Shown: positions 1 through 38,439 of the stretch, piece after piece
Layout of the letters: every line of letters begins with the position of its first letter
How positions within the stretch are numbered: position 1 is the first letter of the stretch
NCBI GenBank assembly: GCA_019246795.1
Contig: JAFAPY010000059.1
Span: 1-38,439 of the forward strand
DNA from: Streptosporangiaceae bacterium
GTDB lineage: Bacteria > Actinomycetota > Actinomycetes > Streptosporangiales > Streptosporangiaceae
Length of the DNA: 38,439 nucleotides
Direction of reading: 5' to 3'
Position numbers and translations under genes: made by a program
The notes under the pieces: generated by a model
The model's input: the letters and a program-made list of their open reading frames with translations, nothing else
What the model was told of the DNA's origin: nothing
The model's database searches: none

Positions 1-2
1 CA

Positions 3-983
3 GGCTTCGCCACCTGGACGGCGGCGCTGGTCACCCTGGTCTACGGCCTGATCAGGGCCGGAGACGACGGGTGGTCCGATACCTGGGTCATCGCCTGCCT
101 GGCCGCCGCCGCCGTGCTGCTCGCCGCCTTCGTCGCCGTGGAGGCCCGCGCGGCGCACCCGATGTTCGACCTGGCGCTGCTGCGCATCCCGACGTTCTCC
201 GGCGGCGCGATCGCCGCGTTCGCGATGAACGGCTCGCTGTACGCCATGCTGCTGTACCTGGTCATCTACCTGCAGGACATCCTGGGCTACTCCGCGCTCG
301 GCGCCGGGCTGCGGCTGGCCATCATCAGCGGTGCCACGCTGGTCACCGCGACGGCCGCCGGGCGGGCCAGCGAGCACGTGCCGGTCCGGTGGCTCATCGG
401 ACCGGGACTGATCCTGGTCGGCGCGGGCCTGTTCCTCATGGGCGGGCTGACCGCGGCCAGTGCCTGGACGCACCTCGTTCCCGGCTTCATCGTGGCCGGG
501 CTGGGCGCCGGGTTGGTCAACCCGCCGCTGGCCTCCACCGCGATCGGCGTGGTCCCGCCGCACCGGGCCGGGATGGGATCCGGGATCAACAGCACCTTCC
601 GCCAGATCGGCATCGCCACCGGGATCGCCGCGCTTGGTTCGGTGTTCACGGCGGCGATACAGCGGAACCTGGAACACGCGGGCCCGCTGGGCATCTCCGC
701 GCCGCGGCTGGTCGCCGCGGTCAAGCAGGGCCAGCCCGGCCGGCTGCTGGCCAGCCTGCCGCCGGCCGAGCGCGGGCATGTGGCCGCTGCGCTGCGGTCG
801 GCCTTTACGGCCGGGCTCGATGACCTGCTGGTCATCACCGGGATCCTGGCGCTGGCCGGGGCGGTCTGCGCGCTGCTGCTGATCCGCAGCAAGGACTTCG
901 TGGCCAGGGGCGAGCCCGGGCCGCAGCCATCGGCTGGCGAGCAGGCGGGCACCGAAGCAGGCAGCGAGGTTCGTTCGGGATAA
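3..983 (+). CDS. MFS transporter, DHA2 family (3' part only)
   Basis: The reading frame is open from the left edge and ends at TAA 981-983, so the N-terminal half lies outside the window. The visible protein alternates hydrophobic helices with short polar loops, as in the C-terminal half of a 14-helix drug:H+ antiporter (DHA2/EmrB-QacA type). A segment typical of the family reads [20 protein letters not shown], and a later stretch ([20 protein letters not shown]) is the conserved helix seen in actinobacterial EmrB-like exporters. The last 30 residues are a polar cytoplasmic tail. By family it would export small toxic or antibiotic-like molecules with the proton gradient; the substrate cannot be read. 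The gene runs tail to tail into rpe, whose reading frame continues through it on the other strand. Confidence 0.88.
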
Positions 984-1678
984 TCCCGGGATAAGCGGGC
1001 GGCCCAGGGGGCGCGGGCGGTGGCGCGCTCGGCCTGTGCGCGCAGGGCCTGCACGGCGCGGGCCGGGTCGTCGGACCCGTAGACCGCCGAGCCGGCCACG
1101 AACACGTCCGCGCCTGCGTCCGCGCAGCGCTCGATGGTCTCCTCGTCCACCCCGCCGTCGACCTGCAGCCACACCGCAGCGCCATGCCGCCCGACCAGCG
1201 AGCGGGCGCGGCGGAGCTTGGGCAGCACGATGTCGAGGAAGTGCTGGCCGCCGAAGCCGGGCTCCACCGTCATGAGCAGCAGCATGTCCAGCTCGGGCAG
1301 CAGGTCCTCGTACGGCTCCACCGGCGTGCCCGGGTTCACCGCGAGCCCTGCGCGGGCGCCAGCGGCCCGGATGGCGCGCAGCGTCCGGACCGGGGCGCGG
1401 GCCGCCTCGGCGTGGATGGTGACGTTGCGCGCGCCTGCCTCGGCGTACCCCGGTGCCCACCGGTCGGGCTCTTCGATCATCAGATGGCAGTCCAGCGGCA
1501 GCGTGGCGTGCTTGAGCAGCGCCTCGACGACCGGCAGGCCCAGGGTGAGGTTCGGCACGAAGTGGTTGTCCATGACGTCCACGTGCAGCCAGTCGGCGAC
1601 GCCGGCGACCGCGGCCTCCTCATCGGCCAGCCGCGCGAAGTCGGCGGACAGGATGCTCGGCGAGATCTGAACGGACAT
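287..1678 (-). CDS. rpe: Ribulose-phosphate 3-epimerase, with a readthrough tail antisense to the MFS gene
   Basis: The enzyme interconverts ribulose 5-phosphate and xylulose 5-phosphate in the pentose phosphate pathway. Residues 1-225 are a complete TIM barrel: SPSILSADF (7-15), [12 protein letters not shown] (32-43, catalytic Asp34), H65, [10 protein letters not shown] (136-145) and VDGG with the second catalytic Asp174. The family is usually about 220-230 residues. Here no stop occurs in frame where the domain ends (near base 990), and the frame stays open to a stop at 287, giving 463 codons. The extra 235 or so codons are exactly antisense to the MFS exporter and look like a shadow, not a domain. 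ATG 1678 was chosen because the SPSIL barrel strand follows at once and a TAGACT -10 box lies 10 bases upstream. It is separated from rsmB by a divergent DUF2786 gene. Confidence 0.9.
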
Positions 1679-1688
1679 GACGTGTCCG

Positions 1689-1694
1689 AGTCTA
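1689..1694 (-). promoter_or_regulatory. -10 box of rpe
   Basis: TAGACT on the minus strand fits the actinobacterial TANNNT -10 and lies 10 bases before the rpe ATG. This predicts a transcript with almost no leader. Confidence 0.4.
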
Positions 1695-1797
1695 GAGCGC
1701 ACTCGCCGGGCGCCGGGCGCGGGGAAGGTCAGCGATCGCCGTCCCCGTCGTCGGTGACGGAAGTCCGCGCGCCCGGGACTCCCGGGGAGGGGCTATG

Positions 1798-1845
1798 TTG
1801 CGCCAACCATCCCCTCAGAGGGGGGTCATTGCGCCAACCATCCCC
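1798..1845. repeat. Direct repeat pair around a small hairpin
   Basis: The 17-base sequence TTGCGCCAACCATCCCC occurs at 1798-1814 and again at 1829-1845. The bases between are GC-rich and form a small palindrome with the end of the first copy (CCCCTC-A-GAGGGG). It lies in the divergent region between rpe and the DUF2786 gene. The layout (unit, hairpin, unit) resembles the pair at 19919-19976. It could be an operator or a dispersed intergenic repeat. Confidence 0.7.
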
Positions 1846-1917
1846 ATCGTGCCCGCCGTGGCCCGCATGGAATACGGGACGGAATGCGGAAAAGCACGGA
1901 AATGTCGCCGTGAGCCG

Positions 1918-1942
1918 GTATCGTTCGATACTGGGTTCGATA
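1918..1942. promoter_or_regulatory. Inverted and direct repeats upstream of the DUF2786 gene
   Basis: GTATCG-TT-CGATAC is an inverted repeat at 1918-1931. GTTCGATA occurs at 1923-1930 and again at 1935-1942, 12 bases apart. The block sits 25 bases before the DUF2786 start, over the likely promoter, so it may be an operator. No regulator is identified. Confidence 0.4.
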
Positions 1943-1966
1943 TACCACGTGACCTGGAGGCTGCCT

Positions 1967-2695
1967 GTGCAGGCGGAACCGCCCAGCGCCCTGCTCGACC
2001 GGGTGCGCAAGCTGCTGGCGAAGGCCGAGGCCGAGGGGGTTACCCCGCCGGAGGCCGAGGCGCTGACGGCGAAGGCCGCCGAGCTCATGGCCCGGTACGG
2101 CATCGACCGGGCCCGGCTGGCCGCGGCGCGGCCGGATACAGACCGGCCGGACAGCCGGATCATCGACATCGACAACCCGTGGGCGCAGGTCCGGGCGCAC
2201 CTGCTCGCCGGGCTGGCCGGCGCCATGCGGTGCCAGTGCGTGCTGCTGCACGCATCGCGGCCCGGGGCGCGCATCCACGTCTTCGGCTACACCTCTGACC
2301 TGGAGCGAGCCGATATCTTGTACACCTCGCTGCTGCTGCAGATGGCCCGCGGCCTGGCCGGGTGCGCCGTCCCGGCGGCGGTGCGCAGCCCGCGGGCATG
2401 GCGGCGAAGCTGGCTGCTCGGCTTCGTCACCGCCGTCGTCGCCAGGGTGCGTGCCGCCGAGGACCGCGCCGCCGCCAGCGCCGAGGCCGATCCGGACTCG
2501 GGGCCGGGGACCGCGCTGGTACTGGCCGACCGGGCCGTCGTGATCAAGCGCCAGGTCGAGCGGGCGTACCCCATCATGAGGAAGACCCGCATCACCTACA
2601 GCGGCAACGGCTACCGGGCCGGTTACGCCCAGGGCGAGCGGGCCGACATCGGCAGCGCCCGGCTCGGGCCGGCAGCTAGGGCGCTTCGCGCCTGA
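1967..2695 (+). CDS. DUF2786 domain protein
   Basis: A 242-residue protein that begins with the DUF2786 signature: an N-terminal helix pair (LLDRVRKLLAKAEAEGVTPP, then EAEALTAKAAELMARYGID). The middle part resembles other actinobacterial DUF2786 proteins, with a DxxRADILYTSLLLQM stretch and a later GFVTAVVARV helix. No enzymatic motif is visible and the function is unknown. The start is GTG 1967, because GGAGG lies 6 bases before it; the open frame extends far upstream but overlaps rpe antisense and lacks coding character. The 3' end overlaps the rsmB stop by 20 bases tail to tail. Its place between rsmB and rpe breaks an arrangement that is contiguous in Streptomyces as I remember it, so it may be an insertion. 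Confidence 0.85.
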   Translation: MQAEPPSALLDRVRKLLAKAEAEGVTPPEAEALTAKAAELMARYGIDRARLAAARPDTDRPDSRIIDIDNPWAQVRAHLLAGLAGAMRCQCVLLHASRPGARIHVFGYTSDLERADILYTSLLLQMARGLAGCAVPAAVRSPRAWRRSWLLGFVTAVVARVRAAEDRAAASAEADPDSGPGTALVLADRAVVIKRQVERAYPIMRKTRITYSGNGYRAGYAQGERADIGSARLGPAARALRA

Positions 2696-4169
2696 GCAGC
2701 GCCAGGAAGATCGCGTCGGTGCCGTGGCGGTGCGGCCAGAACTGGGCGAACCTGGGGTCCGGGCTGCGCAGCGCCGGCACCTCGGACAGGACGGCGGGGG
2801 CGTCCATGATGGTGACGTCATCCCGGCTGCCCGCCACGGCCGTGACGACCTGCCGGGTCTCGGCCAGGTGCGGGGAGCAGGTGACGTAGGCCGCCACTCC
2901 GCCTGGGCGGGCCGCGTCGATCGCCGCGTTGAGCAGCCCGCGCTGCAGCCCGGCGAGCCGGGCAACGTCCGCGGGTGTCTTGCGCCACCTGGCCTCCGGC
3001 CGCCGCCGCAGCGATCCCAGGCCGGAGCAGGGGACGTCGGCCAGCACCCGGTCGAACACGCCGACGCGCCACGCGGGGCGCAGCCCGTCGGCCGCGACCA
3101 CGGCAGCCCGGGCGGCACCGGAGCCTGACCCGGAACCTCCACCGGGGCCTGACCCGGAACCTCCGCCGGAGCCTGACCCGGAACCTCCACCGGGGCCTGG
3201 CCCGGCGTTGGGGCCGGCCCCGGAGCCGTCGCGGCGCAGCGCCTGGAGCACCTTCCTGGCGCGGTGCGGGCGGACATCCGAGGCGACCAGGCGGGCACCA
3301 TGCGCAGCGGCCAGCCCGCTCAGCAGCCTGGCCTTGCCGCCAGGTCCCGCGCACAGGTCCAGCCAGCTGCGCTCCTGCCCCGGCGAGCCGCCCGGGCCGG
3401 CGAGCTCGGCGCGGCTCAGCGCGAGCGCGGCGAGCTGGCTGGCCTCGTCCTGGACCGCTGCCCGGCGCGAGGCCACCAGCGGCGCCGGGTCGCCGCCCTC
3501 CAGCCGGAAACCGAACGGCGACCACCGGGTGGGCGCCAGCCGTTCCCCGGCGCCGGGCGGCCCCGGGTACGGGCTGGTGACCGCGAGCACCACGTCCGGG
3601 CGGGCATTGCCTGCTGCCAGGGCATCGGCGAGCTCGGCGGCGGCATCCCCGAGCGCGTCCCGGAACGCGTCCACGATCCAGCGCGGGTAGCCGTAGCGGA
3701 TGGCAAGGTAGCCTGACGGGTCCCGGTCCGGGCCGGGGGCGACGACCGAGGCCCATGCCTGCAGGTCACGGGTGGCGACCCGGCGCAGCACGGCGTTGAC
3801 GAAGCCGGCGGCCCGGGAACCGCACACGTCCTTGGCCAGGTCGACAGAGGTCGCCACGGCGGCGTGGCTGCCGACCCTGGTGGCGAGCAGCTGGTGCGCG
3901 CCGAGCCTGAGGATGTCGCGCACGGGCGGGTCCAGCTGGTCCCGGTCGCTGCACGCGGCCAGGATTGCGTCGTAGGTGCCCAGGCCGCGCAGCGTGCCGT
4001 AGGCCAGTTCGGTGGCGAAGGCCGCGTCCCGGCCGGCCAGGCCGCGACGGGCGAGCAGCGCGGGCAGCAGCAGGTTGGCGTAGGCGTCGCGCTCCGCGAC
4101 CGCACGCAGCACGTCATAGGCGGCGCGACGGGCCGGATCGGCCTTCGGCTGGCGGCGTTGCCCGGCCAT
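2676..4169 (-). CDS. rsmB: 16S rRNA (cytosine967-C5)-methyltransferase with NusB domain
   Basis: A 497-residue RsmB/Sun-type enzyme that would methylate C967 of 16S rRNA using SAM. Residues 1-140 form the NusB-like RNA-binding domain. The Rossmann methyltransferase domain shows motif I LDLCAGPGGKA (270-280), motif IV DVPCSGLGSLRRRP (378-391, Cys381) and motif VI VTCSPHLAET (429-438, nucleophile Cys431). Between motifs I and IV there is an unusual Gly/Ser/Pro linker at about 319-352, encoded by a 24-base tandem repeat. The start is ATG 4169, one base after the fmt stop (TGACATG), so translation is probably coupled to fmt. It closes the run priA-def-fmt-rsmB. Confidence 0.95.
   Translation of the reverse strand: MAGQRRQPKADPARRAAYDVLRAVAERDAYANLLLPALLARRGLAGRDAAFATELAYGTLRGLGTYDAILAACSDRDQLDPPVRDILRLGAHQLLATRVGSHAAVATSVDLAKDVCGSRAAGFVNAVLRRVATRDLQAWASVVAPGPDRDPSGYLAIRYGYPRWIVDAFRDALGDAAAELADALAAGNARPDVVLAVTSPYPGPPGAGERLAPTRWSPFGFRLEGGDPAPLVASRRAAVQDEASQLAALALSRAELAGPGGSPGQERSWLDLCAGPGGKARLLSGLAAAHGARLVASDVRPHRARKVLQALRRDGSGAGPNAGPGPGGGSGSGSGGGSGSGPGGGSGSGSGAARAAVVAADGLRPAWRVGVFDRVLADVPCSGLGSLRRRPEARWRKTPADVARLAGLQRGLLNAAIDAARPGGVAAYVTCSPHLAETRQVVTAVAGSRDDVTIMDAPAVLSEVPALRSPDPRFAQFWPHRHGTDAIFLALLRREAP
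2679..2692. terminator. Small hairpin between convergent stop codons
   Basis: GGCGC-TTC-GCGCC forms a short stem exactly between the rsmB stop (2676-2678) and the DUF2786 stop (2693-2695). There is no T tract. It may act on both strands, but it is weak as a terminator. Confidence 0.3.
3120..3205 (-). repeat. 24-base tandem repeat inside rsmB
   Basis: Three full 24-base units (3120-3143, 3144-3167, 3168-3191) and a partial fourth differ by one or two bases. Each encodes eight residues of the type GGGSGSGS or GGGSGSGP. The length is a multiple of three, so changes in copy number keep the frame. Confidence 0.9.
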
Positions 4170-4170
4170 G

Positions 4171-5112
4171 TCAGCCGAACCGGACCGGGCCGCCGGCGCG
4201 CAGGCCGCGGGCCCAGTCGGCGGCGGCCATGCGGCGCTTGCCTTCGGCCTGCACTTCCCCCAGGCGCACCGGGCGGGAGCCGGTACCGACGAACACCTCG
4301 CGCCGCCCGGCCAGCACCTCGCCAGGGCCAAGGGACCGCAAGGCCGGCGCGTCTTCGGGACCGGCCAGCGATACCGGGCCGAGCTTGAGCCGGGCACCGT
4401 CCAGCTCGGTCCACGCCCCCGGCTGCGGGGTGCAGGCGCGGACCAGCCGGTCGACCGCGTGCCCGGGCAGCTTCCAGTCCACCCGTGCGTCGTCGGGGGT
4501 GATCTTCGGCGCGAAGCTCACCCCCTCGGCCGGCTGGGGCAGGGCCTGCAGCGTGCCCGCCTCGATCCCGTCAACGGTGCCGGCAAGCAGTCCGGCGCCC
4601 GAGCGGGCCAGCCGGTCCAGCAGCGCGCCCGTGGTGTCATCGGGGCGCACCGGCTCGGTCAGCACCCCGTATACCGGGCCGGCGTCCAGCTCGGCGACGA
4701 CCCGGAACGTGGTCGCGCCGGTCACGTCGTCGCCGTGCAGGATGGCATGCTGCACCGGCGCGGCGCCGCGCCAGGCGGGCAGCACCGAGAAGTGCAGGTT
4801 GACCCAGCCGTGCCGCGGAATGTCCAGCGCGGCCTGCGGGATCAGCGCGCCATAGGCCACCATCGGGCAGCAGTCCGGCGCGATCTGCCGCAGCCGGTCC
4901 AGGAACTGCGGATCCCGGGGCCGGGCCGGCCTGAGCAGCTCAAGTCCCGCTGCTGCGGCGCGCCGGGCCACCGGGCTCGGGCCGAGCCTGCGGCCGCGGC
5001 CGGCCGGCGCGTCCGGGCGGGTGAGCACCGCTGCCACCTCATGCCGGGAGGCAAGCAGCGCGTCAAGCGCCGGCACCGCGGTGTGCGGGGTCCCCGCGAA
5101 CACGACCCGCAT
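4171..5112 (-). CDS. fmt: Methionyl-tRNA formyltransferase
   Basis: It transfers a formyl group from 10-formyl-THF to Met-tRNAfMet for initiation of translation. The 313-residue length is normal. The N-terminal formyltransferase domain carries the catalytic residues Asn105 and His107 (VNLHFSVLP) and Asp143 (ELDAGPV), and the [14 protein letters not shown] stretch that contacts folate. The C-terminal OB-like tRNA-binding domain begins at about 205. It lies between def and rsmB; the gap to def is 4 bases, so it is probably translated from the same message. The pairing with def is functional: one adds the formyl group and the other removes it. Confidence 0.97.
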
Positions 5113-5116
5113 CGGC

Positions 5117-5665
5117 TTACAGCGCCAGTCCCCTGGTCTGGTGCGGCGACACCTTCACCCGCGGGACCGGATCGCCCCACCAGTCCGACTCGCGGATGGC
5201 CTTCATCGCCTGCTTGCGCTGCGCCGGGTCCATCCTGTCGATGAACAAGATGCCGTCCAGGTGGTCGGTCTCGTGCTGGATGCAGCGGGCGAGCAGTTCG
5301 GTGCCCTCGATCGTCACCGGCTCCCCGTACATAGTGAATCCCTTGGCGATCACGCCGTGGGCCCGCGGGACCGGGTAGGTTATCCCGGGGAACGACAGGC
5401 AGCCCTCGTCGTCTTCGTCGGTCTGCTCGGAGAGGTCCAGCGAGGGATTGACCAGGTGCCCGGGCTCGCCGTCGTCGACCCGGTAGGTGAACACCCGCAG
5501 GCCGACGCCGATCTGCGGCGCGGCGAGGCCGAGGCCGGGGGCATCGAGCATGGTGTCGGCCAGGTCCTTGACCAGCCGGCGCAGCTCGGCGTCGAAGTCG
5601 CGCACCGGCTCGGCCGGGGTGCGCAGCACCGGGTCACCGAAAAGACGGATGGGCTTGACGCTCAT
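5117..5665 (-). CDS. def: Peptide deformylase
   Basis: A 182-residue Fe2+/Zn2+ hydrolase that removes the N-formyl group from nascent proteins. All three family motifs are intact: [10 protein letters not shown] (44-53), EGCLS (87-91, metal ligand Cys89) and QHETDH (130-135, ligands His131 and His135, catalytic Glu132). I chose ATG 5665 because the family N-terminus ([11 protein letters not shown]) follows directly and a TAGACT box lies 7 bases upstream. An in-frame GTG at 5686 overlaps the priA stop as GTGA and is the alternative; it would add seven residues. So the gene may be read both from the priA message and from its own leaderless transcript. Confidence 0.96.
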
Positions 5666-5672
5666 GGGTTGG

Positions 5673-5678
5673 AGTCTA
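5673..5678 (-). promoter_or_regulatory. -10 box 7 bases before def
   Basis: TAGACT on the minus strand, then 7 bases, then the def ATG. The spacing predicts transcription starting at or next to the start codon (leaderless). It lies over the end of priA. Confidence 0.45.
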
Positions 5679-5682
5679 GCCG

Positions 5683-7659
5683 TCACACGATCTCGGCCGG
5701 GTCGAGCTGCACCCTGACCGGGCCGCTGTCCTTGCGCGCGCTGCGCAGCGCCTGCGCGGCGTGCAGCGCGCGGGCCAGCGCCAGCCCGCTGCGGCGGGGG
5801 ACGCGGATCAGCGCGCGGGCGGCGGGATCGTGTCCCGGGCGATCATCGGCTGCCGGCACCGGCCCGAGCACCTCGGCGTCGGCGGGGAGCTCGGCCAGGC
5901 TGAGGAAGTCCGCGACCGCTGGGGGGGCGCCGGTGACGGCGGCCATCCGCACCGCCGGGGGAAAGCCCAGCCCGGTCCGCTCCGCCACCTCTCGTTCGGA
6001 AAATCCGGCCGGATCCCAGCGGACCAGCGCCTGGACCGCGGGAAGCGCCGCATCGGCGAGCACCACGACGGGCGCGGCGGCCCGGACCAGCGCGGCGGCG
6101 TTCAGCCACCGGCGCAGCGCTTCCTCCGCGGCGCGCAGGCTGGGCCGGGCGAGCATCGCCCAGCCGTCAAGGAGCAGGGCGGCTGCGTAGCCGCCGACCG
6201 CGGCCGGCTCGGCGCCCGGGGTGGCGACGACGAGCGCGGGCTCGGACGGCACGGCGGCAAGCACCTGCTGGCCGCCGGAGGTGCGCACCGGGACCCCCGG
6301 GAACGCCCGGCCGAATTCCTCGGCGGTGCGCGCCGTGCCGGTGACCAGCGCGCGCACCCCGTCACCGCCGCAGCGCGGGCATGCCCAGCCCGCCGCCAGC
6401 GCCCCGCACCACCGGCAGTCCGGCAGCTGGCGGGATCCGCTGACTTGCAGCGGCCCGCCGCAGGCCTGGCACCGGGCCTGGGCGCGGCAGCGGGTACAGG
6501 CGATCGCGGCCAGGTAGCCGCGCCTGGGCACCTGCACCAGAACCGGGCCGCGGGCGAGAGCGGCCCGCGCGCTGCGCAGTGCCAGGCTGGGCAGCCGGGC
6601 GGTCAGTGCCGCCTCGTCCCTGGCCAGCTCGGTGTCGTCGCCGATGCCGGTCACCCGGGGCGCCGCGCGGCGCACCGCGCCGGGGGCGCCGGCCACCGGG
6701 CGGGCCCATCCGGACGCGACCAGGTGGGTCAGCTCGGCGCTGTGGGCGAAACCGCCGATCAGCGCCGCGGCGCCGGCGCGGTGCGCGCGCAAGGCCAGGA
6801 CCTCGCGCGCGTTCGGGTAGGGGGCGCGCGGCTCGGCGTGCAGGTCGTCGCCGTCGTCCCAGACCACGACCAGGCCGAGGTCGCTGACCGGGGCGAACAT
6901 CGCCGCCCTGGTCCCGGCGACCACCTGGACCGCGCCGCGGCGCGCGGCAAGCCAGCGGCGGTAGCGTTCGGCGGGCCCCAGGTCAGCGGACAGCACCGCG
7001 TAGCCGGCCTCCGTAGTGGCGAGCGCCTGGTCGACCCGGGCCAGGTCACGGGCATCGGGGACCACGATCACCACGCCGCGGCCGCCGGCGGCCGTGGTGG
7101 CGGCGGCGGCGGCGATCTCGTCCGGCCAGTGCGGGCCGGGCAGCGCTGACCATGCGGCCCTGGCGGGGCGGCCGCCGCCCAGAGCGTCGAGGAAGGAGGC
7201 GCCGGCCGGGTAGCGGCTCCAGCTGCCCGGTTCCGGGCGCGGCGGGGCGGGAGCCGGGGCGGCAGGGGGTTCCCGTTCCGCGGCGGCGTGCCGCGGCGGG
7301 ATCGCCAGCCGCAGCACGTCGGCGAGCGTGCCCGCGTATCTTTCCGCGACCTCACGGGCCAGGCGGAAGATCTCCGGGGTGAGCACGGGCTCGGGCGAGA
7401 CGACGCGCTCGAGGTAGGACAGCTTGCCCGCGTGGCCGCTGGTCTCGGCGCGTTCCAGCAGGTAGCCGTCGACCAGCTGCCCGGAGAACCTGACCCGGAC
7501 CCGGCAGCCGGGCACGGCGTCGCAGTCGGAGCGGGCGGCCACCAGGTAGTCGAACGGGCGGTCGAGGTGGGCGAGCGGGATGTCGACCGCCACCCGCGCC
7601 ACCGGCAGGCGCGGGCTGGGTGCCGGTGCCGTGCCGGGCTTCGGAGCCTTCGTGCCCAA
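5683..7659 (-). CDS. priA: PriA-like primosomal protein N', degenerate helicase
   Basis: About 658 residues with PriA architecture: an N-terminal 3'-DNA-binding domain (VAVDIPLAHLDRPFDYLV), a helicase-like core and a zinc module with four CxxC pairs at roughly 387-425 (CTRC, CQAC, CRWC, CPRC). The ATPase motifs are not intact. The Walker A region reads ALGGGRPARAAW instead of GxTGSGKT, and the DEAH-type box reads VVWDDGDDLHAEPRAPYPNA. It is therefore a probable non-hydrolysing PriA, as annotated in other actinobacteria; it may still act as a structural replication-restart factor. The start is uncertain. TTG 7659 lies just inside the metK stop and GTG 7602 is the alternative. The 3' end touches def. 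Confidence 0.85.
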   Translation of the reverse strand: MGTKAPKPGTAPAPSPRLPVARVAVDIPLAHLDRPFDYLVAARSDCDAVPGCRVRVRFSGQLVDGYLLERAETSGHAGKLSYLERVVSPEPVLTPEIFRLAREVAERYAGTLADVLRLAIPPRHAAAEREPPAAPAPAPPRPEPGSWSRYPAGASFLDALGGGRPARAAWSALPGPHWPDEIAAAAATTAAGGRGVVIVVPDARDLARVDQALATTEAGYAVLSADLGPAERYRRWLAARRGAVQVVAGTRAAMFAPVSDLGLVVVWDDGDDLHAEPRAPYPNAREVLALRAHRAGAAALIGGFAHSAELTHLVASGWARPVAGAPGAVRRAAPRVTGIGDDTELARDEAALTARLPSLALRSARAALARGPVLVQVPRRGYLAAIACTRCRAQARCQACGGPLQVSGSRQLPDCRWCGALAAGWACPRCGGDGVRALVTGTARTAEEFGRAFPGVPVRTSGGQQVLAAVPSEPALVVATPGAEPAAVGGYAAALLLDGWAMLARPSLRAAEEALRRWLNAAALVRAAAPVVVLADAALPAVQALVRWDPAGFSEREVAERTGLGFPPAVRMAAVTGAPPAVADFLSLAELPADAEVLGPVPAADDRPGHDPAARALIRVPRRSGLALARALHAAQALRSARKDSGPVRVQLDPAEIV

Positions 7660-7667
7660 GAACCAGG

Positions 7668-8861
7668 CTAGAGGCCGGCCGCAGCGCGGAGCTGCTCGGC
7701 GCGGTCGACGCGTTCCCAGGAGAAGTCGGGCTCGGTGCGGCCGAAGTGCCCGTACGCCGCGGTCTGCGCATAGATCGGGCGCAGCAGGTCCAGGGCGTAG
7801 ATGATGGCCCGCGGCCGCAGGTCGAACACCTGCATGACCGCGTCCTGGATGTGCTCGGCCGGAACGTTGCCCGTGCCGAAGCACTCGACGAACAAGCCGA
7901 CCGGCATCGCCTTGCCGATGGCGTACGCCACCTGGACCTCGCACCGGTCGGCGAGGCCCGCCGCGACGACGTTCTTAGCGACCCAGCGCATCGCGTACGC
8001 GGCGCTGCGGTCCACCTTCGAGGGATCCTTGCCGGAGAAGGCACCGCCGCCGTGCCGTGCCATGCCGCCGTATGTGTCGATGATGATCTTGCGCCCGGTC
8101 AGCCCGGCGTCCCCCATCGGCCCGCCGATCTCGAACCGGCCGGTCGGGTTGACCAGCAGCCGGAAGTCCCCGGTGTCGATTCCCGCGTCGGCGACCACCG
8201 GGTCGACGACGTAATCCCTGATGTCGGGGGCCAGCAGCTCGGAGAGGTTGATGTCCGGCGCGTGCTGCGTGGAAATCACCACGGTGTCCAGACGCACCGG
8301 CTTGTCCCCGGAGTACTCGATGGTTACCTGCGTCTTGCCGTCCGGGCGCAGGTAGGGCACCGTGCCGGCCCTGCGGACCTCGGCGAGCCGCTTGGCCAGC
8401 CGGTGCGCGAGCGTGATCGGCAGCGGCATCAGCTCGGGCGTGTCGCGGCACGCGTAGCCGAACATCAGCCCCTGATCGCCGGCGCCCTGCCGGTCCAGCT
8501 CGTCGGTGCCCTCGCCCTCGCGGTACTCGAACGCGTCGTTGACCCCCTGGGCAATGTCCGGGGACTGCGACCCGATCGACACCGACACGCCGCAGGACGC
8601 GCCGTCGTATCCCTTGGCCGAGGAGTCGTAGCCGATCTCCAGGATCTTGTCCCTGATGATGCCGGGGATGTCGACGTAGGTCTGGGTGGTGACCTCGCCG
8701 GCGACATGCACCTGGCCGGTGGTGATCAGGGTCTCCACCGCGACGCGGCTGCCCGGGTCGTCCTTGAGCATGGCGTCGAGGATGGCGTCGCTGATCTGGT
8801 CGGCCATCTTGTCCGGGTGACCTTCGGTCACCGACTCGGAAGTGAACAGGCGGCGCGCCAC
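7668..8861 (-). CDS. metK: S-adenosylmethionine synthase
   Basis: It makes SAM from methionine and ATP. The 397-residue product has all the family blocks: [16 protein letters not shown] near the N-terminus (catalytic His15), [12 protein letters not shown] in the middle, the P-loop-like [19 protein letters not shown], and [11 protein letters not shown] 8861 is the start; AAGGAG lies 7 bases upstream and the conserved [16 protein letters not shown] follows directly. The gap to coaBC is only 74 bases, with no room for and no sign of a SAM riboswitch. It supplies the methyl donor for RsmB and the methyltransferase further along. Confidence 0.97.
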
Positions 8862-8935
8862 GTCGTTTCTCCTTGCTGTCGTTGGCCCCGGCAGGCTGCG
8901 GTGTGAGTTTATCCGGACTGGCCGGCTGGCGTGGC

Positions 8936-10165
8936 TCAACTGAGCCTGGCGGCCACCAGGTCCCATACCGCGTCGGCCAGCACTTCCTTCGGCCCGCGCG
9001 GGACCGGGGTGACCGTCCCGTCGGCGGCGTAGACGGCCGCCTCGTTGTCGGGCGTGCCGAAGCCGAGGCCGCCGCCCACCGGGTTGACCACGAGCAGGTC
9101 ACAGCCCTTGCGGGCGAGCTTGGCCCTGGCGGCGTCGGCCGAGGTGTCGGTCTCGGCGGCAAACCCGACCAGGACCTGCGGGTGCCCCGGCTCCGGGTGT
9201 GCCCGCTGCTGACGACCCCGCTGCTGATGACGGAGCGCGGCGAGCTCGGCGAGGATGTCCGGGTTCTCGGTCAGCCGCAGCGGCTCCGGCGGCTGGCCGG
9301 CCTTCTTGATCTTCGCCGCGCTGCGGGCCTCGGGACGGTAATCCGCCACCGCGGCCGCCATGACCACCGCATCCGCGCCGGCCGCGGCATCCAGCACGGC
9401 GTCCCGCATCTCGCACGCCGACACGACCCGGAGGACCTTGGCACCGCCCGGGTCCGGCAGCGCCACGTTGGCCGCGACCACGGTCGCCTCGGCGCCCCTG
9501 GCGACGGCGGCCCGGGCCAGCGCGTACCCCTGCGTTCCCGTGGACCAGTTGCCGATGAACCGCACCGGGTCGATCTCTTCCCTGGTGCCGCCGGCTGATA
9601 TCAGCACGCGCCGTCCTGCCAGGTCCCGGGGTGCCCCGGCGAGCAGCCGGACCGCCACCGCGAAGATCTCCTCAGGCTCCGGCAGCCGGCCCGGACCACT
9701 GTCCGCCCCGGTGAGCCTGCCCGCCGCGGGCTCGAGCACCACCGTCCCGCGGCTGCGCAGCACGGAGACATTCGCCCTGGTGGCCGGGTGCTGCCACATC
9801 TCGGTATGCATGGCGGGGGCGAACAATACCGGGCAGGTGGCGGTGAGCAGCGTGGATGTCAGCAGGTCGTCGGCCATCCCGGCCGCGGCGCGCGCCAGCA
9901 GGTCGGCCGTCGCCGGCGCTACCACGACCAGGTCGGCCGACTGCCCGATCCGGACGTGCGGCACCTGCCAGGCGTCGGTCCATGCGTCCGTGGTGACCGG
10001 CTCGCCGGACAGCGCCGCCCAGGTCGCCTCGCCGACGAACCGGAGCGCGTCAGGGGTGGGCACCACCCGGACCCGGAAGCCGGACTCGGTGAGCAGCCTG
10101 AGCAGCTCGCAGCATTTGTACGCCGCGATGCCGGCGCCGACGCCGAGCACGACGCGCGGCGGCAT
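8936..10165 (-). CDS. coaBC: Bifunctional phosphopantothenoylcysteine decarboxylase / synthetase
   Basis: It carries out two steps of CoA synthesis. The FMN-dependent CoaC half (1-180) shows His70 (WQVPHVRIG), the flavin-binding [13 protein letters not shown], and APAMHTEMW where the textbook motif is PxMNxxMW. The substrate clamp reads [16 protein letters not shown] and lacks the Cys of the E. coli ACGxxGPGR loop. The CoaB half (185-409) shows [29 protein letters not shown] and KIKK for CTP and substrate binding. The length of 409 is normal. The start ATG 10165 lies 8 bases after the rpoZ stop, so the two genes are probably one operon. The changed residues look like actinobacterial variants and do not suggest decay. 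Confidence 0.96.
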
Positions 10166-10173
10166 GACGGCCT

Positions 10174-10467
10174 TTAGGACTCGGCGTAGGACTCGGCGGC
10201 GGGCTCGGCGGACTCGACGTTGAGCAGCCGCTCCTTGATCTCGCGCAGTGAGATCGACAGCGGCTTTTCCTGGCTGCGCGTCTCCACCAGCGGCCCGACG
10301 TACTCAAGCAGCCCCTCACCGAGCTGCGAGTAGTAAGCGTTGATCTGCCGGGCGCGCTTCGCGGCCATGATCACCAGCCGGTACTTGCTGTCCACGACAT
10401 CGAGGAGCTCGTCGATCGGCGGGTTGATGATGCCGTCGGCGACCCCAAGGGTCTGGGTCCCTGCCAC
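10174..10467 (-). CDS. rpoZ: RNA polymerase omega subunit
   Basis: A 97-residue omega subunit that helps RNA polymerase beta' fold and assemble. The core motif is [20 protein letters not shown], followed by [18 protein letters not shown], which is the typical actinobacterial form. The C-terminal tail is acidic and low in complexity ([13 protein letters not shown]). It follows gmk by 20 bases, the standard gmk-rpoZ-coaBC order. Confidence 0.96.
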
Positions 10468-10487
10468 CTTCTGCCTTCCTTACCGGC

Positions 10488-11111
10488 TCACTGCTCCATC
10501 AAGGCTACCAGCTCCCGGCACACGTCCGTGACCGACGTGTTGACCAGTGTGATGTCGAACTCGCCGGCCGCGGCCATTTCTTCCTCCGCGACGGCAAGGC
10601 GGCGCGCGATGACCTCGGCAGGCTCGGTGCCGCGGCCGGTGAGCCTGCGCACCAGCTCCTCCCAGGACGGCGGGGCCAGGAACACCATGCGGGCGTCGGG
10701 GACCGCGCGCTTGACCTGGCGGGCCCCGTTGACGTCGATCTCCAGCAAGGTGGGCACGCCCGCCTTCAGCCGCTCCTCGACCGGTGCGCGAGGGGTGCCC
10801 GACCGCTGGCGGCCGTAGAGCTCTGCCCATTCCAGCAGCGCTCCCTGCGCCGCCAGCCGGTCGAACTCCTCGTCGGTGACGAAGTAATATTCGCGCCCGT
10901 CGACTTCCCCCGGCCGCGGCGGCCGCGTCGTGACCGACACCGAGATCCAGATCTCGGGGGAAGCCCTGCCCAGTGCCGCGACGACCGTGCTCTTCCCGAC
11001 CCCGGAGGGCCCGGAGAGCACGGTCAGCCGCGAATGCGGCGGCGTGGCGAGCACGCCACAGGGCCGCGCTGGTTTCGGCTGCCCCCCGCCCGGCGGTTCA
11101 GATATCGGCAC
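10488..11111 (-). CDS. gmk: Guanylate kinase
   Basis: It phosphorylates GMP to GDP. The protein has the P-loop [11 protein letters not shown] (32-42), the GMP-binding [20 protein letters not shown] stretch and the [13 protein letters not shown] strand. The start is not certain. GTG 11111 overlaps the end of mihF by 14 bases and gives a 207-residue protein with a Pro-rich N-terminus. GTG 11054 would begin three residues before a Pro-Pro-His stretch at the core domain (188 residues). I prefer 11111 because family members in actinobacteria carry such an extension and because overlap suggests coupling with mihF. Confidence 0.93.
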
Positions 11112-11418
11112 CGAACTCTTGCTCAAGCGCGGCCCGCTGGTTGGTACCCAGCCCGCGCACGCGGCGCGATTCCGCGATGCCAAGCCTTTCCATGATCTGC
11201 CTCGCCCTGACCTTGCCCACGCCCGGCAGGGACTCCAGCAGAGCGGAAACCTTCATCTTGCCAATCACGTCATCGGTCGTGCCTTCCTTGATGACATCAG
11301 ACAAGCTGGTGGCCCCGCGCTTGAGACGGTTTTTTACCTCAGCGCGTTCTTTGCGTGCCCTGGCGGCCTTCTCCAGGGCAGCCGCACGCTCTTCGGGGGT
11401 GAGGGGAGGAAGAGCCAC
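11098..11418 (-). CDS. mihF: Actinobacterial integration host factor mIHF
   Basis: A 106-residue nucleoid protein that binds DNA without strong sequence preference and is unrelated to E. coli IHF. The N-terminal half is a long charged helix ([20 protein letters not shown]). The C-terminal half has the helix-two-turn-helix [20 protein letters not shown] (64-83), as in S13. GTG 11418 is the start, with GAGGTG 7 bases upstream. It stands at the head of mihF-gmk-rpoZ-coaBC-metK, with a 349-base AT-rich region behind it that must hold its promoter. Confidence 0.95.
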
Positions 11419-11767
11419 TCGGTGTCACCTCGGGTTTCGTCGGAAAAAAAGGTTTGTCGGGAGGGGAAACTAGCTAACCACCTACCCTTTAGGCAACGCA
11501 AACCGGCGTTTAGGACATCACAAATTGAAATATATTACTTGACGTAAGGAAGATATTACGTATTGTTACCATAACGCTCCCCCACACCCGTCCCGTGGCC
11601 GTGGCCTCGGCACGAGGGTTATGCCATGTATCCTGACATCCTACTCGCTGCGTGAGCCGGACGTCACCCCAGGTCATCTCGTGCTCATGGCCGACACGAT
11701 GACGCGGCCGCCCGTGCGTCCGGTTCGCGCCGGGCGTGGGCACGGCGCGCGCGCCCGCACGGCGGGC
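11419..11767. other. Gene-free AT-rich region between pyrF and mihF
   Basis: The 349 bases hold no convincing gene; small open frames on both strands have no recognisable content. The stretch 11511-11575 is strikingly AT-rich for this genome. It contains an inverted repeat ACGTAA (11542-11547), 8-base spacer, TTACGT (11556-11561), and on the minus strand two TAATAT hexamers that could serve as -10 boxes for mihF. This is probably the mihF promoter and operator region. Confidence 0.6.
11542..11561. promoter_or_regulatory. Inverted repeat upstream of mihF
   Basis: ACGTAA-N8-TTACGT forms a perfect 6+6 inverted repeat in the AT-rich block 124 bases before mihF. It may be an operator; the binding protein is unknown. 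Confidence 0.4.
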
Positions 11768-12478
11768 TCACGCCGGGCGGGGCATGGTGGTGCGGCGCAG
11801 GGAGGCGGCGATGGCTGCGGCAGCCGCGCCGGGGTCTGACGCGCTGGTGATCGGCCGGCCGATCACCAGCAGGTCCGCCCCCGCCAGCAGAGCCTCCTCC
11901 GGAGTGGCCACCCGCGCCTGGTCATGGGCCTCGCTGCCCGTGGGCCGCACACCCGGGGTGATCAGCGTCACATCCGGGCCGACCTCGGCCCGGACCGCGG
12001 ACACCTCCCGCGGCGAGCAGACCAGCCCCTGGGCGCCGGCCTCGACCGACAAGCTGGCCAGCCGGAGCACCGCGTCCGGCACCCCGCCGGCCATCCCGAT
12101 CCGGCGCAGGTCATCGTCGCCCAGCGAGGTGAGCACGGTGACCGCCGCCACCGTGGTCCCGGGCGCCGCCTGGACCGCAGCGCGGATAACGTCGGGGCCG
12201 CCCGCCGCGTGCACGGTGAGCACGTCAGGCCGCAGCCGGGCCACCGCGCGGGCCGCCCCGGCGACCGTGGCCGGGATGTCATGCAGCTTGAGGTCGAGGA
12301 ACACCGCCACCCGGTTGGCGCCGCGGACCGTCGCCACCACTTGCGGCCCGTGCCTCAGGTAAAGCTCCAGCCCGACCTTGACCGTGCTCACGTGCGGCGT
12401 CACGAGCGCAGCCCAGCGTGCCGCCGTCTCCAGGTCCGGCGCGTCCAGCGCGACGGCCACCGGTGCCTGCTTGCCCAC
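11768..12478 (-). CDS. pyrF: Orotidine 5'-phosphate decarboxylase, short (E. coli/Bacillus-like) form
   Basis: The last enzyme of UMP synthesis. It is a 236-residue TIM barrel with VALDAPDLETA at the N-terminus, the catalytic FLDLKLHDIP block, TVHAAGG, and the phosphate loop LITPGVRP with VIGRPITSASDP. The length and FLDLKLHDIP motif match the short subfamily, whereas Streptomyces and Mycobacterium carry, as I recall, a longer (about 275-residue) type. GTG 12478 is chosen because AGGAG lies 5 bases upstream and the barrel begins directly. An ATG at 12595, overlapping the carB stop, would add 39 residues of no recognisable character. It follows carB with no pyrD between. Confidence 0.94.
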   Translation of the reverse strand: MGKQAPVAVALDAPDLETAARWAALVTPHVSTVKVGLELYLRHGPQVVATVRGANRVAVFLDLKLHDIPATVAGAARAVARLRPDVLTVHAAGGPDVIRAAVQAAPGTTVAAVTVLTSLGDDDLRRIGMAGGVPDAVLRLASLSVEAGAQGLVCSPREVSAVRAEVGPDVTLITPGVRPTGSEAHDQARVATPEEALLAGADLLVIGRPITSASDPGAAAAAIAASLRRTTMPRPA

Positions 12479-12587
12479 CGCCACTCCTGCCACCACTTGC
12501 TCCAAACCGGCGAAACCTGTCACATGTTGCTCGCGCCTGATGACATTGTGCCGCTCCACCGTCCGCGGGACGACCCTGCTGGCCCCC

Positions 12588-15500
12588 TTAGCCATGGCGC
12601 AGCAGCGCGGCGTGCTGCTGCAGCGAGCGGACCCCCACCTCGCCGCGGATGATTGCCTCGATGCCCTGCACCGCGGCGGCGAGGCCAGCGGCGGTGGTCA
12701 CGCACGGGATGCCGCGGCGGACCGCGGCGGTGCGGATCTCGTAGCCGTCAAGGCGCGGGCCGGACTGGCCTGGGCTGCCGAACGGGGTGTTCACGATCAG
12801 GTCCACCTCGCCTGCGAGGATCCGCGTCACCACGGTCGGCTCGCCCGATGGACCGGGACCGTCGCCGTGCTTGCGCACGATCGTGGCACGAACGCCGTTG
12901 CGGCGCAGCGCCTCCGCGGTTCCCTCGGTGGCCCAGATCTCGAAGCCCAAGTCGGCGAGGCGCTTGACCGGGAAGATCATCGAGCGCTTGTCCCGGTTCG
13001 CCATCGACACGAACACCCGCCCCTTGACCGGCAGCGAGCCGTAGACCGCCGCCTGCGACTTGGCGTACGCGGTGCCGAACTCCGCGTCGATCCCCATCAC
13101 CTCGCCGGTGGAGCGCATCTCCGGGCCGAGCACGGTGTCGACATGGTCGCCGGACGGGTCCCGGAACCGGCCGAACGGCAGCACCGCCTCCTTCACCGCG
13201 ATCGGCGCGTCGCCCGGACTGCCGCCGTCGCCATGGGCAGGCAGCAGGCCCTCCGCGCGCAGGGCGCCGATGGGGGATCCCAGCATGATCCGGGCCGCGG
13301 CCTTCGCCAGCGGCACGCCGGTGGCCTTGGACACGAACGGCACCGTGCGGGACGCCCGCGGGTTCGCCTCGAGCACGTACAGCACCCCCGCCGCCAGCGC
13401 GTACTGCGCGTTGAGCAGGCCGCGCACGCCGATCCCGGCCGCGATCGCCTCGGTGGCGGCCCGGATCTGCGCGATGTCGCTGCGGCCGAGGGTGATCGGC
13501 GGCAGCGCGCACGCCGAATCGCCGGAATGGATGCCCGCCTCCTCGATGTGCTCCATCACGCCGCCGAGGTACAGCTCGCGCCCGTCATACAGCGCGTCGA
13601 CGTCCACCTCGATGGCGTCGTCGAGGAATCTGTCGATGAGCACGGGGTGCCCGGGGCTCACCTGCGTCGCGCGGGCCACGTAGGAGCGCAGCGTGGCGTC
13701 GTCGTAGACGATCTCCATGCCGCGCCCGCCGAGCACGTACGAGGGCCGCACCAGCGCCGGGTAGCCGATCTCCCGCGCCACCTGGACCGCCTCGTCGGCC
13801 GACGTGGCGGTCCCGTACCTGGGCGCGGTCAGCCCGGCCGCCTGCAGAACCCGGGCGAAGGCGCCGCGGTCCTCGGCCAGGTGGATCGCGTCGGTCGAGG
13901 TGCCGGCCACCGGGACCCCGGCCGCGGCGAGCCCGCGGGCCAGGCCGAGCGGGGTCTGCCCGCCCAGTGAGACGATCACCCCGGCGACCGGGCCGCTTGC
14001 CTGCTCGGCGTGCACCACCTCCAGCACGTCCTCGGCTGTCAGCGGCTCGAAGTACAGCCGGCCCGAGGTGTCGTAGTCGGTGGAGACCGTCTCGGGGTTG
14101 CAGTTGACCATCACGGTCTCGTAGCCCGCGTCGGCGAGCGCGAACGAGGCGTGCACGCACGCGTAGTCGAACTCGATGCCCTGGCCGATCCGGTTCGGCC
14201 CGCTGCCCAGGATGATCACCTTGGGCCTGGTCCCCGGCGGGACCTCGGTCTCCTCGTCGTAGGTGGAGTACAGGTACGGGGTGCGCGCGGCGAACTCCGC
14301 CGCGCAGGTGTCGACCGCGTGGTAGACCGGCCGCACCCCGAGCCGCCAGCGGCGTTCGCGCTCCTCGGCCTCGGCGCACCCGCGCAGCTCGGCGATCTGG
14401 GCGTCGGACAGCCCGGCGCCCTTTGCTTCCCGCAGCGTGTCCGCGTCCAGGTGCCGCGCAGCCTTGGTTCGTTCTGCTATCTCGTCGATCTTTGCGATCT
14501 GGTCGACGAACCATGGGTCGATCCCCGTCGCTTCGGCCACCTGCGCCACGCCAGCGCCGGCGCGCAGCACCTGGTGCACCGCGGCCAGCCTCCCGTCGTG
14601 CGGGGTCGCGGCCGCGCGCAGCAGCTGCGCCGCATCCCCTGGCGGATTGTCATAGCAGAACGACGCATGGTTGCTCTCCACGGACCGCAGCGCCTTGCCC
14701 AGCGCCTCGGCGAAGCTGCGGCCGATGGCCATGGCCTCGCCGACGCTCTTCATGTGCGTGGTGAGCGCGGTGTCGGCACCGGGGAACTTCTCGAAGGCGA
14801 ACCGGGGCACCTTGACCACGACGTAGTCCAGCGCCGGCTCGAAGCAGGCGGGGGTCTGGCCGGTGATGTCGTTGCCGATCTCGTCCAGGGTGTAGCCGAG
14901 GGCGAGCCGCGCGGCGATCTTGGCGATGGGGAACCCGGTGGCCTTGGACGCGAGCGCGGAGGAGCGGGACACCCGGGGGTTCATCTCGATGACCACCATG
15001 CGCCCGGTGGCCGGGTCGACCGCGAACTGGATGTTGCAGCCGCCGGTGTCCACGCCGACGGCGCGCATGACCGCGATCGCCGTGTCCCGCATCCGCTGGT
15101 ACTCGCGGTCGGTGAGCGTCATCGCCGGGGCGACGGTGACCGAGTCGCCGGTGTGCACGCCCATCGGGTCGATGTTCTCGATCGAGCAGACGACGACCAC
15201 GTTGTCCTTGCCGTCGCGCATCAGCTCGAGCTCGAACTCCTTCCAGCCCAGCACGCTCTCCTCCAGCAGCACCTCGTGCGTCGGGCTGGCGTCCAGCCCG
15301 GCCCCGGCGATGCGCCGCAGGTCGTGGGCATTTCCGGCGATGCCGGAGCCCGCCCCGCCCAGGGTGAACGAGGGCCGCACCACGACCGGGTAGCCCAGGC
15401 CGTCCGCCGCGGCCAGGCACTGGTCAAGGCCGCGGCAGATGCGGCTGCGCGGCACCTCGGCGCCGAGCCCGGTGACGATCTGCTTGAACCGCTCCCGGTC

Positions 15501-15881
15501 CTCCCCGGCCCTGATCGCGTCGATGTTCGCGCCGATCAGCTCGGCACGGTACTTGCCCAGGACGCCCTGGTCGTACAGGGCGACCGCGGCGTTCAGCGCG
15601 GTCTGGCCGCCCAGGGTGGGCAGCACCGCGTCGGGCCGCTCGATCGCGATGACCTTCTCCAGCGTCTCCGCGGTGATCGGCTCCACGTAGGTCGCGTCGG
15701 CGAACTCGGGATCGGTCATGATCGTGGCCGGGTTGGAGTTGACCAGGCTGACCCGGATCTGCTCGCTTCGCAGGACGCGGCACGCCTGGGTGCCCGAGTA
15801 GTCGAACTCGCAGCCCTGGCCGATGACGATCGGGCCGGAGCCGATCACCAGCACCGATCGCAGGTCCTCACGCCGTGGCAC
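12588..15881 (-). CDS. carB: Carbamoyl-phosphate synthase large subunit
   Basis: A 1097-residue synthetase that makes carbamoyl phosphate from bicarbonate, ATP and the ammonia channelled from CarA, for pyrimidines and arginine. Two ATP-grasp halves are visible, each with its Rossmann start ([20 protein letters not shown] near residue 10, [20 protein letters not shown] near 555). The manganese/ATP motifs [18 protein letters not shown] and [18 protein letters not shown] are both intact. The final 150 residues are the MGS-like allosteric domain ([10 protein letters not shown] to the end). GTG 15881 is the start; AGGTGA lies just upstream and overlaps the carA stop, 3 bases away, so the two subunits are translationally coupled. 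Confidence 0.97.
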
Positions 15882-15884
15882 GGC

Positions 15885-17042
15885 TCACCTCTTGGCCTGG
15901 TCGAGCAGGGCGCAGAACCGGTCGAAGTGGTCGGCGGCGTCGTGCGGGCCGGGAGCGGCCTCCGGGTGGTACTGCACGCCGAACACCGGGCGCTCCAGCA
16001 GGCGCAGGCCCTCGACCACGCCGTCGTTGAGGTTGACGTGGCTGACCGCCGCCGGGCCGTACGGCGTGCCGAACGGCTCCAGCGCTTCGGGTGGCACGTG
16101 TGACCAGGTGGCGCCGTCGTCGCCGGCCGGGCCGGCCGCGTTGCCGGGGAGGGCGGCGGCGAAGCCGTGGTTGTGGCTGGTGATGTAGACGCGGCGGGTG
16201 GCCAGGTCCATGACCGGCTGGTTCACCCCCCGGTGCCCGTAGCCGAGCTTGTAGGTGCGCAGGCCCAGCGCCAGGGCGAGGATCTGGCTGCCCAGGCAGA
16301 TGCCGAACACCGGCAGGCCGGCGCCGAGCACCCCTCGCATCGCGGCCACCGCGTAGCCGGCCGCGGCGGGGTCGCCGGGGCCGTTGGAAAAGAACACGCC
16401 GTCCGGCCCGGCGGCGAGGACCTGCTCCGCCGTCCAGGTGGCCGGGACCACGACCACCTCGCAGCCCCTGGCGGCGAGGTGGCGCGGCGTGGCGGCCTTG
16501 ATGCCGAGGTCCACGGCCACGACACGGTGCCTGGCCTGGCCGGAGGGGCTGACCGTGTAGGGCTGCGGCGTGGTCACCACCCGCGCCAGGTCGGCCCCGG
16601 TCATCTGCGGGCTGGCCAGGACCCGCTGCAGCAGGGCGCCGGGGTCGCTCTCGGTGGTGCTGACCGCCGCCCGCATGGCGCCTCGCTCGCGCACCCGCCT
16701 GGTCAGCGCCCTGGTGCCGCGGATGGCGATGCCGGGGACGCCCTGGTCTTTCAGGTACGCGTCAAGGCCTTGCTGCGCCCGCCAGCTCGACGCGATCCTG
16801 GCCGGCTCGCGGACGACGTAGCCGCTGACCCAGACCCGCCGCGACTCCGGGTCGGCGTCATTCACGCCGGTGTTGCCGATGTGCGGCGCGGTCATCGCCA
16901 CGATCTGCCGGCAGTAGGAGGGGTCGGTCAGCGTCTCCTGGTAGCCGGTCATGCCGGTGTTGAAGACCATCTCGCCGAACGCCTCGCCTTCGGCGCCGAA
17001 GGCGGTCCCGCGCAGCGTCGTGCCGTCCTCCAGCACGAGCAT
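15885..17042 (-). CDS. carA: Carbamoyl-phosphate synthase small subunit (glutaminase)
   Basis: The 385-residue partner of CarB hydrolyses glutamine and feeds ammonia to it. The N-terminal CarA domain shows GEMVFNTGMTGYQETLTDPS, and the class I amidotransferase domain has nucleophile Cys249 in FGICLGSQ and the His/Glu pair in GVQYHPEAAPGP. ATG 17042 is preferred, giving MLVLEDG; GTG 17063, one base after the pyrC stop, is the alternative and would add seven residues. The tight packing in the pyr operon makes coupled translation likely. Confidence 0.96.
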   Translation of the reverse strand: MLVLEDGTTLRGTAFGAEGEAFGEMVFNTGMTGYQETLTDPSYCRQIVAMTAPHIGNTGVNDADPESRRVWVSGYVVREPARIASSWRAQQGLDAYLKDQGVPGIAIRGTRALTRRVRERGAMRAAVSTTESDPGALLQRVLASPQMTGADLARVVTTPQPYTVSPSGQARHRVVAVDLGIKAATPRHLAARGCEVVVVPATWTAEQVLAAGPDGVFFSNGPGDPAAAGYAVAAMRGVLGAGLPVFGICLGSQILALALGLRTYKLGYGHRGVNQPVMDLATRRVYITSHNHGFAAALPGNAAGPAGDDGATWSHVPPEALEPFGTPYGPAAVSHVNLNDGVVEGLRLLERPVFGVQYHPEAAPGPHDAADHFDRFCALLDQAKR

Positions 17043-17064
17043 GGCGGTTTTCCCTGCGCTCACC

Positions 17065-18398
17065 TCAGCCCAGCTTCCCGTCGAGCACGGTGGGGACGCC
17101 GCGCAGGAAGGTCGCCACCACCCGGCCCGGCAGCTCCATCCCGGCGAACGGCGTGTTGCGGCTCTTGGACGCGCCCGGCGTGACCGCCTCGGGGGGCGCC
17201 GCTGGATCGTACAGGGTGAGGCTGGCGGGGCGCCCGGCCGCCAGCGGGCCGCCGTGCCCGGCAAGCCGCCCGATCCGCGCCGGGCGGGCCGACATCCGGT
17301 CCGCGACGCCGTCCCAGTCGAGCAGCCCGCTGTCCACCATGGCCTGCTGCACGGCGCGCAGCGCGGTCTCCAGCCCGATCATCCCGAAGGCGGCCTCCGG
17401 CCACTCGGTCTCCTTGGCCTCCACCGGGTGCGGGGCGTGGTCGGTGGCCACGCAGTCGATGGTGCCGTCGGCGAGCGCGCGCCTGAGCTCGGCCACGTCG
17501 GCGGCGGTGCGCAGCGGCGGGTTGACCTTGAACACCGGGTCGTAGCCGGCGGCGAGCTCGTCGGTCAGCAGCAGGTGATGCGGGGTGACCTCCGCGGTGA
17601 CCGGCCATCCCTTGGACTTCGCCCAGCGGATGATCTCCGCCGACCCCGCGGTGGACACGTGGCACACGTGCAGCGCGGAGCCGACGTGCGCGGCGAGCAG
17701 GCAGTCCCGCGCGACGATCGCCTCCTCGGCGACGGCGGGCCAGCCGGCCAGGCCCAGGCGGCCGGACATCTCGCCCTCGTTGAGCTGCGCGCCCTCGGTG
17801 AGCCGCGGCTCCTGCGCATGCTGGGCGATCACCCCGTCGAAGGCCTTGACGTACTCCAGCGCGCGGCGCATCAGCAGCGGGTCGGCCACGCACCGGCCGT
17901 CGTCGGAGAAGACACGGACGCGCGCGGCCGAGTCTGCCATGGTGCCCAGCTCGGCGAGCCTGACCCCGCCGAGCCCGACGCTGACAGCGCCGACCGGCTG
18001 GACGTCGCAGCGGCCGCAGGCACGGCCAAGCCGCCATACCTGTTCCACGACCCCGGCGGTGTCGGCCACCGGGTCGGTGTTGGCCATCGCGTGCACCGCC
18101 GTGTAACCGCCGAGCGCCGCCGCCCTGGTGCCGGTCTCCACGGTCTCCGCGTCCTCGCGGCCCGGCTCGCGCAGGTGAGTGTGCAGGTCGACGAGGCCCG
18201 GCAGCGCGACCAGGCCGTCCGCGTCGAGCACCCGCGCGCCGGCCTGGCTCAGCCCGGAGCCGATCGCGGCGATCGTCCCGCCGCGGACCAGGATGTCGGC
18301 GGGGCCGTCCGCCTGGGCGACGCCGGCGCCTGCGCCGGCCAGCGCGGCGCCGCGGACCAGCCACGCGCCCTGGCCGCCCTTGCCGGGCGCCGGGCCGG

Positions 18399-18402
<4 letters not shown>
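17065..18402 (-). CDS. pyrC: Dihydroorotase
   Basis: A 445-residue zinc amidohydrolase of the long (class I) type that cyclises carbamoyl aspartate to dihydroorotate. Metal-binding motifs are present: [14 protein letters not shown], the His of HVCHVST, and CVATDHAPH. The substrate-binding [11 protein letters not shown] block is near the C-terminus. The start GTG 18402 overlaps the pyrB stop as GTGA, which indicates coupled translation. Confidence 0.96.
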
Positions 18403-20002
<1,600 letters not shown>

Positions 20003-20091
20003 TCACCGGACGGTCCTTAAAGGATGTCTACCGTGGCGATCATACGGTGAGTTACCTGCAGCTGCGGCCGTCATGCCGGGCCGGCGCGCTA

Positions 20092-20107
20092 TGTGATTTA
20101 GCTCACA
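20092..20107. promoter_or_regulatory. CRP/GlxR-type palindrome
   Basis: TGTGATTTAGCTCACA matches the CRP-family consensus TGTGA-N6-TCACA in all ten fixed positions and also the corynebacterial GlxR form with central TA. It lies 111 bases upstream of the pyrR start and 254 bases upstream of bldD, so either gene could be the target. Confidence 0.65.
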
Positions 20108-20278
20108 CCAAGCGGCCGCGGCGGGACGTGACCAGGGCAGGCGGGCGGCTCCGGCGGCCGCCAGCTGTGCCGGACACCTGCACTTCTGCGGGTTCCGGGC
20201 CGCCGGCGGCCGGGCGCATCGTGATTCGGCCCGGTAAGCCGGTTACCCGGCGGGGCGGGTGACTTTTTCCGATTCGGC

Positions 20279-20307
20279 TTGACCTCGTTGCCCGAGCCGC
20301 CTACCGT
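20279..20307 (+). promoter_or_regulatory. bldD promoter
   Basis: TTGACC (20279-20284), 17-base spacer, TACCGT (20302-20307): a near-consensus -35 and a TANNNT -10 for the principal sigma factor. Transcription would begin near 20314, giving a leader of about 47 bases. Confidence 0.6.
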
Positions 20308-20319
20308 CACTGAGCGTAA
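20307..20319. promoter_or_regulatory. BldD box (autoregulation)
   Basis: TCACTGAGCGTAA fits the pseudo-palindromic BldD consensus TNACNC(A/T)GNGTNA with one mismatch (G for C at position 6). It covers the end of the -10 box and the predicted transcription start, the position at which BldD would block its own gene. Confidence 0.6.
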
Positions 20320-20360
20320 CCGTTACCGTAAGCGACGACCGGCCGGGGAACCGAGGAGCC

Positions 20361-20855
20361 ATGCCATCTGAGTACGCCAAGACGCTCGGCGCGCGGCTGC
20401 GTGCCATCCGTACGCAGCAGGGACTGTCGCTGCACGGAGTTGAGGAGAAGTCCCGCGGCCGCTGGAAGGCCGTCGTCGTGGGCTCCTACGAGCGCGGAGA
20501 CCGATCGGTAACCGTGCAGAAGCTCGCGGAGCTGGCGGAGTTCTACGGAGTTCCCGTCTCAGAACTGCTGCCCGGCGACGCGGCGCCCACGCCGTTGGCG
20601 CCCTCGCCCAAGCTCGTCATCGATCTGGAGCGGATGAACCAGCTGCCCAAGGACAAGGTCGGCCCGCTCGCCCGCTACGTCGCCACCATCCAGAGCCAGC
20701 GCGGCGACTACAACGGCCGGGTCCTTTCCGTGCGGCACGAAGACCTCCGTTCGCTCGCGGTCATCTACGACAGGTCCCCCTCCGACCTCACCGAGGAACT
20801 CATCGGCTGGGGCGTCCTCGACGCCGACGCGCGCGGCGCCATGGAAGGGTTCTGA
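20361..20855 (+). CDS. bldD: BldD, c-di-GMP-responsive developmental repressor
   Basis: A 164-residue regulator that in Streptomyces holds sporulation genes off when loaded with cyclic di-GMP. The N-terminal XRE-type helix-turn-helix spans about 8-71 (ARLRAIRTQQGLSLHGVEEK, then SYERGDRSVTVQKLAELAEF). The C-terminal domain carries the c-di-GMP signature RGD (114-116), eight residues, RHED (125-128), in the same spacing and numbering as the Streptomyces protein. ATG 20361 begins the family N-terminus MPSEYAKTLGARLRAIR. It is convergent with the HEPN gene and 4 bases from its stop. A sporulating or BldD-using actinomycete is implied. Confidence 0.97.
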   Translation: MPSEYAKTLGARLRAIRTQQGLSLHGVEEKSRGRWKAVVVGSYERGDRSVTVQKLAELAEFYGVPVSELLPGDAAPTPLAPSPKLVIDLERMNQLPKDKVGPLARYVATIQSQRGDYNGRVLSVRHEDLRSLAVIYDRSPSDLTEELIGWGVLDADARGAMEGF

Positions 20856-20859
20856 GCCG

Positions 20860-21324
20860 CTAGCCTGCCGGCCGCAGCGGGAGCGGAGGCTGCACCTGAA
20901 CGCCCAGCGCGGTCTCCGCCAGGGAAAGGAAGGTCTCCGCATCCCGCAGCAGGTCGTCTGCCTCGCGTGCGGACGCCGCCCGCGGCAGGCCGGCCTCGGC
21001 CGCGGCGCGCTTGCCTGCGCCGGCCGCGAAATAGGCAGCCCATTCCGTCAGCGCCGGCTCCACCTGAGGCAGCAGCTCCCACACGCTGTGCGGCTTCCTC
21101 CGCCTGGACCGGGGTTCGCCCCGGGCTGCCACCACCGCCGCGGCGGCGCGCAGCGCCGCCAGGTGCGCCATGACATAACGGGCACCAGGCGTCGTCTCGT
21201 CAGCCGCCTCGGCCAGTCCCCTGCGCGCGGACTGCAGCATGCTGAGCACCGTCGGCGCCACCCTCGGCTGCCTCGGGCTCGCGTCGCCGACGCTTGCCCG
21301 CACCTCCGTCACGTTCGTCATCAC
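20860..21324 (-). CDS. SAV_6107-type HEPN domain protein
   Basis: A 154-residue all-alpha protein that I assign to the SAV_6107-like HEPN family from its pattern. ARYVMAHLAALRAAAAVVAA is followed by SVWELLPQVEPALTEWAAYF and then AGAGKRAAAEAGL. ARYVMAH contains Rx4H (Arg49, His54), the arrangement of RNA-cleaving HEPN proteins, but activity is not shown here. Starts cluster after an AAGGAGG: GTG 21324 has 8-base spacing; ATG 21330 and ATG 21321 are alternatives. A LexA-like palindrome lies 76 bases upstream, so DNA-damage control is possible. Confidence 0.8.
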   Translation of the reverse strand: MMTNVTEVRASVGDASPRQPRVAPTVLSMLQSARRGLAEAADETTPGARYVMAHLAALRAAAAVVAARGEPRSRRRKPHSVWELLPQVEPALTEWAAYFAAGAGKRAAAEAGLPRAASAREADDLLRDAETFLSLAETALGVQVQPPLPLRPAG

Positions 21325-21399
21325 TGTCATCTCCTCCTTAGGACCGGCCAGGCGAGACGCTTCCCCTGACCCCACCCGGCCGGCGTCGGTACATCTATT

Positions 21400-21413
21400 C
21401 GAACCTAAATTCG
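21400..21413. promoter_or_regulatory. LexA-like (SOS) box candidate
   Basis: CGAAC-CTAA-ATTCG differs from the actinobacterial SOS consensus CGAAC-N4-GTTCG at one position. It lies 76 bases before the HEPN gene (minus strand). A second GTTCGAA half-site at 21442-21448 has the wrong spacing for a full box. Confidence 0.4.
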
Positions 21414-21558
21414 CCTAGATGTCCAGCACCATTCGATGTCTGTTCGAAGGTATCGCGGAGGTGTGACATTTTCAGGGCATGCGGGCGCCGGGCCGTCTGC
21501 GAGGTCGTGTCCGCGCGGGGGCTTGCCGGATCCGGAGCGCTCGGGAGCCCCGCGCCTG

Positions 21559-21564
21559 TATTTT
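21559..21564 (+). promoter_or_regulatory. -10 box 6 bases before the GH2 gene
   Basis: TATTTT, then 6 bases, then GTG 21571: the leaderless arrangement seen at several genes in this window. No ribosome site precedes this GTG. Confidence 0.35.
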
Positions 21565-21570
21565 TGTCGG

Positions 21571-24372
21571 GTGCCATCCCCACCCGCCACCGGTGACGGG
21601 AGTGCGAGCCCTCTCGCGGAGGACCAGAGCACGCCCCCCGGCAGCGAAGACGGCACAGGGGACGGTGACGCCGGGCCTCACGCGGCCGGGGCGGACCTGG
21701 CGCACGCCATCGCGGGCGCGGCGGCCGTGACGGGCACGGCCACGGCAGAAGCCGAGCGCCTGGCGAACGAGGCGGACACCCAGCCGATTCCCGCTGCGGA
21801 ATATGCCCAGTTCTTCACGGCGCACGGTTACGCCAGCCCTGGCGACGGCGCGGGCACCGACGGGTCTGACGGGGGCGGTGCGGCCGCTGAGCCCGGCGCC
21901 GCCGAGGATGCCGCGGCGGAATCGCCGGGCACGGCGCCCGAGCCGCCGCAGCCGGGCAGGCTGGCGATGTCGCGGCGCGAGTTGCTGCAGGCGGGACTGC
22001 TCGGCGGCGGTACGGCCGTGGCCGCCTTGCCGCTGTTCGCGCTGGTCAGCGGCCTCTTGAGGTCCAACAAGCAGCAGGCAGGCCTGGTGTACCCGCTGAC
22101 CGCGGACTGGCTTTTCGGCGGTCAGTTCACACCGGGGTCCGAGGCCACCGCCCACGACGACAGCGGCTTCGCGCGGGTGACGATGCCGCATACGGTCAGG
22201 CGCCTGTCGTGGCGCAACTGGGACCAGGCGTCCTGGCAGCAGGTATGGATCTACCGGCGGCACTTCGACGGCGGGAGCCTGCTCGGCCCGCACCGGCCGC
22301 GGAGCAGGATCTTCGTCGACTTCGACGGGGTCATGGTCAACGCCACCGTGGTGATCAACGACAAGGCCGTCGCGACCCACCAGGGTGGTTACCTGCCCTT
22401 TTCCGCCGAACTCACCGGGAAGGTGGTGGCCGGCGACAACGTGCTCGCGGTCATCGTGGACTCACGCTGCCTGCCGGTACCGCCGATCAGCGCCGGGCGG
22501 GGCCCGGCGAGCATCGACTTCTTCCAGCCGGGCGGAATCTACCGGGATGTCCGGCTGCGGGTGGTGCCGCAGGCCTTCCTCTCCGATTTGTTCGCGCTGC
22601 CCCGCGCCGTGCTCAGCCCGCAGCCGCGGGTGGAGGTGGAGTGCAGCATCGACTCGGCGCTGACCGGCCGCACCGCCGCCACCGTACTGGTGGAGTTGTT
22701 CGACGGGGACCCGCCTGCCGGGAGGGTTGCCGCGCAGACGGCACGGGTCACCCTCGCCTCGCCCGGGATCAGGACCCTCGCGCTGAGCCTGGCCGTCACG
22801 GGACCGGTCACCTTGTGGTCGACGGACAACCCGAAGCTGTACACGGTGCAGGCGACGCTTACCGTGCCCGGCGCCGGCAGCCACGTGCTCACCCGGCGGA
22901 TCGGGTTCCGCGAGGCATCCTTCCGGCCCGACGGCTTCTACCTCAACGGGAAGCGGCTGCAGATCTTCGGGCTGAACAGGCACCAGCTCTTTCCCTACAC
23001 CGGCATGGCGATGCCGGAGCGGGTGCAGCGCAGGGACGCCGAGATCCTCAGGCACGAGCTCAACTGCAACATGGTCCGCTGCTCGCACTACCCGCAGTCG
23101 CCGCACTTCCTCGACGCCTGCGATGAGCTCGGGCTGCTTGTCTGGGAGGAGGCGCCGGGCTGGCACGACGTGACAACGGGCCCGGCCTGGCAGGACCTCG
23201 TGGTGCAGAACGTGCGCGACATGGTGATCAGGGATCGCAGCCGTCCTTCGGTGGTCATCTGGGGCACCAGGCTGAACGAGACGCCGGACCTCCCGGGGCT
23301 GTGGGCGGCGACCAGGCAGGCAGCCGCCGAGCTTGACGGCTCGCGCCCCAGCTCGGGGGCGATGGCGCTGCATACGCGGGTCGGCTGGGACGAGGATGTC
23401 TTCGCATTCGACGACTACGGCTTCAACGCCAAGACCGGCTCCATGATGCTGAAACCGCCGTTCCCCGGCGTTCCCTACATGATCACCGAGACCGTCGGCG
23501 TGGCGGTGGCCAGGCCGGAGCACTTCGCCTGGACCGACGCGCCTGGGCACCTGGAGCGGCAGGCCGCGCTGCATGCCCAGGCGCAGAGCCTGGCCCGGTC
23601 CGACCCGGGGTACTCCGGGATGCTGGCCTGGGCGGGGTTCGACTACGCCTCGCTGCAGGGCCTTCCCCCGGACAACATCAAGTGGGCCGGGGTGGCGGAC
23701 AGCTTCCGGGTGCCCAAGCCCGGTGCCGCCATCTACCAGTCGCAGGCCGACCCCGCCGTCCGCCCGGTCATCGTCCCGGTGTTCTTCTGGGAGCCCGGCG
23801 GCGCATTCCCCAGCCCCTCAATGATCGCAAGCAACTGCGACCGGCTGGACCTCTTCATCGGCGGCACCCAGGTGGCCACCACCCTGCCTGCCCGATGGTC
23901 GCCGCTGTACCGGAACCTGCCCTACCCGCCGTTCTTTGTTGACCTGCCCGCGCACCCCCGCGGCGCCACGCCCGACCTGCTGATCCGGGGCTACCTGGCG
24001 AACCGGCAGGTGGCCCAGCTGCGGATGTCAGCCGGGCCGGGCGGCGACTTCCTCGGCATCGCCGCCGACGACACGGCGATCGTCGCCGACGGGTCGGACA
24101 TGACCAGGGTGGTTTTCCGGGCGCTTGACGCCTTCGGCAACCAGCGCAGGCATGCCTCCGGCGAGGTCGTGCTCGCCCTGGCCGGTCCCGCCGCGCTGGT
24201 CGGGGACAACCCGTTCGCGTTCGGCCAGTACGGCGGGCTCGGCGCGGTGTGGGTACGCTCGCTGGCCGGGCAGCCGGGGACGATCACGCTGACAGCCGCG
24301 CATCCGCTGCTCGGCCGGGCCACGGTCAGGCTGCGGTCCGGGCCTGCCGGCAATCAGGCCCAGCCGCTGTGA
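21571..24372 (+). CDS. Glycoside hydrolase family 2 protein with internal Tat signal
   Basis: A beta-galactosidase/beta-glucuronidase-type protein of about 933 residues. Residues 1-130 are a disordered Ala/Gly/Asp/Glu-rich region. At 134 a Tat-type signal begins (SRRELLQAGLLGGGTAVAA), followed by a hydrophobic stretch. Then come the GH2 sugar-binding domain (VWIYRRHFDGG, FVDFDGVMVNATVVIN), an Ig-like domain, and the TIM barrel with RxxHYPQSPHFLDACDELGL. Both catalytic acids appear present: Glu570 in the NE pair (IWGTRLNE) and Glu640 (YMITETVG). The family cleaves beta-glycosides; the substrate is not readable. GTG 21571 is chosen because a -10-like box precedes it. ATG 21967, right at the Tat signal, would give a conventional exported protein. 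The frame is open from ATG 21436. Confidence 0.85.
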   Translation: MPSPPATGDGSASPLAEDQSTPPGSEDGTGDGDAGPHAAGADLAHAIAGAAAVTGTATAEAERLANEADTQPIPAAEYAQFFTAHGYASPGDGAGTDGSDGGGAAAEPGAAEDAAAESPGTAPEPPQPGRLAMSRRELLQAGLLGGGTAVAALPLFALVSGLLRSNKQQAGLVYPLTADWLFGGQFTPGSEATAHDDSGFARVTMPHTVRRLSWRNWDQASWQQVWIYRRHFDGGSLLGPHRPRSRIFVDFDGVMVNATVVINDKAVATHQGGYLPFSAELTGKVVAGDNVLAVIVDSRCLPVPPISAGRGPASIDFFQPGGIYRDVRLRVVPQAFLSDLFALPRAVLSPQPRVEVECSIDSALTGRTAATVLVELFDGDPPAGRVAAQTARVTLASPGIRTLALSLAVTGPVTLWSTDNPKLYTVQATLTVPGAGSHVLTRRIGFREASFRPDGFYLNGKRLQIFGLNRHQLFPYTGMAMPERVQRRDAEILRHELNCNMVRCSHYPQSPHFLDACDELGLLVWEEAPGWHDVTTGPAWQDLVVQNVRDMVIRDRSRPSVVIWGTRLNETPDLPGLWAATRQAAAELDGSRPSSGAMALHTRVGWDEDVFAFDDYGFNAKTGSMMLKPPFPGVPYMITETVGVAVARPEHFAWTDAPGHLERQAALHAQAQSLARSDPGYSGMLAWAGFDYASLQGLPPDNIKWAGVADSFRVPKPGAAIYQSQADPAVRPVIVPVFFWEPGGAFPSPSMIASNCDRLDLFIGGTQVATTLPARWSPLYRNLPYPPFFVDLPAHPRGATPDLLIRGYLANRQVAQLRMSAGPGGDFLGIAADDTAIVADGSDMTRVVFRALDAFGNQRRHASGEVVLALAGPAALVGDNPFAFGQYGGLGAVWVRSLAGQPGTITLTAAHPLLGRATVRLRSGPAGNQAQPL

Positions 24373-24377
24373 GGAGT

Positions 24378-24383
24378 TAGGCT
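24378..24383 (+). promoter_or_regulatory. -10 box 7 bases before the GNAT gene
   Basis: TAGGCT, then 7 bases, then GTG 24391. It lies in the 18-base gap after the GH2 gene and predicts a leaderless transcript. Confidence 0.45.
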
Positions 24384-24390
24384 AGCCAGG

Positions 24391-25008
24391 GTGCCGAGCA
24401 AGGTCTGGGTCGCCGAGCTGGAGCCCGGCCAGTTCGTGGCGCGGCTGCAGCAGCTGGTCTCGGTGTACGCCGCGGCGATGCAGGCGTCGCCGGGACAGCT
24501 GGCCGGGCGGCGGTCGATCATGACCGGGCACGCCGCCAACCCCGGCTTCCGCGCGCTGGTCGCCGCCGACGGCGACGGGCGGCCGGCCGGGTTCGGCTAC
24601 GGCTTCCGCGGGGCGCCGGGCCAGTGGTGGCACGACACGGTGGCCCGCGCGCTGGCCGCCGCCCGGGGCAACGAGGCGGCCGCGTCGTGGCTCGGCGACT
24701 CCTTCGAGCTAGCCGAGCTGCACGTGCTGCCGGAATACCAGGGCCGCGGCATCGGCACCGACCTGCTGCTCCGGCTGAGCGCCGGACGCCCGGAACGCAC
24801 CGCGCTGCTGTCGACGCGCGACGCCGACACGCCGGCCAGGCGGCTGTACCGGGGCGTGGGCTTCACCGACCTGCTGACCAGGTTCTGCTTCGTGCCCGGC
24901 GACGAGCCGCCCTATGCGGTGATGGGCGCGGAGCTGCCGCTGCGATCCCGCTCCGCCGGCGCTGAGGGACCCCCCGGAACTCGCCGGTCGCCGAGACCTA
25001 GCCGCTGA
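24391..25008 (+). CDS. GNAT family N-acetyltransferase
   Basis: A 205-residue acetyl-CoA-dependent acyltransferase. The acetyl-CoA motif is [18 protein letters not shown] (Q-G-R-G-I-G loop), preceded by a strand and followed by [19 protein letters not shown], typical of motif B. The acceptor cannot be predicted. GTG 24391 is the start. The protein's natural end seems to be near VMGAELPLR; the last 20 or so residues are basic, low in complexity and antisense to the 3' end of metF, with which the gene overlaps by 97 bases. The upstream neighbour is the GH2 gene in the same direction. Confidence 0.88.
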
Positions 25009-25928
25009 TAGATCTCCCTCGTCGCCCGGGACCAGTTCAGCGTGTAGAAGTGCAAGCCGGGCACGCCCTCGGCGAGCAGCGTCTCGCACATCCCGGCCGC
25101 GTAATCGACGCCTATCTCCCGTACCGCCGCTCGGTCATCGGCCACGACCTGCAGCCGCCGCCACAGCTCGGTGGGCACCCGGCAGCCGCCCAGCTCGATC
25201 GCGCGCTCGATCACCCGCAAGCTGGTGACCGGCATGATCCCCGGGATGATCGGGACGTCGCAGCCGAGCGCCGCGACCCGGTCTCGCAGCCGCAGGTAGT
25301 CCTCCGGATAGAAGAACATGTTCGTGATCGCGAAGTCCGCGCCAGCCCGGCACTTGGCGACGAAGTGACGCACGTCTGAGCGCAGATCCGCCGACCGCGG
25401 GTGCTTCTCGGGGAACGCGGCGACCCCGACGCAGAAGTCGCCGACCGACCTGATCAGGGCGACGAGCTCAGCCGCGTAACGCAGGCCTCCCGGGTGCGGC
25501 GCCCAGGAGGCGTTCGGATCGCCCGGGGGGTCGCCGCGCAGCGCGAGCAGGTTGCGCACGCCCACCCCGGCGTAGGAGCCGATCACCTGCCTGAGCTCGG
25601 CCACCGAATGGTTCACCGCGGTGAGGTGGCCCACCGGGGTCAGCGTGGTTTCGGCGGCGATCCGGCCGGTTACCCGCACCGTCCGGTCCCTGGTGGAACC
25701 GCCCGCCCCGTACGTCACCGAGACGAAGGTGGGCCGCAGCGGCTCCAGCTGCCGGACGGCCCGCCAGAGCTGCTGCTCGTCGGCTTCGGTCTTGGGCGGC
25801 ATGAACTCGAACGAAAAGGACCGGCGCCCGGCCGCGAGCAGCTCGCGGATCAGCGGGGCGTGCGGCGAGTGCGGCCGGGCGGCGGCACGCCACGGCGCGG
25901 CAGGACTCCGGCGCGGGCTCGGCGGCAT
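24912..25928 (-). CDS. metF: Methylenetetrahydrofolate reductase
   Basis: It reduces 5,10-methylene-THF to 5-methyl-THF for methionine synthesis, using FAD. The barrel is recognisable from [12 protein letters not shown] (catalytic Glu), [40 protein letters not shown] and IPGIMPVTS. At 338 residues it is slightly long; the first 20 or so residues are Pro/Arg-rich and the last 20 ([13 protein letters not shown] and on) overlap the GNAT gene. ATG 25928 has a TAGGCT box 7 bases upstream. Together with metK in the window it closes part of the methyl cycle. It stands close to the DAHP synthase/kinase group, as in other actinomycetes. Confidence 0.96.
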
Positions 25929-25935
25929 GCGGCCA

Positions 25936-25941
25936 AGCCTA
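25936..25941 (-). promoter_or_regulatory. -10 box 7 bases before metF
   Basis: TAGGCT on the minus strand, 7 bases, then the metF ATG: leaderless arrangement. Confidence 0.5.
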
Positions 25942-25960
25942 GCGGCTGCCGGGAGCGCGC

Positions 25961-26323
25961 CTAGAAAGCCAGGGCCTGGGCTCGGCGGTTGACTTCGGTC
26001 GCCCGGTGCCTGCAGATCGCGGCGATCGGCGTACCGGGCAGCGACTCGTCCGCCGTGAACAGCCAGCGGAGCGCTTCGAGCTCGTCGAACCCGCAGTCGA
26101 ACAACAAGGTCAAGGTCCCGGGCAGGCCCTTGACGATGTGGTGGCCGTCGAGGAAGGCGGCAGGCACCGCGACCGTCCCTTCGGGACGGGTCACGGCGAG
26201 GAGCTTGCGGTCACGGAGCAGTTGCTTGACCCGCCCGGCGGGGATGCCGAGCCGGCCCGCAACATCAGGGAGTGACAGCCAGTCGCCGACAAGAGCGTCG
26301 GTCGCGAGGTCTATCTGTGCCAC
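25961..26323 (-). CDS. Rv2175c-like winged-helix DNA-binding protein
   Basis: A 120-residue protein. The N-terminal helix-turn-helix is [20 protein letters not shown] with [13 protein letters not shown] as the wing. The C-terminal part ([20 protein letters not shown], then [14 protein letters not shown]) matches the Rv2175c family. In M. tuberculosis Rv2175c sits next to the kinase PknL, is phosphorylated by it and loses DNA binding; that knowledge is from the family. Here a PASTA kinase is encoded 1.4 kb away. The start is GTG 26323, giving the family's MAQIDLATD-like N-terminus. A gap of 32 bases separates it from metF. Confidence 0.88.
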
Positions 26324-26375
26324 GCATCCAAATGTGCCACGTCCGGGCCGCCGCCAAACCCAGACACCCGCCCGG

Positions 26376-27596
26376 TCACCCGGCAAGCGCCTGCTTCACC
26401 GGGACGGCGGGGTCGGCCAGGCGCGCGGCGTCCACGGGCGCCGCCGAGGCGATCACCCGGCGTCCCTGGATCAGGTCGCGGGGCCGTCCCACGGTCAGGA
26501 TCGCGACCAGGGCGCCGCCGGCGAGCCAGCATGCTGCCCAGGCGCGATCGGCCGGGTCGCCGCGCCAGATCAGGCGCTCGGCGTCGCCGTGGTATCCGGC
26601 GTACTGCACCATGCGGCCGAACTGCTCAGACCAGAAGTACGGCACCGGGTCGTACACCTCGTCGCCGCCGAGCACGTTGGCCGCGACCACCTCCGGGGCG
26701 TGCAGCGCCACATCCCAGTGCTCGAACCGCAGCCGCCGCCCGAACCGCTGCGACTGGAACGCCGCGCAGTCCCCGGCCGCGTACACGCCGGGCACCGAGG
26801 CGCGCAGGCCGGCATCGGTAACCACGCCGTTGTCCAGCCAGACGCCGCTGCCCTCCAGCCAGCTCACCGCAGGCCGCACGCCGACCGCCGTCACGATCTC
26901 CTCGGCGTCGAGCCATCCGCCGCCGGCCAGGGCGAGCCCGCCCGGGGCGACCGAATCCACGGCCACGCCGGTGCGCAGGTCGATGCCCGCGGCGTGGTAC
27001 CAGCGCGCGGTCTGAGCCCCCACCGCGGCGCCCACCGCCGCGGCCAGCGGCGCCGGCCCGGCTTCGACCACCGTGACCAGGCAGCCGCGCGCGACGGCCG
27101 CGGTCCCCAGTTCCGCCCCTATCCAGCCGGCCCCGACGATGGCCAGCCGCAGCCCGGGCCGGAATGCCGCGCGCAGCGCCAGCGCGTCGTCGTAGCTGCG
27201 CAGGAACCGCTGCCGCCCCGGGCCTGGCAGCGCTACCGGCAGCGCTCCGGTGGCCAGCACCAGGCAGTCGAAGGGGTACTTGTCATGATGGGTCACCAGG
27301 GCGCCGCGGGGCGACCGGTCCGGCGCGGCGAGCGGGTCATCCGCCAGGTCCAGGCCCCTCGCGGCCTCGCCGGGGCGGAAGTCCACCTCCAGCACGGCGA
27401 AGTCGGCCCGCAGCGACGGATCGACCGCGGCATCGGTCAGCACCTGCTTCGACAGCGGCGGCCGGTCATACGGGGGCCGCGACTCCGACCCGATCAGCGT
27501 GATCTGCCCGGCAAAGCCGCCCGCTCTCAGTTCCTCCGCCGTGCGCAGGCCCGCCAGCCCGGCGCCCGCCAGCACCACCCGCCGGGTATCCGCCAC
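26376..27596 (-). CDS. FAD-dependent pyridine nucleotide-disulfide oxidoreductase (ferredoxin-reductase-like)
   Basis: About 406 residues with two dinucleotide folds: the FAD site VVLAGAGLAGLRTAEELR at the N-terminus and the NAD(P)H site LRLAIVGAGWIGAELG in the middle. Between them are RPPYDRPPLSK, as in rubredoxin/ferredoxin reductases, and LVLATGALP. The second FAD motif is GVYAAGDCA. The C-terminal reductase-like part includes the WDVALHAPEVVA stretch. It probably passes electrons from NAD(P)H to a ferredoxin or rubredoxin-like partner; no partner is nearby. GTG 27596 is preferred because a TAGCCT box lies 8 bases upstream and the FAD strand begins at once. ATG 27650 is the alternative. 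It diverges from the kinase gene with a gap under 100 bases. Confidence 0.88.
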   Translation of the reverse strand: MADTRRVVLAGAGLAGLRTAEELRAGGFAGQITLIGSESRPPYDRPPLSKQVLTDAAVDPSLRADFAVLEVDFRPGEAARGLDLADDPLAAPDRSPRGALVTHHDKYPFDCLVLATGALPVALPGPGRQRFLRSYDDALALRAAFRPGLRLAIVGAGWIGAELGTAAVARGCLVTVVEAGPAPLAAAVGAAVGAQTARWYHAAGIDLRTGVAVDSVAPGGLALAGGGWLDAEEIVTAVGVRPAVSWLEGSGVWLDNGVVTDAGLRASVPGVYAAGDCAAFQSQRFGRRLRFEHWDVALHAPEVVAANVLGGDEVYDPVPYFWSEQFGRMVQYAGYHGDAERLIWRGDPADRAWAACWLAGGALVAILTVGRPRDLIQGRRVIASAAPVDAARLADPAVPVKQALAG

Positions 27597-27604
27597 AAAC
27601 AGAC

Positions 27605-27610
27605 AGGCTA
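27605..27610 (-). promoter_or_regulatory. -10 box 8 bases before the oxidoreductase gene
   Basis: TAGCCT on the minus strand, 8 bases, then GTG 27596. It supports this start over ATG 27650, which lies upstream of the box. Confidence 0.4.
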
Positions 27611-27677
27611 CGCGGCGGCGAAGAGGGAACGGAGGCGCCGGGACGGTCATAACGGCACCTGGAAAGCCGGACGACCG

Positions 27678-27683
27678 TAAAAT
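27678..27683 (+). promoter_or_regulatory. -10 box 7 bases before the PASTA kinase gene
   Basis: TAAAAT, 7 bases, then ATG 27691. No ribosome site is visible before the ATG, in keeping with a leaderless message. Confidence 0.5.
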
Positions 27684-27690
27684 CGTGGCG

Positions 27691-29670
27691 ATGGACCATA
27701 CCCTGGCCGACCCCCCGCCCACCTCCCCAGACCCCCTCACTGGGCGCCTGCTGGACGGGCGCTACGCAGTGACGGCGCGCATCGCGCACGGCGGGATGGC
27801 CACCGTGTACCTGGCCACCGACACCCGGCTGGACCGCGAGGTGGCGATCAAGGTCATGCACGCGGAGCTGGCCAGGGACGCCGATTTCGTGCGCAGGTTC
27901 ATCGGCGAGGCCAAGTCGGTCGCCCGGCTGTCGCACCAGAACGTGGTCGCGGTCTTCGACCAGGGCGCCGACGGCCCGTTCCTGTACCTGGCGATGGAGT
28001 ACGTGCCGGGGCGCACGCTCAAGGAGGTGGTGCACGAGCGCGGCCGCTTTGCGCCGGCCGCGGCGCTCGACATCATGGCCGGCGTGCTGGAAGGCCTTGC
28101 CGCCGCGCATGTGTCCGGCATCGTGCACCGCGACGTCAAGCCGGAGAACGTGCTGCTGACCGCCGACGGGCGGGTCAAGGTGGCCGACTTCGGCCTGGCC
28201 AGGGCTCAGGCGGCCGCCGGGCACACCAGCGCGGGCCTGCTCATCGGGACCGTCGCCTACCTGCCGCCGGAGCAGGTGACCGGCGAGGGCAGCGGCCCGC
28301 GCGGGGACGTCTACTCGGCGGGAGTGATGCTGTTCGAGCTGCTCACCGGCCGCCAGCCGTTCACCGGCGACTCCCCCCTCGCGGTGGCCTACAAGCACGT
28401 CAACTCCGAGGTCCCGGCGCCATCCGCCCTGGCTCCCGGCATACCGGGGCCGGTCGACCACCTGGTTCTCGCGGCCACGCGCCGCGACCCGGGGCTGCGC
28501 TTCGCCGACGCGGGCGAGTTCGGCCGCGCGGTGCGCGCCGTGAGAGCGGGCGCGGCCGGACCGAGCGGCCTGACCGGGGTGATGGAGGCCGGGGTGATGG
28601 GGGCCGGGGTGATGGGGGCCGGGGTGATGGGGGCCGGGGTGCCGGGACTCGTCGAGGCGCCGTGGCTGGACCTGGGCACCCCCGCAGGCCACGGCGAGTG
28701 GCCGGCCATCGATGCCGCCGGAGCCGGCGACGGCATCGGGTCTCGGACGCTGGTGGTGCACCGCGAGGACGACGGGGACTGGCTGGAGACCCGCGAGCCG
28801 TTCCTGCAACGGTGGCTGTTCAGCCCGAGGCTTGCCGTGATCGCGCTGATCGGCCTGCTGGGCGCCGGGCTGGGATTCGGCGGATGGTGGCTGGCTTCCG
28901 GCCGGTACACACGCGTGCCAGCGGTGGCCGGGGACTCGGTCGCCGCGGCCACCGCCGCGCTGACCGCTGACGGCTTCCACGTCTCCCGGGACATACGCGT
29001 GCACAGCAACACCGTGCGGCAAGGCATGGTCCTGGGCACCAGCCCGTCCGGCCGGGTCGCGCGGGGCTCCGCCGTCGCCGTCATGGTCGCGGCCGGGCCG
29101 TTCACGTCCACGGTGCCCGACGTTCACGGACAGTCGCTGACCGCCGCGGAGGCCGCGCTGCGCCGCGTACACCTGTCGTTCCGGACGCAGCAGGTCCCCT
29201 CGGGGGTCCCGGCACGCACCGTGCTCGGCACGTACCCGGCTGCGGGCACCTCCCAGCCGCAGACCCAGCCGGTCACCATCGTGGTCGCCGCACCGCTGCA
29301 GGTGCCGAACTTCTTCGGGATGAACGTCCAGGTGGCGCAGCAGTGGGCGCAGCAGCACGGCTTCAGCCTGCAGCAGCAGCCGGACTCGGGCAGCCAGCAG
29401 CCGCAGGGCACCATCACCGGGCAGCAGCCGCCCCCGGGCACGGCCGTCCAGCAGGGCGAGCAGGTGGCCGTCACCGTGTCCACCGGGCCGCAGCTTGTCA
29501 ACGTACCGGACGTGATCGGCTTGCCCCTGGGCCAGGCGACTCTGCAGCTGCAGGCCGCCGGGTTCGTCGTCAAGGTGAACAGCTACGGGCCTTTCAGCAG
29601 GGTGTTCGACTTCACGCCGGTGGGCCAGGCGCCGCGCGGCAGCGTCGTCACCCTGGACGTGGGTTTGTAG
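27691..29670 (+). CDS. Membrane Ser/Thr protein kinase with four PASTA domains
   Basis: A 659-residue receptor kinase. The cytoplasmic kinase domain (about 24-290) is intact: G-loop IAHGGMATVY, Lys54 in AIKV, HRDVKPEN (Asp148), DFG (166-168) and the P+1 region GTVAYLPPEQ. A linker contains GVMGA repeats (296-317) encoded by a 15-base tandem repeat. A transmembrane helix lies at about 381-403. The extracellular part has four PASTA units of about 65 residues, the third rich in Gln (QQQPDSGSQQPQG). PASTA domains bind peptidoglycan fragments, so the kinase probably links cell wall state to growth. Neighbours (metF, Rv2175c-like protein, DAHP synthase) match the PknL region of mycobacteria, although PknL itself lacks PASTA units as I recall. 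Confidence 0.96.
   Translation: MDHTLADPPPTSPDPLTGRLLDGRYAVTARIAHGGMATVYLATDTRLDREVAIKVMHAELARDADFVRRFIGEAKSVARLSHQNVVAVFDQGADGPFLYLAMEYVPGRTLKEVVHERGRFAPAAALDIMAGVLEGLAAAHVSGIVHRDVKPENVLLTADGRVKVADFGLARAQAAAGHTSAGLLIGTVAYLPPEQVTGEGSGPRGDVYSAGVMLFELLTGRQPFTGDSPLAVAYKHVNSEVPAPSALAPGIPGPVDHLVLAATRRDPGLRFADAGEFGRAVRAVRAGAAGPSGLTGVMEAGVMGAGVMGAGVMGAGVPGLVEAPWLDLGTPAGHGEWPAIDAAGAGDGIGSRTLVVHREDDGDWLETREPFLQRWLFSPRLAVIALIGLLGAGLGFGGWWLASGRYTRVPAVAGDSVAAATAALTADGFHVSRDIRVHSNTVRQGMVLGTSPSGRVARGSAVAVMVAAGPFTSTVPDVHGQSLTAAEAALRRVHLSFRTQQVPSGVPARTVLGTYPAAGTSQPQTQPVTIVVAAPLQVPNFFGMNVQVAQQWAQQHGFSLQQQPDSGSQQPQGTITGQQPPPGTAVQQGEQVAVTVSTGPQLVNVPDVIGLPLGQATLQLQAAGFVVKVNSYGPFSRVFDFTPVGQAPRGSVVTLDVGL
28576..28650 (+). 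repeat. 15-base tandem repeat in the kinase linker
   Basis: Four units of GGGGTGATGGGGGCC (28576-28590, 28591-28605, 28606-28620, 28621-28635) and a diverged fifth. Each encodes GVMGA (the first GVMEA). The period is a multiple of three, so the reading frame survives copy number changes. Confidence 0.92.
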
Positions 29671-29692
29671 CGCCGGCCGGGGCGGCATCGGT

Positions 29693-29698
29693 TATGCT
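29693..29698 (+). promoter_or_regulatory. -10 box 7 bases before the aromatic leader peptide
   Basis: TATGCT, 7 bases, then ATG 29706. The leader peptide message would be leaderless. No convincing -35 was found. Confidence 0.45.
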
Positions 29699-29705
29699 GT
29701 GCGCC

Positions 29706-29780
29706 ATGCGTGAGCAGTTCTGGTTCTGGTTCGGCTACCGGTCCGGGTCCCGGACGGTCGCCTGCCAGACCTTGCGCTGA
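29706..29780 (+). CDS. Aromatic leader peptide of the DAHP synthase gene
   Basis: A 24-codon open frame whose product starts MREQFWFWFGY: three Phe, two Trp and one Tyr within seven codons, an extreme density of aromatic residues. It ends at TGA 29778-29780, 16 bases before a strong intrinsic terminator and 85 bases before a DAHP synthase gene. This is the plan of a transcription-attenuation leader in which ribosomes stall when charged Phe-, Trp- or Tyr-tRNA is scarce. The role is inferred from layout and composition. Trp-rich leaders before aromatic genes are known in Streptomyces and enterobacteria. Confidence 0.88.
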   Translation: MREQFWFWFGYRSGSRTVACQTLR

Positions 29781-29827
29781 CGGAAGCGACCTGCAAAGCC
29801 CCGGGCCGGCGGCCCGGGGCTCTTTTT
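29740..29827 (+). promoter_or_regulatory. Transcription attenuator of the DAHP synthase gene
   Basis: Within the leader codons after Tyr, GTCCGG-GTC-CCGGAC (29741-29755) forms a first hairpin. GGTCCGGG (29740-29747) can also pair with CCCGGGCC (29800-29807), which is the 5' arm of the terminator, allowing one G-U pair. These pairings exclude each other, as required of pause, antiterminator and terminator structures. The exact switch needs structure probing. Confidence 0.6.
29797..29827 (+). terminator. Intrinsic terminator (attenuator) before the DAHP synthase gene
   Basis: Stem AGCCCCGGGCC (29797-29807), loop GGC, stem GGCCCGGGGCT (29811-29821), then C and five T. Eleven perfect base pairs followed by a T run make this the strongest terminator in the window. 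It stands between the leader peptide and the gene, so it must be regulated. Confidence 0.92.
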
Positions 29828-29865
29828 GTACCCCAGCGCTATGGGCAGGAGTGGAGGCGGACCAC

Positions 29866-30912
29866 ATGGTCGTGGTGATGGCCGCGGAGGCCGGGCAGGA
29901 CGATATCGACGGCGTCGTCGACCTGGTGCGCGCTGCGGGCGGCGACGCCTTCGTCAGCCGCGGCATGTCGCGGACGATCGTCGGCGTGGTCGGCGACGTG
30001 GAGCGCCTGGGCACGCTGAACCTGCGTGCCATGCCAGGGGTGGGCGACGTGGTCCGGATTTCCGCCCCCTACAAGCTGGTGAGCCGGGAGCACCGCCGGG
30101 AGCGTTCGGTCATCAGTGTTGCCGGGGTGCCGATCGGGCCGGATACGCTGACGGTGATCGCCGGGCCGTGCGCCGTGGAGACCGCGGAACAGACGCTGGC
30201 CTCGGCGCTGATGGCCAGGGCGGCGGGCGCCTCGCTGCTGCGCGGCGGTGCGTACAAGCCGCGCAGCTCGCCGTACGCGTTCCAGGGGCTCGGCGAGGCC
30301 GGGCTGCAGATCCTCGCCGACGTGCGCGAGGCGGCCGGGCTGCCGGTGGTCACCGAGGTGGTCGACCCGTCCGATGTGGACCTGGTGGCCAGCTACGCGG
30401 ACATGCTGCAGGTCGGTACCCGCAACATGGCGAACTTCCCGCTGCTGCAGGCGGTCGGCGGCGCCGGCAAGCCGGTCATGCTCAAGCGCGGCATGAACGC
30501 CACCATCGAGGAATGGCTGATGGCTGCCGAATACATCGCCCAGCGCGGCAACCTGGACATCGTGCTGTGCGAGCGCGGCATCCGCACCTTCGAGAAGGCG
30601 ACGAGGAACACCCTGGACATCAGCGCGGTGCCGGTCGTGCAGCGGCTGTCGCACCTGCCGGTCATCGTGGACCCCTCCCACTCCGGCGGCCGCCGCGACC
30701 TGGTGCTGCCGCTGTCCCGGGCGGCGATCGCGGTCGGAGCCGACGGCATCATCGTCGATGTGCACCCGCACCCGGAGGCCGCGCTGTGCGACGGCCCGCA
30801 GGCGCTGGTGGACGCCGACCTGCGCGAGCTCGCCGCCGTGGCCGCGCACCTGTCGCCGCTGGTCGGCCGGACGCTCACTCCCGCTCCCGCCCTCGCCGCA
30901 GTTGACGCGTAA
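29866..30912 (+). CDS. aroF: DAHP synthase, class I-beta with N-terminal ferredoxin-like regulatory domain
   Basis: 3-Deoxy-7-phosphoheptulonate synthase, the first step of aromatic amino acid synthesis (PEP plus erythrose 4-phosphate). 348 residues. Residues 1-75 form a ferredoxin-like (ACT-type) domain that in relatives such as the Thermotoga enzyme binds Phe/Tyr. The barrel shows VIAGPCAVE (Cys102 metal ligand), KPRSSPYAFQG (131-141), MLKRGM (Lys207-Arg208), CERG (Glu236) and VDPSHSGG (268-275) with VDVHPHPE (297-304). The start ATG 29866 has GGAGG 8 bases upstream. It is the I-beta class, whereas Streptomyces and Mycobacterium use the unrelated class II enzyme at the comparable place, as I recall. 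It is controlled by the upstream attenuator. The symbol is by function. Confidence 0.94.
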   Translation: MVVVMAAEAGQDDIDGVVDLVRAAGGDAFVSRGMSRTIVGVVGDVERLGTLNLRAMPGVGDVVRISAPYKLVSREHRRERSVISVAGVPIGPDTLTVIAGPCAVETAEQTLASALMARAAGASLLRGGAYKPRSSPYAFQGLGEAGLQILADVREAAGLPVVTEVVDPSDVDLVASYADMLQVGTRNMANFPLLQAVGGAGKPVMLKRGMNATIEEWLMAAEYIAQRGNLDIVLCERGIRTFEKATRNTLDISAVPVVQRLSHLPVIVDPSHSGGRRDLVLPLSRAAIAVGADGIIVDVHPHPEAALCDGPQALVDADLRELAAVAAHLSPLVGRTLTPAPALAAVDA

Positions 30913-30916
30913 TATC

Positions 30917-30946
30917 TTGACATAGCCCGAACGGCCGGGGCATACT
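30917..30946 (+). promoter_or_regulatory. Consensus promoter of the Clp_N gene
   Basis: TTGACA (30917-30922), 18 bases, CATACT (30941-30946): the best -35 hexamer in the window. Transcription would begin near 30953, leaving a leader of about 37 bases. Confidence 0.6.
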
Positions 30947-30989
30947 GGCACGGGTAGATGCAGATGCCGCGGTGAAGGGGCAGGGCCCG

Positions 30990-31811
30990 ATGTTCGAGCG
31001 GTTCAGTGACCGGGCGCGCCGCGTCGTCGTCCTGGCGCAGGAAGAGGCCCGGATGCTCGGGCACAACTACATCGGCACCGAGCACCTGCTGCTCGGGCTG
31101 ATCCACGAGGGCGACGGCCTGGCCGCGCACGCGCTGCGCGGCATGGACGTCGACCTGGACACCCTGCGCCAGGAGGTGGAGGCGCTCATCGGCCGCGGGC
31201 AGCAGCCGATGCCAGGCGGGCACATCCCGTTCACGCCGCGGGCCAAGAAATCGCTCGAGCTTGCGCTGCGCGAGATGGTCCAGCTCGGCCACAACTACAT
31301 CGGCACCGAGCACATCCTGCTCGGCCTGCTCCGGGAAGGAGACGGGGTCGCCGCGCAGGTGCTGCGCCGGCGGGGCATCGAGCTGAACACCGTGAGGCAG
31401 GAAGTCATCCGGCTGCTGCACGGCCACCAGGGCGGCGAAGGCCGGCGCCGGCGCCGGACGGCGTGGGCGCGTTCGGGCGGGGAGGGCGCCACGCTGGACG
31501 AGGTCTCCCGCCAGCTACGGGAGATCGGCGCGCGGCTTGCCGCGATCGAGGCCAAGCTCGGCGTCGAGGAACCCCCGGCGCGGCGGCGGCTGCGCGAGAT
31601 CGAAAGGGAACTGGCCAAGGTCCGCATCCAGAAGGAATCCGCCATCGACGAGCAGGACTTCGAGCGCGCGGCCCGGCTGCGGGACCAGGAGAAGAAGCTG
31701 CTGGCCGACAGGCGCCAGGCGGAGGATACCTGGCTCGCGGTCGCGGACATGCCGGAGGCCGCAGCAGACGAACCGGGCGACGAGCCGCCGGGCACCGCCT
31801 CCAGCCAGTAG
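30990..31811 (+). CDS. Stand-alone Clp_N and UVR domain protein (ClpC N-terminus without ATPase)
   Basis: A 273-residue protein. Residues 1-70 and 78-145 are the two Clp_N repeats (FERFSDRARRVVVLAQEEAR; LGHNYIGTEHLLLGL and LGHNYIGTEHILLGL). A basic hinge (GRRRRRTAWAR, 151-161) and a coiled coil (169-245) follow, with a UVR motif (DEQDFERAARLRDQEKKL, 220-237). No AAA+ module follows, so it cannot unfold proteins itself. By analogy with ClpC N-domains and UVR adaptors such as McsA, it may bind phospho-arginine, adaptors or ClpC; this is inference. ATG 30990 begins the ClpC-like MFERFSDRARR; GTG 30972 is an unlikely earlier start. The C-terminus is acidic and disordered. Confidence 0.9.
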   Translation: MFERFSDRARRVVVLAQEEARMLGHNYIGTEHLLLGLIHEGDGLAAHALRGMDVDLDTLRQEVEALIGRGQQPMPGGHIPFTPRAKKSLELALREMVQLGHNYIGTEHILLGLLREGDGVAAQVLRRRGIELNTVRQEVIRLLHGHQGGEGRRRRRTAWARSGGEGATLDEVSRQLREIGARLAAIEAKLGVEEPPARRRLREIERELAKVRIQKESAIDEQDFERAARLRDQEKKLLADRRQAEDTWLAVADMPEAAADEPGDEPPGTASSQ

Positions 31812-31865
31812 CCGCGGGCCAGTGGCCGGGCCGGTGAAGCATGGGCTCGTTCGGGATAAATGGTT

Positions 31866-33095
31866 TTACTGCCGGTACTCCTGCGCGCTCATGGCAAGTT
31901 CCTCGGCCAGGTCGGCCACGTCCAGGCGGCCCTCGATGCGGCGCAGGTCGTCGATGCGGGCGCGGGTCTCCACCCGGCGGGGGGTGAGCAGCGTACAGCA
32001 GTCCTGGTCGGGGAGTTCGGAGATGGCCAGGGTGCCGATGCGGCGGCCCTCGGCCATGATCTCGGACTTGTCCCAGCCGATCAGCGGGCGCAGGATCGGC
32101 AGCGTGACCGCGTCGTCGAGCGCGGTGATGTTGGCAAGCGTCTGGCTGCTCACCTGGCCGAGCGAGTCCCCGGTGATCAGCGCGGATCCGCCGAGCCTGT
32201 TGGCCAGCGCCGCGCCGGTCTTGAGCATCAGCCGGCGCTGGGCCATGATCTGCAGCCGGTCCGCGCCGGAGGACGCCAGCGCCTGCTGCGCCTTGCCGAA
32301 CGGCACAACGAACAGCCGGGACCGGCCCTGGAACCTGTCCAGCCCGCGCACCAGCGCGTAGGCCTTGAAGATCGATTCCGGCCCGGTCAGCGGAATCCCG
32401 GAAAAGTGCACGAAAGAGCACCGCAGGCCGCGGCGCATCATCCGGTACGCGGCCACCGGCGAGTCGATGCCGCCCGACATCAGCGCGACGGCCCTGCCGC
32501 TCATGCCCACCGGCAGGCCGCCCTGCCCGGGCAGGCCACCGGTGAACACGAACACCTCCTCGGTGTCCACCTCGATGAACACCTCCGTGTCCGGGTGGCG
32601 GAGGTCGACGCCCAGGCCGTGCGCGTTCTGGATCTCCCGGCCGACGAGCACGGCAAGCTCCGCGGACGTCAGCGGGAAGCGCTTGTCCCTGCGGCGGGGG
32701 CGTACTGCGAACGTGCCGTCCTTGTCGGCGGTCAGCGCGACCGCGGCGTCGACCACGGCCTGCGCAGTCCTGGCCACCCGGAGCGGCTGGCACACCCGGA
32801 CGATGCCGGGGACGTCCCGCATCCGCTCGGCGAGCCTGGCCGCCGCCTCGGCCCGGCCGGCCTCGCCGCGCAGCGTGCCGTCGGCAACGCGGGCCATGAT
32901 GACCCCGGCCCGCAGGCACAGGTCGACCGGCACGCCGGTCTCCCGCGCCGCGGCGCGGATGTTCTGGTGCAGGATCCGCTCGAACTGCCGCCTGTTCCGT
33001 CCCTTGAGCACGATCTCGCCCAGCTTGAGCAGGACGCACGGCTCGCCGGTGCGTTCGGGTGCTAGCTGGCCCTGGTGTGCGGTGGTGTGCGGCAC
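31866..33095 (-). CDS. thiI: tRNA 4-thiouridine synthetase
   Basis: It adenylates U8 of tRNA and transfers sulfur to it; it also serves thiazole synthesis in some bacteria. 409 residues: an N-terminal ferredoxin-like region with LKLGEIVLKGRNR, a THUMP domain to about 170, then the PP-loop ATPase with ALMSGGIDSPVAAY at about 203-216 and an active-site Cys in DQDCCTLLTPR (about 363). No rhodanese domain follows, as in many Gram-positives. GTG 33095 is the start; AGGGG lies almost against it, so initiation may be unusual. The gene ends 54 bases from the Clp_N gene, tail to tail. Confidence 0.95.
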   Translation of the reverse strand: MPHTTAHQGQLAPERTGEPCVLLKLGEIVLKGRNRRQFERILHQNIRAAARETGVPVDLCLRAGVIMARVADGTLRGEAGRAEAAARLAERMRDVPGIVRVCQPLRVARTAQAVVDAAVALTADKDGTFAVRPRRRDKRFPLTSAELAVLVGREIQNAHGLGVDLRHPDTEVFIEVDTEEVFVFTGGLPGQGGLPVGMSGRAVALMSGGIDSPVAAYRMMRRGLRCSFVHFSGIPLTGPESIFKAYALVRGLDRFQGRSRLFVVPFGKAQQALASSGADRLQIMAQRRLMLKTGAALANRLGGSALITGDSLGQVSSQTLANITALDDAVTLPILRPLIGWDKSEIMAEGRRIGTLAISELPDQDCCTLLTPRRVETRARIDDLRRIEGRLDVADLAEELAMSAQEYRQ

Positions 33096-33189
33096 TCCCC
33101 TAGTTTGCCAGCCGCGGGCCGGTTTTTGGGGGGGCGGCCGGAGGCCGGGCCGGGGTGCTGGCCCCAGTGCCTTCCCGGGCGCCGGTGCC

Positions 33190-33195
33190 TAGGGT
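33190..33195 (+). promoter_or_regulatory. -10 box 6 bases before the small membrane protein gene
   Basis: TAGGGT, 6 bases, then ATG 33202. The GAGGG between is too close to the ATG for a normal ribosome site, so a leaderless message is more likely. Confidence 0.4.
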
Positions 33196-33201
33196 GAGGG
33201 C

Positions 33202-33582
33202 ATGAGCGTCAGGGAGGAAATCCAGGCCGCGGCGGCCGCGCACCGAGAGCTCGGACCCGGATACGACGCGGCGGTGGCCGAAGGGCTCGTGGAGCGCATC
33301 GGCGAGGAAATCGACAAGCGGGTGGATGCAAGGCTGTCCGTGCGCTTGCCCGGGGCGGCGGTCCGCGCGCCGGCGGCCCAGGCTGCGCGGCCCAGCCGGC
33401 TCGGCGCCGGAGCGGTGGTCCTGGCACTGGGCTCGATGGCATTGGCCATCGGCGCCACCGCGGTCGTCCTGCACCCGGGGGACGACTACCGCGCGGGGGT
33501 CAGCGGCGGTCAGGCGGTACTCGTCGCCCTGATCTGGATCGTCATCGCGTTGGTCAACGTCGCCTGCGCGCGGCGCCGCTGA
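33202..33582 (+). CDS. Small membrane protein of unknown function
   Basis: 126 residues. The N-terminal third is charged and helical (REEIQAAAAAHRELGPGYDA; LVERIGEEIDKRVDARL), followed by two transmembrane segments: LGAGAVVLALGSMALAIGAT (about 67-90) and GQAVLVALIWIVIALVNVA (about 102-121), with a short basic tail (CARRR). Codon use is typical of the genome. I recognise no named family; similar small proteins with a helical N-terminus and two helices are common in actinomycetes. Its stop runs straight into the tandem hairpin array. Confidence 0.8.
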   Translation: MSVREEIQAAAAAHRELGPGYDAAVAEGLVERIGEEIDKRVDARLSVRLPGAAVRAPAAQAARPSRLGAGAVVLALGSMALAIGATAVVLHPGDDYRAGVSGGQAVLVALIWIVIALVNVACARRR

Positions 33583-33787
33583 GGGGATCGGGCTCAGCCC
33601 GAAGGGGATCGGGCTCAGCCCGAAGGGGCTCGGGCTCAGCCCGAAGGGGATCGGGCTCAGCCCGAAGGGGCTCGGCTCAGCCCGAAGGGGATCGGGCTCA
33701 GCCCGAAGGGGCTCGGCTCAGCCCGAAGGGGCTCGGCTCAGCCCGAAGGGGCTCGGCTCAGCCCGAAGGGATCCGGATCAGCGGGAA
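33583..33787. repeat. Tandem array of ten 20-21-base hairpin units
   Basis: Nine near-identical units of 20 or 21 bases and a diverged tenth follow one another without spacers (starts 33583, 33604, 33625, 33646, 33667, 33687, 33708, 33728, 33748, 33768). The full unit holds the palindrome TCGGGC-TCA-GCCCGA, a six-pair stem; the 20-base variants have lost one G of the left arm. The array begins directly after a stop codon and lies between two convergent genes. It does not encode a conserved frame, since unit length changes between 20 and 21. Confidence 0.95.
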
Positions 33788-33800
33788 GGATATGTGCCCG

Positions 33801-33858
33801 ACGTAGGATAAGCGGCCAAATCCGGCCGCTTTTCCTTCGCGAAGCACCGATCCTACGT
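33801..33858. terminator. Nested hairpin between convergent genes
   Basis: An outer pair ACGTAGGAT (33801-33809) and ATCCTACGT (33850-33858) encloses an inner stem AGCGGCC (33811-33817) with GGCCGCT (33824-33830) and a short T run (33830-33833), plus TTCGCGAA (33836-33843). The inner part is a fair rho-independent terminator for the plus strand. The right outer arm contains the TAG stop of the methyltransferase gene. Confidence 0.65.
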
Positions 33859-34761
33859 GATCTTGTGACTGACGGTCGCTGTCTTGCTGGAGGCCCTCGA
33901 GTGACTCACGCCGTCAGGGCCGCGCTCAGGCCCGGCAGGGCCGCCGGGGAGGACGGCGCAGAGCAGGTGGTTGTCGCCGCGCTGCCATAGCGTGCCGATC
34001 TCGGCGAAGCCCGCGGCCCTGAGCGCCTCGACATGGGTGGCGAGCAGACCCGACCCGGTGCCGTGGTGGCCGGCCTCGACGTCGCGGCGGTTGCGTTCGG
34101 CAACGTAGCGGGCGAGCAGCGGGTCGGCGGCGGCCGCTTCCCACCAGGCGCGCCAGCTTTCCGGGTGGCCCTGCGGGAAACGCCGCCGGTCCTCGCGCTG
34201 CCGCAGCGCCAGGTGGAGCCGGGCCAGCGTCGGGGCCTCCTTCGCGTCCACCGCGAAGTGGTCGCCGTTGAGCAGCAGCCCGCCGGGGCGGAGCACGGTG
34301 GCAAGCTCGGCATACATCGCACGCAGGTGCGGTTCGGGCAGCCAGTGCAGGGCGGTCGTGCTCACCGCGGCGTCCGCGTGCCTGGCCAGGTCCAACCGCC
34401 GGGACCACCCGGGCTCGCGCAGGTCCAGGTCGATGAAGCGCAGGCCGGCCAGGGCCGGGTACGCGGCCCGGCCCAGCGCCAGTGCCACGGGGTCGGCGTC
34501 GATGCCGATGACCGTGGCGCGCGGCAGCCGGTCAAGCAGCCGGACGGCCAGCGATCCCGGGCCGCAGCCGACGTCGAGCACGAGCGGCTCCTGGCGGCCG
34601 GTTCCCTCCTCCACCGCGTCGATCAGCGCGGTGAACCTGTCCTCGCGGTCCGGCAGGGCTTCTTCCTGCTGGCGGTCCCAGCGCTCGACCCAGTCCCGTG
34701 CCCAGCCGACAGACGGGCCGGGCGGGGCGCCTTGTGCGGTGTCGTGGTCGGGCTCCCGCAC
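33853..34761 (-). CDS. Class I SAM-dependent methyltransferase
   Basis: 302 residues. The Rossmann fold shows motif I VLDVGCGPGSLAVRLL (about 61-76), motif II VIGIDADPVAL, motif III LDLREPG and the post-motif block STTALHWLPEPHLRAMYAEL, then VLRPGGLLL. The substrate is unknown; the type includes small-molecule and trans-aconitate-like methyltransferases. GTG 34761 is the start; AAGGAGG lies 6 bases upstream, a full ribosome site, in contrast to the leaderless genes nearby. The last 20 residues are a low-complexity tail. It follows the VOC-APH gene by 98 bases and could share its message. Confidence 0.88.
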   Translation of the reverse strand: MREPDHDTAQGAPPGPSVGWARDWVERWDRQQEEALPDREDRFTALIDAVEEGTGRQEPLVLDVGCGPGSLAVRLLDRLPRATVIGIDADPVALALGRAAYPALAGLRFIDLDLREPGWSRRLDLARHADAAVSTTALHWLPEPHLRAMYAELATVLRPGGLLLNGDHFAVDAKEAPTLARLHLALRQREDRRRFPQGHPESWRAWWEAAAADPLLARYVAERNRRDVEAGHHGTGSGLLATHVEALRAAGFAEIGTLWQRGDNHLLCAVLPGGPAGPERGPDGVSHSRASSKTATVSHKIT

Positions 34762-34859
34762 GCCGTGCCTCCTTGATCAGCCGTCGTTACTGGCTAAGCT
34801 ACCGACAACCTCGGGGCCGGCGGCTGGCGGGTGCGTGCCAGATTTGGACCAGCGGGAGA

Positions 34860-36224
34860 TCAGCGGCCCGTCAGCGCGGCGCGGACCCGGGCCGCGATCA
34901 TCTCGGTCAGGGCCTTCGTCTGCGACGCGGCTGTCATGGCATGCGTCGGGGTTACCTGTCCCATGCACACCGACCAGGCGCGGATGATGAGGGGGCGGGC
35001 GCGGGCGACCGCCCCGAGCCGGTCGAGTTCTTCCGCTTCCAGCGTGACGTGCTCGCGGTAGCCAAGCAGCACCGCACCCGCCCGGCGCGGCTCCTTCGCG
35101 GCCTCTGCGTACAGCAGGAACGCCAGCGACCACAGGCGCGGCCCCCGGCCAGCGCCTGCCCAGTCGACGAGAACCATGACGCCCGGCGTCGCGACGACGT
35201 TCGCCAGGACGAAGTCCGGGTGGATGAGCCCCTCGGGCAGTCCCTCCGCCGCGTCCAGCGCGGCGACCTCCGCCCGGAGCGCGTCGAACGCCGTACGCTC
35301 GGCGTCGGGAATGAGGGGCGCGGCCTCTGCGAGCATCCGGCCAGCGGCCGCGATCTCCGCCGACGGCAGCCCATCTGCGAGGTGATGCCAGGCGCCGCCC
35401 GGCCGCGCGACCGCCTCATCGCCAGTGCCGATGCCGCCAGCGCTTGCTGTCGGCGTGGTGTCCAGCGTGTGCAGGCGGCCGAGCAGCGCGCCGAGATGGC
35501 TGAGGCCGCCCGCCGCGCGGATCGCGTCCCGCCGCTGCTGCCGGGGAACCGGGCCGGCCCACTCGGTGACCAGTAGAGAGCGGCCGTGGAGGACGGAGAC
35601 CGGCTCGTCCGCCGCGCACCGCTCGGCCGGAAACTCGTGTGCCGCCAGGTAACGGAGGATCGCGGCGTCGCCCGCCACTGCCTCGGAGGGCCTGCGGGCG
35701 GGGAACCAGCGGGCCACCCAGTCCGGGCCGTCCGCGCGCCCGACCCGCCATACGCCCAGGTCAAGCTCGCTCATCGCGTCCACCGTGATCCCGTACCGCG
35801 TCTCCAAGTGCGCCCGCAGGCGCGCGCCCGGCCGGCCGGGCATCGGCGAGCCGAAGCGGATCAGGTTGCCGTCCGGGTCGACGTGCGAGCCCTCGCGCAA
35901 CTTGTACGGTGTGTCGCCGACGCGGCAGGTCAGCCCGCCGACGCCGGGCCGCGCCCACTCGTCATACAGCGCGTCGGCGTCCTCGACATGCAAGTAGGCG
36001 GTGCCGACGTGCTCGTGGTCGGCCCCGGGCCCATGCCCTTCGTCACGTGACAGGTGCAAGCTCACCTCATCCCGCTCGGCGAACCCGTACCCGTCCCCGT
36101 CGGTGTACGGTTCCACCTTGAAGCCGAGCGACGCGTAGTGGGCCAGCGCGCGCCGCAGGTCGCGTACGGGGAAGACCGGGCTGAAGCTGCTGAACCTGTT
36201 GCGAGGCGTGACGTCATCGATCAT
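34860..36224 (-). CDS. Fusion of a VOC (glyoxalase/bleomycin-resistance) domain with an aminoglycoside phosphotransferase-like kinase
   Basis: 454 residues in two parts. Residues 14-127 are a VOC domain of bleomycin-binding type (FPVRDLRRALAHYASLGFKV; AYLHVEDADALYDEW; HVDPDGNLIRFG). Residues 140-452 are an APH/choline-kinase-like domain with an intact catalytic loop: HPDFVLAN (335-342) fits HxDxxxxN (Asp337, Asn342), and VDW (353-355) supplies the metal Asp. Each half alone belongs to families that give drug resistance or modify small molecules, so detoxification is a fair inference. The target is unknown. ATG 36224 precedes the VOC strand; no ribosome site is seen. The sequence is continuous across the join, so it does not look like an artefact. 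Confidence 0.9.
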   Translation of the reverse strand: MIDDVTPRNRFSSFSPVFPVRDLRRALAHYASLGFKVEPYTDGDGYGFAERDEVSLHLSRDEGHGPGADHEHVGTAYLHVEDADALYDEWARPGVGGLTCRVGDTPYKLREGSHVDPDGNLIRFGSPMPGRPGARLRAHLETRYGITVDAMSELDLGVWRVGRADGPDWVARWFPARRPSEAVAGDAAILRYLAAHEFPAERCAADEPVSVLHGRSLLVTEWAGPVPRQQRRDAIRAAGGLSHLGALLGRLHTLDTTPTASAGGIGTGDEAVARPGGAWHHLADGLPSAEIAAAGRMLAEAAPLIPDAERTAFDALRAEVAALDAAEGLPEGLIHPDFVLANVVATPGVMVLVDWAGAGRGPRLWSLAFLLYAEAAKEPRRAGAVLLGYREHVTLEAEELDRLGAVARARPLIIRAWSVCMGQVTPTHAMTAASQTKALTEMIAARVRAALTGR

Positions 36225-36382
36225 GAGGCAAGCATCTCGTATCCGCCTGACACGCACGTTTCTGCCCGGTTGCAACATGTACAACCAGAACAGGTGGCGA
36301 CCAGCGAAAACGCGTTGACCTCTACATTTTTGACGCACAACCCCGGCTGGCGGCCGGCCCTGAAAATGTCATACCCCGCTCG

Positions 36383-36388
36383 TAAGGT
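36383..36388 (+). promoter_or_regulatory. -10 box 7 bases before the DUF4262 gene
   Basis: TAAGGT, 7 bases, then ATG 36396. The AAGG could also serve as a weak ribosome site, so both readings remain open. The 171-base divergent gap to the VOC-APH gene is unusually AT-rich near 36303-36375. Confidence 0.4.
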
Positions 36389-36395
36389 CAGCGGC

Positions 36396-36983
36396 ATGTA
36401 CCCATCACGGAGACGCCGCGCCAACCTCCCAGGACACCACTGCCAGTGCGCGGAATGCTCGGCACTGGCCGAGGGGGCCGCCCTCGACCCGGAAGCCTGC
36501 ATGCAGGCCATCGCCGATGACATCCATACCGTCGGCTGGTCGGTTTCCGCCGTGCTCGGTGACGAGATAGCGCCGCCGTGGGCCTACACCGTCGGCCTGT
36601 GGCTCAGCTACTCCGGTCCCGAACTGGCCATGTTCGGCTTGCCGGTGGAGCACATGACCATCATCCTGAACTCGGTCGGGGACCGGATCGCGGCCGGCGA
36701 GCCGGCCGAAGCCGGGGACCGGCTGGACGGGATCTGCCCGTGCTCGCTGACGATCCGGCCCGTGCATCCGAGCTGGCGGGCGACCAGCATGTTCGCTGTC
36801 TCAGACCGCTATTACGGCTATGTCAGGCCGCCCTGCCTGCAGGTTGTCTGGCCGGACCGCAGGGGGCGGTATCCGGGCGACCTGGGGTTCCAGGCACGGT
36901 ATGAGGGCAGGCAGCCGATGCTGTGGCTGCCGCGGGAGGATCACCCGCCGGGGGTGTGGACCCGGATAGACCAGCTCTGCTGA
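36396..36983 (+). CDS. DUF4262 domain protein
   Basis: 195 residues. The DUF4262 pattern is visible: a helix (ACMQAIADDIHTVGWSVSAV), then PPWAYTVGLWLSYSGPELAM, FGLPVEHMTIILNSVGDRI, and later YYGYVRPPCLQVVWPDRRGR with FQARYEGRQPMLW. The first 30 residues add a Cys-rich stretch (HHCQCAECSALAEG) with CxCxxC, and ICPCS occurs later; a bound metal is possible. No function is known for the family. ATG 36396 is the start. It is convergent with pfkA, 12 bases apart. Confidence 0.88.
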   Translation: MYPSRRRRANLPGHHCQCAECSALAEGAALDPEACMQAIADDIHTVGWSVSAVLGDEIAPPWAYTVGLWLSYSGPELAMFGLPVEHMTIILNSVGDRIAAGEPAEAGDRLDGICPCSLTIRPVHPSWRATSMFAVSDRYYGYVRPPCLQVVWPDRRGRYPGDLGFQARYEGRQPMLWLPREDHPPGVWTRIDQLC

Positions 36984-36995
36984 CCGGCCCGGGGG

Positions 36996-38033
36996 CTAGC
37001 CGAAGAAGACCTCGGCTTCGGCGTAGCGCTGGGGTGGGACCAGCTTGAGCTGGCTGGTGGCCTCGGCGAGCGGGACCCGGATGATGTCCGTGCCGCGCAG
37101 CGCCACCATGACGCCGAACGCCTCATCGTGGACGGCGTCGACCGCGTGCACGCCGAAACGGGTGGCGAGCACCCGGTCGAATGCCGTCGGCGTGCCGCCC
37201 CGCTGGATGTGGCCGAGCACCGTGTAGCGTGCTTCCTTGCCGGTCCGCTTCTCGATCTCCTCGGCCAGCATCTGCCCGATGCCGCCGAGCCGCACGTGGC
37301 CGAACGAGTCGAGCTGCTCGGTGCTTGTCGCCAGCTCCTCGCTGCCCGGGTGGGCGCCCTCGGCGACGACCACGATCGGCGCGTACCTGGTCTGGAATCG
37401 GTGCTGCACGTAGGCGCAGACCCTCTCGATGTTGAACGGCCGCTCCGGGATGAGGATGACGTTGGCGCCTCCCGCGATCCCGGCGTGCAGGGCGATCCAG
37501 CCGGCGTGCCTGCCCATCACCTCGACGATAAGCACCCGGTGATGACTTTCCGCGGTGGTGTGCAGCCGGTCGATCGCCTCCATGGCGATGTTGACGGCCG
37601 TGTCGAAGCCGAAGGTGTAGTCGGTGGCGCCGAGGTCGTTATCGATCGTCTTGGGCACGCCGACGACCGGGACCCCGTTCTCGCCGAGCTTGGTCGCCAC
37701 GCCCAGCGTGTCCTCGCCGCCGATCGCGACCAGGGCGTCGACGCCGAGCCCCGCCAGGTTGTCCTTGATCCGCTCGATGCCGTTACGGCTGCCGCCGACT
37801 GCCTTGAGCGGGTTGGTGCGCGACGTGCCAAGGATCGTGCCGCCGCGCGGCAGGATGCCGCGGACCGCCTGCACGTCCAGCGGCACCGTGTCACCTTCCA
37901 GCGGCCCGCGCCAGCCGTCGCGGAACCCGACGAACTCAAGGCCGTATTCCTGCACGCCCTTGCGCACCACGGCGCGGATTACGGCGTTCAGGCCGGGACA
38001 GTCGCCGCCGCCGGTGAGGACTCCCACTCGCAT
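36996..38033 (-). CDS. pfkA: 6-phosphofructokinase, mixed-substrate (ATP/PPi) group III
   Basis: 345 residues. It phosphorylates fructose 6-phosphate in glycolysis. The N-terminal phosphoryl donor loop is GVLTGGGDCPGLNAVIR; the donor-site motif reads GGEDTLG (105-111, Asp108) and the catalytic loop is PKTIDND (127-133, Lys128, Asp131). MGRHAGWIALHAGIAGGA and GHIQRGGTPTAFDR are conserved. Lys128 in place of Gly is the residue pattern of PPi-using and group III enzymes, while several actinobacterial members use ATP; the donor cannot be decided by eye. ATG 38033 is the start, with a TAAGGT box 7 bases upstream. Confidence 0.95.
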   Translation of the reverse strand: MRVGVLTGGGDCPGLNAVIRAVVRKGVQEYGLEFVGFRDGWRGPLEGDTVPLDVQAVRGILPRGGTILGTSRTNPLKAVGGSRNGIERIKDNLAGLGVDALVAIGGEDTLGVATKLGENGVPVVGVPKTIDNDLGATDYTFGFDTAVNIAMEAIDRLHTTAESHHRVLIVEVMGRHAGWIALHAGIAGGANVILIPERPFNIERVCAYVQHRFQTRYAPIVVVAEGAHPGSEELATSTEQLDSFGHVRLGGIGQMLAEEIEKRTGKEARYTVLGHIQRGGTPTAFDRVLATRFGVHAVDAVHDEAFGVMVALRGTDIIRVPLAEATSQLKLVPPQRYAEAEVFFG

Positions 38034-38040
38034 GGCATCA

Positions 38041-38046
38041 ACCTTA
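38041..38046 (-). promoter_or_regulatory. -10 box 7 bases before pfkA
   Basis: TAAGGT on the minus strand, 7 bases, then the pfkA ATG: leaderless arrangement, the same hexamer as before the DUF4262 gene. Confidence 0.5.
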
Positions 38047-38100
38047 GTGGCCGTCAGGCCGGGGCGTTACCTCCGCGGTGGGGCATGCGACGATGCCACC

Positions 38101-38439
38101 ATGTCACCAGTGCTCCAAGGCGCGCTGCTGCCGGGCGCAGAGCCGTTCGACGCCGACGGCGGGCCGGTCGGCGTGCTGCTGTGCCACGGCTTCACCGGCA
38201 GCCCGCAGACGCTGCGGCCGTGGGCGGAGTACCTGGCCGAGGCGGGCCTGACCGTCAGCCTGCCCAGGCTGCCGGGGCACGGCACGTCGTGGCAGGACCT
38301 GGCGCGCACCACCTGGCGGGAGTGGTACGCCGAGGCCGAGGCCGCGTTCGGCACGCTAACGGCCCGGTGTGAGCAGGTCTTCGTGTTCGGCCTTTCCCTC
38401 GGCGGATGCCTGGCGTTGCGCCTGGCGGAGACCCGCGGC
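38101..38439 (+). CDS. Alpha/beta hydrolase, carboxylesterase-like (5' part only)
   Basis: The first 113 codons of a serine hydrolase; the gene continues past the right edge. The oxyanion-hole segment VLLCHGFTGSPQTLRPWAEY and the nucleophile elbow VFGLSLGG (Gly-Leu-Ser-Leu-Gly) are intact, as in Est30-type carboxylesterases and monoacylglycerol lipases. The Asp and His of the triad lie outside the window. ATG 38101 is the start; no clear ribosome site precedes it. It diverges from pfkA with a gap of 67 bases. Confidence 0.9.
   Translation, partial: MSPVLQGALLPGAEPFDADGGPVGVLLCHGFTGSPQTLRPWAEYLAEAGLTVSLPRLPGHGTSWQDLARTTWREWYAEAEAAFGTLTARCEQVFVFGLSLGGCLALRLAETRG

Follow-up and report, generated by a model that had tools for sequence, protein, structure and literature searches.

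A candidate CRP/GlxR-type site in the gap between divergent pyrR and bldD genes, conserved at clade-specific distances

The palindrome TGTGATTTAGCTCACA is found at positions 20092-20107 of the window (the whole stretch of DNA analysed, 38,439 nucleotides in length), inside the gap between the divergently oriented genes pyrR and bldD. We estimate a probability of about 0.55 that it is a genuine site of the single CRP/GlxR-type cAMP receptor predicted in this genome, common to the two divergent promoters. The site is ordinary in kind and unusual in its placement between pyrR and bldD at distances that are specific to clades. If CRP controls both sides, a carbon/energy signal (cAMP) would be coupled to the supply of nucleotides and also to a regulator that restrains development, and this in actinomycete genera that have been little studied genetically.

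The palindrome, its neighbouring genes and the receptor

The sequence TGTGATTTAGCTCACA has all ten fixed bases of TGTGA-N6-TCACA, and it is the only exact match in the window, which is one entire 38-kb contig of a draft genome of 4.28 Mb in 424 contigs. The first-pass annotation described a perfect palindrome of this type between pyrR and bldD, and both its location and the names of the two flanking genes are borne out. A count of exact matches in the genome, which the same annotation proposed, gives seven in 4,279,158 bases against 0.90 expected from a first-order Markov model built on the window (72.7% GC), with a Poisson P of ~4e-5. The two control patterns, the motif in reverse and a composition-matched palindrome (TGATG-N6-CATCA), have zero matches each in the genome. 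The same type of model predicts ~8e-5 exact sites per 379-bp gap. The six other exact genomic sites were checked against open reading frames only. With two mismatches allowed, there is no excess of matches in the window (three vs 5.69 expected), and therefore the exact site stands alone in it. The palindrome is not a product of chance; a chance word is ruled out by the genomic excess, the zero counts of the controls and the conservation in family gaps described below.

The pyrR reading frame is on the minus strand (19364-19981) and scores 287 bits against NCBIfam NF003547, where the cut-off is 230. Its residues 1-24 are outside the best PyrR profile match, and the start codon is therefore uncertain. 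The sequence CCCCAGGCAACACTGCG is present twice near the 5′ end of this reading frame, at 19921-19937 and 19960-19976, 39 bp apart and amid runs of G and C, and it has no other copy in the genome at up to one mismatch. As this pair is in the part of the reading frame that extends beyond the best profile match, the true start, or a local duplication, deserves attention. The next gene in the same direction is pyrB, encoding aspartate carbamoyltransferase (18399-19367), and it is followed on the minus strand by pyrC, encoding dihydroorotase (17065-18402), and carA, encoding the small subunit of carbamoyl-phosphate synthase (15885-17102 is the stretch tested; the listed reading frame reaches 17264).

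On the other side of the gap, bldD is on the plus strand (20361-20855), with 291 bits against NF050110 (cut-off 250) and a match to Pfam PF21179. The nearest BldD among named records is from a Streptosporangiaceae metagenome-assembled genome (MAG; 96%), and among named species it is from Trebonia kvetii (92%). Directly 3′ of bldD and on the opposite strand is a gene of the HEPN_SAV_6107 family (PF18726; 20860-21375).

One clear CRP/GlxR homologue is encoded in the genome, as the first-pass annotation presupposed. There are eight cNMP-binding hits, and a Crp-type helix-turn-helix above the family cut-off is found at one place only, on contig C42, whose protein is the sole HTH_Crp_2 match over the cut-off. 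Almost the whole length of this protein aligns with 3d0s (E 7.6e-86), which we take to be the CRP of Mycobacterium tuberculosis, and with 4byy (5.2e-81), presumably GlxR. The recognition-helix stretch QLVGASRETVNKALADFA occurs unchanged in the aligned 3d0s chain. The protein is below the cut-off of the NCBIfam CRP equivalog model (98.7 vs 266 bits). Ten Guanylate_cyc hits in the genome may represent makers of cAMP.

Recurrence and spacing in related genomes

Gaps, defined as the DNA between the pyrR match and the bldD ATG, were taken from loci of family members, from 80 named loci and from loci outside the family. BldD is found in 132 family genomes, and the gaps of 89 of these, picked by rank and genus, were covered. 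Loci with no divergent pyrR match in the stretch were left out of the counts (11 of the 89 family loci and 22 of the 80 named loci); among them, L033/L151 and L150 carry a one-mismatch site upstream of bldD. The 136 family gaps with a divergent pyrR reduce to 119 distinct ones. It should be pointed out that the two locus sets overlap in genomes, that near-identical gaps stay among the 119 because the reduction was by exact identity alone, and that related gaps are not independent samples.

The search of orthologous gaps, another check put forward in the first-pass annotation, shows that the site recurs. The 119 distinct gaps comprise 18 with an exact match, 63 with one mismatch, 18 with two and 20 with more than two; a site at up to one mismatch is thus present in 81 of 119. 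In 60 dinucleotide shuffles the means were 0.07 exact and 0.87 at up to one mismatch, and the maxima were 1 and 5. Five of the 81 matches (L053, L054, L060, L066 and L132, the last from Actinoallomurus) are on the pyrR side of the leader mark defined below and represent a different site. In the first set, to which each genus contributed a single genome, the site is present at up to one mismatch in 15 of 25 gaps, and another five have it at the same places with two mismatches. The 19 gaps covered outside the family contain no site at up to one mismatch (G042, G043, G044 and G058, with a weak or no BldD match, are not among the 19). Within the family, 20 tips that form one block of the tree are devoid of a site at up to one mismatch; the block includes Acrocarpospora, Herbidospora and a Planomonospora-type locus (L092, with the same gap as the named locus L182). 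A scan of 78 gaps covered all inverted repeats of 5+5 bases with spacers of 0-10. In it, TGTGA with a six-base spacer had exact hits in 11 gaps, the third-highest number, and hits at up to one mismatch in 48, which puts it at position eleven in the list. Those of the higher-ranking pairs that were inspected were assigned to blocks shared by pyrR leaders or bldD promoters. As related soil actinomycetes have the site at typical distances from one gene or both, set out below, it is probably a real control switch.

Two conserved words served as rulers for distance. The pyr mark is TTAAAGG in the pyrR leader (20017-20023; CCTTTAA on the minus strand, where the leader lies), and the bldD mark is GTCACTG in the region of the bldD start. 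In the window the site is 75 bp from the pyr mark and 214 bp from the bldD mark. Three spacing patterns are found among relatives, and these correspond to three clades on a tree of BldD plus PyrR proteins (supports 0.69, 0.86 and 0.98), a tree that carries no information on the site. Groups A and C were first binned by bldD distance and group B by sequence, and the tree afterwards recovered all three. The initial A and C ranges are consequently bounded by definition, and the tree is a check of the grouping and not a proof of it, as the support of clade A is low (0.69).

Clade A contains Nocardiopsis, Streptomonospora, Actinorugispora and others. The site is present at up to one mismatch in 25 of its 35 tips, and every one of these sites is 248-252 bp from the bldD mark; the distance to the pyr mark, available for 23, is 78-81 bp in 19 and 89, 94, 129 and 229 bp in the remainder. 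Clade B consists of Actinomadura, Spirillospora and Actinocorallia. Here 35 of 36 tips have the site. Its distance to the pyr mark is 75-78 bp in 34 and 87 bp in one, and that to the bldD mark spans 144-194 bp, which makes a role for bldD doubtful in this clade. Copies of the site in clade B are skewed from the consensus (they start with GGTGAGAG), and many Actinomadura-like genomes appear by eye to have a word like CACC[TA]G..AAGACG directly on the pyrR side of the site. Clade C, with Trebonia, MAGs and the window, has the site in 16 of 22 tips and lacks it at up to one mismatch in the other six. Here the distance to the bldD mark is 211-218 bp in 13 of 16 (223, 223 and 238 bp in the others), and that to the pyr mark ranges over 75-743 bp. 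In 15 of the 16 gaps the pyr mark is 98-743 bp away, and a pyr role is therefore doubtful in clade C. The window itself, with 75 and 214 bp, agrees with the pyr spacing of clades A and B as well as with the bldD spacing of clade C.

The bldD spacing is the unexpected part of the finding, and its evenness in clades A and C points to a constraint of some kind. When pairs were restricted to those whose intervening DNA aligns no better than shuffled sequence, the median difference in length was 1 bp in clade A (26 of 200 pairs) and 4 bp in clade C (45 of 120 pairs). This is suggestive, though not strongly so, of a length that is held while the sequence drifts. The same test in clade B gives 1.5 bp (28 of 200 pairs), against 12 bp over all B pairs; as the distant B pairs also differ by just 1.5 bp, slow change in length may explain part of the even spacing.

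Where pyrR and bldD are separated, the genomes give no verdict on which of the two is the target. In the 16 genomes of this type, pyrR is 1.9-9.3 kb from bldD (15 genomes) or on another contig (one genome). The 700 bp upstream of pyrR has a site at up to one mismatch in none of the 16; in one of them (L211) the core GTGA-N6-TCAC is preserved, at 83 bp from the pyr mark. On the bldD side, 11 split loci have a one-mismatch site within 500 bp upstream in one case (L033).

Promoter context and readings of the site

The putative -10 hexamer of pyrR in the window is TATGAT (20039-20044, minus strand), in the position that TGnTAnnnT occupies in most relatives; the window hexamer is without the TG of the relatives, and no match to a -35 was seen for this promoter in the window. 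The relatives' motif is found 21-23 bases from TTAAAGG in 68 of the 74 site-bearing gaps that have the mark (21 of 23 in clade A, 35 of 35 in B and 12 of 16 in C). The pyrR transcript would start near 20032, and the centre of the palindrome, 20099.5, would be at about -67.5; in clade A the centre would be near -72, and the usual 75-81 bp of clades A and B together would correspond to about -68 to -72. From such putative starts, these positions would fall in the range of a class I-like site (roughly -60 to -90); the spacing to the leader mark is even in clades A and B, not in C.

Toward bldD, the predicted core promoter is TTGACC-N17-TACCGT (20279-20307, plus strand), which is strongly conserved in the family. 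The inverted repeat GTCACTGAGCGTAAC (20306-20320, plus strand), to which the GTCACTG ruler belongs, would lie over the bldD start, and we take it to resemble a BldD box. The palindrome is ~215 bp upstream of this putative start, outside the range of direct contact.

Other elements in the gap were considered as well. The PyrR-binding leader (Rfam RF00515) gives 29.5 bits in the gap against a curated threshold of 54 and does not pass; known RNA families yield only this and other sub-threshold hits there, and five sub-threshold hits in four relatives, none of them convincing. The distance pattern does not favour a short conserved gene in the stretch from the site to bldD, because distances shift by 1-2 bp and not by threes. 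A strong dyad is found 93-121 bp from the start of the site in L038, L056 and L085, and a conserved hairpin downstream of the site was rejected, as the best hairpin is elsewhere in most of the other loci listed. A second conserved dyad, TGAGAG-N4-CTCACT with TTACnCACnGTTTGGCCACTGA after it, is found in many Nocardiopsis-like genomes (e.g. L027) at 88-89 bp upstream of the bldD mark. Among 39 clade A-like sequences, a set into which a second weak match brought a few clade C loci, 22 have TTGAC or TTGAT downstream at a fixed offset of 26 from the start of the site; the next best offset accounts for two of 39. This word is possibly a -35 or the half site of another factor.

The proposed mode of action follows from these positions. 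CRP bound near -68 of the putative pyrR start would contact RNA polymerase from upstream, and, with a promoter that has a good -10 and no recognisable -35, CRP would most likely activate pyrR-pyrB-pyrC-carA. In the direction of bldD, CRP might act by bending or looping of DNA or through an unmapped upstream promoter; these are proposed because ~215 bp is too far for ordinary direct contact. The cAMP level would then be sensed by both pyrimidine synthesis and the BldD programme. CRP binding, the two transcript starts, the sense of regulation, any effect on bldD and any link to carbon status are all deduced from sequence, and in the window the role of the site is surer for pyrR than for bldD. 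A fuller proposal, that of a two-way cAMP-CRP switch governing pyrimidine synthesis together with the amount of the c-di-GMP-responsive BldD, with action on bldD over more than 200 bp in Trebonia- and Nocardiopsis-like actinomycetes, is tentative and on balance doubtful. The same tentativeness applies jointly to what this proposal would entail, i.e. linker DNA whose length is held as its sequence drifts, and a direct wire between the cAMP and c-di-GMP systems.

Perhaps the site serves the pyrR operon only, and slow change in length, or other conserved elements, would account for the evenness of the bldD distance in clades A and C. This would fit clades A and B, where a pyr mark accompanies 58 of the one-mismatch sites and 53 of these are at 75-81 bp from it, a range that takes in the window. 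It would also fit the free bldD distance in clade B and the closeness in length of distant clade B pairs. It fits poorly with clade C, where the site is exact or one mismatch off and yet far removed from the pyr mark in nearly all gaps, with the bldD distance held in 13 of 16, and with four clade A loci (L024, L037, L038 and L085) that have a changed pyr spacing but hold 249-252 bp to bldD. A role limited to pyrR is unlikely, though to be taken seriously. Less likely still is the converse, that CRP acts here for bldD or for an unmapped plus-strand promoter just downstream, and that the window's pyrR spacing is an inherited relic without present use. The even bldD spacing of clades A and C would be expected from it, and the TTGAY at offset 26 could be the -35 of such a promoter, but no conserved -10 is seen by eye after that word, an [AT]AnCGT word close to the site in clade C has a common offset in no more than three of 14 sequences and is not there in the window, and the distance to the bldD start exceeds ordinary CRP contact.

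That the palindrome serves a regulator other than CRP is very improbable. Dyads of this shape are not unique to one regulator, and the skewed clade B copies would be in keeping with a different protein. Against this, the window word is the CRP/GlxR consensus itself, and the genome has one Crp-type helix-turn-helix over the cut-off, in a protein whose recognition helix agrees with that of 3d0s. A CRP site common to the two promoters is the favoured reading.

Comparison with known systems

The first-pass annotation knew of no described CRP site at this locus. That stands for the pyrR-bldD gap, in that no report of a CRP site in such a gap was found among the matches listed, which does not establish absence from print; no paper that treats bldD, promoter and GlxR together was found either. 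It does not stand for pyrR on its own. A site of the M. tuberculosis CRP (Rv3676) assigned to pyrR (Rv1379), -365.5 from the start, is in print (PMC4117774, Table 2).

The regulator itself is of a known type. The palindrome is of the same class as the GlxR sites of Corynebacterium glutamicum, and the CRP of the window genome matches 4byy. Papers that name both GlxR and pyrR exist (e.g. PMC13274462). Gao et al. reportedly described the Crp regulon of Streptomyces coelicolor in 2012. This Crp, for which 393 target genes are given (PMC10033298), is a regulator of the same type as that of the window genome.

The closest comparison is with pyrR of M. tuberculosis. In the crp mutant, expression of pyrR is altered under two conditions, and it rises (PMC4117774). 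As pyrR goes up when crp is deleted, repression is indicated in that organism. The same source gives, for responsive genes with a CRP site at -44.5 to -88.5, five of six that fall in the crp mutant and one (-76.5) that rises; because five of the six fall, the putative position of the site at pyrR in the window fits activation. The two systems also differ in placement, -365.5 in M. tuberculosis against about -68 in the window, and bldD is absent from that source's account of pyrR. What they have in common is a CRP-type site tied to pyrR in an actinobacterium. Since CRP control of pyrR is reported in M. tuberculosis (PMC4117774), the site between pyrR and bldD would add to a type of control that is already known.
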